64,000 nucleotides of DNA from Bradyrhizobium sp. 200. Its GTDB lineage: Bacteria; Pseudomonadota; Alphaproteobacteria; Rhizobiales; Xanthobacteraceae. Shown here one piece after another: positions 1 to 64,000 of this stretch. Every line of letters begins with the position of its first letter. Positions within the stretch are counted from its first letter, which is position 1. The notes below the pieces were generated by a model. It did no database searches, was not told where the DNA came from, and saw nothing but the letters and a program-made list of their open reading frames with translations. The stretch is taken from the NCBI RefSeq assembly GCF_023100945.1, contig NZ_CP064689.1, forward strand, positions 2,958,001 through 3,022,000. The letters are read 5' to 3'. The position numbers and the translations under genes are program-made.

Positions 1-377
1 ATAGCTGCCCGGACGCGCTCGGGATGATACGCCGCGAGAACGGAGGCGAGCAGGCCGCCGAACGAGAGTCCGACCAGGATCGCCTCACCGGCGTCGAGCG
101 CATCCATGACGGCGAGTGCGTCGGCCAGGTAATTGTCCAGTGTGTAGGCGGCGACATCCCCCGGCCGGTCGGATTTGCCATTGCCTCGGCCGTCATAGGT
201 AATGCAGCGGAAGCGCTCGCTGAAGTAGGGTAGTTGCGCCTTGTAGATTCGCGAGTGAACGATGCTCCAGGGCGGAATGAACAGAATGGTATCAGGCGCG
301 TCGCCGTAGACTTCGTAGGCGAGGTTCACGCCGTCGCGGGTAACGAAACCCGCGCTGTCCGGCAATTTTGCGCGCAT
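1..377 (-). CDS. alpha/beta hydrolase, N-terminal part (runs off the window)
   Basis: Only about 126 N-terminal residues are inside the window; the gene continues past base 1. Visible features are an N-terminal beta strand with DGVNLAYEVYG, a YDGRGNGKSDRP turn, and the nucleophile elbow GLSFGG, so this is an alpha/beta hydrolase fold esterase or lyase-like enzyme. The catalytic Asp and His lie outside the window, so the substrate cannot be judged. The ATG follows the stop codon of the upstream TetR gene by 4 bases, and the Shine-Dalgarno AAAGGTGA overlaps that stop, so the two genes are surely cotranscribed and probably translationally coupled. Confidence 0.85.
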   Translation of the reverse strand, partial: MRAKLPDSAGFVTRDGVNLAYEVYGDAPDTILFIPPWSIVHSRIYKAQLPYFSERFRCITYDGRGNGKSDRPGDVAAYTLDNYLADALAVMDALDAGEAILVGLSFGGLLASVLAAYHPERVRAA

Positions 378-381
378 GGCT

Positions 382-999
382 TCACCTTTTGTCTGATGAG
401 GTTCCTTCTGCAATCCGGATCAGGTCACCGACGCGGCGAAGCGATGCCCGTATCGGCGAGCCCTTCTTCTCCAGGCCGAGCAGGAACAGGCTTTCGCCCC
501 CGATGAAGCTGCAGGCCGCGATCGCGCCGACTTCTTCCGCCGAGAAGGGGCCGAGGGGGCCGATCTTCTGTTCAGCCGCCCGTACCAGGCCCACGATCAG
601 ATCGACCCATCCCATAATGCCGGCGCGGATCACCTTGGCGACTTCCGGGTCATGCCAGCTTACGGCGATCAGCTCCTGCAGCACCCGGACGTAGCCCGAG
701 GCAATATCCTCATCGAGATAGTCGCAGGCGCGGTCCCACTGCTCGGACAGTTTCAGGGATGGATCTCCGAACAATCTGTTCTGCCGGTCCAGGAGCTGGG
801 CATTGAGATATTCGAACAGCTCGAGGACCAGATTCTGCTTGGAGCCGAAGTGATAATGAATCTGGCTCAAGGGCACCGCTGCCTCTGCAGCGACTTCACG
901 GGTCGACAGTCCGGCATAGCCGGCGCGCCGCAACACCTTCTTGGCGGCTTCGAGCAAGCTGGTGCTGGTCTCAATCTTCTTCACTGCCGCGCGCGCCAT
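382..999 (-). CDS. TetR/AcrR family transcriptional regulator
   Basis: A 205-residue regulator. The N-terminal helix-turn-helix lies at about residues 10-55 and includes LSTREVAAEAAVPLSQIHYHFGSKQNLVLELFEY in pieces typical of TetR (the YHFGSK signature is clear). The rest is the usual all-helical ligand-binding domain. An upstream in-frame ATG would add 49 residues of low-quality sequence, so the ATG at 997-999, giving MARAAVKKIET, is preferred. It is the first gene of an operon with the alpha/beta hydrolase that follows 4 bases later, which is probably one of its targets. A possible operator palindrome lies beyond the next gene at 2045-2060. The ligand is unknown. Confidence 0.9.
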   Translation of the reverse strand: MARAAVKKIETSTSLLEAAKKVLRRAGYAGLSTREVAAEAAVPLSQIHYHFGSKQNLVLELFEYLNAQLLDRQNRLFGDPSLKLSEQWDRACDYLDEDIASGYVRVLQELIAVSWHDPEVAKVIRAGIMGWVDLIVGLVRAAEQKIGPLGPFSAEEVGAIAACSFIGGESLFLLGLEKKGSPIRASLRRVGDLIRIAEGTSSDKR

Positions 1000-1142
1000 G
1001 GTGCCTCGTGATGTGATGGACGTACGCCAAGACGCTACATGAAATCCGCTCGAAATGGCCAGAGCTCGCCGTTTCACCCTCCACCCGTCGGAAGACCGAT
1101 GCCCGGCACCAGGCCGGGCACCGTGGAAACAACCAGTGCATG

Positions 1143-1928
1143 TCACCCTAGCTTCGCCTTATGTCGTGGCAGCGGGATCAGCATCGACACCTGTTGCCGG
1201 TAGTGTCGGTACTGGTCGCCGAACAGCGCTATCAGGTCGCGCTCCTCCAGCCATATGCCGATCAGAATGTAGCCGGTGGTGGCGATGGCGAACACCAGAT
1301 GGCCGACCGTCATCGTCGGCGTCGCCCAGAACGCCAGCAGGAAGCCGAGGTAGATCGGATGCCGAACGACCTTGTAAAACATTGGCGTTTTGAACTCTGC
1401 CGGAGGCAACTCGCGCCCGAGAAGGCGCGCCAGCACCTGGCGCAAGCCGAACAGCTCGAAATGGTTGATCATGAAGGTGCTGGCGAGCACCACCGTCCAG
1501 CCGATCCAGGAAATCGTCTCCAGCAAAATTGCCGCAACCGGATCGGTCGCCGACCAGACGATGTCTGTCATCGGCCGCCACTGCCAGTAGAGCGAGAGCA
1601 ATGCGAGGCTCGCAAACAGCACGAACGTCGTGCGCTCGACCGATCGCGGCACGAGGCGTGTCCACCAGCGCTTGAACGCGGGGCGTGCCATCACGCTGTG
1701 CTGGACTGCGAACAGGCCGAGCAGCAGGACGTTGATGATCAGGGATGGAATGAGCGGCCCGGGCTGGCCGCTGTCGATGGTTTTGGGCACCGGCAGGTTG
1801 CCCACGAAGGCAATCGCATAGAGGAAGGTGGCCAGAAACAGCAGGTAAGTAACGGTGCCATAAAGCATCGCAACCAGACCGCCGGCAGTGGTCTTGGCAG
1901 AGGAAGGATAGATGGTTTGATCACTCAT
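1143..1928 (-). CDS. mddA: NnrU/ICMT-type membrane methyltransferase, MddA-like
   Basis: A 261-residue integral membrane protein with about five hydrophobic segments. The C-terminal half carries the methyltransferase signature of the isoprenylcysteine carboxyl methyltransferase superfamily: YKVVRHPIYLGFLLAFW followed by WLEERDLIALFGDQYRHYRQQV. The order of the membrane segments, the VQHSVMARPAFKRWW stretch near residue 80 and FMINHFELFGLRQV near 155 resemble MddA, the methanethiol S-methyltransferase that makes dimethyl sulfide from methanethiol in Pseudomonas and Bradyrhizobium. MddA is an inference from remembered similarity; NnrU-like methyltransferase is the safe call. It starts 214 bases after a perfect 16-base palindrome on its own upstream side (2045-2060), a plausible TetR-type operator. 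Confidence 0.75.
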   Translation of the reverse strand: MSDQTIYPSSAKTTAGGLVAMLYGTVTYLLFLATFLYAIAFVGNLPVPKTIDSGQPGPLIPSLIINVLLLGLFAVQHSVMARPAFKRWWTRLVPRSVERTTFVLFASLALLSLYWQWRPMTDIVWSATDPVAAILLETISWIGWTVVLASTFMINHFELFGLRQVLARLLGRELPPAEFKTPMFYKVVRHPIYLGFLLAFWATPTMTVGHLVFAIATTGYILIGIWLEERDLIALFGDQYRHYRQQVSMLIPLPRHKAKLG

Positions 1929-2044
1929 GAGTCGATCCTTTCTGGAAAGTTGAAGGGATGCCCTTTCAAATGTTCGTCGTCGGGAGCCCGTCGCCCGGCA
2001 TTTCCCCGTGGGTCCCCTCGGCCGTACGACCGTTCAATATTAGG

Positions 2045-2060
2045 TCGGTCGATCGACCGA
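2045..2060. promoter_or_regulatory. perfect palindrome, candidate TetR-type operator
   Basis: TCGGTCGATCGACCGA is self-complementary over all 16 bases. It lies 117 bases upstream of the mddA-like start, in a non-coding stretch. The size and symmetry fit a TetR-family operator, and a TetR gene lies just beyond mddA, but no contact is shown. Confidence 0.35.
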
Positions 2061-2104
2061 AATAGTTCAAGGCCGGTGCGGCTTTTTTGGGGCAAAGGCG
2101 GCGC

Positions 2105-2123
2105 TTAACCCGTCATTAACCAT
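2105..2123 (+). promoter_or_regulatory. CtrA-like binding site
   Basis: TTAA, seven bases (CCCGTCA), then TTAACCAT. This matches the full CtrA consensus TTAA-N7-TTAAC, including the extended half-site TTAACCAT. It lies about 90 bases upstream of the lytic transglycosylase gene. CtrA controls cell-cycle and motility genes in alphaproteobacteria. Confidence 0.55.
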
Positions 2124-2213
2124 AATTACGGCAGTCTCGGCTGCGTATAGGCGCTGATTGCCAGTGCCTTGAGGGCCCGCGCGAGGTTTCGCGAGGAGCA
2201 GAGCACCAGAGAC

Positions 2214-3203
2214 ATGGCGGTCGACACATCAAGCGCCACGGCTGCGGCAGGTGTCGATCCCGCGCGCGCGAGGATTGCCGGCTCGATCAGGCAGGCTGCC
2301 TCGACCACCGGCGCCAGCTTCGAATACCTGCTCGCCACCGCGAAGATGGAATCCAACTTCAACCCGAAGGCCGCCGCCACCACCTCGTCGGCGCGCGGGC
2401 TGTTTCAGTTCATCGACCAGACCTGGCTCGGCACGGTGAAGGAGGCGGGCGCCCATCTCGGCTACGGCAAATATGCCGACGCCATCACCAAGGACCCTTC
2501 CGGCAGCTATTCGGTCGACGATCCCACAGCGCGCGCCGCGATCATGCGGTTGCGCGACGATCCGGACGCCGCCTCGTCGATGGCGGCGGTGCTGACCCAG
2601 TCCAACAGTTTCAAATTGACCGGCAAGATCGGTCGCCGCCCGACTGACGCTGAACTCTATATGGCGCATTTCATGGGCGTCGGCGGCGCCGGCAAGCTGA
2701 TCCAAAGCGCCGAGGACAACCCGAACGCTTCCGCCGCGCGGATGTTTCCGAACGCGGCGGCGGCCAACCAGTCGATCTTCTATGATCGCTCGGGGCAGGC
2801 GCGCAGCGTTTCCCAGGTCTATTCGGTACTGAACACGCGCTACGAAGCCGCCGCCAGTTCGCCGGTGACGCGCACGGCAATGGCGGCCGCCGGCGGCGAT
2901 CTGCCAAGGCGTGTGACGGTTGCGAGCAACGCTGCGCCGGCGGCGACAGCGATCGACAACGCCGCCTATCTCTCGAGCTTTCCGGATCAGCGCGCGGTAA
3001 CGCCGGTCGCGGCAACGCCGCAAACCGCCTCGGCGCCATCAGAGCCGATCTTCCGCTCGCTGTTCCAGGCCGGCGAACGCACGCAGCCGATTTCGCCGAC
3101 GGTGCAGGAATTGTGGGGCAAGGTCGCTTCAGCAACGCCTGAAGTCCGCGCGCCGGGCCGGCTCGACCTCTTCAGCGACCGCAGCGGCACGTTCAGCAGC
3201 TAG
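2214..3203 (+). CDS. lytic transglycosylase, SLT-domain protein
   Basis: A 329-residue protein. Residues 15-165 form a lysozyme-like soluble lytic transglycosylase domain. The catalytic glutamate is in ATAKMESNFNP, followed by the GLFQFI motif and YMAHFMGVGGA. It cleaves peptidoglycan between MurNAc and GlcNAc. The C-terminal half is Ala/Pro/Thr-rich and low complexity. No clear signal peptide is seen with the ATG at 2214; an upstream TTG at 2169 adds 15 Arg-rich residues and is less likely. A CtrA-like site about 90 bases upstream and the DUF2336 gene downstream suggest a cell-cycle or flagellar role, as for rhizobial transglycosylases that clear a path for envelope machines. That role is inference. 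Confidence 0.85.
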   Translation: MAVDTSSATAAAGVDPARARIAGSIRQAASTTGASFEYLLATAKMESNFNPKAAATTSSARGLFQFIDQTWLGTVKEAGAHLGYGKYADAITKDPSGSYSVDDPTARAAIMRLRDDPDAASSMAAVLTQSNSFKLTGKIGRRPTDAELYMAHFMGVGGAGKLIQSAEDNPNASAARMFPNAAAANQSIFYDRSGQARSVSQVYSVLNTRYEAAASSPVTRTAMAAAGGDLPRRVTVASNAAPAATAIDNAAYLSSFPDQRAVTPVAATPQTASAPSEPIFRSLFQAGERTQPISPTVQELWGKVASATPEVRAPGRLDLFSDRSGTFSS

Positions 3204-3263
3204 GCTGGGGTCCGCCGTATCGACAGGCATTGGCCGACGCCCGGCCTGCCGTCCCGCCACCCT

Positions 3264-3278
3264 TAACAAAACGTCAAC
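3264..3278 (+). promoter_or_regulatory. near-consensus CtrA site
   Basis: TTAA-CAAAACG-TCAA has the CtrA spacing of seven bases, with one mismatch in the second half-site. It lies about 105 bases upstream of the DUF2336 gene. It is weaker than the site at 2105-2123. Confidence 0.35.
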
Positions 3279-3382
3279 AAAACCAGCCGTTTATGGTGAA
3301 CCCTTTGTTAAGCGTCATGGTTTATTTTTTCTAATAGTGGCACCGCGTCACGGTGTCGTCTCACGTTGCGTAAGCCAGGACC

Positions 3383-4558
3383 ATGATCGTTCGGCAGTTC
3401 ATCAGTTGGATTCGTACCGCTCCGGCAGGCGAGCGGGCAGAGGCGACGCGGGCGTTGGCGCGGGCCTGGTTGATTTCAGATCTCAGCGAGGACGACCGCA
3501 TCGCCGCCGAAGGCGCGCTGTTGATGCTGCTCGACGATCCGTCCCCGCTGGTCCGCCAGGCCATGGCGGAAGTATTTTCGCGCAGCTCCGACGCGCCGGC
3601 GGCCATCGTGCAGGCGCTGGCGCTCGACCAGCCCTCCATCGCGGTGCCGGTGCTCGAACATTCACCGCTTCTGATCGACGCCGACCTCGTCGACATCGTC
3701 GCGACCGGCAACAGCGACATGCAATGCGCCGTCGCCCGCCGCATCAACCTGCCTCCCTCGGTTTCCGCCGCGATTGCCGAAGTCGGCTCGGCGGCCGCGG
3801 CGCTCGAACTGATCGAAAACGCCTATGCCGAACTGGCGCCGTTTTCATGGGACCGCATCGTCGAACGTCACGGCCATCTCGCCGCTATCCGGGAATCGAT
3901 GCTGCTGCTGGAAGGTCTCCCCGCCGCCACGCGCGCGGCGCTGGTCGCCAAGCTCTCCGAGACGCTGGCGCAATTCGTCGTCGCGCGTAACTGGCTGAGC
4001 GCCGACCGGGCAGGGCGGCTTGCCAGCGAAGCGCGCGAGCGCTCGACCATCAACATTGCGGCGCGTTCGCGCGGCGAGGACATGCAGGGCCTAGTACGGC
4101 ACCTGTGCGCCACCGGTCAACTGACCGCGGGCCTGATCTTGCGCGCGCTGTTGTCAGGCAATCTCGAACTGTTCGATGCTGCGCTGGCCGAACTGGCCGA
4201 TCTGCCGCTGGCCCGTGTGACGGCGCTGCTGCACGACCGCGGCGGTGCCAGCCTGCAGGCGCTCCTGATCCGCGCGGGCCTTCCCGAATCGACCTTCGCG
4301 GCGTTTCGTGTGGCGCTCGAGGTCAGCCACGAAACCGGCTATGTCGATACGATCGGCGGAGCCGCGCGACTGCGCCGCCGCATGGTCGAGCGGGTGCTGA
4401 CCCATTGCGAGACCGACCGCAAGGCCGCCGAGCCGCTGCTGATCCTGCTGCGGCGCTTCGCAACCGAGTCCGCGCGCGAAGAAGCTCGTATGTTCTGCGA
4501 GGAATTGGTCGCCGACGAAGCGTTCGTGCCGCCCGAGCGCGACCTGATCGCAGCGTAG
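3383..4558 (+). CDS. DUF2336 domain-containing protein
   Basis: A 391-residue cytoplasmic protein rich in Ala, Leu and Arg, predicted all-helical and HEAT-like, matching the alphaproteobacterial DUF2336 family in pattern (LLDDPSPLVRQAMAEVFSRSSDAP near residue 50). Function is not established; members are often found near chemotaxis and cell-cycle genes. Here it follows a lytic transglycosylase and precedes a response regulator/Hpt pair on the other strand. The ATG follows CCAGGACC, a modest ribosome-binding site. The near-consensus CtrA site upstream is consistent with cell-cycle control, but that is inference. Confidence 0.8.
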   Translation: MIVRQFISWIRTAPAGERAEATRALARAWLISDLSEDDRIAAEGALLMLLDDPSPLVRQAMAEVFSRSSDAPAAIVQALALDQPSIAVPVLEHSPLLIDADLVDIVATGNSDMQCAVARRINLPPSVSAAIAEVGSAAAALELIENAYAELAPFSWDRIVERHGHLAAIRESMLLLEGLPAATRAALVAKLSETLAQFVVARNWLSADRAGRLASEARERSTINIAARSRGEDMQGLVRHLCATGQLTAGLILRALLSGNLELFDAALAELADLPLARVTALLHDRGGASLQALLIRAGLPESTFAAFRVALEVSHETGYVDTIGGAARLRRRMVERVLTHCETDRKAAEPLLILLRRFATESAREEARMFCEELVADEAFVPPERDLIAA

Positions 4559-4560
4559 CC

Positions 4561-4598
4561 GATCCTGTGGCAACACAACGATCCTGTGGCAGCACACT
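4561..4598 (+). repeat. two tandem copies of a 20-base unit
   Basis: GATCCTGTGGCAACACAAC is followed directly by GATCCTGTGGCAGCACAC, just after the DUF2336 stop codon. It is a short tandem duplication of no obvious function. Confidence 0.6.
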
Positions 4599-4602
4599 CG
4601 GT

Positions 4603-4723
4603 GTCGTCCCTGCGAACGCAGGGACCCATAACCACCTCCGTTCGTTGTTGAGCGAAAGGCGTCGACTAGCTTTTTTCAATGGATAGGCCGCGGCGTATGG
4701 GTCCCTGCGTTCGCAGGGACGAC
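4603..4723. repeat. REP-like element with 28-base inverted ends
   Basis: The left arm (4603-4630) and right arm (4696-4723) are perfect inverted copies over 28 bases. Each contains its own small palindrome, CCCTGCGAACGCAGGG. The pair sits between two converging genes. The structure matches BIME/REP-type intergenic elements and could also slow transcription from both sides. Confidence 0.75.
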
Positions 4724-4748
4724 CTGTGGAGATAGCCGCGCTAGGATC

Positions 4749-5327
4749 CTACTCCGCCGGCACGATGCTCGGCGCCAGGATCGCTTCGAGATGCTCGGGG
4801 CGGTCGCGGTTGACCTTGAGCAGGAATTCGTCGGCTACCCCGCGGAGCTGCTTGCTCAGCTTGCTCGCCATCACGGCGGTGTCGAGCTTGGTGCGTTCGC
4901 GCACGATGGCCTGAATGGCGTTGATGTGATGGGTGATCAGCTCCGGCGGGACCTGATCGAGGTCGGGCGCATGTTCGATGATGCGGCACAGGCTTTCGGC
5001 GGCGGCGCCCGCGGAAGGGAAGCCGAACGTGGCGGCGTCGCCCTTGATGTCATGGGCGGCGCGAAACAGCTCTTCGCGGTTGTCGACGGTGAAGCCGTCG
5101 CGGAGAATGGCCACATGCGCCGCCGAGAGCCGGTCGGCCTCGATCGTCATCCAGTTCTTGAATTCGCCGGACAGTCCAGCAAGCGCCTTTTCCGCGCGCC
5201 CGACGGGATCGTCGAGATCGGATTCGGGAACGCGCAGCAGCACCTTGCGCAAGGGATTGGGCTGCGTGATCACGTGGTGATCGGCGAACGACTTGACCTG
5301 TATCGTGCCGGGTTTTTCCTTCGCCAT
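4749..5327 (-). CDS. Hpt-domain phosphotransfer protein
   Basis: A 192-residue protein. The Hpt signature, with the phosphorylatable His, is in FRAAHDIKGDAATFGFPSAG in its core around residues 85-105, in a four-helix bundle region covering about residues 45-150. It would carry phosphoryl groups between a histidine kinase and a response regulator in the cytoplasm. The gene begins 20 bases after the stop of the CheY-like regulator, so the two form an operon. No histidine kinase is nearby, so the kinase partner is encoded elsewhere. The start is supported by GGAGAG eight bases upstream. Confidence 0.85.
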   Translation of the reverse strand: MAKEKPGTIQVKSFADHHVITQPNPLRKVLLRVPESDLDDPVGRAEKALAGLSGEFKNWMTIEADRLSAAHVAILRDGFTVDNREELFRAAHDIKGDAATFGFPSAGAAAESLCRIIEHAPDLDQVPPELITHHINAIQAIVRERTKLDTAVMASKLSKQLRGVADEFLLKVNRDRPEHLEAILAPSIVPAE

Positions 5328-5347
5328 GATGGTCTCTCCAGGCCGCG

Positions 5348-5893
5348 CTAGATGCTCGTCCGCGCCTTGTCGAGCAGCGACGGCTGTTGCATGACTTCGA
5401 CCTCGCCACCGACCCGGCGCTCGGGACCGATATAGGCATTGCTGGTGTTGCGCCGGCGGTCCGGGCCGAAATAGGTCTTGGTCTTGATGAAGGGGCGCGG
5501 ATTGGCGACGACGTTGAGGATGCGCTGGTACAGCCCCTTGGCCGAGATCGGCTTCGCCAGGAACTCGGTGACGCCGGCATCGCGCGCGACCGTGACGCGG
5601 CGCTTCTCCGAATGACCGGTCAGCATGATAATCGGCGCGTAGGGGTTGCCCTTGGATTCCGGCTGCCGGATCATCTGCGCCAGTTCGAGGCCGTCGAAGA
5701 TCGGCATCGCCCAGTCGGTGATGACGATATCGGGTACGTAGTGGCTGTACATTTCAAGCGCGGTGGCGCCGTCCTCGGCCTCATAGGCCTCGCGCGCGCC
5801 GAACGAGTGCAGCAGCGTCCGCAGGATGCGGCGCATGTGCGGATTGTCGTCGCAAATCAGAAATCGCAGCTTGTTGAAGTCGATGCGATACAT
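5348..5893 (-). CDS. CheY-like single-domain response regulator
   Basis: A 181-residue protein. The receiver domain covers residues 5-130: the acidic pair is in FLICDDNPHM, the phosphoacceptor Asp in DIVITDWAMP, the switch Thr in IIMLTGHSE and the conserved Lys in FLAKPISA. The C-terminal 50 residues are not a DNA-binding domain; they carry two motifs, YFGPDRRR and YIGPERR, seen in alphaproteobacterial stand-alone regulators. It is the first gene of an operon with the Hpt protein. The ATG at 5893 is preferred over an upstream TTG that adds five residues. A CtrA half-site, TTAACCAT, lies at 5923-5930. Confidence 0.9.
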   Translation of the reverse strand: MYRIDFNKLRFLICDDNPHMRRILRTLLHSFGAREAYEAEDGATALEMYSHYVPDIVITDWAMPIFDGLELAQMIRQPESKGNPYAPIIMLTGHSEKRRVTVARDAGVTEFLAKPISAKGLYQRILNVVANPRPFIKTKTYFGPDRRRNTSNAYIGPERRVGGEVEVMQQPSLLDKARTSI

Positions 5894-5922
5894 GGTCGGG
5901 CCCGGCAAACGGTATACTGGCG

Positions 5923-5930
5923 TTAACCAT
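5923..5930. promoter_or_regulatory. CtrA half-site upstream of the response regulator
   Basis: TTAACCAT is the extended CtrA half-site. It lies 30 bases upstream of the response-regulator start. A second TTAA occurs at 5944-5947, but the spacing is 17 rather than 7, so this is a partial match only. Confidence 0.3.
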
Positions 5931-6044
5931 ATGGCGGCGCCCGTTAAGGAATGGTTGCGAAACGGGTCTTGAGGGGCTCGCGCGGTCGTCCAATGGCGTC
6001 ATTTTTTTTCGCGCGAGTACCGGTTCAAGGCCGGGTTCCGGCCG

Positions 6045-6824
6045 TCAGTAACCGAACTGCTCGCGCAGGATGCGTTCCTCGAGGCTGTGACCGGGATCGA
6101 ACAGCATCCGCATCGAGATCGTCTTGTCGGACAGCACTTCGACGCGGCAGACGTCGCGCACGTCGTCGTGGTCGGCGGCGGCCGCAACCGGACGCTTCTC
6201 GCCCTCGAGCACCTCGATGACAACGAAGGCGGAGTTCGGGAGCAGGGCGCCGCGCCAGCGGCGCGGGCGGAAGGCGCTGATCGGGGTCAGCGCCAGCAGC
6301 GCGGCGTTGATCGGCAGGATCGGCCCCTGGGCCGAGAGATTATAGGCGGTGGATCCTGCCGGCGTTGCCACCAGAATGCCATCGGCGATCAATTCCGCCA
6401 TCCGCTCGTGCTCGTCGATCAGGATGCGCAGATGCGCGGCCTGGTTGGTCTGGCGAAACAGCGCGACTTCGTTGATGGCGTGATGCAGGTGCACCGCGCC
6501 ATGGATGTCGGTGGCGCGCATCAGAAGCGGGTTGATCAGGGATTCCCGCGCCGCCGCCAGCCGCGTATGCAAATCGTGCGTGGTGTATTCGTTCATCAGG
6601 AAGCCGACGGTGCCGCGATGCATGCCGTAGATCGGCTTGCCCGAACGCATATGCCGGTGCAGCGTCTGCAGCATCAATCCGTCGCCGCCGAGCGCGACCA
6701 CGACGTCGGAATCGTCGGCATCGTGATTGCCGTAGAGTTTGATGAGCTGCGCCAGCGCGGCCTGCGCCTCGGCGCCTGCGCTCGCGACAAAGGCGATCCG
6801 GTCGTATCGCTTGGGGGTGGCCAT
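6045..6824 (-). CDS. nadK: NAD kinase
   Basis: A 259-residue protein that phosphorylates NAD to NADP using ATP. The NAD-kinase GGDG motif is in [16 protein letters not shown] near residue 45, followed by [13 protein letters not shown] and the NE/D motif AINEVALFR. The substrate loop is in [18 protein letters not shown]. The length (259) fits the short bacterial form. The gene is alone on the minus strand, followed by a non-coding gap and the response-regulator operon. It is an essential housekeeping gene, and nothing in it is unusual. Confidence 0.95.
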
Positions 6825-6964
6825 CGGACGATGAACTCTTGGGTAGCGCCAGGATAGGGTGGCGCCGGATTGCGCCGCGCTCGTCTATACACCATAGGCA
6901 GGCTTGTCGAGATGGCCGGGCGGCTCTTTCGCACCGGTAACGTAAACCGGTGGTCATCGGAGCG

Positions 6965-9124
6965 TCATTTTTCCTGCAACGTCCGGATCGGGTCCCAATC
7001 CTCGCCCGGCGGATTTTGGGCCAATTCCCGGGCCCGCGCGGCAAACAACGACGCCGGCCGGTCGACATCGGCCGAACGGCCGAAATACTGCGCGGCGCGC
7101 TCGAATTCGCGGGCCCGCCACTGCGCAAGCCCGTCGGCGTAATTGGCGATCAAGGTCGCTTGCGCGGACGTCAGCCCGGCTGACAGCGCCAGCAACTCGT
7201 AGATCTTCAGCGCCTGGGTTCGCCCCTTGACCCTGATGGCGTCGAGCTCGCGCCAGGCGAAGGCCTCGCCGGCAAGGGCCACGGTGGTCTCGGAAGCGAT
7301 GACGGTGGTGCCGTAGAACTTGTTGGCGCCCTCCAGCCGCGACGCCAGGTTCACCGCGTCGCTCATCACCGAGTAGTTGAAGCGCCGGCGCGATCCGAAA
7401 TTGCCGACCAGCGCCTCGCCGGAATTGATGCCGATCCGCTGCGCCAGCTTGTATTCCTGGAAGAGGGCGGAAGAAGCGTTCAATTCGGCAAGCTGCTTGC
7501 AGCAATCCAGTGCGGCGCGCGCCGCATTGGCGGCATGATCGGGATCGTCGGCCGGCGCGCCGAACACGGCCACGATGGAGTCGCCGATATATTTGTCGAC
7601 ATATCCGCCATGACGCTCGATGACGTCGGTCATCGCCGAAAGATATTCGTTCATCAGCTCCATCAGGCTGTCGGGCGACATCTTTTCCGCGATCAGCGAA
7701 AATCCTTCGATGTCGGAGAAGAACACCGTCACGTTGCGGGTTTCGCCGCCGAGTTCGGGCAATTTGTTCGACGACAGCATGCGGTTGATGACGTGCGGGG
7801 CAAGGTAGAGCGCAAAGCTCTTCTGCAGCAGGCGGCGGTCCTTGTCGGCGACCACGAAGCGGAAGCCGATCGTGGCGGCGAGCGCGAACAGGCTCGCCAG
7901 GAACGGCTCGGCGATCGGCAGCGCCAGCGCGTGGTTGAAGGCGATCGTGGCGCCGGCGATGCTGGCCGCGATCACGGCCATCCAGGCCAGTGCTGCGCTA
8001 AGCGGCCGAAACCGCAACGCGGCGACGGCAGCCAGCGCCGCAAACAGGGTAGAGATCAGGAAGCGCACCAGCGGGCCAGGTTCGACCACCGCGTTGTGCG
8101 AAATCAGATTGTTGACCGCGGTCGCGTGGATATAGACGCCCGCGATCGTGCTGATCCTGAAGCCGGCCGTGACCGGCGTGCTCTCGGCTGCGCAGCGCGG
8201 CGCGCGCGCGCCTTCCAGTCCGGTCGCAAAGCGCTTGGAGGTCTGCCGGCGGTCCTCGATATCGAGGACACTGCCGAAAATGACGACCTTTCCGGCGAAC
8301 CAGCGCCGAAAGTATTCCTTGTCGTTCTTGACGGCGCACGCGCGCAGATCGGCAAACGAGAAGGTCGGAATGTCGTCGGCGCCGCCCTCGAAGTTCAGCG
8401 TCATCGTGTTCGGTACCCGTCCGGGGACGCGGTAGCCGGCAAGCGTCAGCCTGCCGCGCTCATCGAACTCGGGTGCAGCGCTCAGCGCCCGCGAGGCCAG
8501 CTCGACCGCCATCGAGGGCACCTTCGCGCCGTTGACGGTGAAGCTCAGCGGCAGGCGCCGCACGATATCGTCGCTGTCGACGAAAACGTTGAGCGGGCGG
8601 ATGTTCTGCTGCTGGCGTACGGCGATGCGCTGTCCCGGCGATGGCCTGACCGGCTGGTTGCCGCCCAGGACTTCTCCGAGCACCACCTTGCCGCTCACCG
8701 CCGCGCCGGCAAGCGCCCGAAGGAAGTCGCGGTCGAATCCACGGACTTTCTCGCCGAGCGTGCCCTCGCCAAAGGGAATTTCCGACTGCTCGATCGATTT
8801 CGGGATCACCATATCGAAGCCGGCGACCTTGGCGCCACCTTCGAGTGTCGCTGACAGCACGCGGCCGATCTCCCCGGTCCAGGTCAGCATCGGCGCGTCC
8901 TTGAACGGGTCAGTGCGCAGGCTTTCCTCATCCATTGCGACGACGACCGCCGGCGATGCAGTCGGATCATGGCTGCGGCCGAACAGCTCCCAGCGCAGTG
9001 CGGTGAGGATATCGAGGGAGAGCCCGCGGATCGGTCTGGCCGCCGGAGAAACCGACGCTGCGGCGCAGACCAGCGCGATGGCGGCAACCACCATCCTGTT
9101 GCGCGTGCTGCGCCGGATTCTCAA
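6965..9124 (-). CDS. CHASE2-domain class III adenylate/guanylate cyclase
   Basis: A 719-residue membrane sensor. Order: an N-terminal membrane anchor (about residues 10-30), a periplasmic CHASE2 domain (about 35-345, with VVVAMDEESLRTDPF and FAGKVVIFGSVLD), three clustered membrane helices (about 350-425), and a class III cyclase catalytic domain (about 460-640). The two metal-binding aspartates are visible in FFSDIEGFS and YIGDSIVAVFG. RIGINSGEALVGNFG and NYSVMSDAVNLASRLEG are also present. It should convert ATP to cAMP in response to a periplasmic signal. It starts 19 bases after the stop of the FecR-like gene, so they form an operon. Confidence 0.93.
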   Translation of the reverse strand: MRIRRSTRNRMVVAAIALVCAAASVSPAARPIRGLSLDILTALRWELFGRSHDPTASPAVVVAMDEESLRTDPFKDAPMLTWTGEIGRVLSATLEGGAKVAGFDMVIPKSIEQSEIPFGEGTLGEKVRGFDRDFLRALAGAAVSGKVVLGEVLGGNQPVRPSPGQRIAVRQQQNIRPLNVFVDSDDIVRRLPLSFTVNGAKVPSMAVELASRALSAAPEFDERGRLTLAGYRVPGRVPNTMTLNFEGGADDIPTFSFADLRACAVKNDKEYFRRWFAGKVVIFGSVLDIEDRRQTSKRFATGLEGARAPRCAAESTPVTAGFRISTIAGVYIHATAVNNLISHNAVVEPGPLVRFLISTLFAALAAVAALRFRPLSAALAWMAVIAASIAGATIAFNHALALPIAEPFLASLFALAATIGFRFVVADKDRRLLQKSFALYLAPHVINRMLSSNKLPELGGETRNVTVFFSDIEGFSLIAEKMSPDSLMELMNEYLSAMTDVIERHGGYVDKYIGDSIVAVFGAPADDPDHAANAARAALDCCKQLAELNASSALFQEYKLAQRIGINSGEALVGNFGSRRRFNYSVMSDAVNLASRLEGANKFYGTTVIASETTVALAGEAFAWRELDAIRVKGRTQALKIYELLALSAGLTSAQATLIANYADGLAQWRAREFERAAQYFGRSADVDRPASLFAARARELAQNPPGEDWDPIRTLQEK

Positions 9125-9143
9125 GCGGGATGGCCCGGCACGC

Positions 9144-9815
9144 CTATTCCATCCGCAGCAGCCGGCCGACGATCGGCGTTGCGCCGGGCTTGGCCTGCGG
9201 GTCTACCCTGAAGACGATCTGCGACGATTTGAACGTTGCGGCATAGAGCCCGCCGGGAACCAGGGCTACGTTCTCGCTGGCGAAATCGAGGAACCGTCCC
9301 CTGAGCTGGGTGCCGCCAAGACTGATCTCCTGACGCTCGCCCGGCACGTCGAGGCGCCGAATGACCAGCTTGCCGCGTCCTTTGGCCTCCACCAGCGGCG
9401 AGGCGCCGTAAAGGGTGAGCTGCGGCTGAGGCGAGGACGCCGCCTTGCCGCTGTCGACGCTGCGCAGCACGGTGGCGGCGACGCCGCTGGTTTCGCGTGT
9501 GGTCGCGTTTGCCTGGTTGGGATCGCAATTCGTCTTCTCGGCCTTGACGTCGGCGAGGTGAACGGCGCTCTCCTCGGTGCCGACGACGACGGTGCCGGTA
9601 CCGCTGATCGTCTCGCGCCGGCATGATTTCAGGTAGCTGAGAATGACGGAGCCGCCGTCGCCGATCTTGATGACCGCTTTGGGCGTCACATAGTCCATGA
9701 ACTCCGCGCCGGTAACCTTGCCCTTGATGTCTTCGACCACCGCGACCGGCGAATCTGCGGCCGCCGGAGAAGCCAGCGCCAGCAGGCCGAGACAAACAGC
9801 AATCGAACGTTTCAT
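9144..9815 (-). CDS. FecR-like periplasmic protein
   Basis: A 223-residue protein with a clear Sec signal peptide (MKRSIAVCLGLLALASPAAA, cleavage near residue 21). The mature part begins with SPVAVVEDIKGKVTG, a FecR-type opening. It continues with a strand-rich domain containing VIKIGDGGSVILSYLKSC and the ETISGTGTVVVG run. FecR-like exported proteins are known to be encoded next to CHASE2 cyclases, and here the cyclase follows 19 bases downstream. The protein is likely a periplasmic partner or ligand sensor for the cyclase; that role is inference. Confidence 0.8.
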   Translation of the reverse strand: MKRSIAVCLGLLALASPAAADSPVAVVEDIKGKVTGAEFMDYVTPKAVIKIGDGGSVILSYLKSCRRETISGTGTVVVGTEESAVHLADVKAEKTNCDPNQANATTRETSGVAATVLRSVDSGKAASSPQPQLTLYGASPLVEAKGRGKLVIRRLDVPGERQEISLGGTQLRGRFLDFASENVALVPGGLYAATFKSSQIVFRVDPQAKPGATPIVGRLLRME

Positions 9816-9915
9816 TTTTGGACCCCATCGGAAAAGCGCAAGTTCGTTAGTCGCGCCAGCGCCCGTTTGGTTTCATGGATGGATCAAAAATACCTGGCCG
9901 ATGCGCCAGCGGAAC

Positions 9916-9940
9916 CCGACCGATATCACCGATCGGTCGG
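9916..9940. promoter_or_regulatory. 9-base inverted repeat between divergent genes
   Basis: CCGACCGAT, seven bases, then ATCGGTCGG form a perfect inverted repeat. It sits about 100 bases upstream of the FecR-cyclase operon and 150 bases upstream of the S10 peptidase gene, which face away from each other. It could control either one. Its CGGTCGG core resembles that of the palindrome at 2045-2060. Confidence 0.35.
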
Positions 9941-10090
9941 CGAGGACAACCACCAGACGCACCGACCGCTTTCTCACGCGATGCTGTCGGGATTGTGATT
10001 TTCGAAAAGATTTCTCCTTGTTGTGCACCACGGCCTCATTGTCGCAGTCTTGCGGCAGAATCCGCGGGGCGCGCGTAGGGAGCAAACGGC

Positions 10091-11674
10091 ATGGCTTTTC
10101 GTTTCACGGCGACGCGCCCCATGCGCCTTGCCGCCACGCTTCTGATCGTGTGCTGGGTGAGCGGCGCACGCGCCGAGGAGGCGCCAGCGCCGCAGCCGCA
10201 ACCTGCGGCGACGCCGTCGCCGTCTCCCTCGGGCCAGAAGGGCGGAGCAGGGCGTGGCGGCGCTGCAGCTCAGCCCTCTGCAGCCGAACAACATCGCCTG
10301 CCGCCGGATTCCACCACCACGCAGACGCTGGCGCTGCCCGGCCGCACGCTCAACTTCACCTCCACCGCAGGCTCGATCCGGCTGTTCGACGACAAGGGCG
10401 AGCCGCAGGCCGATATCGCCTACAACTCCTATCAGCTCGACGGCACCGATCGCGCAAGCCGGCCGGTGACGTTTCTGTTCAATGGCGGCCCGGGCGCGTC
10501 CTCGGCCTGGCTGCAGTTCGGCGACGCCGGCCCCTGGCGCGTGTCGATCACGGGTGAGGGCGCCGTATCATCGGCGACGCCTGATCTCTTGCCCAACGCC
10601 GAGACCTGGCTCGATTTTACCGATCTCGTCTTCATCGATCCCGTCGGCACCGGCTACAGCCGCTTCGTCGCGTCCGGCGACGATGCACGCAAGCGGTTCT
10701 ACTCCGTCGACGGCGACGTCAGCGCCATCGCGCTCGTGATCCGGCGCTGGCTGGAAAAATATGACCGCCTCACGTCGCCGAAATTCGTCGCCGGTGAAAG
10801 CTATGGCGGCATCCGCGGACCGAAAATCGTGCGTAACCTGCAGACCCAGCAGGGCGTCGGCGTGCGCGGGCTGATCATGGTCTCACCCTTGTTCGACTAT
10901 CGCGACTTTTCCGGCTCGAGCCTTCTGCAATACATGAACACGTTGCCGAGCATGGCGGCGGTGGCGCGCGAAGCCAACAAAGGAGAAGGCAAGGGGCCGG
11001 TGACGCGCGCCGATCTCGCCGATGTCGAACGCTACGCGCAGGGCGAGTTTCTGACTGATCTCGTGAAGGGACAAGCCGATAGAGAAGCGGCGACCCGCCT
11101 TGCCGACAAGGTGGCTGCGCTGACCGGCATCGATCAGGCGGTGAGCCGCAGGCTGGCCGGGCGTTTTGAGGTCGGCGAATTCCGCAGGGAATTCGACCGC
11201 CGCAATGGCCGCGTGACCGGGCGCTATGACGCCTCGGTGTTGGGCTTCGATCCCTATCCGGATTCGAACTACGCGCATTTTGGCGATCCTTCCGGCGATG
11301 CCCTGATGGCGCCGCTGACGAGCGCGGCCGTCGATCTCACCACGCGCAAACTCAATTGGCGCCCCGATGGCTCGTATCATCTGCTCAACGAGTCTGTGTA
11401 CAGGGCCTGGGATTTCGGCCGCGGGCCGGCCGAGTCGGTTTCACAGCTTCGCCAGATTCTCGCGCTCGACCCGAAAATGAAACTGCTGGTCGGTCACGGA
11501 CTGTTCGATCTCGCCACGCCGTATTTTGCCTCGAAGGTGATTCTCGACCAGTTGCCGGCCTATGCGCAATCGGACCGGGTGAAACTCGTCGTCTATCCCG
11601 GCGGCCACATGTTCTATTCGCGCGACGCGACGCGTCAGGCATTCCGCGCGGAGGTCGAGAAGGTGATGAAGTGA
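10091..11674 (+). CDS. S10 family serine carboxypeptidase, exported
   Basis: A 527-residue protein. A signal peptide (about residues 1-29, ending SGARA) is followed by a Pro/Ala/Gln-rich linker. The S10 carboxypeptidase domain then has the oxyanion motif FNGGPGASS near residue 140, the nucleophile in GESYGG near 238, the catalytic Asp in GHGLFDLATP and His in PGGHMFY near the C-terminus. It should release C-terminal residues from peptides in the periplasm. The ATG follows GGGAGCAAACGGC. A cleft between divergent genes holds the 9-base inverted repeat at 9916-9940. Confidence 0.92.
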   Translation: MAFRFTATRPMRLAATLLIVCWVSGARAEEAPAPQPQPAATPSPSPSGQKGGAGRGGAAAQPSAAEQHRLPPDSTTTQTLALPGRTLNFTSTAGSIRLFDDKGEPQADIAYNSYQLDGTDRASRPVTFLFNGGPGASSAWLQFGDAGPWRVSITGEGAVSSATPDLLPNAETWLDFTDLVFIDPVGTGYSRFVASGDDARKRFYSVDGDVSAIALVIRRWLEKYDRLTSPKFVAGESYGGIRGPKIVRNLQTQQGVGVRGLIMVSPLFDYRDFSGSSLLQYMNTLPSMAAVAREANKGEGKGPVTRADLADVERYAQGEFLTDLVKGQADREAATRLADKVAALTGIDQAVSRRLAGRFEVGEFRREFDRRNGRVTGRYDASVLGFDPYPDSNYAHFGDPSGDALMAPLTSAAVDLTTRKLNWRPDGSYHLLNESVYRAWDFGRGPAESVSQLRQILALDPKMKLLVGHGLFDLATPYFASKVILDQLPAYAQSDRVKLVVYPGGHMFYSRDATRQAFRAEVEKVMK

Positions 11675-11685
11675 GTTCAAGGCAA

Positions 11686-11712
11686 TAAAAAACCGGCGCA
11701 GTCTCGCCGGTT
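11686..11712 (-). terminator. rho-independent terminator (minus strand)
   Basis: AACCGGCG and CGCCGGTT form an 8-base stem with a 6-base loop. Read on the minus strand the stem is followed by six T residues, so it should end transcripts coming from the TPR gene. On the plus strand it could weakly end the S10 peptidase transcript, but TTG repeats (11711-11727) rather than a T run follow. Confidence 0.7.
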
Positions 11713-11727
11713 GTTGTTGTTGTTGTT

Positions 11728-11825
11728 CGTCGTTGCGAGCGAAGCGAAGCAATCCACATTGCGGCCTAACGGATGGATGGATTGCTTCGTCGCTTATGCT
11801 CCCGCGTTTGTCGCACGCAATGACG
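11728..11825. repeat. Bradyrhizobium-type intergenic hairpin repeat
   Basis: The ends are CGTCGTTGCGAGCGAAGCG and a diverged inverted copy finishing CGCAATGACG, with AAGCAATCCA and GGATTGCTTC inside. The same family occurs at 56637-56713. It separates the S10 peptidase from the TPR gene. Confidence 0.7.
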
Positions 11826-11841
11826 TTGATGCGTCAGTGGC

Positions 11842-12378
11842 TCAATAAACTAGTCCCGTGCCCGGCGGCTTTTCCAGCGCGGCGGCGAGCGAGCGATATT
11901 CCTCGCTTGTCGTGCCGGTGAGTTGAGCGATCCGGTTCAGGTGATATTGCGCCTGGTCGCGGTTGCCCTGTTCGACCTGCCACAGGCCGTAATACTGCCA
12001 GGTCTTGACGTGGTTCGGATCGGCCTTGAGCGCGCGCTCGTACCAGATCTGCGAGACCTTGTAGTCGCCGAGCTGGCGGTAGGAGTAGCCGATCAGGTTC
12101 GCGACGGCGGCCGAGTCGTCACGGCCGAGCGCCTTGAGCTGCGTAATCGCCGAGGCGTAGTCGTGGCGCTCGTAGATCGCGGCATAGGCGGCGCGATAGC
12201 CGTCGGCGAATGCGGTCTGTTCGATGCCCGGGCGGGCTTCGCTGGATTTCTTTTTCTTCTTGGGCGGCGGCGGGGGATCGTTGTCGGGCGCTGCGTAGAC
12301 GACGCTAACGACAGGGGCCGCCGCGAGTGTGAGCGACAACATTGCAAGAGTCAAAAGCCTGATCGCAAATCTATTCAT
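11842..12378 (-). CDS. exported TPR-repeat protein
   Basis: A 178-residue protein with a signal peptide (about 1-29, MNRFAIRLLTLAMLSLTLAA). It is followed by a Pro/Lys linker (DPPPPPKKKKK). Residues 60-165 hold about three tetratricopeptide repeats, for example NLIGYSYRQLGDYKVSQIWYERALKADPNHVKTW read in parts. TPR domains mediate protein contacts, so a periplasmic scaffold role is likely; the partner is unknown. The gene is alone between a hairpin repeat and a gap, with a terminator downstream at 11686-11712. Confidence 0.85.
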   Translation of the reverse strand: MNRFAIRLLTLAMLSLTLAAAPVVSVVYAAPDNDPPPPPKKKKKSSEARPGIEQTAFADGYRAAYAAIYERHDYASAITQLKALGRDDSAAVANLIGYSYRQLGDYKVSQIWYERALKADPNHVKTWQYYGLWQVEQGNRDQAQYHLNRIAQLTGTTSEEYRSLAAALEKPPGTGLVY

Positions 12379-12659
12379 GCATCTCTCCTGATGGCCGGTC
12401 CGGCGATCCTACACCGAAGCCTGTTGATTTGAACCCCCGGCGCCTAAGAACATTCCCGCGCCGTTTGCCCTTGATTCCGCCAATTTTCATCCGCGGTCCG
12501 TCGTCAACGGACATGACGAAGATGTCATTCAGATGAACAGAATCCGAAAGTCCGATTCAGGACGGGTTCAGCGCGCGGCCGCTAGCGTTGTCTGCATGAT
12601 CGGCGAGCCCGGCCTTTCGACCGGAAATGCCCGCGGGTCCCATGGAGAAGGAGACAACC

Positions 12660-12950
12660 ATGCTCAAGACCATTTCCGCAGCGCTCGTTGCCGTTTCCGT
12701 TCTCGCCGCGCCTGCACTTGCCGGCACGCCGGGCAAGACCGCGCAGGCACCGGTGAACAAGACCGTGCAGGCGCCCGCTGTGAAGACGGAGCAGGGCAAG
12801 GCCAAGGTGCTGAATGCCAATGCAAGGATGGGCCGTCATCACAAGCACTATCGGCATCATCGTCACCACAAGCACATCGGCTTGCACAAGATGCACGCGA
12901 AGCCGCACATCGCGGTCAAGCATGTGACGCCGGCCGCAAAACGCAGCTAA
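12660..12950 (+). CDS. small exported histidine-rich protein
   Basis: A 96-residue protein with a signal peptide (MLKTISAALVAVSVLAAPALA). The mature part is basic and very rich in His: RHHKHYRHHRHHKHIGLH in the second half. The pattern suggests metal (Ni, Zn or Cu) binding or a basic cell-surface role, but no family is recognised. The ATG at 12660 has a good GGAGA site upstream; an earlier ATG at 12627 adds 11 non-signal residues. Nothing suggests an operon with neighbours. Confidence 0.7.
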   Translation: MLKTISAALVAVSVLAAPALAGTPGKTAQAPVNKTVQAPAVKTEQGKAKVLNANARMGRHHKHYRHHRHHKHIGLHKMHAKPHIAVKHVTPAAKRS

Positions 12951-13155
12951 ATCTGATTCGCCGGCGCGCGTTTCGCCCCCATTGCCCCCGCGCCTGCGAA
13001 TGACAGACCAGCCCACGCGCCATTTGCTTCGCTAATGGCCGTGGGCTGGCGCGCGCTCAACTTTTCGAGAGCGAAGCGAGGAGATAACCGAGTTGCGAAT
13101 TCCATTCTCGAGCCAAGCGGTCTAAGAGACGGCGAAGGGCAGGGGAAGAGTTCGC

Positions 13156-13578
13156 TTGGGACGTTCGGCCAAAATCGTGGTGATGATGTTGCTGCCGATC
13201 ATGCTGTCGGCCTGTGCCGCCATCGATGACAGCAAGCCGATCACCTATACCGATGATCGCGGCGTCTCCAGCCAGCCATTTCCCAAAAATTACCGCACCG
13301 AAGTGCTGGCGTTTCTGAGGACCTATCTCAACGATCCCGTCGGCGTGCGCGACGCCGTGATGGCCGAGCCGGTCGAGCGCGTTGTCGGCGGGCGGCAGCG
13401 TTATGTTGCCTGTCTCCGGTTCAGCCCGCGCGAGTCCGACGGCGGCTACCGCGAGCCGCGTGTACGCGGCATCCTCTTTGTCGACGGCCGCCTCGACCGC
13501 ATCATCGAAAACGCCGTCGAGCCCTGCGCGGGGGTGGCGTACTCGCCATTCGCGGAACTGGAGAAAATGACGCGCTAG
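13156..13578 (+). CDS. predicted lipoprotein, unknown function
   Basis: A 140-residue protein. A basic N-terminus, a hydrophobic stretch and the lipobox LSAC near residue 19 predict signal peptidase II cleavage and membrane anchoring. The rest is a small mixed domain (RYVACLRFSPRE, RGILFVDGRLDRIIENAVEPC), with no recognised family. The start is a TTG with AGGGGA nine bases upstream; the first ATGs are inside the hydrophobic segment and would remove the basic region. Two Cys in the C-terminal half may form a disulfide. Confidence 0.75.
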   Translation: MGRSAKIVVMMLLPIMLSACAAIDDSKPITYTDDRGVSSQPFPKNYRTEVLAFLRTYLNDPVGVRDAVMAEPVERVVGGRQRYVACLRFSPRESDGGYREPRVRGILFVDGRLDRIIENAVEPCAGVAYSPFAELEKMTR

Positions 13579-13732
13579 ATTTTCCGCGCGTTTCATCGAG
13601 AGCACGCAAAGCCTGGGCTGGCTGGAGCAAAGCTTCGGCTGGCCGGATCTGCCTTGGCGGATCACCCTGGCCGCCACACGGGAGTGTGATGGCGTGCCGG
13701 TCGGAAGGGTTTGATTTTCGATTGTCGGACAG

Positions 13733-13752
13733 TTACATCGTGTGCGATGTAA
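13733..13752. promoter_or_regulatory. perfect inverted repeat, candidate operator
   Basis: TTACATCG-TGTG-CGATGTAA is symmetric over 8-base arms with a 4-base centre. It lies 32 bases upstream of the epoxide-hydrolase-like start, where a promoter should be, so a repressor bound here would block transcription. No regulator gene is adjacent. Confidence 0.55.
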
Positions 13753-13783
13753 TCGTAATCGAGTTAATGCCGGAGTGAGATCC

Positions 13784-14833
13784 ATGCCCCAGCCCATCGA
13801 CCCTGATCGCCGCCGCTTCCTGGGCACCGCCACCGTAGCGCTTGCGGCCGCACCGTTCGCCATGAGCGGTCCCCTCCTGGCGCAGTCTGGCGACGCAAAG
13901 CCAGCCGCGGGCGCGATCAGGCCAGGCGCCCGCACCTCGTTTGCCGCGCTGAAACAGGTCGAGGCCGGCGTCCTCAATATCGGTTATGCCGAGGCAGGAC
14001 CCGCCGATGGCCCCGTCGTCATCCTCCTGCACGGCTGGCCCTACGACATCTACGCGTTCGTCGACGTCGTCCCGTTGCTGGCGACGGCGGGCTTCCGGGT
14101 GATCACGCCCTGGCTGCGCGGCTACGGCACGACGCGCTTCCTCTCCGCCGATACGCCGCGCAACGGCCAGCAGGGCGCGCTCGCCACCGACGTCATCGCC
14201 CTGATGGATGCGCTGAAGATCGACAAGGCGGTCGTGGCCGGCTTCGACTGGGGCGCGCGGACCGCGGACATCGTCGCGGCGATCTGGCCGGAGCGCGTCA
14301 AGGCGCTAGTCTCGGTCAGCGGCTATCTGATCGGCAGCCAGCAGGCCAACGCGATGCCGCTACCGCCATCGGCGGAACTGCAATGGTGGTATCAGTATTA
14401 CTTCGCGACCGAACGCGGCCGGCTCGGCTACGAAAAATACCGCCGCGAATTTTCAAAACTGATCTGGCAGCTCGCCTCGCCGAAGTGGAATTTCGATGAC
14501 GCCGCCTTCGAGCGCAGCGCGGCGTCCTTCGACAACCCCGACCATGTTGCCATCGTGATCCACAATTATCGCTGGCGGCTCGGTCTCGCCCCGGGCGAGG
14601 CGAAATATGACGAGCTGGAAAAGCGGCTGGCCGAATTCCCCGTCATTACGGTCCCCACCATCACCCTCGAAGGTGATGCCAACGGTGCGCCGCATCCTGA
14701 CCCCAAGGTCTACGCCAGGAAGTTTTCCGGCAAATATGCCCACCGCCTGGTCACCGGGGGCATCGGGCATAACCCGCCGCAGGAGGCGCCGCAGGCCTTT
14801 GCCGACGCGATCATCGAAGTAGCCCGCTATTGA
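13784..14833 (+). CDS. Tat-exported epoxide-hydrolase-like alpha/beta hydrolase
   Basis: A 349-residue protein. The N-terminus has a twin-arginine signal (DRRRFLGTATVALAAAP), so it should be exported folded. The hydrolase core shows the HGWPYD oxyanion motif near residue 85 and the nucleophile elbow GFDWGA, in which the nucleophile is Asp. That points to epoxide hydrolase or haloalkane dehalogenase-type chemistry rather than Ser esterase. The catalytic His is in GIGHNPPQEAP. The ATG at 13784 follows GGAGTGAGATCC. The palindrome at 13733-13752 immediately upstream suggests it is inducible. Confidence 0.88.
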   Translation: MPQPIDPDRRRFLGTATVALAAAPFAMSGPLLAQSGDAKPAAGAIRPGARTSFAALKQVEAGVLNIGYAEAGPADGPVVILLHGWPYDIYAFVDVVPLLATAGFRVITPWLRGYGTTRFLSADTPRNGQQGALATDVIALMDALKIDKAVVAGFDWGARTADIVAAIWPERVKALVSVSGYLIGSQQANAMPLPPSAELQWWYQYYFATERGRLGYEKYRREFSKLIWQLASPKWNFDDAAFERSAASFDNPDHVAIVIHNYRWRLGLAPGEAKYDELEKRLAEFPVITVPTITLEGDANGAPHPDPKVYARKFSGKYAHRLVTGGIGHNPPQEAPQAFADAIIEVARY

Positions 14834-15155
14834 GCGCGGGCAGGCTCGGCCGCCGGTAGCCTCAAGGCCTGCCGGCGGTGGCTGTCTCCTGGCGTCCCCC
14901 TTGGGACGGAACCGTGAACGAATTCGGATCACTTTTCGGCGAGGGTTGAACCTTGCCTTAGTCATCGCGGACATCAACTAAGTGGGAAACCACCTCCTTA
15001 ACGGAGGGAAAAGCCTTACGTGCGAGGGAACTAAAACGTTTTGTTGCTGCGCCGTCACAGTGGCGCGCCATCCGGTCGCGGGCACTTGCCGCAAAGCAAC
15101 CTAAATGAAGTCACGTTGTTTGGATTGGTATCCGCAACGTCCGTAACGGGGATCG
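14834..15155. other. non-coding gap before the outer membrane protein
   Basis: No gene is seen in these 322 bases. A short hairpin CCTCC-TTAAC-GGAGG lies near 14988-15003, and the sequence before the next gene is the likely long leader of an abundant outer membrane protein mRNA. Confidence 0.5.
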
Positions 15156-15872
15156 ATGATGAAGAAGATTTTGCTCGGCGCTGCCGCGCTGGCCGCCATG
15201 GCGGCTCCAGCCTTTGCGGCTGACATGCCGCCGCGCCCCTATACCAAGGCGCCTGCCTATACCGCGCCGCAGGTCGTCTATAACTGGACCGGGTTCTATG
15301 TCGGCGGCCATGTCGGCGGCGCCTTTGCGGGCGACAACTCCCTGCAGGGCAGCGACGCCCGCTTCCTCGGCGGCGTTCAGGGCGGTTTCGACTATCAGTT
15401 CGCGCCGAACTGGGTGATGGGTGCCGAAGCCCAGTATAGCTGGCTGCCGAGTTCCAACAATAACGGCGTTCTGTTTCCGGGCGGCACCCTCGTAACCTCC
15501 AGCAACGACCAGCTCGGCTCGGTGACCGGCCGGATCGGCTACACTTGGGGGCCGGCGCTGCTCTATGCCAAGGGCGGTTACGCCTGGCGGGACGGCGACA
15601 ATCTCGGTGTGTCGGTGGCCGGCGTGCCGGCGGGCTTCACCACCAACGGAAGCCACAAGGACGGCTACACCGTCGGCGGCGGCCTCGAATACATGTTCGC
15701 CCCGAACTGGTCGGCCAAGGCCGAGTACCAGTATTACAATTTCGGCGACACCACCTTCACGACGGGCCCTGCCGATATCGCCGGCCGCAGCTTCCGCAAC
15801 GACGAACACACCGCCAAGGTCGGCGTGAACTACCGGTTTGGTTGGGGCGGCCCGGCAGCCTCCAGATATTGA
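15156..15872 (+). CDS. Omp25/31-type outer membrane beta-barrel protein
   Basis: A 238-residue protein. A signal peptide (MMKKILLGAAALAAMAAPAFA) is followed by ADMPPRPYTKAP and NWTGFYVGGHVGGAF, the classical opening of rhizobial Omp25/Omp31-type porins. The remainder alternates strands with GYTVGGGLEYMFAPNWSAKAEYQYYNFGDT in pieces, and it ends with VGVNYRFGWGG before a short tail; an aromatic residue at the end is usual for barrel assembly. It resides in the outer membrane. A strong terminator follows 26 bases after the stop. Confidence 0.92.
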   Translation: MMKKILLGAAALAAMAAPAFAADMPPRPYTKAPAYTAPQVVYNWTGFYVGGHVGGAFAGDNSLQGSDARFLGGVQGGFDYQFAPNWVMGAEAQYSWLPSSNNNGVLFPGGTLVTSSNDQLGSVTGRIGYTWGPALLYAKGGYAWRDGDNLGVSVAGVPAGFTTNGSHKDGYTVGGGLEYMFAPNWSAKAEYQYYNFGDTTFTTGPADIAGRSFRNDEHTAKVGVNYRFGWGGPAASRY

Positions 15873-15897
15873 TACGGCGCGCCGTATCGACACGACA

Positions 15898-15924
15898 AAG
15901 GCCGGCGTTTCGCCGGCCTTTTTT
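15898..15924 (+). terminator. rho-independent terminator
   Basis: AAGGCCGGCG, a TTT loop, CGCCGGCCTT make a perfect 10-base stem, with six T residues at 15919-15924. It ends the outer membrane protein transcript. Confidence 0.9.
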
Positions 15925-16067
15925 GTTCGGATGACCGGGCAGGCTGCGCCTCGTGTGCCTTGCCGCGTGAAATTTTGAGTGCGTCAAAAAAATTTTCGCG
16001 CTGCACGCAACTTTTCGTCACGATGCGCTATTATGAGTTTCAGCCGGCTGGGTTGGACATCAAAAAC

Positions 16068-16307
16068 ATGCGTGCTTTTGCGTTAGGGCTGATCTTTTCC
16101 GCAGCGGCGTTTCCGTGCCTTGCTCAAACTGTCCTGAAATCCGAACCGCTTATCCTTGCTCCCTATGAAATCGCCTTCGTGCAGGATCCCTCGTGCGGGG
16201 CCGGCAAGGTGCGCAAGGTAACCGGCGCGATCAGGGGACTGCAGCGGCGCAAGGCCTGTGTCACTCTGGCTTCGGAACAGGCATCGCTGGCCTCGGCGAC
16301 GCCGTAA
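16068..16307 (+). CDS. small exported protein, unknown function
   Basis: A 79-residue protein. A signal peptide (MRAFALGLIFSAAAFPCLAQ) precedes a 58-residue mature part with VQDPSCGAGKVRKVTGAIRGLQRRKACVTL, two cysteines that could pair. It resembles small exported proteins frequent in Bradyrhizobium; no function is assigned. An upstream frame extending to 15960 has no signal and is less likely. There are no close neighbours on the strand. Confidence 0.65.
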   Translation: MRAFALGLIFSAAAFPCLAQTVLKSEPLILAPYEIAFVQDPSCGAGKVRKVTGAIRGLQRRKACVTLASEQASLASATP

Positions 16308-16410
16308 AAACCGATTTACCGCCTCGGATGTCGTCCCCGGCGAGCGGGACCATACGCCGAGAGCCGTTTTTTGCCCCAGACGCGGTTTGTGTGCCAGGCC
16401 GTCGGCGCCC

Positions 16411-16665
16411 CTAGGACGCCAACAGCAATTCCGTCTGCGCTTCGCGCTCGGCTTCAGCCTTGTTTCGGGCGGGGTCTTCGTGTGGCTCGAGCTGGCACGG
16501 CCTGATCTCGTAATCATGGTCCAGCACCGGACGGGGGGCGGTGTTGTCTTGCCCGGCGACGACATCGACCACGAGGCCGCTCTTCTGAGCGATCATCCAG
16601 ACATCGGCTGCGGTGGGATAGGCCTTGCTGAGCTTGGCATCGTTTGAGAACAGCGCGTAGGGCAT
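16411..16665 (-). CDS. small cytoplasmic protein, unknown function
   Basis: An 84-residue protein beginning MPYALFSNDAKLSKAYPTAADVW, with a Glu/Arg-rich tail (RNKAEAEREAQTELLL). The ordered N-terminal half and coil-like tail look like a real conserved protein, and similar small proteins occur in Bradyrhizobium. There is no signal peptide and no recognised domain. Base composition in frame is normal for the window. Confidence 0.55.
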   Translation of the reverse strand: MPYALFSNDAKLSKAYPTAADVWMIAQKSGLVVDVVAGQDNTAPRPVLDHDYEIRPCQLEPHEDPARNKAEAEREAQTELLLAS

Positions 16666-17061
16666 TGGTAGCTCCGGTAAAAACGGTCAACGCAGAAGCG
16701 GGGTCCGGGTTCAGGCTTGGCTGCCATGCCGCCATTTCACAGGCCGTTTCGGGAGCAAATTGGCTCGTTTCGGCCCATTTTCGTGGAGTCTCTGAGTCTT
16801 TAACGAGCCGTAAATGCCCGAAAAAAGAATCCCCGAGACTCGACCGCCAGAATCGCCGGATGTTTCCGGCCATGAGAACGAGCCTCCAGACCTCCTGCGA
16901 GCGTGTCCAACTCACGCTGACGGTTTGCCTGCTGGTCGCCTGCGCGGCCAACGTGGCGCTGGTATGCGCCTGGCTCTAGCGCCGGCCGATTGACGGCCGC
17001 CTCATTCCACTGAACATGACTGCAAAGGGGCGAGCCGCGAGAAGCGGCCGGCCGACGAAGC

Positions 17062-17439
17062 ATGGGGCAGGAAATGATCGAAACGCTGCAGCAGCGGGTC
17101 AATGATGACCAGGGCCTGGTCCGGCGCGGCCGCTATCTGACGACCAGTTTCCTGCTGGAAGTCGGCGCAACGCCCTGGCTGATTTCCATCTTCGAGGGCC
17201 GCATCGTCTCGGTGACGCAAGGGCCGTTCGTGATGCCGTCCTCGTCCTTTGCGCTCCGTGCGTCCGAACAGGAATGGCAGAAGTTCTGGAGCAGGCGGCC
17301 GCCGCCCGGTTCGAACGACCTGATGGCGCTGATCAAGCGGCGCACGCTGAAGGCCGAGGGCAATCTGCAGATATTCATGTCCCATCTGCGCTACTTCAAG
17401 GAAGCCCTTGCCAAGCTGCGCGAAGGAGCCGCCGCATGA
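17062..17439 (+). CDS. SCP2-like small protein
   Basis: A 125-residue protein. The C-terminal half (QEWQKFWSRRPPPGSNDL, then LKAEGNLQIFMSHLRYFKEAL) resembles the end of sterol carrier protein 2-type lipid-binding domains, although the match is from memory and weak. It overlaps the next gene by four bases (ATGA), so the two are translationally coupled and probably act together on a lipid-like substrate. No regulator lies next to them. Confidence 0.6.
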   Translation: MGQEMIETLQQRVNDDQGLVRRGRYLTTSFLLEVGATPWLISIFEGRIVSVTQGPFVMPSSSFALRASEQEWQKFWSRRPPPGSNDLMALIKRRTLKAEGNLQIFMSHLRYFKEALAKLREGAAA

Positions 17440-18284
17440 GCGCGAGATTCGAGCCGATCACCGGCCGCTATATGCATCTCGATCTGTTCGGCCGGCCGCA
17501 CCGCATCTATGTCGAGGAAGCCGGCGAGGGGACGCCGCTGCTGTGCCTGCACACCGCGGGCAGCGACGGGCGGCAGTATCGCGGCCTGATGAACGACACG
17601 CGTGTCACCGGAAACCACCGCGTGATCGCCTTCGACATGCCATGGCACGGAAAATCTTCGCCGCCTCCCGGCTGGCACGACGAGGAATATCAGCTCACCT
17701 CGGCGCAATACAGGACGATGGTGCTGGAGATTTCGGCAGCGCTTGGGCTCGACAGGCCGATCCTGATCGGCTGTTCGATCGGCGGCCGCATCGCGCTGCA
17801 TCTGGCGCTCGAGCACCCGGAACGATTTCGCGCCATCATCGGCCTGCAGGCCGGCGCGCATGTCGATCCCTATTATGACCTCAACTTCCTGCACCGGGCG
17901 GACGTGCATGGCGGCGAAGTCTGCGGTGCCATCGTTTCCGGGCTGGTCGGCCCCGATGCGCCGGACAAGGAGCGCTGGGAGACGCTGTGGCACTACATGC
18001 AGGGCGGTCCCGGCGTCTTCAAGGGCGACCTCTATTTCTACAAGCTGGACGGCGACATCCGCGGCCGGGTCGCGCAGATCGACACAAGGCGCTGCCCGCT
18101 GTTTCTACTGTCCGGCGAATACGACTATTCCTGCACGCCGGAGGAAACGCTGGCGGTGGCAAAAAGCATTCCGGGCTGCGAGGTCACCATCATGAAGGGC
18201 CTTGGCCACTTTCCGATGAGCGAGGACCCGCAGGCGTTTCTGACGCATCTGCTGCCGGTGCTGGAGAAGATCGCGGGGAATTAG
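17436..18284 (+). CDS. alpha/beta hydrolase
   Basis: A 282-residue enzyme. LLCLHTAGSDGRQYRGL contains the oxyanion region and GCSIGG the serine nucleophile elbow. GEYDYSCTPEE holds the likely Asp and GLGHFPMSEDP the His. The cap between them is short. It is cytoplasmic (no signal). The ATG overlaps the TGA of the SCP2-like gene. The family resembles carboxylesterases or C-C hydrolases, and the coupled partner suggests a lipid or CoA-ester substrate; this is inference. Confidence 0.87.
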   Translation: MSARFEPITGRYMHLDLFGRPHRIYVEEAGEGTPLLCLHTAGSDGRQYRGLMNDTRVTGNHRVIAFDMPWHGKSSPPPGWHDEEYQLTSAQYRTMVLEISAALGLDRPILIGCSIGGRIALHLALEHPERFRAIIGLQAGAHVDPYYDLNFLHRADVHGGEVCGAIVSGLVGPDAPDKERWETLWHYMQGGPGVFKGDLYFYKLDGDIRGRVAQIDTRRCPLFLLSGEYDYSCTPEETLAVAKSIPGCEVTIMKGLGHFPMSEDPQAFLTHLLPVLEKIAGN

Positions 18285-18302
18285 GCTCGCGCGGAGGGCG
18301 CG

Positions 18303-18773
18303 CTATTTGCCCGGCCGCGTCGGCTGTTCGCTTTCCCTGAGAGCCGCGTGGACCTTCGCCATGGTCGCGCTGCAATAGGCCTCGCGCTCGCGGTTGAAGC
18401 GCTCCTGATGGGCGCGGAATTTGGCGACCCGCGCCCTGATCTCCGACTGGAAATCCTCCCTCAGGTCGGGACGCGTAAGAGGAGCCGCCCTCGATATCTC
18501 CCGCGGCATTTCCCTTGATGCTTCTCTTGATACGTCTCTCGACACATCTCTTGGCGCAGCGGACGGGGTCTCCGCCAGCACGGACGCAATAACGGGAAGG
18601 GTCGCGATATCGGGAAGGGTCGCGGCCGCGCGGGTGGTTTCGGATGCCTCGGCGGAGAACAGGGCAACCGACGGCACGACCGTCTTCTCGGCCTCCGGCG
18701 GCTTGCCGGTCACCGATTGGACGAACGCCATCGTTTGCGCGATCAGGAGATCGCGTTCCCTCATCCATTTCAT
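18303..18773 (-). CDS. unknown protein with 4-residue Arg/Ser repeats
   Basis: A 156-residue protein. An ordered N-terminus (MKWMRERDLLIAQTMAFVQSV) and a charged, coil-like C-terminus flank a middle segment of tandem tetrads: RDVS, RDVS, REAS, REMP, REIS. The DNA of that segment is a 12-base tandem repeat (about 18490-18553). The N-terminal part resembles a Bradyrhizobium family of unknown function. There is no signal peptide. Convergent with the hydrolase upstream of it on the plus strand. Confidence 0.6.
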   Translation of the reverse strand: MKWMRERDLLIAQTMAFVQSVTGKPPEAEKTVVPSVALFSAEASETTRAAATLPDIATLPVIASVLAETPSAAPRDVSRDVSREASREMPREISRAAPLTRPDLREDFQSEIRARVAKFRAHQERFNREREAYCSATMAKVHAALRESEQPTRPGK

Positions 18774-18986
18774 GAAACACCTCGGCCCAAGTCACTCCAT
18801 CAAACGCCTTTTGTGGAATCAAGCGGATGAAGATCTAGCGAGGAGCTAACTGGGGATAACCGTCACGCTTTTGCGCACACGGTGACAAAACGGTGACAGT
18901 TCGTGACCGGCAACGTGCACATGGCATCAGATGATTGGCGTCAGGTGATGCGGGTTCCGCGAGCGCTATCACGCGCGAAGCCGATG

Positions 18987-19238
18987 CTAGCGCTGGTGGG
19001 GATTCGTGTTCGGGACAAAGGGCGCGCCGATCACGCGGACCGGCGGCTGGTCGCTGACATAGATGACCCGCTTGTCGGGTGAGGGCGCCTGCTCGACGCG
19101 GCCGGTCGTCCGATCGGTGAGCCGCACCGGCTTGTCGTCGGCGAAGCCTAGCAGCGTAGCGCCGCCCGCAATCGCCACGCTGAACAAGATGACGACAGCC
19201 AGCAAAACCATGTTGCAGTTTTCTTCGCGAATTCTCAT
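18987..19238 (-). CDS. small single-pass membrane protein
   Basis: An 83-residue protein with one membrane helix (MVLLAVVILFSVAIAGGATL, about residues 10-29). The outside part contains DKPVRLTDRTTGRVEQAPSPDKRVIYV. It has no recognised domain. The ATG at 19238 is chosen; the true start could also be the Met at the beginning of the helix. It lies just downstream of tRNA-Thr on the same strand. Confidence 0.55.
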   Translation of the reverse strand: MRIREENCNMVLLAVVILFSVAIAGGATLLGFADDKPVRLTDRTTGRVEQAPSPDKRVIYVSDQPPVRVIGAPFVPNTNPHQR

Positions 19239-19370
19239 GCCGGGAAAACGTATGCCGCGGACGTTGGTTCCGGCTCGGGTCGAGGACCATCGCGCGTGAC
19301 GCTTCGCATTGGCGGATCGCATGGCACGGCGAGCGTCTCGCTTCGCGTCGCTGCGACCTCAAGCAAGACA

Positions 19371-19445
19371 TGGTGCCGGTTGAGAGGATTGAACTCCCGA
19401 CCTTCGGTTTACAAAACCGCTGCTCTACCGCTGAGCTAAACCGGC
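19371..19445 (-). tRNA. tRNA-Thr (TGT)
   Basis: Read on the minus strand, the acceptor arms GCCGGTT and AACCGGC pair perfectly. The anticodon loop CTTTTGTAA region gives TGT within the stem CGGTT...AACCG. The T loop GTTCAATCC and an encoded 3' CCA are present. Confidence 0.95.
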
Positions 19446-19828
19446 GAATTGAAGCGATCGGTCTGCGACGTCCGACCTTCGGCGGCTCGAATACCAGACT
19501 TGTCCGTAAAGGGCCAGAACCTCGGCGCAGCCCTTGCAAGGCGTCCGGCACATGGAAAAGGCGGCCTTCCGGCCGCCCTTTCGTGCTCAATTCCGCTTGG
19601 ATTGGGGCAGTGGCGATGGCAGCCGCCGTGCCGGCCGCGCCGCCGCCGACACCTGCCGCGACATCGCCCGGCCGGAAGCCGCTGTTATCGTCCCGGCGGT
19701 TGTAGCTGTCGCGCCAGGCGCGGTCCCCCAACCGGAGGCGCTGTCGGACGTTCCGATTCGAGGGTTGTGCAATCTTCAGACCGGTGTGAAGTTCCACCTG
19801 CTTATCATTCGAAGGATCACGGAATTTC
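19446..19828. other. gap with a degenerate minus-strand gene remnant
   Basis: No intact gene is seen in these 383 bases. On the minus strand, about 19614-19749 reads RLRLGDRAWRDSYNRRDDN and continues GFRPGDVAAGV, a pattern I recall from small exported Bradyrhizobium proteins. The frame then runs without a stop through the terminator at 19555-19580, so the gene seems frameshifted or truncated. Confidence 0.4.
19555..19580 (-). terminator. hairpin terminator (minus strand)
   Basis: GGCGGCC-TTCC-GGCCGCC with four T residues on the minus-strand side. It would end the remnant gene upstream of it and insulate tRNA-Thr. Confidence 0.55.
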
Positions 19829-20548
19829 ATGCAGGCGCGCGACGTCGATTACCGCTGCGGCGAAACCAGTTTGCGCGGCTATCTCGCGCTTGATGACAAT
19901 TCCGCCGGGCCGCGGCCGGGCGTCGCGGTATTTCACGAAGGGCTCGGGCTCGGCGAATTCGCGATGGAACGCGCGCGCCGGCTCGCCGGTCTCGGCTATG
20001 TCGCGCTCGCAGCCGACATGTTCGGCGACCGGCGTCAGGCGACCAACCTGCAGGAAGTGGCGACGCTGGTCGGCGGGCTTCGCGCCGAGCCGGGCGAACT
20101 CCGCGCGCGGGGCCACGCCGCGCTCGAAACGCTCGCCGCATTGCCCGAGGTCGATGCCCGGAGGCTGGCGGCCATCGGGTTCTGCTTCGGCGGAACGGTG
20201 GTGCTCGAACTGGCGCGCGATGGCGCCGAGCTGAAAGCGGTCGTCAGTTTCCACGGCGGGCTGGCGACGAAGCTGCCGGCGCAGGCCGGCCGGGTGAAGG
20301 CCAGCGTGCTGGTCTGCACCGGCGTGGACGATCCGCTGGCGCCGCCGGAACAGGTTGCGGATTTCGAGAACGAAATGCGCAGCGGCGGCGTGAAGGATTG
20401 GCAGGTTATCGCCTACGGCAACACGCTGCATGGGTTCACCAACCCCGCCGCCGACGGGTCGATAATGCGCGCCGCGATGTACAACGAACAGGCCGACCGC
20501 CGCTCCTGGGCCTCGATGAAGAGCCTGTTCGATGAAGTCTTGACCTGA
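19829..20548 (+). CDS. dienelactone hydrolase family protein
   Basis: A 239-residue enzyme. The nucleophile elbow GFCFGG has Cys in the place of Ser, diagnostic of dienelactone hydrolases. The catalytic Asp is in CTGVDDPLAPP and His in NTLHGFTNP. It should open lactone rings or cleave esters in the cytoplasm. The ATG lies inside CATG, which also gives a minus-strand ATG for the remnant gene. The fit of length and motifs is good. Confidence 0.92.
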   Translation: MQARDVDYRCGETSLRGYLALDDNSAGPRPGVAVFHEGLGLGEFAMERARRLAGLGYVALAADMFGDRRQATNLQEVATLVGGLRAEPGELRARGHAALETLAALPEVDARRLAAIGFCFGGTVVLELARDGAELKAVVSFHGGLATKLPAQAGRVKASVLVCTGVDDPLAPPEQVADFENEMRSGGVKDWQVIAYGNTLHGFTNPAADGSIMRAAMYNEQADRRSWASMKSLFDEVLT

Positions 20549-20574
20549 CAAAGGCTTCCAACTGGTATTTCATG

Positions 20575-20644
20575 GCGTTTTCAAGCGAAGCATGCCCTCG
20601 AACTTGATCCGTGGGCGGGGTGCCGGTTCGCGTGAAGAAAACGC
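20575..20644. repeat. intergenic repeat with GCGTTTTC/GAAAACGC ends
   Basis: The element begins GCGTTTTC and ends GAAAACGC, with CGGTTCGCGTG inside. It has the form of an abundant Bradyrhizobium intergenic family, judged from memory. It sits between the dienelactone hydrolase and UreH-like genes. Confidence 0.6.
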
Positions 20645-20660
20645 GTTAAAATCAAAGTCG

Positions 20661-20685
20661 GAAGTTCGGCTTTGAGCCGAACTTC
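20661..20685 (+). promoter_or_regulatory. 11-base perfect hairpin 25 bases upstream of a metal transporter
   Basis: GAAGTTCGGCT-TTG-AGCCGAACTTC. It has no T run, so it is more likely an operator or an mRNA 5' structure than a terminator. It lies in the leader of the UreH/NiCoT-like gene. Confidence 0.5.
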
Positions 20686-20710
20686 AACTGTCATAGCGGG
20701 TAGGGGGCGT

Positions 20711-21406
20711 ATGTTCGGAATTCTGGGGCTGGGGTTTTTGCTGGGCATGCAGCATGCGCTCGAGGCCGATCATATCGCCGCAGTCTCCAGCATCGCCGTG
20801 CGCCGCAGCCATGTCGCCGATATCGTCAAGCACGGGCTGACCTGGGGCCTCGGCCACACGCTGACGCTGTTCGTCTTTGCCGGCGCCGCCATCTTGCTTG
20901 GCCGCGCGATCCCCGAAACCATCGCCCGGCCGATCGAGACCGCCGTCGGTGTCATGCTGGTCGGCCTCGGCGCCCATGTGCTGTGGCGGCTGTGGCGCGA
21001 CCGCGTGCATTTCCACCAGCACGGCCATGGCGACGGCACGGTGCATTTCCACGCCCACAGCCATGCCGGCGAGACCGTGCCGCATGTCCGCGCCGCGCAT
21101 GCCCACGAACATGGCTTTCGCTGGCGTACCCTGCTGGTCGGCCTGATGCACGGCATGGCGGGCTCGGCCGCGCTGCTGGTGCTGGCGGTCACGCAGGCGT
21201 CCAGCCCTGCGGCCGGCCTTGGTTACGTCGCGCTGTTCGGAGTCGGCTCGATGATCGGCATGGGCATGCTGTCGATGGTAATTGCGGTGCCGCTTGCGGT
21301 CTCCGCCCGCTCGCTCACCTGGGCCAATCGCGGGCTACAGGGGGCGGTGGGGCTTGCCACCGTCGCGATCGGAGTTATGACCGTGGTCGAAACGGTGCTG
21401 GCCTGA
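20711..21406 (+). CDS. UreH/NiCoT-type nickel-cobalt transporter
   Basis: A 231-residue membrane protein. The signature HALEADHIAA (HX4DH) lies near residue 16, followed by GLTWGLGHTLTLF in the second helix. A His-rich loop (HFHQHGHGDGTVHFHAHSH, about residues 100-120) resembles a metal-binding loop. LMHGMAGSAALL is the second half of the family pattern. It is expected to move Ni or Co across the inner membrane. The ATG at 20711 has a GGGGG site; an upstream start at 20672 overlaps the hairpin at 20661-20685. Confidence 0.88.
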   Translation: MFGILGLGFLLGMQHALEADHIAAVSSIAVRRSHVADIVKHGLTWGLGHTLTLFVFAGAAILLGRAIPETIARPIETAVGVMLVGLGAHVLWRLWRDRVHFHQHGHGDGTVHFHAHSHAGETVPHVRAAHAHEHGFRWRTLLVGLMHGMAGSAALLVLAVTQASSPAAGLGYVALFGVGSMIGMGMLSMVIAVPLAVSARSLTWANRGLQGAVGLATVAIGVMTVVETVLA

Positions 21407-21467
21407 CGCGGGGCGCCACAAACGCTGCAGGCTAATCAACAATCATAAAGTGTTCGGGGAGGATAAG

Positions 21468-22442
21468 ATGAAACGCCGAGATTTTCTGGCCGGAAGCGCC
21501 GCATGCTCACTGGCCCCATGGACGGGCCGCGCGCTGGCACAATCGGGCCCGCTGACCAAAATCATCTTTCCCTTTGCGGCCGGCGGCGGCGGGGACGCGC
21601 TGTGCCGCCTGCTGGCGCAGCACATCGGCCCATTGCTCGACCGCAACATCATCGTCGAAAACCGCACCGGCGGCGACGGCCTGATCGGCATCAAGGCGGT
21701 CAAGGGCGCCAATTCCGACGGCACCACCGTCCTCGTCACCACGGGGCCGACGATGTATCTGCTGCCGATGGTCGAGACGACGCCGAGTTTCGACGCGGCG
21801 AAGGATTTCGTCCCGGTCAGCCAGCTCGTGCGCTTCGAGTTCTGCGTCTTCGTCGGCACGGCCGTCCCGGCCGAGGTCAAGGACTTCAAGCAATTCGTCG
21901 CCTGGCTGAAAGCCAATCCGGACCAGGCCACGTTCGGCGTACCCAGCAACGGCACCATTCCGCATTTTAGCGGATCGCGGCTCGAACAGGCGCTGGGTAT
22001 CAAGCTGACGCGCGTCGCCTATCGCGGCAGCGCGCCGATCATCAACGACCTCGTCGGCGGCCATATGCCGTTCGCGATTTCAACGTTGACCGACGCCATC
22101 CCGCAGCATCGCGCCGGCAACGTCAGGATTCTGGCGGTCGGCAGCGCGGCCCGTTCGCCGTTCCTGCCTGATGCCCCGACCCTGAAGGAGAGCGGCGTCG
22201 ATCTGGTGGCCGACGCCTGGTACGGCATGTGGTTGCCGGCCGGCGCTTCGCCGGATTTTGCGAAAAAGCTGAGCGAGGCGGTCGCCGCCGCGCTTGCCAA
22301 GCCCGAAGTCAAGGAAAAGCTCTCGGCGATCGGCCTGATCCCGGTCGGCTCGACGCCCGAAGGCCTGACGCAGGAACTCGCCGCCAACACCGTCTTCTGG
22401 CAGCCGATCGTGAAGGCGACGGGATACAAGATCACGAATTAG
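21468..22442 (+). CDS. Bug/TctC family tripartite tricarboxylate binding protein
   Basis: A 324-residue exported protein. An N-terminal KRRDFLAGSAACSLAPW resembles a Tat signal. The Bug domain follows with FPFAAGGGGDALCRLLAQHI, VENRTGGDGLIGIKAVKGA and GHMPFAISTLTDAIPQHRAG. Such proteins bind small carboxylic or aromatic acids for TctAB transporters, but no permease genes lie here, as is common for this family. The ATG at 21468 has a strong GGAGGA site. It follows the UreH gene by 61 bases. Confidence 0.93.
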   Translation: MKRRDFLAGSAACSLAPWTGRALAQSGPLTKIIFPFAAGGGGDALCRLLAQHIGPLLDRNIIVENRTGGDGLIGIKAVKGANSDGTTVLVTTGPTMYLLPMVETTPSFDAAKDFVPVSQLVRFEFCVFVGTAVPAEVKDFKQFVAWLKANPDQATFGVPSNGTIPHFSGSRLEQALGIKLTRVAYRGSAPIINDLVGGHMPFAISTLTDAIPQHRAGNVRILAVGSAARSPFLPDAPTLKESGVDLVADAWYGMWLPAGASPDFAKKLSEAVAAALAKPEVKEKLSAIGLIPVGSTPEGLTQELAANTVFWQPIVKATGYKITN

Positions 22443-22717
22443 TGCCACCGCTTACGCCCACAACGTTACGCGTAGATGCAGCGGCAATCGGGTTGGCGGC
22501 CCGCATCCTGGCGCGATGCTTCGCGCGTCGATGGCGTATGGCGCGCTCCACCGCTGCGATCAAAGAGGCGACCCAATAATCAAGGATCCAGCCGGCTTGG
22601 CCAAGTTCTCGGTTGCTTTGTTTTGCTCGTAATGCCTGAGTCATGACCAGATACCCTTGCCGCCGGTGAGCAATTGCTCCCGGCAGCTCAAGAAGTTTAC
22701 TGCACGTTCCCCGTCCC

Positions 22718-23791
22718 TTATCGCCGTGCTTCCAGAACGATGTTGAAGGGCGTCTCGGCTGCGATCCGGACACGGCCAAAGCCGGCTTCGCGCAGAACCG
22801 CTTCCAGCCGTTTTGGTCCCGCTTGCCCGCCAAGGGCGAGCCCGACCTCCTGCGCCAGCGAAACCGGTGTGCAGATCATGGTGGAGCCGGCATAGTAGAG
22901 GCGGCCGACCGGATTGATATTGTCCTCCAACCGGTCTCCTGCACGTGGCTCCACCGCCATGAATGTGCCGTCGGGGGCCAGAGCCTCCAGAATCCGGCTC
23001 GCCGCACCGACGGGATCGCCAAGGTCATGCAACGCATCGAAACAACAGATCAGGTCGAAGTTGCTGCCCACAAAATTCTTGGCTGTGGCGACATCAAATT
23101 CCGTCCTGGCGGCTACGCCGTCGCGTTTCGCCGCGTCGCGGGCGCAAGCGATCGAATCTTCGTGGTTGTCGATCCCGGAAAATCTGGATCTTTCGAAGGC
23201 TTCCGCCATGAGAATGGTGGAGATGCCGTGGCCGCAGCCGATATCGGCGACCCGCGCACCGTTATTGAGCTTTTCGACCACACCGTCCAATGCGGGAAGC
23301 CATTCCTGCACGAGATGGGCTTTGTAGCTCACGCCAAAGAAGCGCGACATTCCGCTGAACAGGCAATTGCATCGTTCGTGATAGCCGGCGGCGCCGCCGT
23401 TGCGGAAAGCTCTGCTCACCTTGGGCTGGTCAACCATTACGGCCTGGCAGACCTCGAACGAGCCCAGCATGTAGACCGGGCTGTCAGGGTTTCCGAAGAC
23501 CATCGCCTGCTCGGGATTCATCGAAAAGCGCTTGGTCGTGCCGTCATAGTCGAGATAACCGGCGGCTGCATGGGCACTGAGCCATTCGCGCACAAGGCGC
23601 TCGACCGTTCCGGTACGGCGCGCCAGTTCTTGCGGCGTCACCGGCCCCGTCTCAGCGAGCGCGTTGTACAGCCCGAGTTCATCACCGATGCGGACCAAAG
23701 GCGCAATCATGGTCGCGCCGAGATCATCCAGTATCCGCGCAACGAAACCTTCTAGCTTCTGCTCGTTTAATTCTCTAACCATCTTATTCAT
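22718..23791 (-). CDS. SAM-dependent methyltransferase with N-terminal winged helix
   Basis: A 357-residue protein. Residues 20-90 resemble a winged-helix dimerisation domain (LGLYNALAETGPVTPQELARRTGTVERLV in part). The class I methyltransferase core has the SAM motif VADIGCGHGIST near residue 180, FSGIDNHEDSIACAR and CFDALHDLGDP. The layout matches Rv2258c-like methyltransferases. The substrate is unknown. It is divergent from an AraC gene with a 123-base intergenic region, so it is a likely target of that regulator. Confidence 0.88.
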   Translation of the reverse strand: MNKMVRELNEQKLEGFVARILDDLGATMIAPLVRIGDELGLYNALAETGPVTPQELARRTGTVERLVREWLSAHAAAGYLDYDGTTKRFSMNPEQAMVFGNPDSPVYMLGSFEVCQAVMVDQPKVSRAFRNGGAAGYHERCNCLFSGMSRFFGVSYKAHLVQEWLPALDGVVEKLNNGARVADIGCGHGISTILMAEAFERSRFSGIDNHEDSIACARDAAKRDGVAARTEFDVATAKNFVGSNFDLICCFDALHDLGDPVGAASRILEALAPDGTFMAVEPRAGDRLEDNINPVGRLYYAGSTMICTPVSLAQEVGLALGGQAGPKRLEAVLREAGFGRVRIAAETPFNIVLEARR

Positions 23792-23914
23792 TTCGGCCTC
23801 CGGTTTGCGCGAGGAGACATAGGTCCAAGCGCGCGCCCGGCGAATGATCAGACTGCCGGACTGCTTGACTGAACGTCTGAATCCTTCCTATTTTTTGCCG
23901 ATCGTCCGGGAAGC

Positions 23915-24922
23915 ATGACCGAGCGTCCGATTGGAGCTGCGACTATGGGGGCGGATGCTCTGTCTGATGTGCTGCGCGCCGTACGTCTCAGCAGTGCGAT
24001 GTTCTTCCATCTTGACGTCCGCGCACCGTGGGTGGTCGCGGCGCCGGCATCATCCGCCTGCGCTTCTGCCGTGCTGCCGGGTGCACAGCATGTCATCGAG
24101 TATCACGTCGTGGTCGATGGCTGCTGCTGGGGCGGGTTGATCGATGAGCCTTCCGTACGGCTCGACGCGGGCGACATCATCGCATTTCCGCAAGGCGCAG
24201 CACATGTGCTTTCCAGTGCGCCAGGCATGCAGGCGATCCCTGATCTGAGTTACTATCATCAGCCGACGGCCGATCAGCTTCCCCACAGGATCCAACTCGG
24301 TGACAGCGGCCCCGCCGACGCGCGCATCCTGTGCGGATTTCTCGGCTGCGACACACGTCCTTTCAACCCGCTGCTGGAGTCGCTGCCTGCGGTCCTGCAT
24401 CTGCGGGGAAGTTCATATCGCGGCAATTCGAGCCTTGCTTTCCTGATCAGTGCCGCACGGGCAGAGACGGAGGGGCGCCGGACGGGCGGAGAGGGCGTCC
24501 TTGCCCGACTGGGCGAACTGCTCTTCGTCGAGGCGATCAGATGCCATATCGAAGCACTTGGTCCCGAACAGATCGGCTGGCTTGCCGGCCTGGGCGATCG
24601 ACACGTCGGTCAGGCGCTGAATCTCCTGCATGGCAAGCCAGCGGCTGACTGGACATTGGATGAGCTCGCGAGGATGGTGGGGCTGTCGCGGTCGACGCTC
24701 GCGCAGCGATTTACCCACCTCATCGGGCAACCGCCGATGCAGTATCTGACGCGCTGGCGCATGCAACTCGCGGCGGGTCTGCTGGCTTCCGGGCGCGATC
24801 CGATCGCGCGCGTGGCAGAGGCGGTGGGGTACGATTCCGAGGCCGCCTTCAATCGTGCGTTTCGCAGGACGGTAGGGACGCCGCCGGCGGCCTGGCGGCA
24901 GGCGCATATACTATCGGAGTAA
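23915..24922 (+). CDS. AraC family regulator with cupin sensor domain
   Basis: A 335-residue regulator. The N-terminal half is a cupin-type ligand domain (LDAGDIIAFPQGAAHVL), as in AraC_binding_6 proteins. The C-terminal 100 residues have two helix-turn-helices: LDELARMVGLSRSTLAQRF and IARVAEAVGYDSEAAFNRAF. It shares a 123-base promoter region with the divergent methyltransferase, so it probably controls that gene and itself. The inducer is unknown. Confidence 0.92.
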   Translation: MTERPIGAATMGADALSDVLRAVRLSSAMFFHLDVRAPWVVAAPASSACASAVLPGAQHVIEYHVVVDGCCWGGLIDEPSVRLDAGDIIAFPQGAAHVLSSAPGMQAIPDLSYYHQPTADQLPHRIQLGDSGPADARILCGFLGCDTRPFNPLLESLPAVLHLRGSSYRGNSSLAFLISAARAETEGRRTGGEGVLARLGELLFVEAIRCHIEALGPEQIGWLAGLGDRHVGQALNLLHGKPAADWTLDELARMVGLSRSTLAQRFTHLIGQPPMQYLTRWRMQLAAGLLASGRDPIARVAEAVGYDSEAAFNRAFRRTVGTPPAAWRQAHILSE

Positions 24923-25375
24923 GTCGCCATCTATGGCGCGTGCGCTCCTATAAGGCGTCATTCCGATCTTCTCCCTGATCGCGCCGAGGTCTCAGATGAG
25001 CTGGTTCAATCCGGATACGTCCTCGGGCCGTCAGCCTCATTCCGGTGGGAACAATCGCGCTGTGCTCGGCCGAGTAGGGCGTGTACTCACGAATTGATGA
25101 CGTCTGCTTGGTTGGACGGCAACATTTGCGGGAAAAATTGTCGCAAGGTGGTGCCGGTTCCCGGGACCCGGTACCATGCTAGTCGCCTGAATTACCGCAT
25201 GATTTGTCTATATTGGCGGCGTCTTCGCGCGCTCAATGAGCCGCGAACGCCACCGCAGCCGCGCTTTGACTTGACGATGATTCCCAAGTTTAACTCTTGC
25301 TTCGAAGCAGGGCGTCGGGTTTCTGGTTGACTCGGTTTAGCGGCGGTTGCCGACAGAACAGGGGATGAGCACCGC
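24923..25375. other. gap with a relic of a sulfatase 3' end
   Basis: No gene is seen in 453 bases. At 24955-25000 the minus strand reads LGAIREKIGMT, matching LGAIREKIGIR at the C-terminus of the sulfatase at 29655-31301. About 25 of 28 bases match, and an in-frame stop precedes it. This is a small piece of decayed sulfatase-like gene. Confidence 0.45.
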
Positions 25376-25888
25376 ATGAGTTCATATTTTCGGCGGCAGC
25401 TTGCGGATTATGTTGAGTACCATCGTGACCCCTGGAATTGCGCGATGCATGTCCTCGGCATCGTGTTCCTGTTCTTGGCCGCGGTTCTCCCGCTCAGCAT
25501 GTGGTCCATCACCTTATTCGGGATCCAAACCAGCGCGGCGACCATCGCCGTCGTACCGGTGCTCATCTACTGGTTCCTGCTCGACTTCGCGCTTGGAGCT
25601 GCGATCCTTGGGGCCGCAATCGTGTTGCTTTCAGCCGCTGCCGTGATCGTCAGTCATATGACGACCGCCGGTATGTGGTCACTTACGGCTATCCTGATTG
25701 TCGTTGGCGTCGCATCGCAGATTGTCGGGCACCGCGTGTTCGAACGGCGGCAGCCGGCGCTGGTCGACAATCCCACTCACTTGTTACTCGGACCAATGTT
25801 TGTCATGGCGAAGCTGTTTATCGCGCTGGGCTTTCGGCGCGATCTCGCCATCATCATTCAGGGGCATCCGCAAGTCGCTGCATCTTGA
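25376..25888 (+). CDS. Mpo1-like (DUF962) membrane protein
   Basis: A 170-residue protein with four membrane helices. It begins with VEYHRDPWNCAMHVLGIVFLF, the His-rich opening of the DUF962/Mpo1 family, and later has IVGHRVFERRQPALVDNPTHLL, the second conserved His segment. Yeast Mpo1 is an Fe(II) dioxygenase for 2-hydroxy fatty acids; the bacterial role is inferred. It is followed 33 bases later by an epimerase, suggesting a lipid-related operon. Confidence 0.85.
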   Translation: MSSYFRRQLADYVEYHRDPWNCAMHVLGIVFLFLAAVLPLSMWSITLFGIQTSAATIAVVPVLIYWFLLDFALGAAILGAAIVLLSAAAVIVSHMTTAGMWSLTAILIVVGVASQIVGHRVFERRQPALVDNPTHLLLGPMFVMAKLFIALGFRRDLAIIIQGHPQVAAS

Positions 25889-25921
25889 TCTCGATAGTTC
25901 AGCTTGAAGTGCACCCGTAGC

Positions 25922-26971
25922 ATGGCACGCGTACTGGTCACAGGCGGCAGTGGGTTTATCGGAAAGCACCTCGTCTCCGCGCTGATAGCGCGAGGTGGGC
26001 AGGTGAGGGTTCTCGATCTTCAGCCACCGCCCCGCGCCTTGCCGCAGGTTCAGTATGTCAGGGGATCGGTACTTGATCGCGACCTGGTGGACCGAGCGAT
26101 GGACGGTGTCCATGAGGTGTACCACCTGGCCGGTTTGCCGGGGATGTGGCTGCCGCGGAAAGCCGATTTTCACACCGTCAATTTTGGTGGCACCGAAATC
26201 GTCATTGAGACGGCGCGAAAGCGCGGCATAAAGCGCTTCCTGCACTGCTCGACGGAATCCATTCTGTTCCGTGCCTCGCCATCGATGGTTCCTCTCGCTG
26301 ACGATGCGCTCCTGCCGGACGACATGCCGGGTCCCTATACGCGCTCGAAGATGCTCGCCGACCGGTTCGCCATGCAGGCGGCCGCATCCGGATACCCGGT
26401 GGTGATCGGCTGCCCCACCATGCCGGTCGGGCCTTATGATCACAACGATACGCCGCCGACGGCAATGCTCCGGTATTTTCTCAGCCGACGCCTTCAATTG
26501 CATCTTGATTTTGTCGTGAACCTCGTCGACGTGCGCGACGCCGCCGAAGGGCTGATCCTTGCCATGGAGCGCGGACACGCTGGACATCGCTACGTTCTCG
26601 GCGGCGAAAGCATGCCGCTAAGACGGGTCCTCGAACTCATGGCTGACATCAGCGGACGTCGCGTCCGGTGCATTCACGTGAACGGCAAGGTCGCCGAAAT
26701 GGTCACTGCAACGCTGGAGTTCATCGCCGATCATGTGACGCGCCGGCCCCCGTCCGGTACGGCCGAAGGCGTTCGTATCGCATTGCGGGCAGGGGCCTTG
26801 TCGATCGAGAAAGCACAACGAGAGCTGGGTTATGCGCCGGGGCCCGTCGAACCTGTGCTGCGGGAAACCATTGCGCATCTGCTCGATGCCGGCGACCATC
26901 AGCCTGAATGGAGCCCAACGCCGAGTAGTCGCGCTCGACCGTTTCACATCGAGCGCCGGTTTGGCGGTTGA
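25922..26971 (+). CDS. NAD-dependent epimerase/dehydratase (extended SDR)
   Basis: A 349-residue protein. The Rossmann motif VTGGSGFIG is at residues 6-14, and the catalytic YTRSK (YxxxK) near residue 140. The HNDTPPTAM and NLVDVRDAAEGL regions resemble dihydroflavonol reductase or hopanoid-associated sugar epimerase (HpnA)-type enzymes. The substrate is not determined. An upstream ATG at 25904 would add six residues; the ATG at 25922 is preferred because MARVLVTGG is the usual opening. It lies in a row with Mpo1-like and ICMT-like genes. Confidence 0.88.
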   Translation: MARVLVTGGSGFIGKHLVSALIARGGQVRVLDLQPPPRALPQVQYVRGSVLDRDLVDRAMDGVHEVYHLAGLPGMWLPRKADFHTVNFGGTEIVIETARKRGIKRFLHCSTESILFRASPSMVPLADDALLPDDMPGPYTRSKMLADRFAMQAAASGYPVVIGCPTMPVGPYDHNDTPPTAMLRYFLSRRLQLHLDFVVNLVDVRDAAEGLILAMERGHAGHRYVLGGESMPLRRVLELMADISGRRVRCIHVNGKVAEMVTATLEFIADHVTRRPPSGTAEGVRIALRAGALSIEKAQRELGYAPGPVEPVLRETIAHLLDAGDHQPEWSPTPSSRARPFHIERRFGG

Positions 26972-26998
26972 TCCAATCGCTCACTAAAGGTCCGCGAC

Positions 26999-27625
26999 AT
27001 GCTGCACGATCCCGGTCAATGGTTGGCTTTCGCCTTGAGTGGTTGGACCACTATCTGGCCCACACAATTGCTCGCCATCATCTGGATTTTGTGGGTCATC
27101 AGTTGGGTCGTCGCATCATTCTGGTCCGGGCAAACCAGGAAACACGTGATGACATTGGAGTCGCTCAAGTACCGCTTCCCCATTCTCTTAGGGGCCCTTC
27201 TCTTTTTGCCATTGACCGGCAAGGTGCTGGGGGAAAAGCCGCTTTGGCAGTTTGGCAGCCTTGGCATCTACGTGCTGGCGGGTGTCGTCCTTGCGGGGAT
27301 ATCGTTCACATGGTGGGCGAGAATTCATCTCGGACGTTTCTGGTCGAACGCGATCACGCACAAGGAAGGCCATCAAGTCATTGATACCGGCCCCTACGGA
27401 TTTGTGCGTCACCCGATTTATACCGGGCTTATCGTGGGGATGCTGGCGACGGGTATCGCGGTCGGAACAGTGACTGCGATGCTGGGTGCGGTGCTGATCT
27501 CGCTCGGGATGTCGTTGAAGGCCCGCATGGAGGAAGGCTTCCTCACGGCAGAACTCGGTGCGGATGCCTATGGATCGTATTGCCGGCGCGTTCCGATGCT
27601 GATTCCGTTCCTGCCGCCCACCTGA
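26999..27625 (+). CDS. isoprenylcysteine carboxyl methyltransferase family protein
   Basis: A 208-residue membrane protein with about five hydrophobic segments. The C-terminal half has the ICMT/PEMT signature: GHQVIDTGPYGFVRHPIYTGL and EEGFLTAELGADAYGSYCRRV. It should methylate a membrane-bound substrate using SAM. It follows the epimerase by 27 bases, so the three genes from 25376 likely share a transcript acting on lipids. The substrate is unknown. Confidence 0.85.
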   Translation: MLHDPGQWLAFALSGWTTIWPTQLLAIIWILWVISWVVASFWSGQTRKHVMTLESLKYRFPILLGALLFLPLTGKVLGEKPLWQFGSLGIYVLAGVVLAGISFTWWARIHLGRFWSNAITHKEGHQVIDTGPYGFVRHPIYTGLIVGMLATGIAVGTVTAMLGAVLISLGMSLKARMEEGFLTAELGADAYGSYCRRVPMLIPFLPPT

Positions 27626-27639
27626 CGCCTTTCTGCAAG

Positions 27640-28578
27640 CTACCGTTTCGGGCGCGATGCCATTGACGTCGCGACAGGTGGAGTAAGACGGCGCGGAACC
27701 AAAACGCGCTGGCCTTGTGAGAGCGGTGCATTCTCTGAATACTGATTGACCTGGGTAAGGGACCACAGCGGTACACCGTTAAGTGTCGCAAGCCGCTGCA
27801 AGGTATCGCCCGAACGGGCGAATTGCGGCGTGCCGCTGTCCCACAGCTCAAGCGGGGCATCGGGAGGAACGACGTAGCGCAGCGGCAGTGCCTCCCCTTT
27901 GGCAGGCAAAGGCGTCGTCGCAAGCTGTGCGATCGCTGTCACCAATTGCTCGTGGATGGAATCCTGCTTGTCGATGTTGATGTGGGTGACTTCCTCGTGC
28001 TGCTTCAAATCGAAGCTCGCGTAGTGACCCTGGTAACCCGGCTCCGCCACCACATCGCCGCCGCCCAATACGCTGTCGGACAGGAAAATGTTGATGAAAC
28101 GCTCGACGTTCAGCGGCACCTTCGGGCTTGCCTGAGCCGGATCAATGGTGACCACCAGGCTTACCTGGATGTTTTCCGACTTCAGGATCCCGGCGAACGT
28201 CAGGGCACAAAGCCCGCCCATTGAATGACCGATCAGGACGATCGGAGCGGCATTGTCACGGTAATCGCGGATAGCCTGATCCGCGATCAGCCGGCAAATG
28301 GTGAATTCATAGACGTCAGCCCGAATGCCGGCTTCTTCGAGGCGCTTGGTCAGGCGGTCCATCCCGCGCGAAAAGATCGGCCCGAGCGCGCCGCGGAACA
28401 GGTAGACGCGCGCCTGCGGCCGGGTCGTGGCTGGCGGCGCATCAGGAGCGACGGTCGCGACAGCGTGGTTCGTGGGGGCGACCGGCCCGGCGACCGCCAG
28501 ATTGCAAACGGCCGACAAGATACAGGCGGAAAGGGCTGTACGCATCATCGCGGCCGCAACCTGCGTCGGACTTCTCAT
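27640..28578 (-). CDS. exported lipase-like alpha/beta hydrolase with LysM domain
   Basis: A 312-residue protein. A signal peptide of about 35 residues comes first. The hydrolase core has GHSMGG as the serine elbow, and HINIDKQDS may include the His region. Residues 225-300 form a LysM-like peptidoglycan-binding module: TPQFARSGDTLQRLATLNGVPLWSL, then LSQGQRVLVPRRL. It probably acts at the cell wall. It is paralogous to the next gene (28722-29462), which shares VYLLRGVLNIFSLGLD but lacks LysM. Converges with the ICMT gene. Confidence 0.82.
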   Translation of the reverse strand: MRSPTQVAAAMMRTALSACILSAVCNLAVAGPVAPTNHAVATVAPDAPPATTRPQARVYLFRGALGPIFSRGMDRLTKRLEEAGIRADVYEFTICRLIADQAIRDYRDNAAPIVLIGHSMGGLCALTFAGILKSENIQVSLVVTIDPAQASPKVPLNVERFINIFLSDSVLGGGDVVAEPGYQGHYASFDLKQHEEVTHINIDKQDSIHEQLVTAIAQLATTPLPAKGEALPLRYVVPPDAPLELWDSGTPQFARSGDTLQRLATLNGVPLWSLTQVNQYSENAPLSQGQRVLVPRRLTPPVATSMASRPKR

Positions 28579-28721
28579 GTACGTTCCGCTCGCGATTGGG
28601 CGCAAAGATACGCCAGACCTCAACTGCCGGCAGACGACGCCATCCGGCGCTCCAGAGGTGATCTATCGTCGAGGAATCGGCAGAATTTGCGGCACACGTC
28701 GTTTCAGCGACGGCGTTCGCA

Positions 28722-29462
28722 CTACTGGCGTACCGCCGCGCTGGCCGTGCCTGATCTCGCCGCGTCTGCCGCTCCGGGCTGTCGCGGCCTCTGCGCCCCC
28801 GAAGATGGTGCAGACCGGCCGAAGACGACAGCGTCGATCTCGCTTATCACCTTCCGCTGCATGATCTGATTCTTTTCGATGGACATGTGCCCGACGCCAG
28901 GGACGTTCTGCACGTTGATATTCTCGAGCTTGCCCTGGAATTGCCCGGTCTTCGCGACCGGCTCGCCGTTGCCGTTAGCGATGTAGAAATTTATGTAGCG
29001 TCCCACGCGCCCCGAGAGCTTGGTGCGAAACACCGAATCCAGGCCGATGGCAAGCGTCACCGGCGCGCCAAGCTGATCCAGCTTGGCGACCATGTCGGGC
29101 AGTGCGGTTGCGCCCGAGGAATGCCCGACCAGAATGATCGTCTTGATCCGGCCGCTCTTGTATCCGGCGGCGGCTTCGTCGGCGAGCGACGACCAGGAGG
29201 CGAAGTTCGCGACGGTGACGGGGATGCCCTGCGCCCGTAGCTGTGCCGCAATGTCATCGAGACCCAGAGAAAAAATATTCAGCACGCCGCGGAGCAGATA
29301 GACATGGGCAGTCGAGGCTGCCGACGCGGAATTCCTCGCCTGTGCGGGGCTTGCGCCGATTGCCAGGAGCAGCAAGACCGCGACAGCCATCGCGTGCAGT
29401 GATGCCCAGCAGTGAAAGGATGACCAGCCGACAGATCCGATATCGCCTTGATATGGCTTCAT
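28722..29462 (-). CDS. exported lipase-like alpha/beta hydrolase
   Basis: A 246-residue protein with a signal peptide (hydrophobic run AVAVLLLLAIGASPAQA). The core has the serine elbow GHSSGA. VYLLRGVLNIFSLGLDDIA and the VGRYINFYIANG segment match the LysM-bearing paralogue at 27640-28578. The ATG at 29462 has GAGGAG spaced four bases, better than an upstream start. The gene pair is in tandem on the minus strand, with about 140 bases between. The substrate is unknown; the paralogues may be specialised for different wall locations. Confidence 0.8.
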   Translation of the reverse strand: MKPYQGDIGSVGWSSFHCWASLHAMAVAVLLLLAIGASPAQARNSASAASTAHVYLLRGVLNIFSLGLDDIAAQLRAQGIPVTVANFASWSSLADEAAAGYKSGRIKTIILVGHSSGATALPDMVAKLDQLGAPVTLAIGLDSVFRTKLSGRVGRYINFYIANGNGEPVAKTGQFQGKLENINVQNVPGVGHMSIEKNQIMQRKVISEIDAVVFGRSAPSSGAQRPRQPGAADAARSGTASAAVRQ

Positions 29463-29654
29463 TGCGCTCCTCGAAGGGCTGCAAAGTGTTTCGCGGGGCG
29501 ACCGTAGCGCCCGCGCGCTCGGAACTGCAATAAACGTGGCGTGAGCGGCCACATTTACCAACACCACGTGTCTCCGCCGCAACACCGGGGCTCCTCGATG
29601 GCTTCGCTGGGCGCCCAGAGCAGAACAAAAATTGGCGCATGCGCGGCTGGGCGC

Positions 29655-31301
29655 TTAAGGTCTTATCCCGATCTTCTCCCTGATGGCACCGAGTTCCGCC
29701 TCGTCCCAGATGCCGATCAGCACGCCGTTTTTGACCTGCAGTTGCTGGGCCGCATACGCCGCGATCTTCGCGTTCGGCGTGGTGATGTGCATTTTCGGAT
29801 GCAGCGCCCAGTCGAACAGTTCCGATTGCAGCCGTGCCACGATATCGGCGCAAGCGGGGTCGGTGCCGCGATCGCAAAATTCCTGCGGGTCGCTTTCGAG
29901 GTCGTACAGCATGGGGCGGAAGCCCGACGCGTGAATGAATTTCCAGCGGCCGTCGAACACCATGAACAGCCGGCAGCGCTCGATCGGCTGGTTCAGCATC
30001 ACGCGGACGTCCTGCATGGCGTAGTCGTATTCGGAGAACACGACCTTGCGCCAGTCAGCCGGCCGCTCGCCATGCAATAGCGGCAGCAGCGAACGTCCTT
30101 CCAGAATGTGGTCCGGCGGATTGCTGCCGAAATAATCGATGAAGGTTGGCGCCAGGTCGATCGCCTCGACCAGCGCATCGCTGATGGTGCCGCGCGTGCT
30201 GTCGGCTGCACTTGAGGGATCGATCACGATCAGCGGAATTTTGGCCGATTGCTCGTGGAACAGGTCCTTCTCGCCCATCCAGTGATCGCCGAGATAGTCG
30301 CCATGGTCCGACGTGAACACGATCATGGTGGTGTCGAGCAGGCAGCGTGTTTCGAGGAATTGCATCAACACGCCCATCTGGTCGTCGATCTGCTTGATCA
30401 GGCCCATGTAAGTGGGAATGACTTTTTCGCGCGCCTCGTTGCGCGACATGTTGCGGGAGTAGCGCATGTCCATATAAGCGGCGAACACAGGATGCGCGTT
30501 GGCGCGTTCCTCCTGCGAGCGGGTCACCGGCTGCACGTCCTGTGGCCCGTACATGCTGGCGTAGGGCTCCGGCGCGATATAGGGCCAGTGCGGCTTGATG
30601 TAGGACAGGTGCAGGCACCACGGCCGGCCGTCGCCTTCCGCTTCCGCGATGAACTCCATCGCGCGCCGCGTCATGTAGGGCGTCTCGGAATGCTCGTCCG
30701 GCACCCGCGCGGCCTTGTCGGCATGCACCAGCAGCCAGCCGTTCTGCAGGCTCCCGTCCTCGGCCGCGCCGGAATTGGCCCAGTGCTCCCACGGGTTGGG
30801 GGCCTCAAAGCCGTGCTGGCGCAGATAATTGTCGTAGGCCGGCCGCGGCCGTCCGGTCGGATGCAGGCCGTCGTCGCGCTCATAGGGTTCGAACCCGCAT
30901 TCCGACACATGCACGCCGATGATGGAGTCCTGGGGGATGCCGAGGTTCTTCAGCCCCTCCAGATCGGGCGCCATATGCGTCTTGCCGACCAGCACGTTGC
31001 GGACGCCGATCTTCTTTAGGTGATCGCCGAGCGTGGGTTCGCCGATACGCAGCGGCCAGCCGTTCCAGTGCGAGCCGTGCGAGCGCATGTAGCGGCCGGT
31101 ATAGAATGACATCCGCGACGGGCCGCAGATCGGCGACTGCACATAGGCGTTCGAAAACAGCACGCCGCGCCTGGCCATCGCATCGATGTTCGGCGTCTTC
31201 AGCACGGGGTGGCCGGTGCAGCCGAGATAGTCGTAGCGAAGCTGGTCGCACATGATCCAGAGCACGTTCTTCGCGGGCGTTTTGGTCGTCATTTCAGGCA
31301 T
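29655..31301 (-). CDS. sulfatase / phosphonate monoester hydrolase family
   Basis: A 548-residue enzyme. The formylglycine motif CGPSR (C-x-P-S-R) is in PICGPSRMSFYTGR. The metal-binding aspartates are in VLWIMCDQLRYDYLG and VFTSDHGDYLGDHW. The arrangement and length resemble rhizobial phosphonate monoester hydrolase/arylsulfatases more than choline sulfatases. Cys must be oxidised by a maturase, not present here. The start may be 31301 or 31292; neither has a good ribosome-binding site. A piece of a second copy is at 24955-25000. Confidence 0.9.
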   Translation of the reverse strand: MPEMTTKTPAKNVLWIMCDQLRYDYLGCTGHPVLKTPNIDAMARRGVLFSNAYVQSPICGPSRMSFYTGRYMRSHGSHWNGWPLRIGEPTLGDHLKKIGVRNVLVGKTHMAPDLEGLKNLGIPQDSIIGVHVSECGFEPYERDDGLHPTGRPRPAYDNYLRQHGFEAPNPWEHWANSGAAEDGSLQNGWLLVHADKAARVPDEHSETPYMTRRAMEFIAEAEGDGRPWCLHLSYIKPHWPYIAPEPYASMYGPQDVQPVTRSQEERANAHPVFAAYMDMRYSRNMSRNEAREKVIPTYMGLIKQIDDQMGVLMQFLETRCLLDTTMIVFTSDHGDYLGDHWMGEKDLFHEQSAKIPLIVIDPSSAADSTRGTISDALVEAIDLAPTFIDYFGSNPPDHILEGRSLLPLLHGERPADWRKVVFSEYDYAMQDVRVMLNQPIERCRLFMVFDGRWKFIHASGFRPMLYDLESDPQEFCDRGTDPACADIVARLQSELFDWALHPKMHITTPNAKIAAYAAQQLQVKNGVLIGIWDEAELGAIREKIGIRP

Positions 31302-31380
31302 TTCGGCTGGAGTTCGGAGAGAGCGGGAGAGTGCGATATTGCCGCGCAAATGACAATCGAGCGGGGAGCCGGGCTTTCGG

Positions 31381-31440
31381 GGTCGGCCTTCCGATCCCCG
31401 GGTCGGCCTCCGATCCCCGGGGTCGGCCTCCGATCCCCCA
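31381..31440. repeat. three tandem copies of a 20-base unit
   Basis: GGTCGGCCTCCGATCCCCGG repeats three times with small changes (31381-31400, 31401-31420, 31421-31440). It is upstream of the sulfatase and of the exported protein at 31592. An ACGTTAACGT palindrome follows at 31443-31452. Confidence 0.7.
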
Positions 31441-31591
31441 AGACGTTAACGTTTGGATAGCGCCTTTACTCGCAGTTGAACGGCGATCCATGCTGGCGCG
31501 TTAGCCTTACCGGCAGTTTGGCCGGCCGCCTTAACCCCTGAAACCGCGTGCTGGATTAAATTGGGACTCCAGGAAAACGGGATCCCAAGCG

Positions 31592-32038
31592 ATGCGCGTT
31601 GCCTCGACGCTGGCAATTTTGGCGGCGATGACATCGACGGCCTTTGCCGGCGGTGGCTTCGACATCGTGATTCCCGGCCGTCCCGGCGTACCCGTCATCA
31701 TTAATGGCGTCGACGCGTCCTATGCGGTGGTCGAGGGTGAGTGGGGTCTCGGCCAAGGCAACCAGGTCGAGCCGACCATCTATGGTGGCCGCTATGTCGA
31801 TCCGGTTCCGCGCGTCGGTCATTATTATCCGAGCGCCGGCCGCATGCCCGGTTACGGACGGCTCGAAATCGAGCCGCCGGCGAACCGCAGATTGCCGCAG
31901 CCGGCCGAGAGCTATCATCAATCCTGGTCGGCGCAGTCGGCGCCGCTGCCGGCTCAGTCCAACGTGCCCGTCGATCCGCCAGCAATCATCTACGCACCGC
32001 AGGATGACCGGCGCAGGCCGATCCCTTTTCCACGCTAA
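31592..32038 (+). CDS. exported protein, unknown function
   Basis: A 148-residue protein with a signal peptide (MRVASTLAILAAMTSTAFA). The mature part opens GGGFDIVIPGRPGVPVIING and is rich in Pro, Tyr and Gly, with no membrane segment or known domain. It precedes another exported Tyr-rich protein by 39 bases, so the two may be cotranscribed. No function is proposed. Confidence 0.75.
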   Translation: MRVASTLAILAAMTSTAFAGGGFDIVIPGRPGVPVIINGVDASYAVVEGEWGLGQGNQVEPTIYGGRYVDPVPRVGHYYPSAGRMPGYGRLEIEPPANRRLPQPAESYHQSWSAQSAPLPAQSNVPVDPPAIIYAPQDDRRRPIPFPR

Positions 32039-32077
32039 GAAAATCAAGCCAACGAAAAACACCTACAGGAGAGAATA

Positions 32078-32443
32078 ATGCGTCAGATACTTAAAGGATT
32101 GATCGCGGCAGTCGCCGTCATGGCCGCAGCGCCCGCAATGGCTTGCGGTTACTCCCCTTGCGGGCAGCCGGTCTATGTCGCGCCGGTCGCGGCCTATGCG
32201 GGCTGCAGTCCCTGCGGCGGCTGGGTCCGCGAGCGTCTGCCCGATCCGGAGCAGCAGTACTATTACGTCAACCAGGGCCCGACCTATACCGGCCCGGGCA
32301 ACTTTGCGCCGTATCGGGTCTATCGCGAAGGCTCGATCTCCGGCTACGGCTATGGCTACAACCGTCCGTATTATCGCGCGCATCGCTACGGCTACGCGCA
32401 CCGGTATTATCACGGCCAGCGCGTGCTGCGCCGCTACTACTGA
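32078..32443 (+). CDS. exported Tyr-rich protein
   Basis: A 121-residue protein with a signal peptide (MRQILKGLIAAVAVMAAAPAMA). The mature part has four Cys, in CGYSPCG and CSPCGGWVRERLP, and a tail extremely rich in Tyr, Arg and Gly (GYGYGYNRPYYRAHRYGY). Such tails occur in envelope-associated proteins of Bradyrhizobium. The function is unknown. A hairpin terminator follows at 32469-32493. Confidence 0.75.
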   Translation: MRQILKGLIAAVAVMAAAPAMACGYSPCGQPVYVAPVAAYAGCSPCGGWVRERLPDPEQQYYYVNQGPTYTGPGNFAPYRVYREGSISGYGYGYNRPYYRAHRYGYAHRYYHGQRVLRRYY

Positions 32444-32468
32444 TCTCACGATCGGTGAAGGATTTAGC

Positions 32469-32493
32469 GCCCGTTCGCATCCCGCGAGCGGGC
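32469..32493 (+). terminator. hairpin terminator
   Basis: GCCCGTTCGC-ATCCC-GCGAGCGGGC forms a 10-base stem with one G-U wobble, followed by GTTCTTC. It lies between two converging genes and may serve both. Confidence 0.6.
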
Positions 32494-32498
32494 GTTCT

Positions 32499-33326
32499 TC
32501 ATTTCATCAGGCCCAGTCGGCTGGCGCCGATATAGAGCGCGAGCACTGCGGCGTTCGAGACGTTCAGGCTCTTGATCTCGCCGGGCATGTCGAGGCGCGC
32601 CACCACGCGGCAGGTCTCGCGCGTCAGTTGCCGCAGGCCCTTGCCCTCGGCGCCCAGCACCAGCGCGAGCGGTTGCTGCAATGTCACTGCGCCGAGGTCC
32701 TCGCTGCCCTCGCTGTCCAGCCCGACCGTCATGAAACCGCGGTCGTTCAGTTCGTTGAGCGCGCGGGCGAGATTTTGCACCGTCACCAGCGGCACCAGCT
32801 CCAGCGCGCCGGAAGCGGATTTCGCCAGAACCCCGGTGGCCTCCGGGCTGTGCCGGGCGGTGGTGACGATCGCTTTCACCGCAAAGGCCGCCGCCGAGCG
32901 CATGATCGCGCCGACATTGTGCGGGTCGGTGATCTGGTCGAGCACCAGCACGATGCCTTCTTGGGCCAGCGTATCGATATCGGGCGAGGGCAGGGGATCG
33001 GCCTCCGCCAATAGCCCCTGGTGCACGGCGTCGGGGCCGAGCCGCTGGTCGATCGCGTTCGGGCGGACGATTTCGGGGGGAACGCGGGTGTCGATATTCT
33101 CGTCCGCCAGCCGCCTTGCGGCGTTTTCGGTCAGGAACAGCTTTCGGATCTGCCGTTCCGGGTTGGCCAGGGCCGCCGCAACCGTGTGCCAGCCATAAAG
33201 AATCACCAGCCCGTCAGGGCTCGAATCCCGGACCCGGTGACCGGGCGGACGGGCGAATTTCCGCCCTTTTTCGAAGGGTTTACCGCCGCCGCGGCGGAAC
33301 GGCGGTTTTCGGTCGCGATCGCTCAT
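32499..33326 (-). CDS. rlmB: SpoU/TrmH-type 23S rRNA (guanosine 2251-2'-O) methyltransferase
   Basis: A 275-residue protein. A basic N-terminal tail precedes an L30e-like substrate-binding region (VILYGWHTVAAALANPERQIRKLFLT). The SPOUT catalytic domain has the three motifs: DPHNVGAIMRSAAAF, LVLGAEGKGLR and SLNVSNAAVLALY. It methylates the 2'-O of guanosine in the ribosomal large subunit RNA. tRNA-Tyr lies 205 bases upstream on the opposite strand. Nothing in it is unusual. Confidence 0.93.
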   Translation of the reverse strand: MSDRDRKPPFRRGGGKPFEKGRKFARPPGHRVRDSSPDGLVILYGWHTVAAALANPERQIRKLFLTENAARRLADENIDTRVPPEIVRPNAIDQRLGPDAVHQGLLAEADPLPSPDIDTLAQEGIVLVLDQITDPHNVGAIMRSAAAFAVKAIVTTARHSPEATGVLAKSASGALELVPLVTVQNLARALNELNDRGFMTVGLDSEGSEDLGAVTLQQPLALVLGAEGKGLRQLTRETCRVVARLDMPGEIKSLNVSNAAVLALYIGASRLGLMK

Positions 33327-33530
33327 GGGGAGCTTGTGTCACGGGGGCCCGAATATGGCAATTTGGCCTTGTCAGATGCGATTTTGGCTGGCTCCGTTGG
33401 TTGACTTTGCCATCCCGCTTCGCCCATAAACGCGCCGGCCGAAGCCGGTTCTAAACGGGCTTTCGGCCTCAGCGTCATCCATGGTCCGGTCCTCCGCCAC
33501 TCGGGCGGCCGGTTCCTGACGCTGGCGGAC

Positions 33531-33616
33531 GGGGAAGTGTCCCGAGTGGCAAAGGGAGCTGACTGTAAATCAGCCGCCTCATGGCTTCGAAGGTTCGAGT
33601 CCTTCCTTCCCCACCA
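33531..33616 (+). tRNA. tRNA-Tyr (GTA)
   Basis: An 86-base type II tRNA. GGGGAAG pairs with CTTCCCC, the anticodon GTA sits in CTGACTGTAAATCAG, and a long variable arm and an encoded CCA (33614-33616) are present. Confidence 0.95.
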
Positions 33617-33832
33617 TCCTTCGCTCGCGAAGCGAGAGAAGGCTGCCACGCTGAAGCCCAACGGGCGAAGGCGGGCTGTTGCCGCGAGCTACGGCTAGGC
33701 AAGCCACGCAAAGACCGTCAGGGCGAAGCGTGTCCGGCGTAGCTGGAGCGCAGCGCAAGCGTAGACGGGCCGCCGCCGTCGGTACGCCTCACCTTTGAAC
33801 TCTCCCGCGAAGCCGTTCGTCGCCGCAAAGCC

Positions 33833-34228
33833 TTAGCCCTGACCGCCTTCGTTCGCCGCTTCCGGCAACGCTTCTCCCGGTAGATAAAGCCTGATCGGGC
33901 GGATCTCGTAGACCGCCGACGGATTGACGCGGCGCAGGTCGCGGGCGATGCCGATCGCGGCGTCTTCGTCGGCGCAGTTCACCACGTAGAGGCCCAGCAA
34001 CTGCTCCTTGGTTTCGGCGAACGGCCCGTCGATCACCATCCCGTTCCCTGGTCCCCGCAAGGTGCGGGCCTCCGCCGTGCCACCCAGCCGCGCCGCGGGC
34101 CCGAGCAGGTTGCTTGCGTTGAGCCGGTCATGCACCGCCAGCAGTCCGGTCATCACAGCCGCATCCTGTTCCGGCGTCCAGGACATCACCTCGGCTTCGA
34201 CGTGATAGGCAAGAATGGCATAAAGCAT
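33833..34228 (-). CDS. YCII-related (DGPF) protein
   Basis: A 131-residue protein. IDGPFAETKEQLLGLYVV is the DGPFAETKE signature of the YCII/DGPF family, often next to sigma-70 ECF genes but not here. The opening MLYAILAYHVE is typical. The family is small and its biochemical role is not established. A possible ribosome-binding site precedes the start at 34228. No operon partner is seen. Confidence 0.88.
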   Translation of the reverse strand: MLYAILAYHVEAEVMSWTPEQDAAVMTGLLAVHDRLNASNLLGPAARLGGTAEARTLRGPGNGMVIDGPFAETKEQLLGLYVVNCADEDAAIGIARDLRRVNPSAVYEIRPIRLYLPGEALPEAANEGGQG

Positions 34229-34421
34229 CGGATTCTCCTTGATGGGCTGGCCGCACTGGCTACCCCTTTAAAGGACGATCCGGCCCGGATCATCCCGACA
34301 TATGGGCCGCGACGAAACGTTCCGGAAACACGATATATAGGATTGCACTTGAACGCGGGGCGGCAGGCTCTCGACTGATGAGCAGAACGCGAGCCAACGC
34401 GCATCATTCAAGGAGACGGTC

Positions 34422-34619
34422 ATGCGACGCCAGCCAGCCACGATCATCTGCGATGCCGCCAGATGGCGTGCGCCACAGCCGGCGTCGTCGCAAGCGGGCG
34501 ATTGGCACGACGTCACCGGCCATCACCGGTACTACGGCAGTTCGGCCATCAATGGCGGCGAGCGCATCGTCGAAGACCGCCGCCGCCCGCGCCCGCGCGT
34601 CAATCTCTGCGGCTTCTGA
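34422..34619 (+). CDS. small basic protein, unknown function
   Basis: A 65-residue protein starting MRRQPATIICDAARWRAPQ and ending in an Arg/Pro-rich stretch (VEDRRRPRPRVNLCGF). It has a strong AAGGAG site nine bases before the ATG. There is no membrane segment or known domain. The good ribosome-binding site argues that it is real. It is transcribed toward the minus-strand micro-ORF unit. Confidence 0.5.
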   Translation: MRRQPATIICDAARWRAPQPASSQAGDWHDVTGHHRYYGSSAINGGERIVEDRRRPRPRVNLCGF

Positions 34620-34659
34620 CTTTTTTCGGCGAGCCCCCTGCAAATCACCAAAGCAAATG

Positions 34660-34691
34660 AAAAAAGCGCGGCGGGATGGCTCCCGCCGCGC
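34660..34691 (-). terminator. strong rho-independent terminator of the micro-ORF unit
   Basis: On the minus strand GCGCGGCGGGA-GCCA-TCCCGCCGCGC is a perfect 11-base stem, followed by six T residues. It faces the micro-ORF promoter at 34835-34863. Confidence 0.85.
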
Positions 34692-34755
34692 TCCAACTCT
34701 TGTGCTCGCTGGTCCAGGCCTGAGAGCCGCCCGGAGCCAGACCTCAAAACAAGGC

Positions 34756-34800
34756 CTAGCGGGCGATCCCAGCGAGGTGACAGCGCTTGGTATAAGACAC
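34756..34800 (-). CDS. 14-codon micro-ORF behind an extended Shine-Dalgarno
   Basis: GTG start at 34798-34800, then SYTKRCHLAGIAR and TAG. It is preceded by AAAGGAGGTGATCCA (34815-34801), complementary to nearly the whole 16S 3' end, with AGGAGG seven bases from the GTG. A longer frame starting at ATG 34818 would add six residues (MKGGDP) by reading through the Shine-Dalgarno. It has its own promoter and terminator. Whether the peptide acts or only regulates is unknown. Confidence 0.6.
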   Translation of the reverse strand: MSYTKRCHLAGIAR

Positions 34801-34815
34801 TGGATCACCTCCTTT
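34801..34815 (-). promoter_or_regulatory. Shine-Dalgarno complementary to the 16S rRNA 3' end
   Basis: AAAGGAGGTGATCCA pairs with GGATCACCTCCTTT, the standard 16S 3' terminus, over about 14 bases, far beyond the usual 4-6. Such a long match should hold the 30S subunit unusually strongly. Confidence 0.8.
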
Positions 34816-34834
34816 CATTGTTGGTGGAAGCATC

Positions 34835-34863
34835 AATATAGGCGGCGAATCGGCCGCTGTTAA
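34835..34863 (-). promoter_or_regulatory. sigma-70-type promoter for the micro-ORF unit
   Basis: On the minus strand TTAACA (34863-34858), a 17-base spacer and TATATT (34840-34835). Predicted transcription start near 34828, giving a leader of about 12 bases before the Shine-Dalgarno and an RNA of about 170 bases to the terminator. Confidence 0.65.
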
Positions 34864-34969
34864 GGGCCCGGCCAAGGCGGGTTGCCGGGGAACAGGGCCG
34901 TTTTGAAGAAGATAGGGGCCGGCGGCGCGGGTTGAGGCCGCCTGCACGGCGTGTTAGGTCAACGCCAGC

Positions 34970-35043
34970 GCGGGTGTAGCTCAATGGTAGAGCAGCAGCC
35001 TTCCAAGCTGAATACGAGGGTTCGATTCCCTTCACCCGCTCCA
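34970..35043 (+). tRNA. tRNA-Gly (TCC)
   Basis: A 74-base tRNA with CCA. GCGGGTG pairs with CACCCGC; the anticodon TCC is in CAGCCTTCCAAGCTG; the T loop is GTTCGATTC. Its 3' end is repeated at 37679-37712. Confidence 0.95.
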
Positions 35044-35044
35044 A
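35011..35044 (+). repeat. attL-like repeat: 3' end of tRNA-Gly
   Basis: A 34-base stretch beginning AATACGAGGG and ending GCTCCAA. The same sequence with two changes is at 37679-37712. Confidence 0.65.
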
Positions 35045-35476
35045 CAAGTTATGCCTGTGAGACCAGGGCTTCCGCGATTTCGGCGGGTCAATTTCGGTTC
35101 TTCCGTGTACCGCCAGCGGTTTCAGAGACGATCGCAGTTACAGACCGTTTCTAATTGTTCTAATTGCTCCGTGTGACACGGTTGGCACATGGCTGTTCAA
35201 TGATTGTTCGTATCTCACTTGGTGCTAAGGCTCGCACTTTCTATCTTTGATTGCTTGAGCACCATGCACCGATACCCCACCTACAGGCACGCGAAAATTC
35301 GCAAACTCCGTGCCAAATACTATTTTCAGGACATGCCCGGTAGGTCGATCGAGTTGCCACCCCGAGTAGCCCAAACGTTTACTCAGGACATGAGCTGCGC
35401 GGCAACTGCAACGGCAAGCTGAAGCTCACCGACGTGAAGGTGATGTTCCTGCAGATGAGGAATTAAGCGAGTTAGG
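35044..35476. other. island left end; no intact gene
   Basis: 433 bases with no convincing gene. At 35384-35466 one frame reads HELRGNCNGKLKLTDVK and closes with a stop, as if it were the C-terminus of a lost protein. The rest is AT-richer than the surroundings, which suits foreign or decayed DNA. Confidence 0.5.
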
Positions 35477-35698
35477 TCAACCGCCTCCGAAGTTGGACGG
35501 ATCAAGATTTCTATTCTGCTCCGGAGGTATGGGCGGATAGCCGGGGAACTGGTAGCACGCCGGAGGGACGCACATGCCTTGGCTGGGCTGAATGGTGATA
35601 TGATGGCGCGTGCGGAAGTGATGCACCGTTGCGGCATTGGCAGAAGCACACACGGTTATCAACAGTGCTAAGGCCAAAGCGGAACGCATCCTGATCAC
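35477..35698 (-). CDS. small exported protein, unknown function
   Basis: A 73-residue protein. A signal peptide (MIRMRSALALALLITVCASANA) is followed by TVHHFRTRHHITIQPSQGM and a tail ending DPSNFGGG. The tail and His-rich segment match a family of small exported Bradyrhizobium proteins recognised from memory. The function is unknown. It lies inside the tRNA-Gly-bounded segment. Confidence 0.65.
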   Translation of the reverse strand: MIRMRSALALALLITVCASANAATVHHFRTRHHITIQPSQGMCVPPACYQFPGYPPIPPEQNRNLDPSNFGGG

Positions 35699-35904
35699 TC
35701 CGTATCGAACGAACCCCGATCATGTGCATACGAGCAGCCACGAACCCAAGGTGTATGACTTCACGACCTGTCAAATTAGCGGGATCATGGGGCATGCCGG
35801 GGACGCTGGGCATTCGATCCTGCCGTGAAGCGGCTAATGTCAGGCGTGGCGTCAGCCGGGAGCGAGCGGCCCTTGCTTGAAGATACCGGCAGGCGGCAGG
35901 TCTG

Positions 35905-36282
35905 ATGCGCATCATCTACTTCTGCCTGGGTTGGGTGATGGTCGCGCTCGGCGTGATTGGCCTCGTGATGCCGCTGATGCCGGGGGCGGTATTCCTGATT
36001 GTGGCAGCGGCGTGTTTTGCGCGTTCCTCGCCCCGTTTCGAGGCCTGGCTGCTCGATCATCCGACACTGGGCAAACCGCTGCGTGATTGGCGCTCCGCCG
36101 GAGCTATCCCGCGTCCGGCCAAGATCATGGCTTGCGCGGGGATGGCGATCGGGTTCGTTGTCTTCTGTTATAGCTTCGCGCCGTCAGCGCTGCTCGCCTT
36201 GGGCGTGGCGGCGGGTTTCCTGGCCTGCGCCGCCTACGTCGTCTCGCGTCCGGCGGTGGCCCAGCAGGACACTTCCATCTAG
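35905..36282 (+). CDS. DUF454 (YbaN-like) inner membrane protein
   Basis: A 125-residue protein with three or four hydrophobic segments. MRIIYFCLGWVMVALGVIGLV and CFARSSPRFEAWLLDHPTLG match the DUF454/YbaN family. A cytosolic loop carries RDWRSAGAIPRPAK. The function of the family is not known. It lies in the tRNA-Gly-bounded island, 126 bases before the peptidase gene. Confidence 0.85.
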   Translation: MRIIYFCLGWVMVALGVIGLVMPLMPGAVFLIVAAACFARSSPRFEAWLLDHPTLGKPLRDWRSAGAIPRPAKIMACAGMAIGFVVFCYSFAPSALLALGVAAGFLACAAYVVSRPAVAQQDTSI

Positions 36283-36407
36283 CGACGGCGCTCGCCGCCA
36301 CGGGCGCAATGGCGTCCGCATGCCCGTCCCGATCCCGAGAAGCCTTGCACAGTTCGCCGTCTCGAACGATGCTCACAAGCTCCGCAAGCCTCACCCAAGG
36401 GATCGTC

Positions 36408-37601
36408 ATGCCTGTCGACGTCAAAACCGCCACCGACCGCCTCATGCGCTTCCTCGCTGTCGAGGGAGTGACCGGAAAGGAGGCGGCGATAGGACGTGAG
36501 CTTAGCGCGGCGCTGCAGGAAAGTGGCGTGCCGGCGAGTGCGATCCGCCTCGACGACGCCAACACACGCATTCCCGTGCCGACAGAGACCGGCAATCTCA
36601 TTGTCGATCTGCCCGGCCGAGGCGCCATGCACAACCAGCCGCGGATCATGTTCATGACGCACATGGACACCGTGCCGCTGTGCGCCGGAGCGAAGCCGAA
36701 GCTAGCAGGGCGCAAGATCGTCAATCAGGCCAAGACCGCGCTCGGCGGCGACAACCGCGCCGGCTGCGGCGTTCTCGTCACGCTGGCGGCCGAGCTTGCG
36801 AAACAGAAGCTCGATCATCCGCCGATCACGCTTCTGTTCTGCGTGCGTGAGGAGAGCGGGCTTTGGGGGGCGCGGCACGTCAGGACCGCCGAACTCGGCT
36901 CGCCTGCCATGGCCTTCAACTACGACGGCGGCTCTGCCTCCAACGTCACGATCGGCGCCGTTGGCGCGGATCGCTGGCAGGTGGAGATTTTCGGCCGTGC
37001 CTCGCATGCCGGTGTCGCACCCGAGCGCGGGATCAGTTCGACCATGATCCTGGCGCTTGCGCTCGCCGATGTGAAAGCCGGCGGCTGGTTCGGCAAGGTG
37101 GTGAAGCGCAAGCTGCAGGGCACGAGCAATGTCGGCCCCGTCACCGGCGGCGACGGCCGGCCGGCCGGGGACGCCACCAATGTTGTCACCGACTATGTGC
37201 ACGTGCGCGGCGAAAGCCGCAGCCACGACAGCAAGTTCTTCAAGGAGATTACGAAGGCCTACAAGGCGGCGTTCGAGAAGGCCGCAAAGAGCGTGAAGAA
37301 CAGCGATGGCAAGTCGGGCCGCGTCAAGTTCAAGGCTGAGACCGACTATTATCCGTTCCGCATGAAGGAAAGCCTGCCCGTCGTCAAACGCGCGGTCGCG
37401 GCCGTGTCCGGCATCGGCGGAGCACCGACCATCCGCGCCGCGAATGGCGGGCTGGATGCAAACTGGATGGTCCGCCACGGCGTTCCGACGGTGACCTTCG
37501 GCGCGGGGCAGAACGAGCCGCACACGATCGACGAATGGATCAATCTCGACGAATACGACCGGGCGTGTGCTCTCGCAGTCCAACTCGCGACGATGCGATG
37601 A
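36408..37601 (+). CDS. M20 family metallopeptidase (PepT-like)
   Basis: A 397-residue enzyme. The metal and catalytic motifs are FMTHMDTVP, the central ALGGDNRAGCG and CVREESGLWGARH. FGAGQNEPHTIDEW includes the C-terminal His. The layout fits M20 dipeptidases or tripeptidases that use two zincs. The ATG at 36408 has AAGGGA; an upstream frame adds 33 unconvincing residues. It ends 77 bases before the tRNA-Gly repeat. Confidence 0.87.
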   Translation: MPVDVKTATDRLMRFLAVEGVTGKEAAIGRELSAALQESGVPASAIRLDDANTRIPVPTETGNLIVDLPGRGAMHNQPRIMFMTHMDTVPLCAGAKPKLAGRKIVNQAKTALGGDNRAGCGVLVTLAAELAKQKLDHPPITLLFCVREESGLWGARHVRTAELGSPAMAFNYDGGSASNVTIGAVGADRWQVEIFGRASHAGVAPERGISSTMILALALADVKAGGWFGKVVKRKLQGTSNVGPVTGGDGRPAGDATNVVTDYVHVRGESRSHDSKFFKEITKAYKAAFEKAAKSVKNSDGKSGRVKFKAETDYYPFRMKESLPVVKRAVAAVSGIGGAPTIRAANGGLDANWMVRHGVPTVTFGAGQNEPHTIDEWINLDEYDRACALAVQLATMR

Positions 37602-37678
37602 GCATCGCAGGTAAGCTCCCGAGCCATCGCGAGCGCCGCAACAAGCTGCCTGGTTCGGTTTGTAGTGGCAAGGAATGA

Positions 37679-37712
37679 AATACGAGGGGTCGATTCCCTT
37701 CACCAGCTCCAA
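37679..37712 (+). repeat. attR-like partial copy of the tRNA-Gly 3' end
   Basis: A 34-base stretch identical to 35011-35044 at 32 positions. It has no 5' tRNA part, so it is not a tRNA gene. Confidence 0.65.
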
Positions 37713-37865
37713 GCAATTTCAGTAACTTAGCACAAATTTTCAATCTCATTCTGACAACCTTTAGGTGTCATTCGGACAATTAGGCTAATTCCGCGCCAAT
37801 TTTTCTGTTATGTTCCATCACTTGCTGATGAACGTCGGATAGGTTTCCACATCGGAGGACCAATC

Positions 37866-38441
37866 ATGACCAATACTTCAGGCACGATCGGAGATCCCCA
37901 GGCCGGTTCGGATACGGCGCCGCTACGCGCCAAATGGGGCTGGATCATCGCACTCGGCGTCGTCTATCTCATCGCCGGATTTATCGCGCTTGGCAGCGTT
38001 ATGATGGCCACCGTGGTGAGCGTCTTCATCGTCGGCGTGATGATGATCATCGCCGGCGTCGCCGAAGTGTTCAGCGCCTTCCAGATCAAGAGCTGGGGCA
38101 AATTCCTGCTCTGGGCCCTGCTCGGTGTGCTCTATATCGTCGCCGGCTTCGTCACCTTCCAGAATCCGTTGCTCGCCGCGGCGCTGCTCACCCTCGTTCT
38201 CGGCGCATCGCTGGTGGCTTCGGGCATCATGCGGATCTTCCTGGCCTTCAGCATGAAACGGGAAACGCCGTGGATCTGGGTGGTGCTATCGGGCGTGATC
38301 ACGCTGCTGCTCGGCCTCTTGATTTTGGCGCGATGGCCGGTCTCGAGCCTCTATATCCTCGGCCTGTTCCTCGGCATCGATCTCATCATGGCCGGCGCTG
38401 GCTGGATCGGATTGGGCTTCGGCCTGCGCCGCGTTCGTTGA
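37866..38441 (+). CDS. HdeD-like (DUF308) membrane protein
   Basis: A 191-residue protein with about six hydrophobic helices in pairs: IIALGVVYLIAGFIALGSV, VVSVFIVGVMMIIAGVAEV and the C-terminal WVVLSGVITLLLGLLILAR. This matches the HdeD/DUF308 family, linked to acid resistance in E. coli. The role here is inferred. A LapA-like gene follows 58 bases later, so the two could be cotranscribed. Confidence 0.85.
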   Translation: MTNTSGTIGDPQAGSDTAPLRAKWGWIIALGVVYLIAGFIALGSVMMATVVSVFIVGVMMIIAGVAEVFSAFQIKSWGKFLLWALLGVLYIVAGFVTFQNPLLAAALLTLVLGASLVASGIMRIFLAFSMKRETPWIWVVLSGVITLLLGLLILARWPVSSLYILGLFLGIDLIMAGAGWIGLGFGLRRVR

Positions 38442-38499
38442 CGTGGTGGTGGCGGCGGACCTGCGCGCCACGTGGTTGATCGACGATCAGGAGGCACCC

Positions 38500-38733
38500 A
38501 TGCGCTGGATCTACCTCGCCGTCATCATTCTGTTCGCCGCCGCGACGATCATCTTCGCAGCGCAGAACTTCGAGATCGTCACCATGTCCTTCCTCGGCAT
38601 CAATGCCCGCGTGCCGCTCGCGCTGCTGGTCGCCATCGCCTACCTCCTTGGCGCGGCGACGGGCGGCAGCCTGTACGCGCTGCTGCGTCGATCGTACGAA
38701 GGGTCGAGACGGAGCGTTGTGGGCTCTTCCTGA
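38500..38733 (+). CDS. LapA-like (DUF1049) membrane protein
   Basis: A 77-residue protein. Two helices: WIYLAVIILFAAATIIFAAQ, then VPLALLVAIAYLLGAATGG, with NFEIVTMSFLG between, the DUF1049/LapA pattern. In E. coli LapA works in lipopolysaccharide assembly with LapB; LapB is not here. The start ATG has a strong AGGAGG site. It likely belongs with HdeD upstream and patatin downstream. Confidence 0.8.
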   Translation: MRWIYLAVIILFAAATIIFAAQNFEIVTMSFLGINARVPLALLVAIAYLLGAATGGSLYALLRRSYEGSRRSVVGSS

Positions 38734-38772
38734 CCTGAGGCGTCGTTTCATCTCCGGCCGAGGAGGATGAAG

Positions 38773-39801
38773 ATGGAAGAAACCGCGCGCGAACCGGTTC
38801 TGGTGGACCTCGCTTTGCAAGGCGGCGGCTCCCACGGCGCGTTCACCTGGGGCGTGCTCGATCGGCTGATCGAGGAGCCGTGGCTGAAGATCGAGGCGAT
38901 CTCCGGCACGTCGGCAGGCGCGATGAATGCAGCGTTGGTGGCGGACGGATGGACGCAAGGCGGCGCCGAAGGCGCGCGGGCGGCGCTCGATACCTATTGG
39001 CGGCGCGTGTCGCAGGCTGCGGCGTTCAGCCCGCTGCAGCGCTCGCCGCTCGACCGCCTGATGGGCCGCTGGACCCTCGATACGTCGCCCGCCTATATCG
39101 CCATGGACCTGATGGCCCGCGTGGTTTCGCCCTACGACCTCAATCCGCTCGGCCTCAACCCGCTGCGCGCGGTCCTCGCCGAGAGCATCGATTTCGACCG
39201 GCTGGCCCGCGCGCCGATCAGGTTGTTCATCACCGCGACCAATGTGCGCACCGGCCGCGGCCGCATCTTCCGCAACAAGGAGATCACCGCCGACGTCCTG
39301 CTTGCCTCGGCCTGCCTGCCGACCATGTTCCATGCGATCGAGATCGACGGCGAACCTTACTGGGACGGCGGCTATGCCGGCAATCCGACGCTGACGCCGC
39401 TGGTGCGCGAAAGCGACGCGCATGACACCATTCTGGTGCAGATCAATCCGCGCGAACGGCCGGAGCCGCCGCGCACGGCAAACGAGATCCTCAACCGACT
39501 CAACGAGATTTCCTTCAACTCGCCGCTGATGAAGGAATTGCGCATGATGGCGCTGCTGCGCGAGGTGGCGGACCCCGGGCACGGCGAAGGCGCGCGGTGG
39601 GCCGGAATGCGAACGCACCGGATCATGACCGACACGCTCGCGGAGTTCGGTGCGTCGTCGAAGCTCAATGCCGAGTGGGCGTTCGTCTCGCTGCTGAAAG
39701 AAGAGGGCCGCAAGAGCGCCAGCACATTCCTTGACACCCACGGCGGGGATATCGGCGTGCGCTGCACGGCCGATTTTGACGTGCTGCTGGCGGAATGCTG
39801 A
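38773..39801 (+). CDS. patatin-like phospholipase
   Basis: A 342-residue enzyme. The glycine-rich loop LALQGGGSHGAFTWGVL is near residue 15, the serine motif ISGTSAGAMNAAL near 45, and the catalytic Asp in WDGGYAGNP near 205: the Ser-Asp dyad of patatins. It should release fatty acids from phospholipids. The second ATG (38773), which sits seven bases after AGGAGG, is preferred over 38767. It follows HdeD/LapA and precedes a permease by four bases. Confidence 0.92.
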   Translation: MEETAREPVLVDLALQGGGSHGAFTWGVLDRLIEEPWLKIEAISGTSAGAMNAALVADGWTQGGAEGARAALDTYWRRVSQAAAFSPLQRSPLDRLMGRWTLDTSPAYIAMDLMARVVSPYDLNPLGLNPLRAVLAESIDFDRLARAPIRLFITATNVRTGRGRIFRNKEITADVLLASACLPTMFHAIEIDGEPYWDGGYAGNPTLTPLVRESDAHDTILVQINPRERPEPPRTANEILNRLNEISFNSPLMKELRMMALLREVADPGHGEGARWAGMRTHRIMTDTLAEFGASSKLNAEWAFVSLLKEEGRKSASTFLDTHGGDIGVRCTADFDVLLAEC

Positions 39802-39805
39802 GGTC

Positions 39806-41264
39806 ATGACGGCGTCAGGGCTTCTCGGCATCCTGTTCGGGCTCGGCCTTTTGATCGCGTTCGCCTTCCGGGGCTGGAGCGTGCTGCTGCTGGCGCCGCT
39901 CGCCGCCCTGATCGCAGCGCTGTTCTCCCGCGAGCCGCTGCTCGCCCACTGGACCCAGACCTTCATGGTCAGCGCGGCCGGCTTTCTGGCGCAGTTCTTT
40001 CCGCTGTTTCTGCTTGGCGCGCTGTTCGGCAAGCTGATGGAGGACAGCGGTTCGGTCGCCGCGATCGCGAACTTCATGACCGAGCGGCTCGGCCCGCAGC
40101 GGGCCGTGCTGGCGGTCGTGCTCGCCGGCGCGCTCGTCACCTATGGCGGCGTCAGCCTGTTCGTCGCCTTCTTCGTGCTGGCGCCGATGGCGCAGGAACT
40201 GTTTCGCGCGGCCGGCATCCCGCGGCGTCTGATGCCGGCCGCCATCGTGCTCGGCACCTCCACCTTCACCATGTCGGCATTGCCGGGCACGCCGTCGATC
40301 CAGAACGCGATCCCGATGCCGTTCTTCGGCACCACGCCCTTTGCCGCGCCCGGCCTCGGCATCCTGGCATCGCTGATCATGATCGGCTTCGGCCTGTGGT
40401 GGCTCAATCGCCAGGAGGCGATCGCAAGGAGGCGCGGCGAAAGCTTTGGCGACGGCGCGCCGATGCCGTCCGACCGTCTCGCCACCGATGAAAAGTTGCG
40501 CGAACGCGCCACCACCGCGCGCGAGTTCGATCCGGCGGAGATCGTGCACGGCGAGACGACCGACGTGCCGCCTCCGGCCATGCTCGCCGCGCTGCCCCTG
40601 ATCATGGTGATTATCGTCAATCTCGCGATGTCGTTGCTCATCCTGCCGGCACTCGACACCCGCTTTCTCGCCGAAGCCCGCTGGGGCGGGACGTCGCTTG
40701 CCGCTGTCGGCGGTGTGTGGGCTGTGATCACGGCACTTGCCTGCGCGATTCTGACCGTGCTCGCGGTCAGCCACCGGCGACTGCCGACGCTGCGCGCGAC
40801 CATGGACGCCGGCGCCAACGCCTCGGTATTGCCGGCGATGAGCGTGGCGAGCCTGGTCGGCTTTGGCGCCGTGGTGGCGGCGATGCCGGCCTTCGCGGTG
40901 GTGCGCGACGCCGTGCTCGGCATCGGCGGCGGACCGCTGGTGTCGCTGGCAGTCGCCACCAACGTGCTCGCAGCCCTGACCGGCTCGGCGTCGGGTGGGC
41001 TGACCATCGCGCTCGACGCGCTCGGGGCGACGTACATGACGCGCGCGGCGGAGATAGGGCTCGATCCCGCGCTGCTGCATCGCGGTGATCGGTTCGGGCA
41101 CGCTTGACAGTCTGCCGCACAACGGCGCGGTGGTCACATTGCTTGCGGTCTGCGGATCGACGCACCGGGACAGCTATCGCGACATCGTCATGGTCGGCAT
41201 CATCGGGGCCCTGGTGGCGCTCGCCGCCGTCATCGCGCTCGGCTCCGTGGCCGGCTCGTTCTGA
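39806..41264 (+). pseudogene. GntP-type permease with a 3' frameshift
   Basis: The open frame (39806-41107) gives a 433-residue membrane protein. LVTYGGVSLFVAFFVLAP, STFTMSALPGTPSIQNAI and the following helices match GntP/CitMHS-type permeases. After LLHRGDRFGHA a stop ends the frame, but from 41085 the +1 frame reads IGSGTLDSLPHNGAVVTLL, the usual C-terminus, for 59 more residues to 41264. One extra base near 41084 explains this. It is a frameshift or a sequencing error; the protein would otherwise lose its last helix. It directly follows the patatin gene. Confidence 0.8.
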
Positions 41265-42241
41265 GCCATTGGCGTGGGTCCGCGTCTTGACCGATGGACG
41301 ATCGCCCCGCGTGACCGCGCAGCGTGCATTTTCGCACGTAGGGAGAATCCGATCTTGACAGTGACGAGCACAGGCGCGGCGACTACAAAAAGCGTCTCGT
41401 TTGGATAGCCGTCGACCGTGATGAGGGCGCGCTGGCCGGGCCGGATATGTTCGATCTGGGTTTCCTTGAAATTCGCTACGACCCACACGTCCCTGATCGG
41501 GACGATATCAAGCAGGGAGGCGCCCGGCGCGACAAGCCGGCCGACGCGGACCTGGCGGTTGCCGATGACGCCGTCGACCGGCGCATGTACCACGGTGTGC
41601 TCGAGATCGATCTGGGCGAGATCGCGTGCGGCCTGCGCAAGCACTACGGAAGCGACGGCGGCTTCGCGTTGAGTGGCGAGGACGACGATGCGTTGCTGCT
41701 GCGCCTCTACCGTTGCCGCCGCCGCCGACACGCCTGCCTCGGCTCTCGATAGCGCCGCGTCGCTCTCATCGACCTGGGCCTGGCTGACGGCGCTGGTGCG
41801 GATGAGTTCGCGGCGGCGATCGGAGGCCTTGGTCGCCAGATTCATCTCGGCTACCGTCGAGCGTCGCTGCGCTTCGGCCTGCCGAACCAGCGCGTGTTGA
41901 AGTTGGATCTCCGCATCGACATTGGTGAGGCGAGCTTGGGCAGCTTCGACATTGGCCACTGCTTGCGCGAGCCGTGCGCGGTAGTCCCGATCGTCGATCC
42001 GGAACAAGACGTCACCCGTCCGGACGATCTGGTTATCCTCGACTTCTACGGATGTGACGTAGCCCGCAACCTTTGGCGCGAGCGAGGTCATGTCCCCGCG
42101 AACGTAAGCGTTGTCGGTCGACGTCTTGCCTGAATGAGAATAGGCCCATCCGCCAGCCACGACCGCGACGGCGCTGAGGCAAAGCACCAAACCCATCGTC
42201 CTTCTGGCGAACGCGCTCGTGCGCACGGTCTCGTGCTTCAA
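41174..42241 (-). pseudogene. HlyD/EmrA-type membrane fusion protein, C-terminally truncated
   Basis: TTG start at 42241 with AGGAG eight bases upstream. The single membrane helix MGLVLCLSAVAVVAGGWAYS is followed by YVRGDMTSLAPKVAGYVTSV, a coiled-coil hairpin and HAPVDGVIGNRQVRVGRLV, then DGYPNETL. Homology stops near 41390, about 284 residues in, and the frame continues as nonsense to 41174, overlapping the permease 3' end. The family needs another 50-100 residues plus an EmrB-like partner, which is absent. The gene is likely dead or altered. Confidence 0.8.
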
Positions 42242-42390
42242 TAGCGTAGCTCCTAATGGTCCGGTGTGAGCAGGCCGCGCCCCGTGGGGAGCGCGGCCAA
42301 TGCTGGTGAGGGAATTCAGGGCTCGGCCGGATCGGCCGCCGCCGGGCGCGAACTCATCAACGCGATGGGTACGCGCCCTGGTTCGAGCGG

Positions 42391-43344
42391 TCAGTAGTCC
42401 CACCAGGCCGGCACCCAACGAAAGAGGTCGCCCGCGACGGCAACCCGGCCGACGGACGGGAACGGCATATGCGTGGCCACCAGCCACGCGCCCGTCTCAG
42501 CGAGCTCCCGCATGAGACGGACCCGAACGCGGGTCGCCTCCTCGGGGTCGTGTTCGAAGCCGTTGTGCCATTCGGGATGATCGAACGAGACCGGGAACAC
42601 GGCGTCGCCGGCGAACATCAGCGCCTCGCCGCCGGACTTGAGGCGGACCACGCTGTGCCCGGGGGTGTGGCCGCCGGTGCGAGTGACGACCACGCCCGGC
42701 GCCACCTCGTGCTGCTCCTCGAATATCCGCAGCTGGCTGCGGTACTCTTTCACGAACCGCTTGGACGCCTGCCGGGCTATCTCGGCGAGCTCGGGCGGCA
42801 TGCCGGTGCGGGAGAAATCGGGCGCTTCCCAGAACTTGACCTCGGCGGCGGACACATGAATCCGTAGGTCCGGACGCAGCCGTTCCTTCACGCCGTCGAC
42901 GAGCAGCCCACCAACGTGATCGAAGTGCATGTGGGTCAGCACCACGTCGGTGACGGACGAAAGATCGATGCCGGCCGCCTCCAGGCGATGGACCAGATGC
43001 CCGGCCCGCTTGAAGTCCGGGACCTCTGCACCGAGCCCGCTGTCGATGAGGATGGTCTGGCTGCCGCTGCGCACCACGACCTCGTTCAGCGCCCAATCGA
43101 ACGCATCGTGTGACAGCAGCATGTCGTCCAGCCAGGCCGCCCGGACGGCCGGGTCGGCATTGGTGGCCATCGACTCGGCTGGCGGCGTTACCACGCCATC
43201 GCTGATCACCAGTACGTCGATTTCACCGACCCGCAGCGCATAGCGTGACGGGACCAGTTCGTCCGGCGCCGCTCGACCAGGGCGTGAGGCGTTGTCCAGG
43301 CTCTCGATTGTCGTCTGCTGAATGTTGCGGATCACATGATTCAT
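42391..43344 (-). CDS. metallo-beta-lactamase fold hydrolase
   Basis: A 317-residue protein. The metal motif THMHFDHVGG (HxHxDH) is near residue 140, with GGHTPGHSVV, FAGDAVFPVSFDHPEW and the last His in VATHMPFPSVG. These give a two-metal MBL fold, as in lactonases or glyoxalase-like hydrolases. MLLSHDAFDWALNEVVV may form the cap. The ATG follows AGGAGACGAAG. It is not close to another gene on the same strand; the next gene upstream (43460) is also on the minus strand, 115 bases away. Confidence 0.88.
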   Translation of the reverse strand: MNHVIRNIQQTTIESLDNASRPGRAAPDELVPSRYALRVGEIDVLVISDGVVTPPAESMATNADPAVRAAWLDDMLLSHDAFDWALNEVVVRSGSQTILIDSGLGAEVPDFKRAGHLVHRLEAAGIDLSSVTDVVLTHMHFDHVGGLLVDGVKERLRPDLRIHVSAAEVKFWEAPDFSRTGMPPELAEIARQASKRFVKEYRSQLRIFEEQHEVAPGVVVTRTGGHTPGHSVVRLKSGGEALMFAGDAVFPVSFDHPEWHNGFEHDPEEATRVRVRLMRELAETGAWLVATHMPFPSVGRVAVAGDLFRWVPAWWDY

Positions 43345-43459
43345 CTTCGTCTCCTGCTGTGTGTTGAGGATCTGATTCGTCTTTGAAACTTCCGCGCTCG
43401 ATCTTGGCACTCGGGCGGTCTGCGCTTCGACGAAGCGCGGACCGCTTCCGCGTGAAGGG

Positions 43460-44677
43460 CTAGAGGAAGCCAGTCACATCAGTCACACGCTCCGGATCTG
43501 CCGAGGCCAGCGCCGCGGCACGCTCGGCACGCGGCGGATAGATCCAGACGGTGTTGATCTCCTGCTTGGTCTTCTTGGCGACGCCGCCGACCATCTTGAC
43601 GTTGCGTTCCCAGCCGCTGGTGAACAGCGCGCCGGCCTCGCCGAGGTCGAGACAGGTGACATAGGCCTTCTGGTGGTAGGGCTTGGTCGGCACGCCGAGC
43701 AGCTCGGCCGCGGCGTTGTTGCCGGCGAAGGCGCCCATCCGCGTGGCGTGCTGGCACGACATCAGCGCGTAGTTACCATCGTCGTCACAGGCGGCGCGGG
43801 CGGCATCGCCGGTGGCGAAGACGCCGGCAACTCCCGGTACGCTCAGGCAGCGGTCCACCAGCAGGCGGCCGAAATTGTCGCGTTCGGCAGGGATCTGCGC
43901 CGTCAAGGGTGCTGCGCGAATGCCGGCCGCCCAGATCACGGTCTCGGCTTCGATGTGTTCGCCGCTGGAAAGCGTGACGCCGGTTTCATCGAGCGAGGCG
44001 ACGCCGGCACCGAGCCGGGTTTCCACGCCGAGCTTGCGCAGCGCGTCCTCGATGACGGGGCGGGGGCCTTCGCCCATGTCGGGCGCGATCGCCTTGTTGC
44101 GATCGACGATGATGACGCGGGGCTTGGTGTCCTTGCCGAAGATCTCGCGCAGCCGCGCCGGCATCTCGGTTGCCGCCTCGATGCCGGTGAAGCCGCCGCC
44201 GGCGACGACGACCGTGTCGCGGCCATTTACGGCCGGCCGCTGGGCTAGGCCATGCAGGTGTTTGTCGAGCGCGATCGCATCATCGAGCGAGTCGACACTG
44301 AAGCCGTGCTCGGCAAGGCCCGGAATGTTCGGACGGAACAGTTTGCTGCCGGTGGCCAGCACGAGGCGATCGTAGGAGAGCGCCTTCCGCGTGCCTTTGG
44401 CCGTTGCGATCTGCACCATGCGAGATTTGGTGTCGATCGTCTCGGCGCTGCCTTGCACATAGACGACGTCGATGGTCCTAAGCACATCGAGCAGAGGTGC
44501 CGTCAGGGTTTCGGGCTTCGGTTCGTAGAGCCGCGGGCGAACCACCAGCATCGGCTCCGGCGCAACCAGTGCGATCTCGAGTTCTTCGGGCGAAACGCCC
44601 TGGATGTCGCGCAGGCGCGCGGCGGAAAGGGCGGCGTACATGCCGGCGAAGCCGGCGCCAATGATGACTAGTCGCAT
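43460..44677 (-). CDS. NDH-2-like NAD(P)/FAD oxidoreductase
   Basis: A 405-residue flavoprotein. The FAD Rossmann motif VIIGAGFAGMYAALSAARL is N-terminal and the second nucleotide-binding motif VVVAGGGFTGIEAATEM near residue 160. GVFATGDAARAACDD marks the FAD-binding end. It belongs to type II NADH dehydrogenases or related disulfide-like reductases. There is no C-terminal membrane-anchor helix. The stop is 115 bases before the MBL gene, so they may be one operon. Confidence 0.87.
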   Translation of the reverse strand: MRLVIIGAGFAGMYAALSAARLRDIQGVSPEELEIALVAPEPMLVVRPRLYEPKPETLTAPLLDVLRTIDVVYVQGSAETIDTKSRMVQIATAKGTRKALSYDRLVLATGSKLFRPNIPGLAEHGFSVDSLDDAIALDKHLHGLAQRPAVNGRDTVVVAGGGFTGIEAATEMPARLREIFGKDTKPRVIIVDRNKAIAPDMGEGPRPVIEDALRKLGVETRLGAGVASLDETGVTLSSGEHIEAETVIWAAGIRAAPLTAQIPAERDNFGRLLVDRCLSVPGVAGVFATGDAARAACDDDGNYALMSCQHATRMGAFAGNNAAAELLGVPTKPYHQKAYVTCLDLGEAGALFTSGWERNVKMVGGVAKKTKQEINTVWIYPPRAERAAALASADPERVTDVTGFL

Positions 44678-45218
44678 GTGTGTGCTCCTGTGGTTTGAAC
44701 TTCTAAAAAGTCCGCGCGCTACCGCCGCTGCTCTTCATTGAGGGCAGCTCGACGACGACGCGAAGTGTGAAACGAAATCGCTGGCTCTTAGGGAGAGACG
44801 CAGCCCGGGATTGACGACATTGGCATGGGGAATTCACATGCCGCGCGGCAGCCTCCGGAACTCAGCGGCCAGCCTTGTCGAAATGCAATCGGCGGAGCGG
44901 ACCTCGGGCTCCAGTCCTGGTAGGGGAGCTGGGCGCCATTCCTGGCCATGATAGAAATCACGGGTTTGGTCCTTTGTACGGACTGTGCCGGAATTTCCAC
45001 CTCCTCGCCGGTTGCCGAGGTGAAGCGAACCGACAACGAAAGTCCGTACACGAGTGCAGTCGCGACGCCCTTCCGTCGTGATGTGATTGCAAATCGGTTG
45101 ACGAAGTCCTTCCAGATCATTGTTTGTCTCCGTCTGTTAGCGTGGACGTAGCGATGATCTATCCGATCAGGTTCACAACTGCCCCAGAGCGATTGCCGTA
45201 CCTGTAGAGCGATTGCTG
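44678..45218. other. gap with haloperoxidase relic
   Basis: 541 bases without an intact gene. An open minus-strand frame (44788-45120, 110 codons with a plausible ribosome-binding site) includes at 44851-44958 a short alpha/beta hydrolase fragment. The remainder of the frame is unrecognised. Confidence 0.5.
44851..44958 (-). pseudogene. fragment of a non-heme haloperoxidase-type hydrolase
   Basis: It reads MARNGAQLPYQDWSPRSAPP followed by IAFRQGWPLSSGG. Intact haloperoxidases begin similarly, with a YKDW region and then HGWPLSSDDW. The fragment covers only the first strand and the oxyanion loop, with the catalytic core missing. It lies in an operon position between AraC and NDH-2-like genes. 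Confidence 0.55.
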
Positions 45219-46166
45219 CTAACGCACGCGCTTGCGCCAATCGCTCGGGGTCTCGCCGGTCAGCTTCCGGAACGCCGCGGCGAACGCGGTCTGCGAGGAA
45301 TAGCCAAGCGCCGCTGCGACCGAGACGACCGATGCGTCGGTGTCGCGCAGCATGTTCATGGCCTGCTCGAGGCGGTACTGGCGCAGCCAGGCATGGGGCG
45401 AAAGCCCGGTGCTTTCCTTGAAGGCGCGGCAGAAATGGAAGCGCGACAGCCCGGCATCCGAAGCGAGCGCAGCAAGGGAGACGTCCGCATCGCTGTCCGA
45501 GCGCAGGCGTTCGATGGCGCGGCGCAGCGCCGTTGGCGACAGCCCGCCCATGACCGGCTGCATCGTGGTCGGAGAGCCGGTGTGCGCGGCCAGGAGGCGT
45601 GTGGCCAGGAGGTCTGTCAGTTGCTGCCTGAACAGGGCATCCAGCGCCGCACTGCCTTCAAGCACATCCGCCGCACTCATGAGCAACCGCGATGTGATGG
45701 GGTCGGGATGCCCGGTTCGCTCCAGGAGATCGCCGAGAGACGTGTCAGCTTCACCGGCAACGCGCTCAAGCGTTTTGCGTGGAAGGTAGAGTTGAACGAC
45801 ATTGACAGGTCCCGGAATATCCCATCGGGAGCTCGAGCCAGCCGGAATGATCGTCACGACCCCGGAACGCGCCGTTCCAGTTGCAACTGATTTCCCGGTG
45901 CGCCGCTCCAGTCGCTGCGAGCCGGCGGGGTAAGTCATGACGACGTGATCAACCATCGGCTCGACGATGTCGTGCAGGGCGCCATGCTTCCAATGGGCGA
46001 TCGCGCCGCTGGACGGGTCAGAGGCCATGCGAAGGGGCGTGGTCCCGAGCACGCGTGCCATTTCCTCATCGGCAGGACGCAGCTCGGCGATCGGCAAGTT
46101 GCTCCCGCGCACCTTGGATGCGGCCGGCAGATTCTCGGAAGGATCGCGCAAGATCGGTTTGCTCAT
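45219..46166 (-). CDS. AraC family transcriptional regulator
   Basis: A 315-residue regulator. The C-terminal 100 residues have two helix-turn-helices: VSLAALASDAGLSRFHFCRAF and VVSVAAALGYSSQTAFAAAF, ending GETPSDWRKR. The N-terminal half is a divergent ligand domain with HDIVEPMVDHVVMTYPAGS. The Met at 46166 is preferred over upstream starts. It reads toward the haloperoxidase relic, which was probably its target. It is divergent from the next AraC gene with a 442-base gap. Confidence 0.9.
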   Translation of the reverse strand: MSKPILRDPSENLPAASKVRGSNLPIAELRPADEEMARVLGTTPLRMASDPSSGAIAHWKHGALHDIVEPMVDHVVMTYPAGSQRLERRTGKSVATGTARSGVVTIIPAGSSSRWDIPGPVNVVQLYLPRKTLERVAGEADTSLGDLLERTGHPDPITSRLLMSAADVLEGSAALDALFRQQLTDLLATRLLAAHTGSPTTMQPVMGGLSPTALRRAIERLRSDSDADVSLAALASDAGLSRFHFCRAFKESTGLSPHAWLRQYRLEQAMNMLRDTDASVVSVAAALGYSSQTAFAAAFRKLTGETPSDWRKRVR

Positions 46167-46608
46167 GGCGGTGTGCTCGCGTTGAGAAGGCCATGGACTC
46201 GCTCCGCTGGGCCCGTCTGTGGGCTGGCGCGAAGCTACGTTCGGTGCACGTTCTAGATGCTGTGCAGGTCCGGCGTCTTTCCCAAAGCGGCCGTGCTTTG
46301 CCCGATCCTGCTCAATCTCGCCAATGCCACAAGTAGCCAAAGTCGTAATCAGCGCGGCGAACAGAACCACGACGTCTGCAAATGCCTTCGCGGTGGGCAG
46401 CGATGTTGCCGACGAACACCAACGCCCAAACTCTGGGCAAGCCGACCAAGCTTTGGTGTTACAGAACCGTCACATCGCAGGCTTGATCATACAGTCGGAG
46501 CAACCGGCTGGACCGCGAGGAAATCTGGACGGCCGCCCGCCGATCCCCGATAATGTGCGGCGACCTCGCGGGCGATGATGAGATGAGCTACCCGGTCCAA
46601 CTCCACGG
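46167..46608. other. gap between two divergent AraC genes
   Basis: 442 bases with no gene seen. It must hold promoters for both regulators, but no clear palindrome stands out. Confidence 0.4.
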
Positions 46609-47574
46609 ATGGGGCCGACCCTTATGCCGCTGTTAGGCGTGTACGGACAAAGGCTCGGGCAGCCCTTGCATCTGAGGGACGCGCCCTCGCTGATCACGCG
46701 CACCCTGCGTAGTGCCGAACTTGCGGTTACCGAAACGCGCGAGGATAACCCCGTGCCAGGTCTTTCCGGCTCGTTTCCCGCCGAAGATGCCTATCTCGTC
46801 AGCCTCAAATTTCGTGATTACAGCGATTGCGAGTGCTGGGAGCGCGGCCGATGCGTGATCAAGACGGATGTCCGCGCCGGCGCAACCTATCTGTATGACC
46901 TGAAGCGCGATCCGCGTTACGTGATCGACAAGCCGTTCCACTCCCTGTTCTTCTATCTGCCACGCACGGCGCTCGACGACATCGCCAAACAGACCGGCGC
47001 ACCACGCATTGGCGAACTCGGCTATCAGCCCGGCATCGGCCATGACGACGCGTTCGTCCGTCATCTCGGCGCGTCGTTTCTGGAGGCGCTGCGGCGGCCG
47101 GAGGAGATCAACCAGCTTTTCGTCGACCATATGATGCTCGCGTTCGCTGCCCACGTCGCCCAGACCTATGGCGGGCTGCAGCGCCGCGGACCAAGCCGCG
47201 GCGGTCTTGCCCCGTGGCAGGCCAAGCGCGCCTGCGAAAGGCTCGAAGCCGACCTCGGCGGAACGCTTTCACTGGAGCAAATCGCGGCCGAGTTCGATCT
47301 CTCGGTCAGCCATTTTTCACGCGCATTTCGAATCTCCACCGGCCTGCCGCCGCACAAATGGCTGCTTCGCCGGCGCGTGGAGGCGGCCAAGCAGTTGATG
47401 ACGGTCCGAGACCTGCCGCTGTCCGAGATTGCGATATCGGCCGGGTTTGCCCATCAAAGCCACTTTACGCGGGTGTTTTCGGCCGCGGTCGGCGTTAGCC
47501 CGGGAGCGTGGCGCCGTGAGACGAATGGCGTCCCCGAAGGCGCTCAGCCATTCCGACAAGGAGCAATTCTGTAG
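46609..47574 (+). CDS. AraC family transcriptional regulator
   Basis: A 321-residue regulator. LSLEQIAAEFDLSVSHFSRAF and LSEIAISAGFAHQSHFTRVF are the two helix-turn-helices near the C-terminus; VGVSPGAWRRE follows. The N-terminal domain has YDLKRDPRYVIDKPFHSLFFYLP, a ligand domain. Several AraC regulators of this form control neighbouring exporters or oxidoreductases. The likely target is not evident, because the next genes (binding-protein fusions) have their own leader. Confidence 0.9.
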   Translation: MGPTLMPLLGVYGQRLGQPLHLRDAPSLITRTLRSAELAVTETREDNPVPGLSGSFPAEDAYLVSLKFRDYSDCECWERGRCVIKTDVRAGATYLYDLKRDPRYVIDKPFHSLFFYLPRTALDDIAKQTGAPRIGELGYQPGIGHDDAFVRHLGASFLEALRRPEEINQLFVDHMMLAFAAHVAQTYGGLQRRGPSRGGLAPWQAKRACERLEADLGGTLSLEQIAAEFDLSVSHFSRAFRISTGLPPHKWLLRRRVEAAKQLMTVRDLPLSEIAISAGFAHQSHFTRVFSAAVGVSPGAWRRETNGVPEGAQPFRQGAIL

Positions 47575-47657
47575 CGCGATTTGGCGTCAATTTTGTGCAT
47601 TTCTGAGGGCGGAAATGCGCGTCCGCTAACCGTGCCTCACGGAACGCCTGGACTCGC

Positions 47658-47703
47658 CACAAAATCAATCCGATTCAGACACATTGTCGGCGAGTAGGGT
47701 TGA
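47658..47703 (+). repeat. duplicated leader, copy 1
   Basis: 46 bases beginning CACAAAATCAATCCGATT. It matches 50399-50444 at 41 positions and lies 68 bases before the first SBP-fusion gene. Confidence 0.7.
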
Positions 47704-47770
47704 GACGCTGCCGGTTCGCATCACACGCCCAAACAATTCAACAAAAATACGGGCTCATAGGGGGGCTGCA

Positions 47771-50131
47771 ATGGGGATCGTCACCACGCGTCCGCGTATG
47801 GAGCAATTGTCCCGGTTTCGGACAGCAGCGGCCATGCGCCGGCTTTTCACCGCGCCTCGGCGCCACGCGGCAACGGCGCTGATGCTGGCTGCGCTTGCGG
47901 CGTCGGCGCTCACCGAACGGGCGCTTGCGGCGCCGGGCGACAACGAGATCCGGATTGGCAACACCATGCCCTATACCGGTCCTGCTTCCGCCTATGGCGT
48001 GATCGGCAAGGTGATGGCGGCCTATTTCGACAAGGTCAACGCCGAGGGCGGCATCAGGGGCCGCAAGATCAATTTCATTTCCTATGACGACGCCTACAAT
48101 CCGACCAAGACGATGGAAGCGACGCGCAAGCTCGTCGAGGAAGACAACGTTCTCTTTATATTGGCGAGCCTCGGCACCAACACGAGCCAGGCCGTCCACC
48201 CCTATTTGAACTCGAAGAAGATCCCGCAGCTCTTCGTCGCCTCGGGCGCGACGATGTGGGACCAGCCGCGCGAGTTTCCCTGGACCATGGGCTTTCTGCC
48301 CAGCTACCAGACCGAAGCCCACATCTATTCGCAGTATCTTTTGGAGAACAATCCGCGCAGCAAGATCGCGGTGCTTTACCAGGACGACGGCTTCGGCAAG
48401 GACTACCTCAAGGGACTGAAGGACGGCCTCGGCGGCAAGATTCCGATCGTGGCCGAGGCGTCGTACAAGGTGACCGACGTCAACATCGATGCGCAGATCG
48501 CCAAGCTCAAGGCCTCGGGCGCCGACGTCTTCATGCAATTCACCACGCCGAAATTCGCCACCATGGCGATCAAGCGAAATGCCGAACTCGGTTGGAAGCC
48601 GATACATTTCCTCGCCTCGGTATCTGAATCGGTGTCATCGGTGATGGCGCCGGCCGGCCTGGAAAACGCCGAAGGCATTATGTCGGCCATGTACCGGCTG
48701 GAGGGCGAGGATGCGGCTGCCGCCGGCCCCGCGGTGTTCCGCGAATGGAGCACCTTCATGGAGCGATATGTTCCGAGCGTCAGCAAGTCGAACGGCCAGG
48801 CCGTCTACGGCTATCTGAACTCCAGGCTCATCATCGAGGTCCTGAAGAACTGCGGCGACGATTTCTCGCGCGAAAACATCATGAAGCAGGCCCGCTCGAT
48901 CAAGGGCTTGCAGATTCCGATGATGGTCCCGGGTATCCAGATCAACACCAGCGCGAGCGACCACGCGACGATCGAGCAGATGCGGATGATGCGCTTCACG
49001 GGCGGCCACTGGCAGTTCTTTGGGCCGGTGCGGAGCGGCATCGATCCGGGCACCGTCAGCGATTCCTTCAAGACGCTCTTCAAGTATGGCACAGCCACCA
49101 AGCGCGATCTGGCCAACCAGCTCAACGCCAATACCGTCAGCCTGATGACCGGCTCGTTCGGCTCGACCTACGCCCAGATGGGCGCCGATCTCGCCTCCGT
49201 GCTCGATAACGGCACCTCGCTGCGGATTCTGCCGGTGATGGGCCGCGGATCGGTGCAGGCGGTGGCGGATATTCTGCTGCTGCGCGGCGTCGACGCCGGC
49301 ATCGTGCGCAAGGACACGCTCTCCTATCTCGACCGCAAGGACTTCGCCAAGGACATCCGCAACCAGTTCGTCTACGTCGCCAAGATGTTCAACGAGGAGA
49401 TGCATGTCCTGGCGCCGAAGAGCATCGCCAGGGTACGGGACCTTGACGGCAAGACCGTGGTGGTCGATTTGCCCGACAGCTCGACCTTCGTGACGGCGAT
49501 CAACGTGTTCGACCGGCTCGGCATCAGGCCGCATCTGATCTATCAGGAGCCGCGGCTGGCGGTGGACATGCTGCGCAAGGGTGAGGTCGACGCGATCGTG
49601 GCGATCGAGGGCAAGCCTGTGCAATGGCTGAGCCAGATCCAGGACCGCAATCTGCATCTGGTGCCGGTCGACTATGCCAAGCCGCTGCAGGAGGAATATC
49701 TGCCGTCCAAGCTGTCGTCGGCGGACTACCCGAACCTGCTGGCGGATGGCGGCTCGGTGGAGACGGTCGCGGCCGAAGCGGTGCTGGCGTCGTATAACTG
49801 GGCGCCGAACAGCGACCGCTATCGCCGCCTGTCGCTGTTGGTGGACACCATGTTCGACAAGGTCGCGCAGTTGCAGCGGCCGCCGTTCCATCCAAAGTGG
49901 AAGGAACTCGCGCCGAGGGCGACGGTGGCCGGCTGGACCCGCTTCAAGGCGTCGCAGGAATGGCTCGACCGCAACATGCCGCTGGCCGCGGGCTCGGCCG
50001 TGTCGGCGGCTTCGGGAGCCGCACCGCCGGCGGCTGCTGCGCCGGCCGCAGCCCTTGCCCCGCAGGACCCGCTGTATCGCGAATTCTTGGAGTGGCGGGC
50101 CAGCCGCGCCAAGGCCAGTACCAACAGGTAA
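47771..50131 (+). CDS. fusion of a Leu/Ile/Val-type and a TAXI-type binding domain (copy 1)
   Basis: A 786-residue exported protein. After a long n-region and signal segment (ending ERALA, about residue 52), residues 55-440 form a type I periplasmic binding domain: RIGNTMPYTGPASAYGVIG, KAYFDKVNAEGGIRGRKIN-like, and IAVLYQDDGFGKDYLKGLK. Residues 445-720 form a TAXI/NMT1-type II domain: VSLMTGSFGSTYAQMGADL and ILLLRGVDAGIVRKDTL. An Ala/Pro linker and DPLYREFLEWRASRAK end it. No permease is nearby. The ATG follows GGGGGGC. I know no named family with this domain order, though TAXI proteins are common. Confidence 0.82.
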   Translation: MGIVTTRPRMEQLSRFRTAAAMRRLFTAPRRHAATALMLAALAASALTERALAAPGDNEIRIGNTMPYTGPASAYGVIGKVMAAYFDKVNAEGGIRGRKINFISYDDAYNPTKTMEATRKLVEEDNVLFILASLGTNTSQAVHPYLNSKKIPQLFVASGATMWDQPREFPWTMGFLPSYQTEAHIYSQYLLENNPRSKIAVLYQDDGFGKDYLKGLKDGLGGKIPIVAEASYKVTDVNIDAQIAKLKASGADVFMQFTTPKFATMAIKRNAELGWKPIHFLASVSESVSSVMAPAGLENAEGIMSAMYRLEGEDAAAAGPAVFREWSTFMERYVPSVSKSNGQAVYGYLNSRLIIEVLKNCGDDFSRENIMKQARSIKGLQIPMMVPGIQINTSASDHATIEQMRMMRFTGGHWQFFGPVRSGIDPGTVSDSFKTLFKYGTATKRDLANQLNANTVSLMTGSFGSTYAQMGADLASVLDNGTSLRILPVMGRGSVQAVADILLLRGVDAGIVRKDTLSYLDRKDFAKDIRNQFVYVAKMFNEEMHVLAPKSIARVRDLDGKTVVVDLPDSSTFVTAINVFDRLGIRPHLIYQEPRLAVDMLRKGEVDAIVAIEGKPVQWLSQIQDRNLHLVPVDYAKPLQEEYLPSKLSSADYPNLLADGGSVETVAAEAVLASYNWAPNSDRYRRLSLLVDTMFDKVAQLQRPPFHPKWKELAPRATVAGWTRFKASQEWLDRNMPLAAGSAVSAASGAAPPAAAAPAAALAPQDPLYREFLEWRASRAKASTNR

Positions 50132-50507
50132 TCAGGCCAGCCAGCAACACGGCTTGACGATGGGACGCCCGCTTAGGAGGGACGGTCGAAGCCAAGTCGA
50201 TCGAGCAGATGCGCGCTGGTGGTTGTGGCAGGTTCATCAAGGCTTTCGCGAAATCGATCGTGGCCTGTGTTTGCAACCATAAGACGAATCGATATTCGCT
50301 GGCGCAACCGAGCCTTGATCCGGTAAGGCTAATGTCCTGCATTGTCACGGCAGGACGCATGATCGACTAACTGTGCTCCGCTAAACGTCTGGCCATGACA
50401 CAAAATCAATCCGATTAAGACACAATGTCAGCGAGTAAGGCTGAAATGGTGCGCGTTAAGCGAAAAATCGCACAATTGTGTTACTGTATTGTTCAGGGGG
50501 ACTGCGG
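50132..50507. other. gap between tandem SBP-fusion genes
   Basis: 376 bases without a gene. Near 50160-50185 lies a diverged copy of the terminator at 52902-52925, and at 50399-50444 the second leader copy. Confidence 0.6.
50399..50444 (+). repeat. duplicated leader, copy 2
   Basis: Matches 47658-47703 at 41 of 46 positions, 64 bases before the second SBP-fusion gene. Confidence 0.7.
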
Positions 50508-52871
50508 ATGCGGACTTTGATCGAGACCCGTTGGGGGGCGGCGCAATTGTTTGCGTCTGTGACCCGTAACGCCATGTACCGGCTTTGCGGCGCGCCTCGG
50601 CGCAGCGCTGCAACGGCACTGGTGCTTGCCGCGATGGCGGGGCCGGCTTTCGGGCAGGGCATGGCGGCCCCGGGGGACAGGGAGATCCGGATTGGCAACA
50701 CCGCGCCCTATACCGGTCCGGCTTCCGCCTATGGCGTTATCGCCAAGACCATCGCGGCGTATCTGGACAAGGTCAACGCCGAAGGCGGGATCAATGGCCG
50801 CAAGGTCAATATGGTTACCTATGACGACGCCTACGAACCCACCAAAACCATGGCGATGACCCGCAAGCTGGTCGAGGACGACAACGTTCTCCTCACCTTG
50901 GGGACCGTCGGCACCAACACGAACGCCGCGATCCAACCCTATTTGAACTCAAAAAAGGTCCCGCAACTTTTTGCCTTGTCGGGTGCGGCGGCCTGGGACC
51001 AGCCGCAAGAGTTTCCCTGGACCATGGGCTTCTTGCCGACCTACACGGCTGAAGCGCAAATTTTTGCGCAGTATCTCTTGGAGAACCATCCCCGCAGCAG
51101 GATAGCCGTCCTCTATCAGGAGGATGGCATGGGCAAGGAATACCTGAAGGGCCTGAAGGACGGCCTGGGTGGCAAGATTGCGATCGTGGCCGAGGCGCCA
51201 TACAAGGTGAACGACACCAATATCGACGCCCAGATCGCCAAGCTCAAGGCCTCCGGCGCCGACGTCCTCATTGAGTTCACCACGCCGAAATTCGCCGTCA
51301 TGGCGATCAGGCGAAGCGCCGAGCTCGGTTGGAGGCCGCTGCAGTTCGTCGCCTCGATCTCTAATTCGTACTCGGCCGTGCTTCAGCCGGCGGGCCCGCA
51401 AAATGCGGAAGGCGTGCTGTCGGCGGCATACAGGCTGGAGGGCGAAGACGCGGCGGCGGCCGGCGAGGCGGTGTTCCGCGAATGGAGCGCCTTCATGCAG
51501 CGCTATCTCCCGAGCGTGAGCAAGACCAACGGCCAGGCCGTCCTCGGCTATCTGGTCGGCAAGTTGACGGTCGAGGTCCTGAAGAACTGCGGCGACGACC
51601 TGTCGCGCGAAAACATCATGAGGCAGGCCCGCTTGCTCAAGGGTATCCAGCTTCCCATGATGGTGCAGGGCATCCAGATCAACACCAGCCCATCCGACCA
51701 TGCACCAATCGAGCAGATGCGGATGATGCGCTTCACCAACGGCCAATGGCAGCACTTCGGCCCGGTGCGAAGCGGCGTCGATGCGGGCGCCGTCAGCGAG
51801 TCCTTCAAGACCATCTTCAAGTACGGCACCGCCACCAAGCGCGATCTGGCCAACCAGCTCAACGCCAATACCGTCAGCCTGATGACCGGCTCGTTCGGCT
51901 CTACCTACGCCCAGGTCGGTGCCGATCTCGCCTCCGTGCTCGACAACGGCACGGCGCTGCGGATCCTGCCGGTGATGGGCCGTGGATCGGTGCAGGCGGT
52001 GTCGGACATCCTGCTGCTGCGCGGCGTCGATGCCGGCATCGTGCGCAAGGACACGCTGTCCTATCTCGATCGCAAGGACTTCGCCAAGGACATCCGCAAC
52101 CAGTTCGTCTACGTGGCCAAGATGTTCAACGAGGAAATGCATGTCCTGGCGCCGAAGACGATCACCAGCATGAGGGATCTCGACGGCAAGACCGTGGTGG
52201 TCGATTTGCCCGACAGCTCGACCTTCGTGACGGCGATCAACGTGTTCGACCGGCTCGGGATCAGGCCGCATCTGATCTATCAAGAGCCGCGGCTGGCGGT
52301 GGACATGCTGCGCAAGGGCGAGGTCGACGCGATCGTGGCGATCGAAGGCAAGCCGCTGCAATGGCTGAACCAGATCAACGACCGCAACCTGCATCTGGTG
52401 CCGGTCGACTATGCCAAGCCGCTGCAGGAGGAATATCTGCCTTCCAAGCTTGGCGCTGCGGACTACCCGGGCCTCGTGCCGGACGGTGGCTACGTCGAGA
52501 CGATTGCGGCAGAGGCGGTGCTGGCGTCGTATAACTGGGCGCCGAACAGCGACCGTTACCGCCGCCTGTCGCTCCTGGTGGACACCATGTTCGACAAGGT
52601 TGCGCAGTTGCAGCGGCCGCCGTTCCATCCGAAATGGAAGGAGCTGGCGCCGCGGGCGACGGTATCGGGCTGGACCCGCTTCAAGGCCGCGCAGGAATGG
52701 CTCGACCGCAACATGCCGCTGCCCGCGGGCGCGGCTGCGGCATCGGGCGCTGTGCCGGCGCCGGCGCCGGCGGTTGCACCGACCGCGCTTGCTCCGCAGG
52801 ACCGCGATCCCCTGTATCGCGAATTCCTGGAATGGCGCGCCACCCGCGCCAAGGCCAGCACCAACAGATAA
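50508..52871 (+). CDS. fusion of a Leu/Ile/Val-type and a TAXI-type binding domain (copy 2)
   Basis: A 787-residue paralogue of the preceding gene with the same two domains and a comparable N-terminal signal (AATALVLAAMAGPAFGQG). The type I half (about residues 50-430) is clearly diverged from copy 1, about 75% at DNA level in samples I compared. The TAXI half is about 95% identical, so homogenisation has happened. The tail has QDRDPLYREFLEW. The ATG follows CAGGGGGACTGCGG. The pair likely binds related substrates; the transporter is elsewhere. Confidence 0.82.
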   Translation: MRTLIETRWGAAQLFASVTRNAMYRLCGAPRRSAATALVLAAMAGPAFGQGMAAPGDREIRIGNTAPYTGPASAYGVIAKTIAAYLDKVNAEGGINGRKVNMVTYDDAYEPTKTMAMTRKLVEDDNVLLTLGTVGTNTNAAIQPYLNSKKVPQLFALSGAAAWDQPQEFPWTMGFLPTYTAEAQIFAQYLLENHPRSRIAVLYQEDGMGKEYLKGLKDGLGGKIAIVAEAPYKVNDTNIDAQIAKLKASGADVLIEFTTPKFAVMAIRRSAELGWRPLQFVASISNSYSAVLQPAGPQNAEGVLSAAYRLEGEDAAAAGEAVFREWSAFMQRYLPSVSKTNGQAVLGYLVGKLTVEVLKNCGDDLSRENIMRQARLLKGIQLPMMVQGIQINTSPSDHAPIEQMRMMRFTNGQWQHFGPVRSGVDAGAVSESFKTIFKYGTATKRDLANQLNANTVSLMTGSFGSTYAQVGADLASVLDNGTALRILPVMGRGSVQAVSDILLLRGVDAGIVRKDTLSYLDRKDFAKDIRNQFVYVAKMFNEEMHVLAPKTITSMRDLDGKTVVVDLPDSSTFVTAINVFDRLGIRPHLIYQEPRLAVDMLRKGEVDAIVAIEGKPLQWLNQINDRNLHLVPVDYAKPLQEEYLPSKLGAADYPGLVPDGGYVETIAAEAVLASYNWAPNSDRYRRLSLLVDTMFDKVAQLQRPPFHPKWKELAPRATVSGWTRFKAAQEWLDRNMPLPAGAAAASGAVPAPAPAVAPTALAPQDRDPLYREFLEWRATRAKASTNR

Positions 52872-52901
52872 TCGGGCCAGCCGATCACGGTTTGACGCCA
52901 A

Positions 52902-52932
52902 GACGGCCCGCTTCGGCGGGCCGTCGTGCTTT
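52902..52932 (+). terminator. hairpin terminator of the second SBP fusion
   Basis: GACGGCCCGC-TTCG-GCGGGCCGTC is a perfect 10-base stem, with a short T run (CTTTT) 3 bases later. Confidence 0.7.
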
Positions 52933-53087
52933 TGGGGTTCGGCCACCTGCGCGCAAAAGCGGGCGGCGAACGGATGGCGTCATGCCTGTAATGCAGGGCT
53001 CAATCGCATAAAATAGTGTATCGGCTTGGCTTCGCAGCGCCCGGACATGTTCCCGCGCCACCACGCCAAAAAATTCGGAGGAAGTTC

Positions 53088-54314
53088 ATGTCGGCTCTGC
53101 CACTTTCGGGCATCAAAATTCTCGACCTGACGCGGGTGCTCGCAGGCCCCTTGTCGGCGCAGATGCTGGCGGATCTCGGTGCCGAGGTGATCAAGATCGA
53201 ACGTCCCGGCGGCGGCGACGACGCCCGGGCCTTCGGCCCGCCTTACCTGAAAGACCCGGAGGGCAAGGCGAACAACAACAACTCGTTCTATCTGTGCGCC
53301 AACCGCAACAAGAAATCCGTCACCGTCAATATCGCGACGGCGGAAGGGCAGGACATCGTTCGCGAGCTCGCCAAATCCTGCGACGTGATGATGGAGAACT
53401 ACAAGGTCGGCGATCTCAAGCGCTACCGGCTCGATTACGAATCGATCAGGGCGATCAACCCCGGCATCATCTATTGTTCAGTGACCGGCTTCGGCCAGAC
53501 CGGGCCTTACGCGCCGCGCGCCGGTTACGACGCGATCCTGCAGGCGATGGGCGGCCTGATGAGCGTCACCGGCCATCTCGACGGCGAGCCGGGCGCGGGA
53601 CCGATGAAGGTCGGCCCCTCCATCGTCGATTACATGACCGGCATGAACTCGTCGATCGGCATTCTGGCGGCGCTCTATCACCGCAAGGCCAATGGCGGGG
53701 AGGGGCAGCATGTCGACGTCTGCCTGTTCGACACCGTGATCGCCTCGCTGTCGCATTATGCGCAGATCTTTCTCGTCAACGGCCAGACCCCGCCGCGGCG
53801 CGGCACCTGGGGCAATGGCGGCATGCCGGCCGGCGTGTTCCGCTGCACCGATGGCGAATTGATGCTGGTGGTCGGCAATGACGGCCAGTTCCAGCGCACC
53901 TGCGCCGTGCTCGGCGCGCCGGAGCTCGCGACCGATCCGCGCTTCGTCAAGAACAACGACCGCGTCGTTCACGGCAAGGAGATCATGGCGATCTTCGCCG
54001 GGCTGTTCCTGAAGAAGCCCGTCGCCCATTGGCTGGACGAGCTGGAGAAGGCCGGCGTCCCCTCGGGCCCGATCAACGATTTCTCGCAGGTGTTCGCCGA
54101 TCCGCACGTGCAGTCGCGCGGCATGCAGGTCAAGGTCGACCACCCCTTGCAGCACGACCTGTCGCTGATCCGCAATGCCATCACCTTCTCCGGCACGCCG
54201 GTGAAGGAATATCGCGCGCCGCCGCTGCTCGGCGCGGATACGAAGGATGTGTTGGCGACGATCGGCTACGACGAGGCCAAGGTCGAAGCGCTGAAGGAAA
54301 AGAAGATCGTCTGA
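53088..54314 (+). CDS. CaiB/BaiF family CoA-transferase
   Basis: A 408-residue enzyme. The opening LPLSGIKILDLTRVLAGPLS and ADLGAEVIKIERPGGGDDAR match family III CoA-transferases. The catalytic Asp is in GPSIVDYMTGMNSSIG near residue 180. RGTWGNGGMPAGVFRCTDGE and later sections also fit. It moves CoA between carboxylic acids. The ATG at 53088 follows GGAGGAAGTTC. It has no adjacent partner gene; the family is often clustered with acyl-CoA dehydrogenases, which lie 3.4 kb downstream. Confidence 0.92.
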   Translation: MSALPLSGIKILDLTRVLAGPLSAQMLADLGAEVIKIERPGGGDDARAFGPPYLKDPEGKANNNNSFYLCANRNKKSVTVNIATAEGQDIVRELAKSCDVMMENYKVGDLKRYRLDYESIRAINPGIIYCSVTGFGQTGPYAPRAGYDAILQAMGGLMSVTGHLDGEPGAGPMKVGPSIVDYMTGMNSSIGILAALYHRKANGGEGQHVDVCLFDTVIASLSHYAQIFLVNGQTPPRRGTWGNGGMPAGVFRCTDGELMLVVGNDGQFQRTCAVLGAPELATDPRFVKNNDRVVHGKEIMAIFAGLFLKKPVAHWLDELEKAGVPSGPINDFSQVFADPHVQSRGMQVKVDHPLQHDLSLIRNAITFSGTPVKEYRAPPLLGADTKDVLATIGYDEAKVEALKEKKIV

Positions 54315-54346
54315 TCTCGACATCAGCGGATGTCTTCGCTCTCTCC

Positions 54347-54471
54347 GTCATTCCGGGGCGCGCCACTTGGCGCGAGCTATGATGTGCAATTGCACATCTG
54401 AGAATCCATTGGGCCGCATCTTCTGCGGTGAGATAGATTCCGGGCTCTCGCTTCGCGAGCCCCGGAATGAC
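54347..54471. repeat. intergenic repeat with GTCATTCCGGGGC ends
   Basis: The ends GTCATTCCGGGGC and GCCCCGGAATGAC are inverted over 13 bases, with TGCAATTGCA-like inner sequence. It lies between convergent genes, a typical Bradyrhizobium location. Confidence 0.75.
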
Positions 54472-54518
54472 AACTGGGTCGACGTCGGATTAGTGCGGTG
54501 ACGTAGGCGCGTTCCAAT

Positions 54519-54845
54519 TCAGCGCAGGCCCTGACGATTGACCAGGATCCGATGGATCTGGATGAACTCGGGCAGCTCCATCAGAAACTCGGGATCGCGA
54601 TCGAGATGGTGAACCTTGGTCGGCTCGCCCTTGGTGAAGGCGGTCATCGACTGAAGGTCGCTCCAATAGGAGATGGTCGTGAACCAGCTCTCCTGTTCAC
54701 GGTCTTCCCGAAATAGCTGAACGCCGAGCGCTGTCTTCTCCAGCGGCGGGATTCCTTCCGCTTTGATATAGGCTTCATAGCTGTCGGCAATTTCAGGTCG
54801 CGTGCGGCCGCGCCAGATGCGGGCAATCGTCGGCTCGGTCGGCAT
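54519..54845 (-). CDS. ABM-type (antibiotic biosynthesis monooxygenase) protein
   Basis: A 108-residue protein. RIWRGRTRPEIADSYEAYI and SWFTTISYWSDLQSMTAF fit the ferredoxin-like dimeric alpha/beta-barrel family that includes ABM monooxygenases and heme-degrading relatives. No heme-binding residue is certain, so a catalytic claim is not made. The ATG follows GGAGGAATCG. It is not in an operon. Confidence 0.75.
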   Translation of the reverse strand: MPTEPTIARIWRGRTRPEIADSYEAYIKAEGIPPLEKTALGVQLFREDREQESWFTTISYWSDLQSMTAFTKGEPTKVHHLDRDPEFLMELPEFIQIHRILVNRQGLR

Positions 54846-55221
54846 CGATTCCTCCGTTCTGTGTGTTCCTCGACCAGAGTGTCGTCTTGTGCTGCAGCAC
54901 TTTTGCGAGGCCTGACCCACAACGGCATTGCCGGCCCGCGCGTTCCCGGCGAAGATGAGAAGATGGAAGCGCTGTTGCGACGAGGTCCGCGTCGAACGAT
55001 CTCATCCTGTCTTTGCGAAGTAGAAATTGGCGCGCGCTCGCCGCGCCTCGGGATGATTGGAACTCCGAAGGTCGTTCGATCGAGCATGACCAATGTCCCA
55101 TAAATGGTCACGATTAGGTCAACGACTGATCACACTCGGCCAATAGCAGCAAATCAGATCGATCGCGAATGGTCCTTCAGCACATCTGTCATCTGTCATC
55201 ACACCTGCGAGGACTTTGTCT
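54846..55221. other. non-coding gap
   Basis: 376 bases between divergent genes with no gene, repeat or clear operator seen; it must hold both promoters. Confidence 0.4.
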
Positions 55222-56532
55222 ATGGCGCAGCCGAGTACCTATGAGCAGTATTTGCTTGAACTCATCAACGCGGAGCGTGCCAAGGTTGGCGCTCAGCCGC
55301 TTGCCTTCGACGGCGATCTCAACGAGGCCAGTGAAGGCCATAGCCAATGGATGATCGGAACCGACACGTTCTCGCATACAGGTTCGGGTGGATCTAGCGC
55401 CGGCCAGCGCATGACCGCTGCAGGCTATGCGTTCACCGGTTCCTGGGCCTGGGGCGAGAACATCGCATACGCAACGACGCGATCGCCCACCGGGTTCCAG
55501 GATGAGGTGCTGCTGCTGCACACAAACCTGATGAACTCGTCCGGCCATCGGGCCAACATCCTCAATGACAATTATCGCGAAGTCGGGCTTGGCTTCGAGG
55601 TCGGCGACTACGGCGGCCGCGAGAGCGCGTTCGTGACCGAAGACTTCGCGCGTTCCGGCTCGAGCGCGTATCTCACCGGTGTGGCGTTCGACGATAAGGA
55701 CGGCGACCGCTTCTACGATGTGGGCGAAGGGCTCGGCGGTCTGACGCTGACCGCTGTAAGCAGCACCGGCGCAACCTACACCACGACGACATATGGCTCA
55801 GGCGGTTATGATCTCGTGCTGCCGCCGGCGAACTACACCGTCACGTTCTCAGGGCAGGGCATCGAAAATACCACGATGCAGACGACGATCGGCAGCAAGA
55901 ATGTCAAGCTCGACCTGATCGATCCCGCCACAGGCAGCGGCTCCGAGCCGCCGCCTTCCGAACCGCCGCCACCCGCGTCGAACGTGATCGCCGGCACGGC
56001 ATCCGGCGAGACCCTCAACGGTACGGCCGGCGCCGATACGATCCAGGGCCTCGGCGGTGACGACCGGCTCTACGGGCAGAACGGCAATGACCGGCTCGAG
56101 GGCGGCTCCGGGAGGGACTACCTGTACGGCAGCACGGGAGACGACACGCTGCTCGGCGGCGACGGAAGCGATCGTCTCTTTGGCGGAGCCGGCCGCGATG
56201 TCCTGACCGGCGGCGCGAACAGGGACAGCTTCTATTTCGATACCGCTCTCGCTGCTTCGAACATCGACAAGATCATGGACCTCTCGACCGTGGACGACAC
56301 GATCCTGTTGGACAATGCGGTATTCACGGCATTGACGCGGAACGGCACGATGTCCTCTTCGGCGTTCTATTCCGGCGCAGCCGCCCACGATTCGACCGAC
56401 CGGATTATCTACAACAGCGATACCGGCGCGCTTAGCTACGATCCAGACGGAACAGGCTCGGCGGCCGCAGTCCAGTTCGCGGAGCTCTCGACCAAGCTGG
56501 CGCTGACCTATCAGGACTTCCTGATCGTCTGA
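55222..56532 (+). CDS. CAP-domain protein with RTX repeats, type I secreted
   Basis: A 436-residue protein without a Sec signal. Residues 5-155 form a CAP (SCP/PR1-like) domain: LLELINAERAKVGAQPL, FSHTGSGG and SSGHRANILNDNYREVGLGF. Residues 160-240 look like a Cna-B/SdrD-type domain (GVAFDDKDGDRFYDVGEGLGG). A Pro-rich linker precedes RTX nonapeptides at about 285-340: GGDDRLYGQNGNDRLEGG and more. The C-terminus (about 350-436) carries the export signal. It should leave by a type I system, absent here. The ATG at 55222 follows GAGGAC. Confidence 0.88.
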   Translation: MAQPSTYEQYLLELINAERAKVGAQPLAFDGDLNEASEGHSQWMIGTDTFSHTGSGGSSAGQRMTAAGYAFTGSWAWGENIAYATTRSPTGFQDEVLLLHTNLMNSSGHRANILNDNYREVGLGFEVGDYGGRESAFVTEDFARSGSSAYLTGVAFDDKDGDRFYDVGEGLGGLTLTAVSSTGATYTTTTYGSGGYDLVLPPANYTVTFSGQGIENTTMQTTIGSKNVKLDLIDPATGSGSEPPPSEPPPPASNVIAGTASGETLNGTAGADTIQGLGGDDRLYGQNGNDRLEGGSGRDYLYGSTGDDTLLGGDGSDRLFGGAGRDVLTGGANRDSFYFDTALAASNIDKIMDLSTVDDTILLDNAVFTALTRNGTMSSSAFYSGAAAHDSTDRIIYNSDTGALSYDPDGTGSAAAVQFAELSTKLALTYQDFLIV

Positions 56533-56636
56533 TGATGCGCCCCGTCGCGTAGGTGCGCAAAGGAGCGTCAGCGACGTGCCTGCCGCCAATGCCGCGTTGT
56601 GGTGGGCTCGCTGTCGCTTTGCCCACGGATTCTCGA

Positions 56637-56713
56637 CGTCAGTGCGAGCGCAGCGAAGCAATCCACGCTCCACTTGCGGCGCCATGGATTGCTTCGCTTC
56701 GCTCGCAATGACG
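56637..56713. repeat. Bradyrhizobium-type intergenic hairpin repeat
   Basis: CGTCAGTGCGAGCGCAGCG and CGCTTCGCTCGCAATGACG are near-perfect inverted ends with AAGCAATCCA inside. It is the same family as 11728-11825. Confidence 0.75.
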
Positions 56714-56755
56714 CGGATAAGGCAAGGCGCACCGGATGCTCCGCCTGCGCAGTCC

Positions 56756-56830
56756 GTAGCCCGGATGAGCGCAGCGATATCCGGGCCGCTCTAACACCAT
56801 CCCGGATTTCGCTTCGCTCATCCGGGCTAC
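56756..56830. repeat. second hairpin repeat, GTAGCCCGGATGAGCG family
   Basis: GTAGCCCGGATGAGCGCAGC and GCTTCGCTCATCCGGGCTAC are inverted ends with ATCCGGG inside. It lies just downstream of the previous repeat and upstream of the TetR gene end. Confidence 0.75.
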
Positions 56831-56841
56831 AAGAATCCAAT

Positions 56842-57534
56842 TCAGAGATCCTGCCGCGTCAGCCTGCCATGCGGCACCGCCGGCCGCACAGGCATCTTCT
56901 TCGCCGGCGTCTCGCCGCCCGTCAGCGCCATCACCGAGACCGACACCACGCGGTCGATGATCGCCTGGACGTCGTTGAGGTCGCATTGCCCCTCAGAGAG
57001 TTTCGTCAGCCGCTCTTTTTCCCGGATGGTGTGATGCGACATCGCCAGCGCAAAGTGCAGGCCCCAGTAGAGATCGGCGTCGTCGCGGCCGGGCATCGCG
57101 CGGCGCATCGCGGCGATGAATTTCCGCAAATGATCGACCTCGCGGTTCTTGATGCGCCGGATCGGCGGCACCGATTCAATGGACGCGCGAATCATGAAGC
57201 GCGCCGCCGTCGAGCCCTCGCGGTCGGGGCCGAGGCAGCCGCGCAGGGTAGGGCCCACCAGCGCATGCAGGATGGCGTCGATCGGGGCGCGGCCGCCGCC
57301 TTGTTCCTCCGCAGCCTTCAACTCGTTGAGCCGCTCGCGGTTGGTGGCGAGGCTGCGGGTAACGAACAGTTCGGCAATCAGTTCGTCCTTGGAGCCGAAA
57401 TGGTAGTTCACCGCGGCGAGGTTGACGTTCGCCTCGGCGACGATGTCGCGCAGCGTCACGTCGCCGAAGCCGCGATCGGCGTAAAGCCGTTCGGCGGCGG
57501 CAAGGATGGCAGACCGGGTCCGATCGCTCGACAT
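56842..57534 (-). CDS. TetR family regulator, PsrA-like
   Basis: A 230-residue regulator. The N-terminal HTH is AILAAAERLYADRGFGDVTL then LRDIVAEANVNLAAVNYHFG, SKDELIAELF. This, and the total length near 230, closely resembles PsrA of Pseudomonas, which represses fatty acid degradation genes and releases DNA on binding long-chain fatty acids. A PsrA-type site lies upstream at 57577-57590. It faces away from the acyl-CoA dehydrogenase gene across a 210-base region, so it likely regulates that operon and itself. Confidence 0.87.
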   Translation of the reverse strand: MSSDRTRSAILAAAERLYADRGFGDVTLRDIVAEANVNLAAVNYHFGSKDELIAELFVTRSLATNRERLNELKAAEEQGGGRAPIDAILHALVGPTLRGCLGPDREGSTAARFMIRASIESVPPIRRIKNREVDHLRKFIAAMRRAMPGRDDADLYWGLHFALAMSHHTIREKERLTKLSEGQCDLNDVQAIIDRVVSVSVMALTGGETPAKKMPVRPAVPHGRLTRQDL

Positions 57535-57576
57535 ATCTGGTACCCGCTAGGGGAGTTGCAATTCAAACAGTTGTAT

Positions 57577-57590
57577 GAAACTATCGTTTG
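57577..57590. promoter_or_regulatory. PsrA-type operator
   Basis: GAAAC-TATC-GTTTG matches the PsrA consensus (G/C)AAAC-N4-GTTT(G/C). It lies between the TetR gene and the acyl-CoA dehydrogenase gene. TTCAAAC nearby (57562-57568) may be a further half-site. Confidence 0.6.
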
Positions 57591-57744
57591 AAGGCCGGAA
57601 ATGTCAATCCACGTTTTGCGAATGGACCGCATTTTCGGCCAGTCCGGACTGTCACCGTCATCCGCAAAATGCCTTGCGGGCTACAGCCGGTGGGCAGACA
57701 GTGCGGCCTAACAATTTCAGAAGCTAAGAGCCGAGGAGCGTCCC

Positions 57745-58977
57745 ATGAACTTCGATATGTCAGAAAAGCAGAAGGAATGGCTGAACCGCGTGCGCGCATT
57801 CATGGCCACCCATGTCCGTCCCGCGGTGCCGATCTACGAGAAGCAGGATGCGGAGGGCCCGCGCTGGAAGGTGATCCCGATCCTCGAGGAGCTGAAGAAG
57901 AAGGCGAAGGCCGAAGGCCTCTGGAACATGTTCATGCCGCCGAATTCGCATGAGGATGATGAATTCCGCGGCGCGGGATTGACCAACCTCGAATATGCGC
58001 TGCTGTCGGAAGAGATGGGCCACATCTCCTGGGCATCGGAGGTGTTCAACTGCTCCGCCCCCGATACCGGCAACATGGAAGTGTTCATCCGCTACGGCAC
58101 CAAGGAGCAAAAGCGGAAGTGGCTGCGGCCGCTGATGGATGGAGAGATCCGCTCCGCCTTCCTGATGACCGAGCCCGCGGTGGCTTCGTCGGACGCGACC
58201 AACATCGAGACGCGCATCGAGAAGGATGGCGATCACTACGTCATCAACGGCCGCAAATGGTGGTCGTCGGGCGTCGGCGATCCCCGCTGCAAGATCGCGA
58301 TCCTGATGGGCAAGACCGATCCGAACGCGGCGAAGCACCAGCAGCAGTCGCAGATCCTGGTGCCGCTCGACACGCCCGGCATCAAGGTCGAGAAGATGCT
58401 GCCGGTGTTCGGCTTTGACGATGCCCCGCACGGTCACGCCCAGGTGCTCTTGGAAAACGTTCGCGTGCCAAAGGAAAACATTCTGCTCGGCGAAGGCCGC
58501 GGATTCGAGATCGCACAGGGCCGCCTCGGCCCCGGCCGTATCCATCACTGCATGCGCACCATCGGCAAGGCCGAAGAGGCGCTGGAGAAGATGGTGAAGC
58601 GACTGGCCTCGCGCACCGCGTTCGGCAAGAAGATCATCGAGCACTCGGTGTGGGAACAGCGCATCGGCGAAGCGCGTGCCGATATCGAGATGAATCGCTT
58701 GCTGTGCCTCAAGGCCGCCGACATGATGGACAAGGTCGGCAACAAGACGGCGCAGGCCGAGATCGCGATGATCAAGGTCACGGCCCCCAACATGGCGCTG
58801 AGGATCATCGACAACGCCATCCAGGCTTACGGCGGCGGCGGCGTCTCCGACGATGCCGGCCTGGCGCGGGATTATGCCCATATCCGTACGCTTCGTCTGG
58901 CTGACGGTCCGGACGAGGTGCATAATCGCGCCATTGCCAGACTTGAACTTCGGAAGTATGCAAACGCTACGCACTAA
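57745..58977 (+). CDS. acyl-CoA dehydrogenase (ACAD11-like)
   Basis: A 410-residue flavoenzyme. [23 protein letters not shown] is the FAD-binding middle, and [36 protein letters not shown] and [13 protein letters not shown] follow; the last corresponds to the catalytic-glutamate region of ACAD10/11-like enzymes. It makes enoyl-CoA or acts after phosphorylation in the ACAD11-type reaction. The ATG follows GAGGAGCGTCCC. A kinase gene follows at 59033, and a PsrA-type site lies upstream. Confidence 0.93.
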
Positions 58978-59032
58978 CGGGAGCGTCAAGATGGCGCTCC
59001 CCAAAGTCTAAGAAAATTGAGGGAGCGTCATC

Positions 59033-60091
59033 GTGGCGGACGGCGTCAGGAAAGACGAAGAGTTCTCGGGCACCAAGGAAGTCGAGGAGCGCCATCGCAT
59101 CAACGAGGCGAGTCTTGATGGTTGGATGCGCGAGCATGTCGAGGGCTATCAGGGGCCGCTGACCGTCCTGCAGTTCAAGGGCGGCCAGTCCAACCCGACC
59201 TACAAGCTCGAAACACCGGCACGATCCTACGTGATGCGCCGAAAACCGTTCGGCAAATTGCTGCCGTCGGCGCATGCGGTCGATCGCGAGTTCCGCGTCA
59301 TCGCAGCCCTTGGCACACAGGGCTTTCCGGTCGCCAGGGCCTATGCGCTGTGCACCGACGATGCCGTAATCGGCGCCGCCTTCTACATCATGTCGATGGA
59401 GGAGGGCCGGGTGTTCTGGGATCCGACGCTGCCGAGCCAGACGCCGGACGCGCGGCGCAAGATCTTCACCAGCAAGATCGAGACGCTGGCCAACCTCCAC
59501 ACCTTCAATCCGGAAGCGATTGGCCTCGGCGATTTCGGCAAGCCCGGCAATTATTTCGCGCGCCAGATCGATCGCTGGACCAAACAGTACCGCGCCTCCG
59601 AGACGCAGCACATTCCGGAATTCGAGAAGGTGGCCGAATGGCTGCCGCGAACCGTACCTGAACAGAAGCGCGTCTCGATCGTCCACGGCGACTACCGCCT
59701 CGACAACATGATTTTCCATGCGACGGAACCGCGCGTGCAGGCGGTGCTGGACTGGGAATTGTCGACGCTCGGCGATCCGATGGCCGACTTCACCTATCTG
59801 CTGATGCAGTGGACCATGCCGGGTCTCGCCAATGCCGATATCAAGGCGCTGAACATTCCGAGCGTGGAAGAGGCGGCGCAGACCTATTGCGCCGTTACCG
59901 GCATGGAGGTGCCTGACCTCAACTGGTACTTCGCCTACAACATGTTCCGCCTTGCGGGCATCACGCAGGGTATCGCCGGACGCATCCGCGACGGCACCGC
60001 GGCGAACGCCAAGGCGCTGGAGTCGGCGGCGCGCACCGTGCCGCTGTCGAAGTCTTCCTGGGAATACGCTCAGAAGGCCGGCGCGACCTAA
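59033..60091 (+). CDS. APH-family phosphotransferase (ACAD10/11-kinase-like, LvaA-like)
   Basis: A 352-residue kinase-fold protein. The catalytic loop SIVHGDYRLDNMIFH (HGD) and DWELSTLGDPMADF (the second Asp) are clear. FKGGQSNPTYKLETPARSYVMRRKP matches the N-lobe. In ACAD10/11 this domain is fused to the dehydrogenase and phosphorylates 4-hydroxyacyl-CoA; in Pseudomonas putida LvaA does the same as a separate protein. Here it is separate and next to the dehydrogenase. The GTG start follows GGGAGCGTCATC; a 7-base hairpin at 58979-59001 separates the genes. Confidence 0.88.
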   Translation: MADGVRKDEEFSGTKEVEERHRINEASLDGWMREHVEGYQGPLTVLQFKGGQSNPTYKLETPARSYVMRRKPFGKLLPSAHAVDREFRVIAALGTQGFPVARAYALCTDDAVIGAAFYIMSMEEGRVFWDPTLPSQTPDARRKIFTSKIETLANLHTFNPEAIGLGDFGKPGNYFARQIDRWTKQYRASETQHIPEFEKVAEWLPRTVPEQKRVSIVHGDYRLDNMIFHATEPRVQAVLDWELSTLGDPMADFTYLLMQWTMPGLANADIKALNIPSVEEAAQTYCAVTGMEVPDLNWYFAYNMFRLAGITQGIAGRIRDGTAANAKALESAARTVPLSKSSWEYAQKAGAT

Positions 60092-60121
60092 GCCGCGTCG
60101 TTAGTTTAGCCGTTAGTTTCC

Positions 60122-61033
60122 TTGGCCCTCTCTCCGAACATTCGCGGCAGCTTGCTCATGGCGGTATCCATGGCGGCGTTCACCACGAACGACTCCATCA
60201 CCAAGGCGGTGTCGTCCGAGATGAACTTCGGCCAGGTGATACTTGTGCGCGGGCTGTTCGCAATCGTGCTGGTCGCGGCGTTCGCCTGGCATCAGGGCGC
60301 GCTGCGGCCGCTGCGCACGCTGATGGTGAAGCCGGTAGCGCTTCGGGTGTTTGGCGAGATCGGCGGCACGATCTCGTTCATGGCGGCGCTCGCGCATCTG
60401 CCGCTCGCCAATACCTCGGCGATCTTCCAGGCGCTGCCGCTGGCGATCACGCTTGGTGCCGCGGTGATCTTCCGCGAGCCGGTCGGCTGGCGGCGCTGGT
60501 CGGCGATCGCGGCAGGCTTCATCGGCGTGCTCATCATCGTGCGGCCGGGGCTTGCGGGCTTCAGCCAGTATTCCCTGTTCGCGTTGGTGTCGGTCGCCTT
60601 CTGCGCGCTGCGCGATCTCGCCACCCGGCGGATACCCGCGAAGATCCCGTCGCTGTTCATCACCTTGCTGACCACGGTGACGGTGACGACGGCCGGAGGC
60701 GCCATCCTGGTTCCGCTCGGCGGCTGGACGCCGCCATCGACAGGCGCGCTCGGCCTGCAGGCGCTGGCCGCGGTGCTGCTGCTGATCGGCTATCAATGCA
60801 TCATCACGGCGTTGCGCTCGGGCGACATCTCGGCGGTGGCGCCGTTTCGTTATTCCGCGCTGCTGTGGGCGATGCTGCTCGGCTACCTCGTGTTCGGCGA
60901 CGTGCCCGACGCGATGATGGTGACGGGGGCCGCGATCATCGTGCTGTCCGGCCTCTACGCCTTCTACCGCGAGCGCATCCGCCACCGCGCGCTGGCGGCA
61001 GAATCATCCGGCCTGCCGCCCGACGGGTTGTGA
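60122..61033 (+). CDS. EamA/DMT-type transporter
   Basis: A 303-residue membrane protein with about ten helices in two EamA repeats. MAAFTTNDSITKAVSSEMN and GEIGGTISFMAALAHLPLANTSAI fall in the first repeat, and AVAPFRYSALLWAMLLGYLVFGD in the second. It exports or imports small metabolites. The start is a TTG at 60122; an ATG at 60158 would lose the first dozen residues. It follows the kinase by 30 bases, so it may serve the same pathway. Confidence 0.82.
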   Translation: MALSPNIRGSLLMAVSMAAFTTNDSITKAVSSEMNFGQVILVRGLFAIVLVAAFAWHQGALRPLRTLMVKPVALRVFGEIGGTISFMAALAHLPLANTSAIFQALPLAITLGAAVIFREPVGWRRWSAIAAGFIGVLIIVRPGLAGFSQYSLFALVSVAFCALRDLATRRIPAKIPSLFITLLTTVTVTTAGGAILVPLGGWTPPSTGALGLQALAAVLLLIGYQCIITALRSGDISAVAPFRYSALLWAMLLGYLVFGDVPDAMMVTGAAIIVLSGLYAFYRERIRHRALAAESSGLPPDGL

Positions 61034-61078
61034 TTGCATCGCGGGAGCCCATATCTCCGAAGCTGATTGGAGATGGTC

Positions 61079-61435
61079 ATGATTCAGCAACTGCGCATCT
61101 ACGAAATATTCGAAAAGAACAAGGCCGCGTTCCACGCCCGCTTTCGCGATCACGCCGCGCGCATCATGCAGACCAGATATGGTTTTAAGATCGTCGCGAT
61201 GTGGGAAACGAAATTCGGCGACAGGACCGAATTTGCCTATCTGCTGGAATGGCCGGACGAGGCGGCCAAGACCGCCGCATGGTCAGCTTTCATGGCCGAT
61301 GCCGAGTGGTCCGACATCAAGCGCGTGACGCATGCGGAGCACGGCTTGATGGTCGGCCAGATCGAGGACCGTTTGCTGGCGCCGACGGATTATTCGCCGG
61401 CCAGAGGCAGGAGCCTTCTTGCGGCAGCAGCGTAG
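61079..61435 (+). CDS. NIPSNAP family protein
   Basis: A 118-residue protein. The opening MIQQLRIYEIFEKNKAAFHARF and VAMWETKFGDRTEFAYLLEW match NIPSNAP-type dimeric alpha/beta-barrels. The family function is not settled; members occur with aromatic and CoA-acid catabolic genes. The ATG at 61079 is preferred, with GGAG six bases upstream; upstream starts overlap this site. Confidence 0.82.
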   Translation: MIQQLRIYEIFEKNKAAFHARFRDHAARIMQTRYGFKIVAMWETKFGDRTEFAYLLEWPDEAAKTAAWSAFMADAEWSDIKRVTHAEHGLMVGQIEDRLLAPTDYSPARGRSLLAAAA

Positions 61436-61514
61436 CCAATACGGTATCCGCCCCAGACGAAGTGCGGCACGAAACGGCGCGCGCTTGCGCTGCGTCCGGG
61501 ACACGAGAATCTCG

Positions 61515-62300
61515 CTAGACCGGCTTGCCGGTATAGGGCATCGACGCCGTGAGGCCGCCGTCGACCGGAATCGCCTGGCCGTTGACGTAAGAGGCGTCGT
61601 CGCTGGCGAGGAACAATCCCATCGCCGCGAGTTCATGCGGCTGGCCGGCGCGCTTCAAGGGATTGAGCTGGCCGATCTTGTCGGAGGTGCCGCGCTCCTT
61701 GGCGCGGTCGAACACCGGCTTGGTCATGCCGGTTTCGATCAGGCCCGGGCACACCGCGTTGATGCGCACGCCGGTTCCGGACAGCGAGTAGGCGGTGGTC
61801 TGCACCAGGCTGATGACGCCGGCCTTGCTGGCGCCGTAAGGGTGACCGCTGGCGCCGGCCTTCAGGCCCGCAACGGACGCGGTGCAGACAATCGAACCGG
61901 ACTTCTGCTTGATCATCTGCGGCATCGAATGCTTGATCGCCAGAAACGGCCCGATCAGATTGACGCGCAAGACTTCCTGCCAGTGCTCGACGGTCTGCTC
62001 GGCCAGCGGCACCAGCCCGCCGCTGACGCCGGCATTGGCCCAGATCGCATCGAGCCTGCCATATTTCGCGACCGCCTTGTCGATGAACGCCTTCACGTCG
62101 GTTTCCGAACCCGCATCCGCCATCACCGCCTCGACGGTGCCGCCGGCATCGCTGACGAGCTTGGCGGTTTCCTTCACGCCCTCGGTGCGGTCGACGATGA
62201 TGAGCTTTGCCCCTTCCTTGGAGAACAGCACCGACGCGGCGCGCCCGATGCCGCTGCCAGCGCCTGTAATGACGACGGATTTGCCTTCGAGGCGGCCCAT
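61515..62300 (-). CDS. SDR family oxidoreductase
   Basis: A 261-residue enzyme. The NAD(P)-binding motif VITGAGSGIGRA (TGxxxGxG) is at residues 10-20, NAG near residue 90, the catalytic YGASK (YxxxK) near residue 157 and a C-terminal VDGGLTASMPYTG. It should oxidise a hydroxyl or reduce a ketone. It reads toward the NIPSNAP gene (convergent). A near-palindromic TTCAAAC-rich segment at 62351-62376 lies upstream. Confidence 0.93.
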   Translation of the reverse strand: MGRLEGKSVVITGAGSGIGRAASVLFSKEGAKLIIVDRTEGVKETAKLVSDAGGTVEAVMADAGSETDVKAFIDKAVAKYGRLDAIWANAGVSGGLVPLAEQTVEHWQEVLRVNLIGPFLAIKHSMPQMIKQKSGSIVCTASVAGLKAGASGHPYGASKAGVISLVQTTAYSLSGTGVRINAVCPGLIETGMTKPVFDRAKERGTSDKIGQLNPLKRAGQPHELAAMGLFLASDDASYVNGQAIPVDGGLTASMPYTGKPV

Positions 62301-62439
62301 GAGTTTCTCCCTGTGGTGTTATGCGCGTCGGCGTCTGCCGCCTTGCGGAATTCAAACAGAATTTCAAACGTCTGAAGCACTTGAGACGATGTATGCTCTG
62401 ACGTACAGCGACAACGAACAGTATTGAAGGGCTTTCGCG

Positions 62440-63147
62440 ATGTCCAATCCAGACAAGGCAAACGTGATCGTCACGCGGTGGTGGTGGGTGCGTCATGCGC
62501 CGGTGCGCGGTGACGGCGGCAACATCTACGGCCAGGCGGACATTGAGTGCGATACCGGCGACATCGAGGTGTTCGAGGCGGTCGCCAAGATGCTGCCGCG
62601 CAATGCGGTCTGGTATGCAAGCAATCTGAAGCGCACGCATCAGACGGCGGAAGCGATCTGGGCCGCCGGCTTTCCGAAGCCCGCGAATATGATCAAGGAT
62701 GCGGCATTCGCCGAACTGCATCTCGGCGAGTGGCAGGGCATGAACCGCGCCGCGTTTCTCGCGAGCCGTCCCCCCGGCAATAACTGGTTTGCCGACGTCA
62801 ATGAGCCTGCACCCGGTGGCGAGAGTTTTATGGACCTTTACACCCGCGTCTGCCGCGCGATCGTGCGGATCAACGTTGCAGAGGCGGGCAAGGACGTGAT
62901 CGCGGTCGCCCATGGCGGCGTGATCAGGGCCGCGGTCGGTCTCGCGCTCGGCGGCCAGCCGGACCGTGGCCTTTCCTTCGATATCGATAATGTCTCGGTG
63001 ACGCGGCTCGATCATGTAGCGGCGCCGAACCTTTCCACCTGGCGGCTGCCGATGGTGAACCAGCAGCCCTGGATTGCCGACCCGCGCCACGCCGCGATGC
63101 ATCAGCCGGCCGGGCCGGAGGTCAGGCCGACGACCAAGCTCGCGTGA
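62440..63147 (+). CDS. histidine phosphatase family protein
   Basis: A 235-residue protein. WWWVRHAPVRG provides the catalytic His, but the motif is RHA rather than the usual RHG. The acidic segment ELHLGEWQGM and VAHGGVIRAA with the second His fit the phosphoglycerate-mutase-like family. The C-terminus is longer than usual and carries HAAMHQPAGPEVRP. In this cluster it might remove phosphate from a sugar or CoA-linked intermediate; this is inference. The ATG at 62440 is preferred. Confidence 0.85.
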   Translation: MSNPDKANVIVTRWWWVRHAPVRGDGGNIYGQADIECDTGDIEVFEAVAKMLPRNAVWYASNLKRTHQTAEAIWAAGFPKPANMIKDAAFAELHLGEWQGMNRAAFLASRPPGNNWFADVNEPAPGGESFMDLYTRVCRAIVRINVAEAGKDVIAVAHGGVIRAAVGLALGGQPDRGLSFDIDNVSVTRLDHVAAPNLSTWRLPMVNQQPWIADPRHAAMHQPAGPEVRPTTKLA

Positions 63148-63219
63148 GGCAGTTGTCGTCATCTCCGAACGCTGCTTAGCTCAATACAGAATATAAAACC
63201 TCACATCTGGGAGAGAGAC

Positions 63220-63987
63220 ATGACCCTGTTCGATATGTCGGGAAAAGTCGCCGTCATCACCGGCTCCACCCGCGGCATCGGCCGCGCCATCGCCGAGCGC
63301 ATGGCCGAGCACGGCGCCAAGGTCGTGATCTCCTCGCGCAAGCAGGACGTCTGCGACCAGGTCACCAAGGAGGTCAACGAAAAGTTCGGCAAGGGAACGG
63401 CGGTTGCGATCGCCGCGAACATTTCCAGCAAGGAAAACCTGCAGAACCTCGTCGACGAGTCCAACCGCGTCTTCGGCAAGATCGACGTGCTGGTCTGCAA
63501 CGCCGCGTCCAATCCCTATTACGGTCCGCTCGGCGGCATTTCCGATGACCAGTTCCGAAAAATCCTCGACAATAACATCGTCGCCAACAACTGGCTGATC
63601 AACATGGTGGTGCCGCAGATGATCGAGCGCAAGGACGGCTCGATCGTGATCGTGTCCTCGATCGGCGGCCTGAAGGGGTCGACCGTGCTCGGCGCCTACG
63701 CGATCTCGAAGGCGGCCGACATGCAGCTCGCGCGCAATCTCGCCTGCGAATACGGCAAGCACAACATCCGCGTGAATTGCATCGCGCCCGGCCTGATCAA
63801 GACCGACTTTGCGAAGGCGCTGTGGGATAATCCGGAGACGCTAAAGGCGTCCACCGCGCGCTCGCCGCTGCTCCGCATCGGCGTGCCCGACGAGATCGCG
63901 GGCGCTGCGGTGCTAATGGGATCGAAGGCCGGCGACTTCATGACCGGCCAGACCATCGTGATCGACGGCGGCGCGACGATCAGTTGA
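63220..63987 (+). CDS. SDR family oxidoreductase
   Basis: A 255-residue enzyme. Motifs: VITGSTRGIGRAIAERM (TGxxxGxG), CNAASNPYYG (N-A variant), the catalytic YAISKAADMQLA (YxxxK) near residue 155 and IDGGATIS. It fits fatty-acid-catabolic or DHRS4-type SDRs. The ATG follows GGGAGAGAGAC. It is the last gene in the window and is complete. Together with the SDR at 61515 it supports a dehydrogenation step in the CoA-acid cluster. Confidence 0.93.
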   Translation: MTLFDMSGKVAVITGSTRGIGRAIAERMAEHGAKVVISSRKQDVCDQVTKEVNEKFGKGTAVAIAANISSKENLQNLVDESNRVFGKIDVLVCNAASNPYYGPLGGISDDQFRKILDNNIVANNWLINMVVPQMIERKDGSIVIVSSIGGLKGSTVLGAYAISKAADMQLARNLACEYGKHNIRVNCIAPGLIKTDFAKALWDNPETLKASTARSPLLRIGVPDEIAGAAVLMGSKAGDFMTGQTIVIDGGATIS

Positions 63988-64000
63988 CGCGCTTTCGTCG

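Follow-up and report, generated by a model that had tools for sequence, protein, structure and literature searches.

The closest described relative of the locus considered here is CC2171 (RF01867), which is listed by Rfam as a small RNA (sRNA). It appears in Table 2 of the Rfam 15 paper, with one covarying pair added (PMC11701678), and in a table of Mesorhizobium sRNAs (PMC5596092). A search of the openly accessible literature found no functional study of CC2171, and the name is absent from the main texts of two Bradyrhizobium papers, two Caulobacter Hfq papers and one study of peptide-coding sRNAs. Likenesses of mechanism are found elsewhere. In the aapA type I toxin mRNAs of Helicobacter, anti-SD motifs mask the Shine-Dalgarno (SD) sequence and are accompanied by long-distance pairing between the 5' and 3' ends (PMC6733600). 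SmelA075/SmelA099 and the Caulobacter SisA-D RNAs are alphaproteobacterial small RNAs built on SD/anti-SD pairing (PMC3927594, PMC12559287), and in Staphylococcus aureus there are extended SD start sites, at which SD pairing reaches towards the start codon (PMC13009471). The bacteria concerned here are ones in which many genes are not SD-reliant, with 75.4% of Caulobacter genes showing no reliance on SD sequences (PMC4117421).

The locus lies on the minus strand of a window of 64,000 nucleotides, the whole stretch of Bradyrhizobium sp. 200 DNA that was analysed. From sequence comparison it is best explained as a divergent relative of CC2171, a gene standing on its own whose product, a structured RNA of ~165 nt, doubles as a mini-mRNA. 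We put at about one half the probability that this RNA is a free-standing, translation-coupled switch that opens when it forms a long duplex with the 16S tail. Unlike aapA, where the peptide is the toxin, the unit has an unconserved peptide and no known antitoxin RNA, and the likeness is one of mechanism rather than membership. Whereas SmelA075/SmelA099 and SisA-D have the anti-SD as acting motif, the unit carries the SD and is of opposite polarity; these anti-SD sRNAs could be its partners. The extended SDs of S. aureus are cis elements of ordinary genes, in contrast to what would be a self-locked, free-standing RNA.

A sequence-only reading of the window had described a promoter, an SD, a GTG seven bases past AGGAGG, a 14-codon ORF and a six-T terminator, all of which are present on the minus strand. 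To these elements can be added a predicted SD-locking hairpin and a predicted long-range pairing of the ORF. The features are as follows.

34835..34863, minus strand: sigma-70-like promoter, TTAACA (34863-34858), 17 nt, TATATT (34840-34835), from direct reading and consensus scan; partly conserved in 85 genus loci.
34801..34816, minus strand: super-Shine-Dalgarno GAAAGGAGGTGATCCA, which with the G of GTG gives 17 nt complementary to the 16S 3' end; the SD block AAAGGAGGTGATCCA is read directly at 34815-34801.
34756..34800, minus strand: micro-ORF with a GTG start (34800-34798, 7 bases 3' of AGGAGG), 14 codons (MSYTKRCHLAGIAR) and a TAG stop (34758-34756), from direct reading and 85 genus loci.
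34774..34811, minus strand: predicted hairpin sequestering the SD and start codon, GAGGTGA (34811-34805) with TCACCTC (34780-34774), continued by CAGTGT (34802-34797) with GCGCTG (34786-34781), from fold prediction and opening cost.
34757..34770, minus strand: second internal anti-SD GGGATCGCCCGCTA, complementary to the SD spacer GATCC.
34705..34776, minus strand: putative long-range helix P1, CTCGCTGG (34776-34769) with CCAGCGAG (34712-34705), from prediction and alignment.
34720..34771, minus strand: P2 region, the ORF end with GGGCGGCTCTCAG (34732-34720), in the minimum-energy fold.
34660..34694, minus strand: intrinsic terminator with a perfect, GC-rich stem, GCCA loop and six T (34665-34660), from direct reading, scan and double changes in the stem.

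In a consensus scan of 34560-34960 the promoter is the sole sigma-70-like site (shuffles mean 0.0) and the terminator the sole terminator-like site. Since 0.7 such terminators are expected in shuffles, the scan alone does not prove it; its stem also carries double changes in a 51-row alignment of Brady-type loci, in which the window and L001 are one locus. The window RNA folds at z -5.7 versus shuffles. A tRNA gene at 34970-35040 (plus strand) lies divergently upstream of the unit, as it does at the close relative L002, and the same-strand genes downstream are those for a YCII-domain protein and a SpoU-type rRNA methylase, at 33833-34228 and 32499-33326 (both minus strand). The 5' leader CAACAAY, at 34823-34817 (minus strand) before the SD, recurs across clades far outside the genus, and no pairing was found that accounts for its recurrence.

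Searched at the gathering threshold, the whole window yields three tRNAs in Rfam and nothing else. In an E-value search the locus matches RF01867 CC2171 at 51.2 bits (E 1e-9) over model positions 1-159 of 159, below the gathering score of 75 bits. The sequence-only reading was right to suspect a known small-RNA family in the background and wrong in its guess of a BjrC family: among the 13 Rfam matches up to E 10 in 34400-35000 there is no BjrC model, and membership of those families was rejected. RF01867 matches 18 of 20 chosen loci at E<=1e-4. The gathering score is exceeded by six from the window's own bacterial family, at 75.4-93 bits (e.g. L064 at 93); window-type loci score 48.6-49.2 bits, and one such locus from Rhodopseudomonas reaches 63.2. 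The homology between window and RF01867 is significant over the full length and is bridged by intermediate sequences. The two have in common a 5' block (GAAAGGAGGUGAUCCAGUGUCU), the terminator and the length. Unlike the SHC-type loci, which mostly have about 20-26 codons, the window has 14; its outer helix is shifted inward and its anti-SD is different. The outer helix CAUUGUC:GACAAUG of SHC-type loci and of the consensus line is absent from the window, where CUCGCUGG:CCAGCGAG is found instead. The unit is read as a divergent homologue of CC2171 that is a non-member by Rfam's own threshold. Across the class the RF01867 model finds relatives in 61 of 289 genomes at E<=0.001, nine of them over the cut-off, and among 14 control genomes it matches Caulobacter vibrioides only. 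Weak matches may be false, because 11 of the 67 fetched model-found loci have no recognisable SD core.

Confinement of the order of SD, ORF and terminator to close strains was to count against the sequence-only reading; conservation is wide and does not refute it. The 204-bp unit matches 111 of 117 genomes of the genus (107 of the 109 of good quality). With up to 2 mismatches, GAAAGGAGGTGATCCANTGTC is found in 119 of 198 genomes of the taxonomic family, against one genome for its backward-sequence control; one genome has two full matches on different contigs and another has matches at two contig ends. An exact AAAGGAGGTGATCCANTG is present in 26 of 289 class genomes (control 0), and a close pattern with one mismatch allowed in 48 of 86 class genomes, leaving 38 without a match, versus 0 of 213 phylum genomes outside the class. 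The SHC-type pattern gives at least 120 matches, and among those listed are Bosea, Methylobacterium, Microvirga, Devosia, Rhodopseudomonas, Brevundimonas, Phenylobacterium, Azospirillum and Acetobacteraceae. A Ramlibacter MAG also among those listed may be contamination. There is usually one match per genome. Genome G128 has two different CC2171-type units, L105 and L137, with peptides MSHCHALN... and MSHGSAKG...; these are possibly paralogues with divided roles.

The unit had been thought autonomous, and its surroundings agree: among 203 loci with flanks, some of which are one place fetched twice, no neighbour gene is common to all. The largest neighbour cluster has 26 loci, all of Brady type. 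Judged from these flanks, the unit does not serve one particular adjacent gene throughout the family. A leader-peptide attenuator for one conserved neighbour was rejected, as there is no common downstream gene and the largest cluster covers 26 of 203. Two neighbour clusters mix locus types. One, of 19 loci, contains ABC-transporter binding-protein-like sequences (read by eye) at varied distances from the unit. The other, of 16 loci, is the DUF188 (YaiI) gene, which is close downstream on the same strand in 14 (within about 30 nt) and on the opposite strand in 2; a local cis effect is conceivable at the 14, which are of types other than Brady. The DUF188 start lies at most ~30 nt past the terminator, on the same strand, in most of L073-L083, L088, L089, L095 and L289. 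At L382:2723-3021 an alphaproteobacterial tmRNA gene is found ~1.2 kb from a CC2171-type RNA.

The match to 16S rRNA had been noticed earlier as one of ~14 bases; it is indeed long, and longer than that figure, as the antisense of the genome's own 16S 3' end (L057) shares GAAAGGAGGTGATCCAG, 17 nt, with the unit. The genome, of 9.49 Mb, has four copies of the 12-mer AAGGAGGTGATC: in the unit, antisense to 16S (L057) and at L059 and L060, the last two without a start codon at the unit's spacing. Sequence comparison supports a super-SD able to pair with the single-stranded 16S 3' tail over ~15 bp. The computed pairing energy of the full SD with 14 nt of the 16S tail is -26 kcal/mol, and that of GGAGG alone -7. 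Since the SD is the reverse complement of the 16S 3' end, the unit might be suspected of being a chance sequence or a fragment of antisense 16S. The identity stops at the start codon, however, and the conservation in 111 of 117 genomes of the genus, with 48 of 86 in the class against 0 of 213 in the rest of the phylum, rules out a chance origin of the SD; this reading is refuted and keeps virtually no probability.

Most comparisons of pairing were made on loci retained from a wider collection. Of 380 loci, 333 were kept, with site, length and terminator required, and the pairing and hydrophobicity tests used 129 non-redundant loci from these, after 6 with ORFs of more than 40 codons had been removed. 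The 129 comprise 76 SHC, 45 other (44 in the whole-arm shuffle test) and only 8 Brady-type loci. In the window, a predicted 13-bp hairpin holds the SD and start codon against codons 5-9. The computed cost of opening the SD has a median of 10.3 kcal/mol at 84 genus loci and of only 5.0 kcal/mol at all 129, in both cases with pseudoknots left out and no shuffled baseline. By these computed energies, the lock in the genus is beyond the reach of an ordinary SD and yet can be opened by the super-SD, which would account for the great length of the latter.

The pairs of the sequestering hairpin show no double changes in the 51-row alignment, and SD:anti-SD covariation is hardly demonstrable because the SD barely varies. 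The SD has one variable base; there an A-T or G-C pair is seen in 109 of 124 Brady-type loci, G-T in 3 and neither in 12 (kinship ignored). Of the 18 Brady-type loci whose spacer reads GGTCC in place of GATCC, 12 have C as the partner base; of the 106 that keep GATCC, 97 have T. Covariation at this one base is suggestive only. A broader comparison gives a mean z of -1.16 for the pairing of SD to ORF (n=129, p 1e-21, kinship ignored), with controls of +0.08 for SD versus 3'UTR (n=128), -0.07 for a 16S-like query and -0.35 for the reversed SD (p 0.001). Part of this signal is composition, because the reversed-SD control is slightly negative and only 37% of loci have z < -1.64. In the large SHC clade a frequent form of the anti-SD is CUGGAUCNUCGCCUC, which resembles the 16S end CUGGAUCACCUCC. 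These comparisons support an ORF that carries an anti-SD which is able to pair with the super-SD and, in the SHC clade, imitates the 16S 3' end.

The ORF appears to be engaged in a second pairing, with the segment ahead of the terminator. In most clades this pairing begins at codon 3, with CAUUGUC:GACAAUG or one of many replacements, and in the window's type at codon 9. One P1 pair turns from GC into AU by changes on both sides in 8 of 51 rows and is broken in 3. P1 competes with the SD lock because CTC (CUC in the RNA) belongs to both pairings; forcing it gives -82.8 kcal/mol versus a minimum of -87.3, a cost of 4.5. RNAalifold on the broad clade recovers nothing beyond a small hairpin at the SD, the outer helix and the terminator, and swap and shuffle tests were used because inner helices are lost to misalignment. 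For the swaps, 8 loci judged doubtful were removed from the 139 with a detected terminator, and the remaining 131 were reduced to 76. Own arms pair at -31.4 kcal/mol and swapped arms at -24.1 (n=76; 0 of 20000 permutations); in the 45 most varied loci the first helix gives -7.43 and -4.41 (0 of 20000 permutations). Because arms within one genome share composition, each locus was also compared with its own dinucleotide-shuffled 3' arm. The first helix then scores z -1.28 (n=45), and whole arms score -2.23 (8 Brady), -3.12 (76 SHC) and -2.15 (44 other). It is supported by these tests that the ORF doubles as RNA structure, pairing over a long range with the segment ahead of the terminator.

The reading frame itself is also kept. 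A 14-codon ORF is present at all 85 fetched genus loci, ending in TAG (46), TAA (28) or TGA (11). More widely, frame length was judged on 144 loci less 5 without a detected terminator (including L040, with a 57-codon ORF), since ORFs of more than 40 codons had already been removed from the set of 129. At all 139 the ORF has 13-40 codons, versus 53 and 43 of 139 in the other frames, and its stop lies ahead of the terminator in 137, versus 97 and 92. Conservation of the start codon is claimed from model-found loci only, because the site search demanded TG after the SD. At 56 of the 67 the SD core is recognised (the other 11 may be false matches), and each of the 56 has NTG where the start is expected (30 ATG, 20 GTG, 6 TTG), the RF01867 model itself containing GUG; in 53 codon 2 is TCN. 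Translation looks to be under selection, with start and stop codons interchanging while the frame stays short.

The same cannot be said of what is translated. Over disjoint pairs of 75-98.5% identity, pN/pS is 1.71 for the Brady type (61 pairs), 0.78 for the SHC type (29) and 0.84 for others (12), and the peptides of different clades appear unrelated. Codons 5-14 are nearly constant in the genus, with no synonymous variant in them among the 85 genus loci; both synonymous variants seen fall in codons 3-4. Eight of the 129 non-redundant loci have a GGRGCARCCTYC-like motif 54-56 nt past the start; it falls in frame 0 in one locus, frame 1 in two and frame 2 in five. At the 85 genus loci the SD carries 1.6-2.0 bits per position. 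The earlier proposal that the peptide is itself functional finds no support among the short ORFs. The comparison supports start codon, frame and stop being kept and the peptide not, and the constraint seems to fall mainly on the RNA; a conserved peptide was rejected on these pN/pS values and on the lack of synonymous variants in codons 5-14. A weak constraint on the peptide is compatible with values of 0.78-0.84, for instance in the SHC type. As a caution, conservation of start, frame and stop in a short ORF is no proof that its peptide has a function.

In the switch that we favour, the RNA would rest in a locked state, to be invaded through the long pairing by a 30S subunit whose 3' tail is intact, a step that an ordinary 5-bp SD could not afford. 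The ribosome would then translate the short ORF, melting the 5' arm, and would stop ahead of the 3' arm, which would stay single-stranded and exposed. Translation would be the switch and the peptide a by-product, and candidate outputs are an exposed 3' arm acting in trans or a changed stability of the RNA. The anonymous Rfam sRNA would thereby become a class-wide family with a testable logic, in which the act of translation is selected and the peptide is not. A bolder and distinctly more doubtful version makes the RNA a class-wide sensor of the ribosome: the super-SD, held by a mimic of the 16S 3' end, would open only when there is enough free 30S with intact tails and would report this through translation-driven refolding, the peptide being irrelevant. 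If true, this would be an RNA with the 16S 3' end as its ligand, and a means for the cell to gauge free or intact 30S.

Ribosome binding may serve other ends. A trans-acting base-pairing sRNA, with its 3' half as the active part and a strong SD and micro-ORF that merely recruit ribosomes to protect or time the RNA, is unlikely, though several observations speak for it: the 3' arm is very constant in the Brady-type alignment, with CAGCGAG invariant in 51 of 51 rows (the window and L001 counting as one locus), the family is annotated as sRNA and no neighbour is shared by all loci. Against it, the 3' arm is mostly accounted for by its pairing with the ORF and differs between clades. That the RNA holds ribosomes had been proposed earlier, and the capacity for pairing bears this half out, at a computed -26 kcal/mol with a 14 nt tail; a 30S sponge would tie up subunits and lower translation, for example in starvation, and an ORF structured from codon 3 could slow accommodation. 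Against a sponge stand an SD predicted to be locked (in the genus by about 10 kcal/mol), the usual single match per genome, and a selected stop before the terminator that a pure trap would not need. With the SD predicted to be shut away within the RNA, a gated switch is likelier than a constitutive sponge, and we regard the sponge as improbable, at something near one chance in eight.

Two further explanations centre on the peptide. That it is the product is a poor prospect: the conserved start, frame and stop and the near-constant codons 5-14 in the genus count in its favour, and in Azospirillum the 5' element heads a secreted-looking protein of 57-59 aa with pN/pS about 0.2-0.5, yet the short ORFs have pN/pS of 0.78-1.71 and peptides that appear unrelated across clades, the genus lacks synonymous variants in codons 5-14 and an RNA motif recurs in three frames. 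A type I toxin mRNA, with a short peptide, an SD masked by an ORF anti-SD and long-range 5'-3' pairing, is very unlikely. The masking logic is that of the aapA mRNAs (PMC6733600), and SD masking with long-range pairing is indicated here by prediction and comparison; the ORFs are of 13-39 codons, and a strongly hydrophobic 13-residue stretch occurs in 11 of 129 peptides, versus 6 and 2 in the other frames. A conserved, hydrophobic peptide is nevertheless not what is found, the peptides being mostly non-hydrophobic (mean GRAVY 0.14) and unconserved, and this explanation was rejected on hydrophobicity. In addition, the unit is present in 107 of 109 good genus genomes, and the consensus promoter scan of 34560-34960 finds no plus-strand promoter for an antisense gene.

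Six of the 333 loci, five belonging to Azospirillum, have ORFs of 57-59 codons that appear to encode genuine proteins. At the Azospirillum loci L276, L287, L294, L328 and L353 the super-SD and a ATGTCTCATGG start head an ORF of 57-59 aa with a signal-peptide-like beginning, known only as a hypothetical Azospirillum protein; three pairs give the pN/pS of about 0.2-0.5. This may be a lineage in which the mini-mRNA has gained a real product. The Azospirillum loci have a CCATG segment before the terminator, as though the outer helix were retained. At L040:1-3018 another super-SD is followed by a secreted-looking ORF of 57 codons that bears no resemblance to the Azospirillum ORF.
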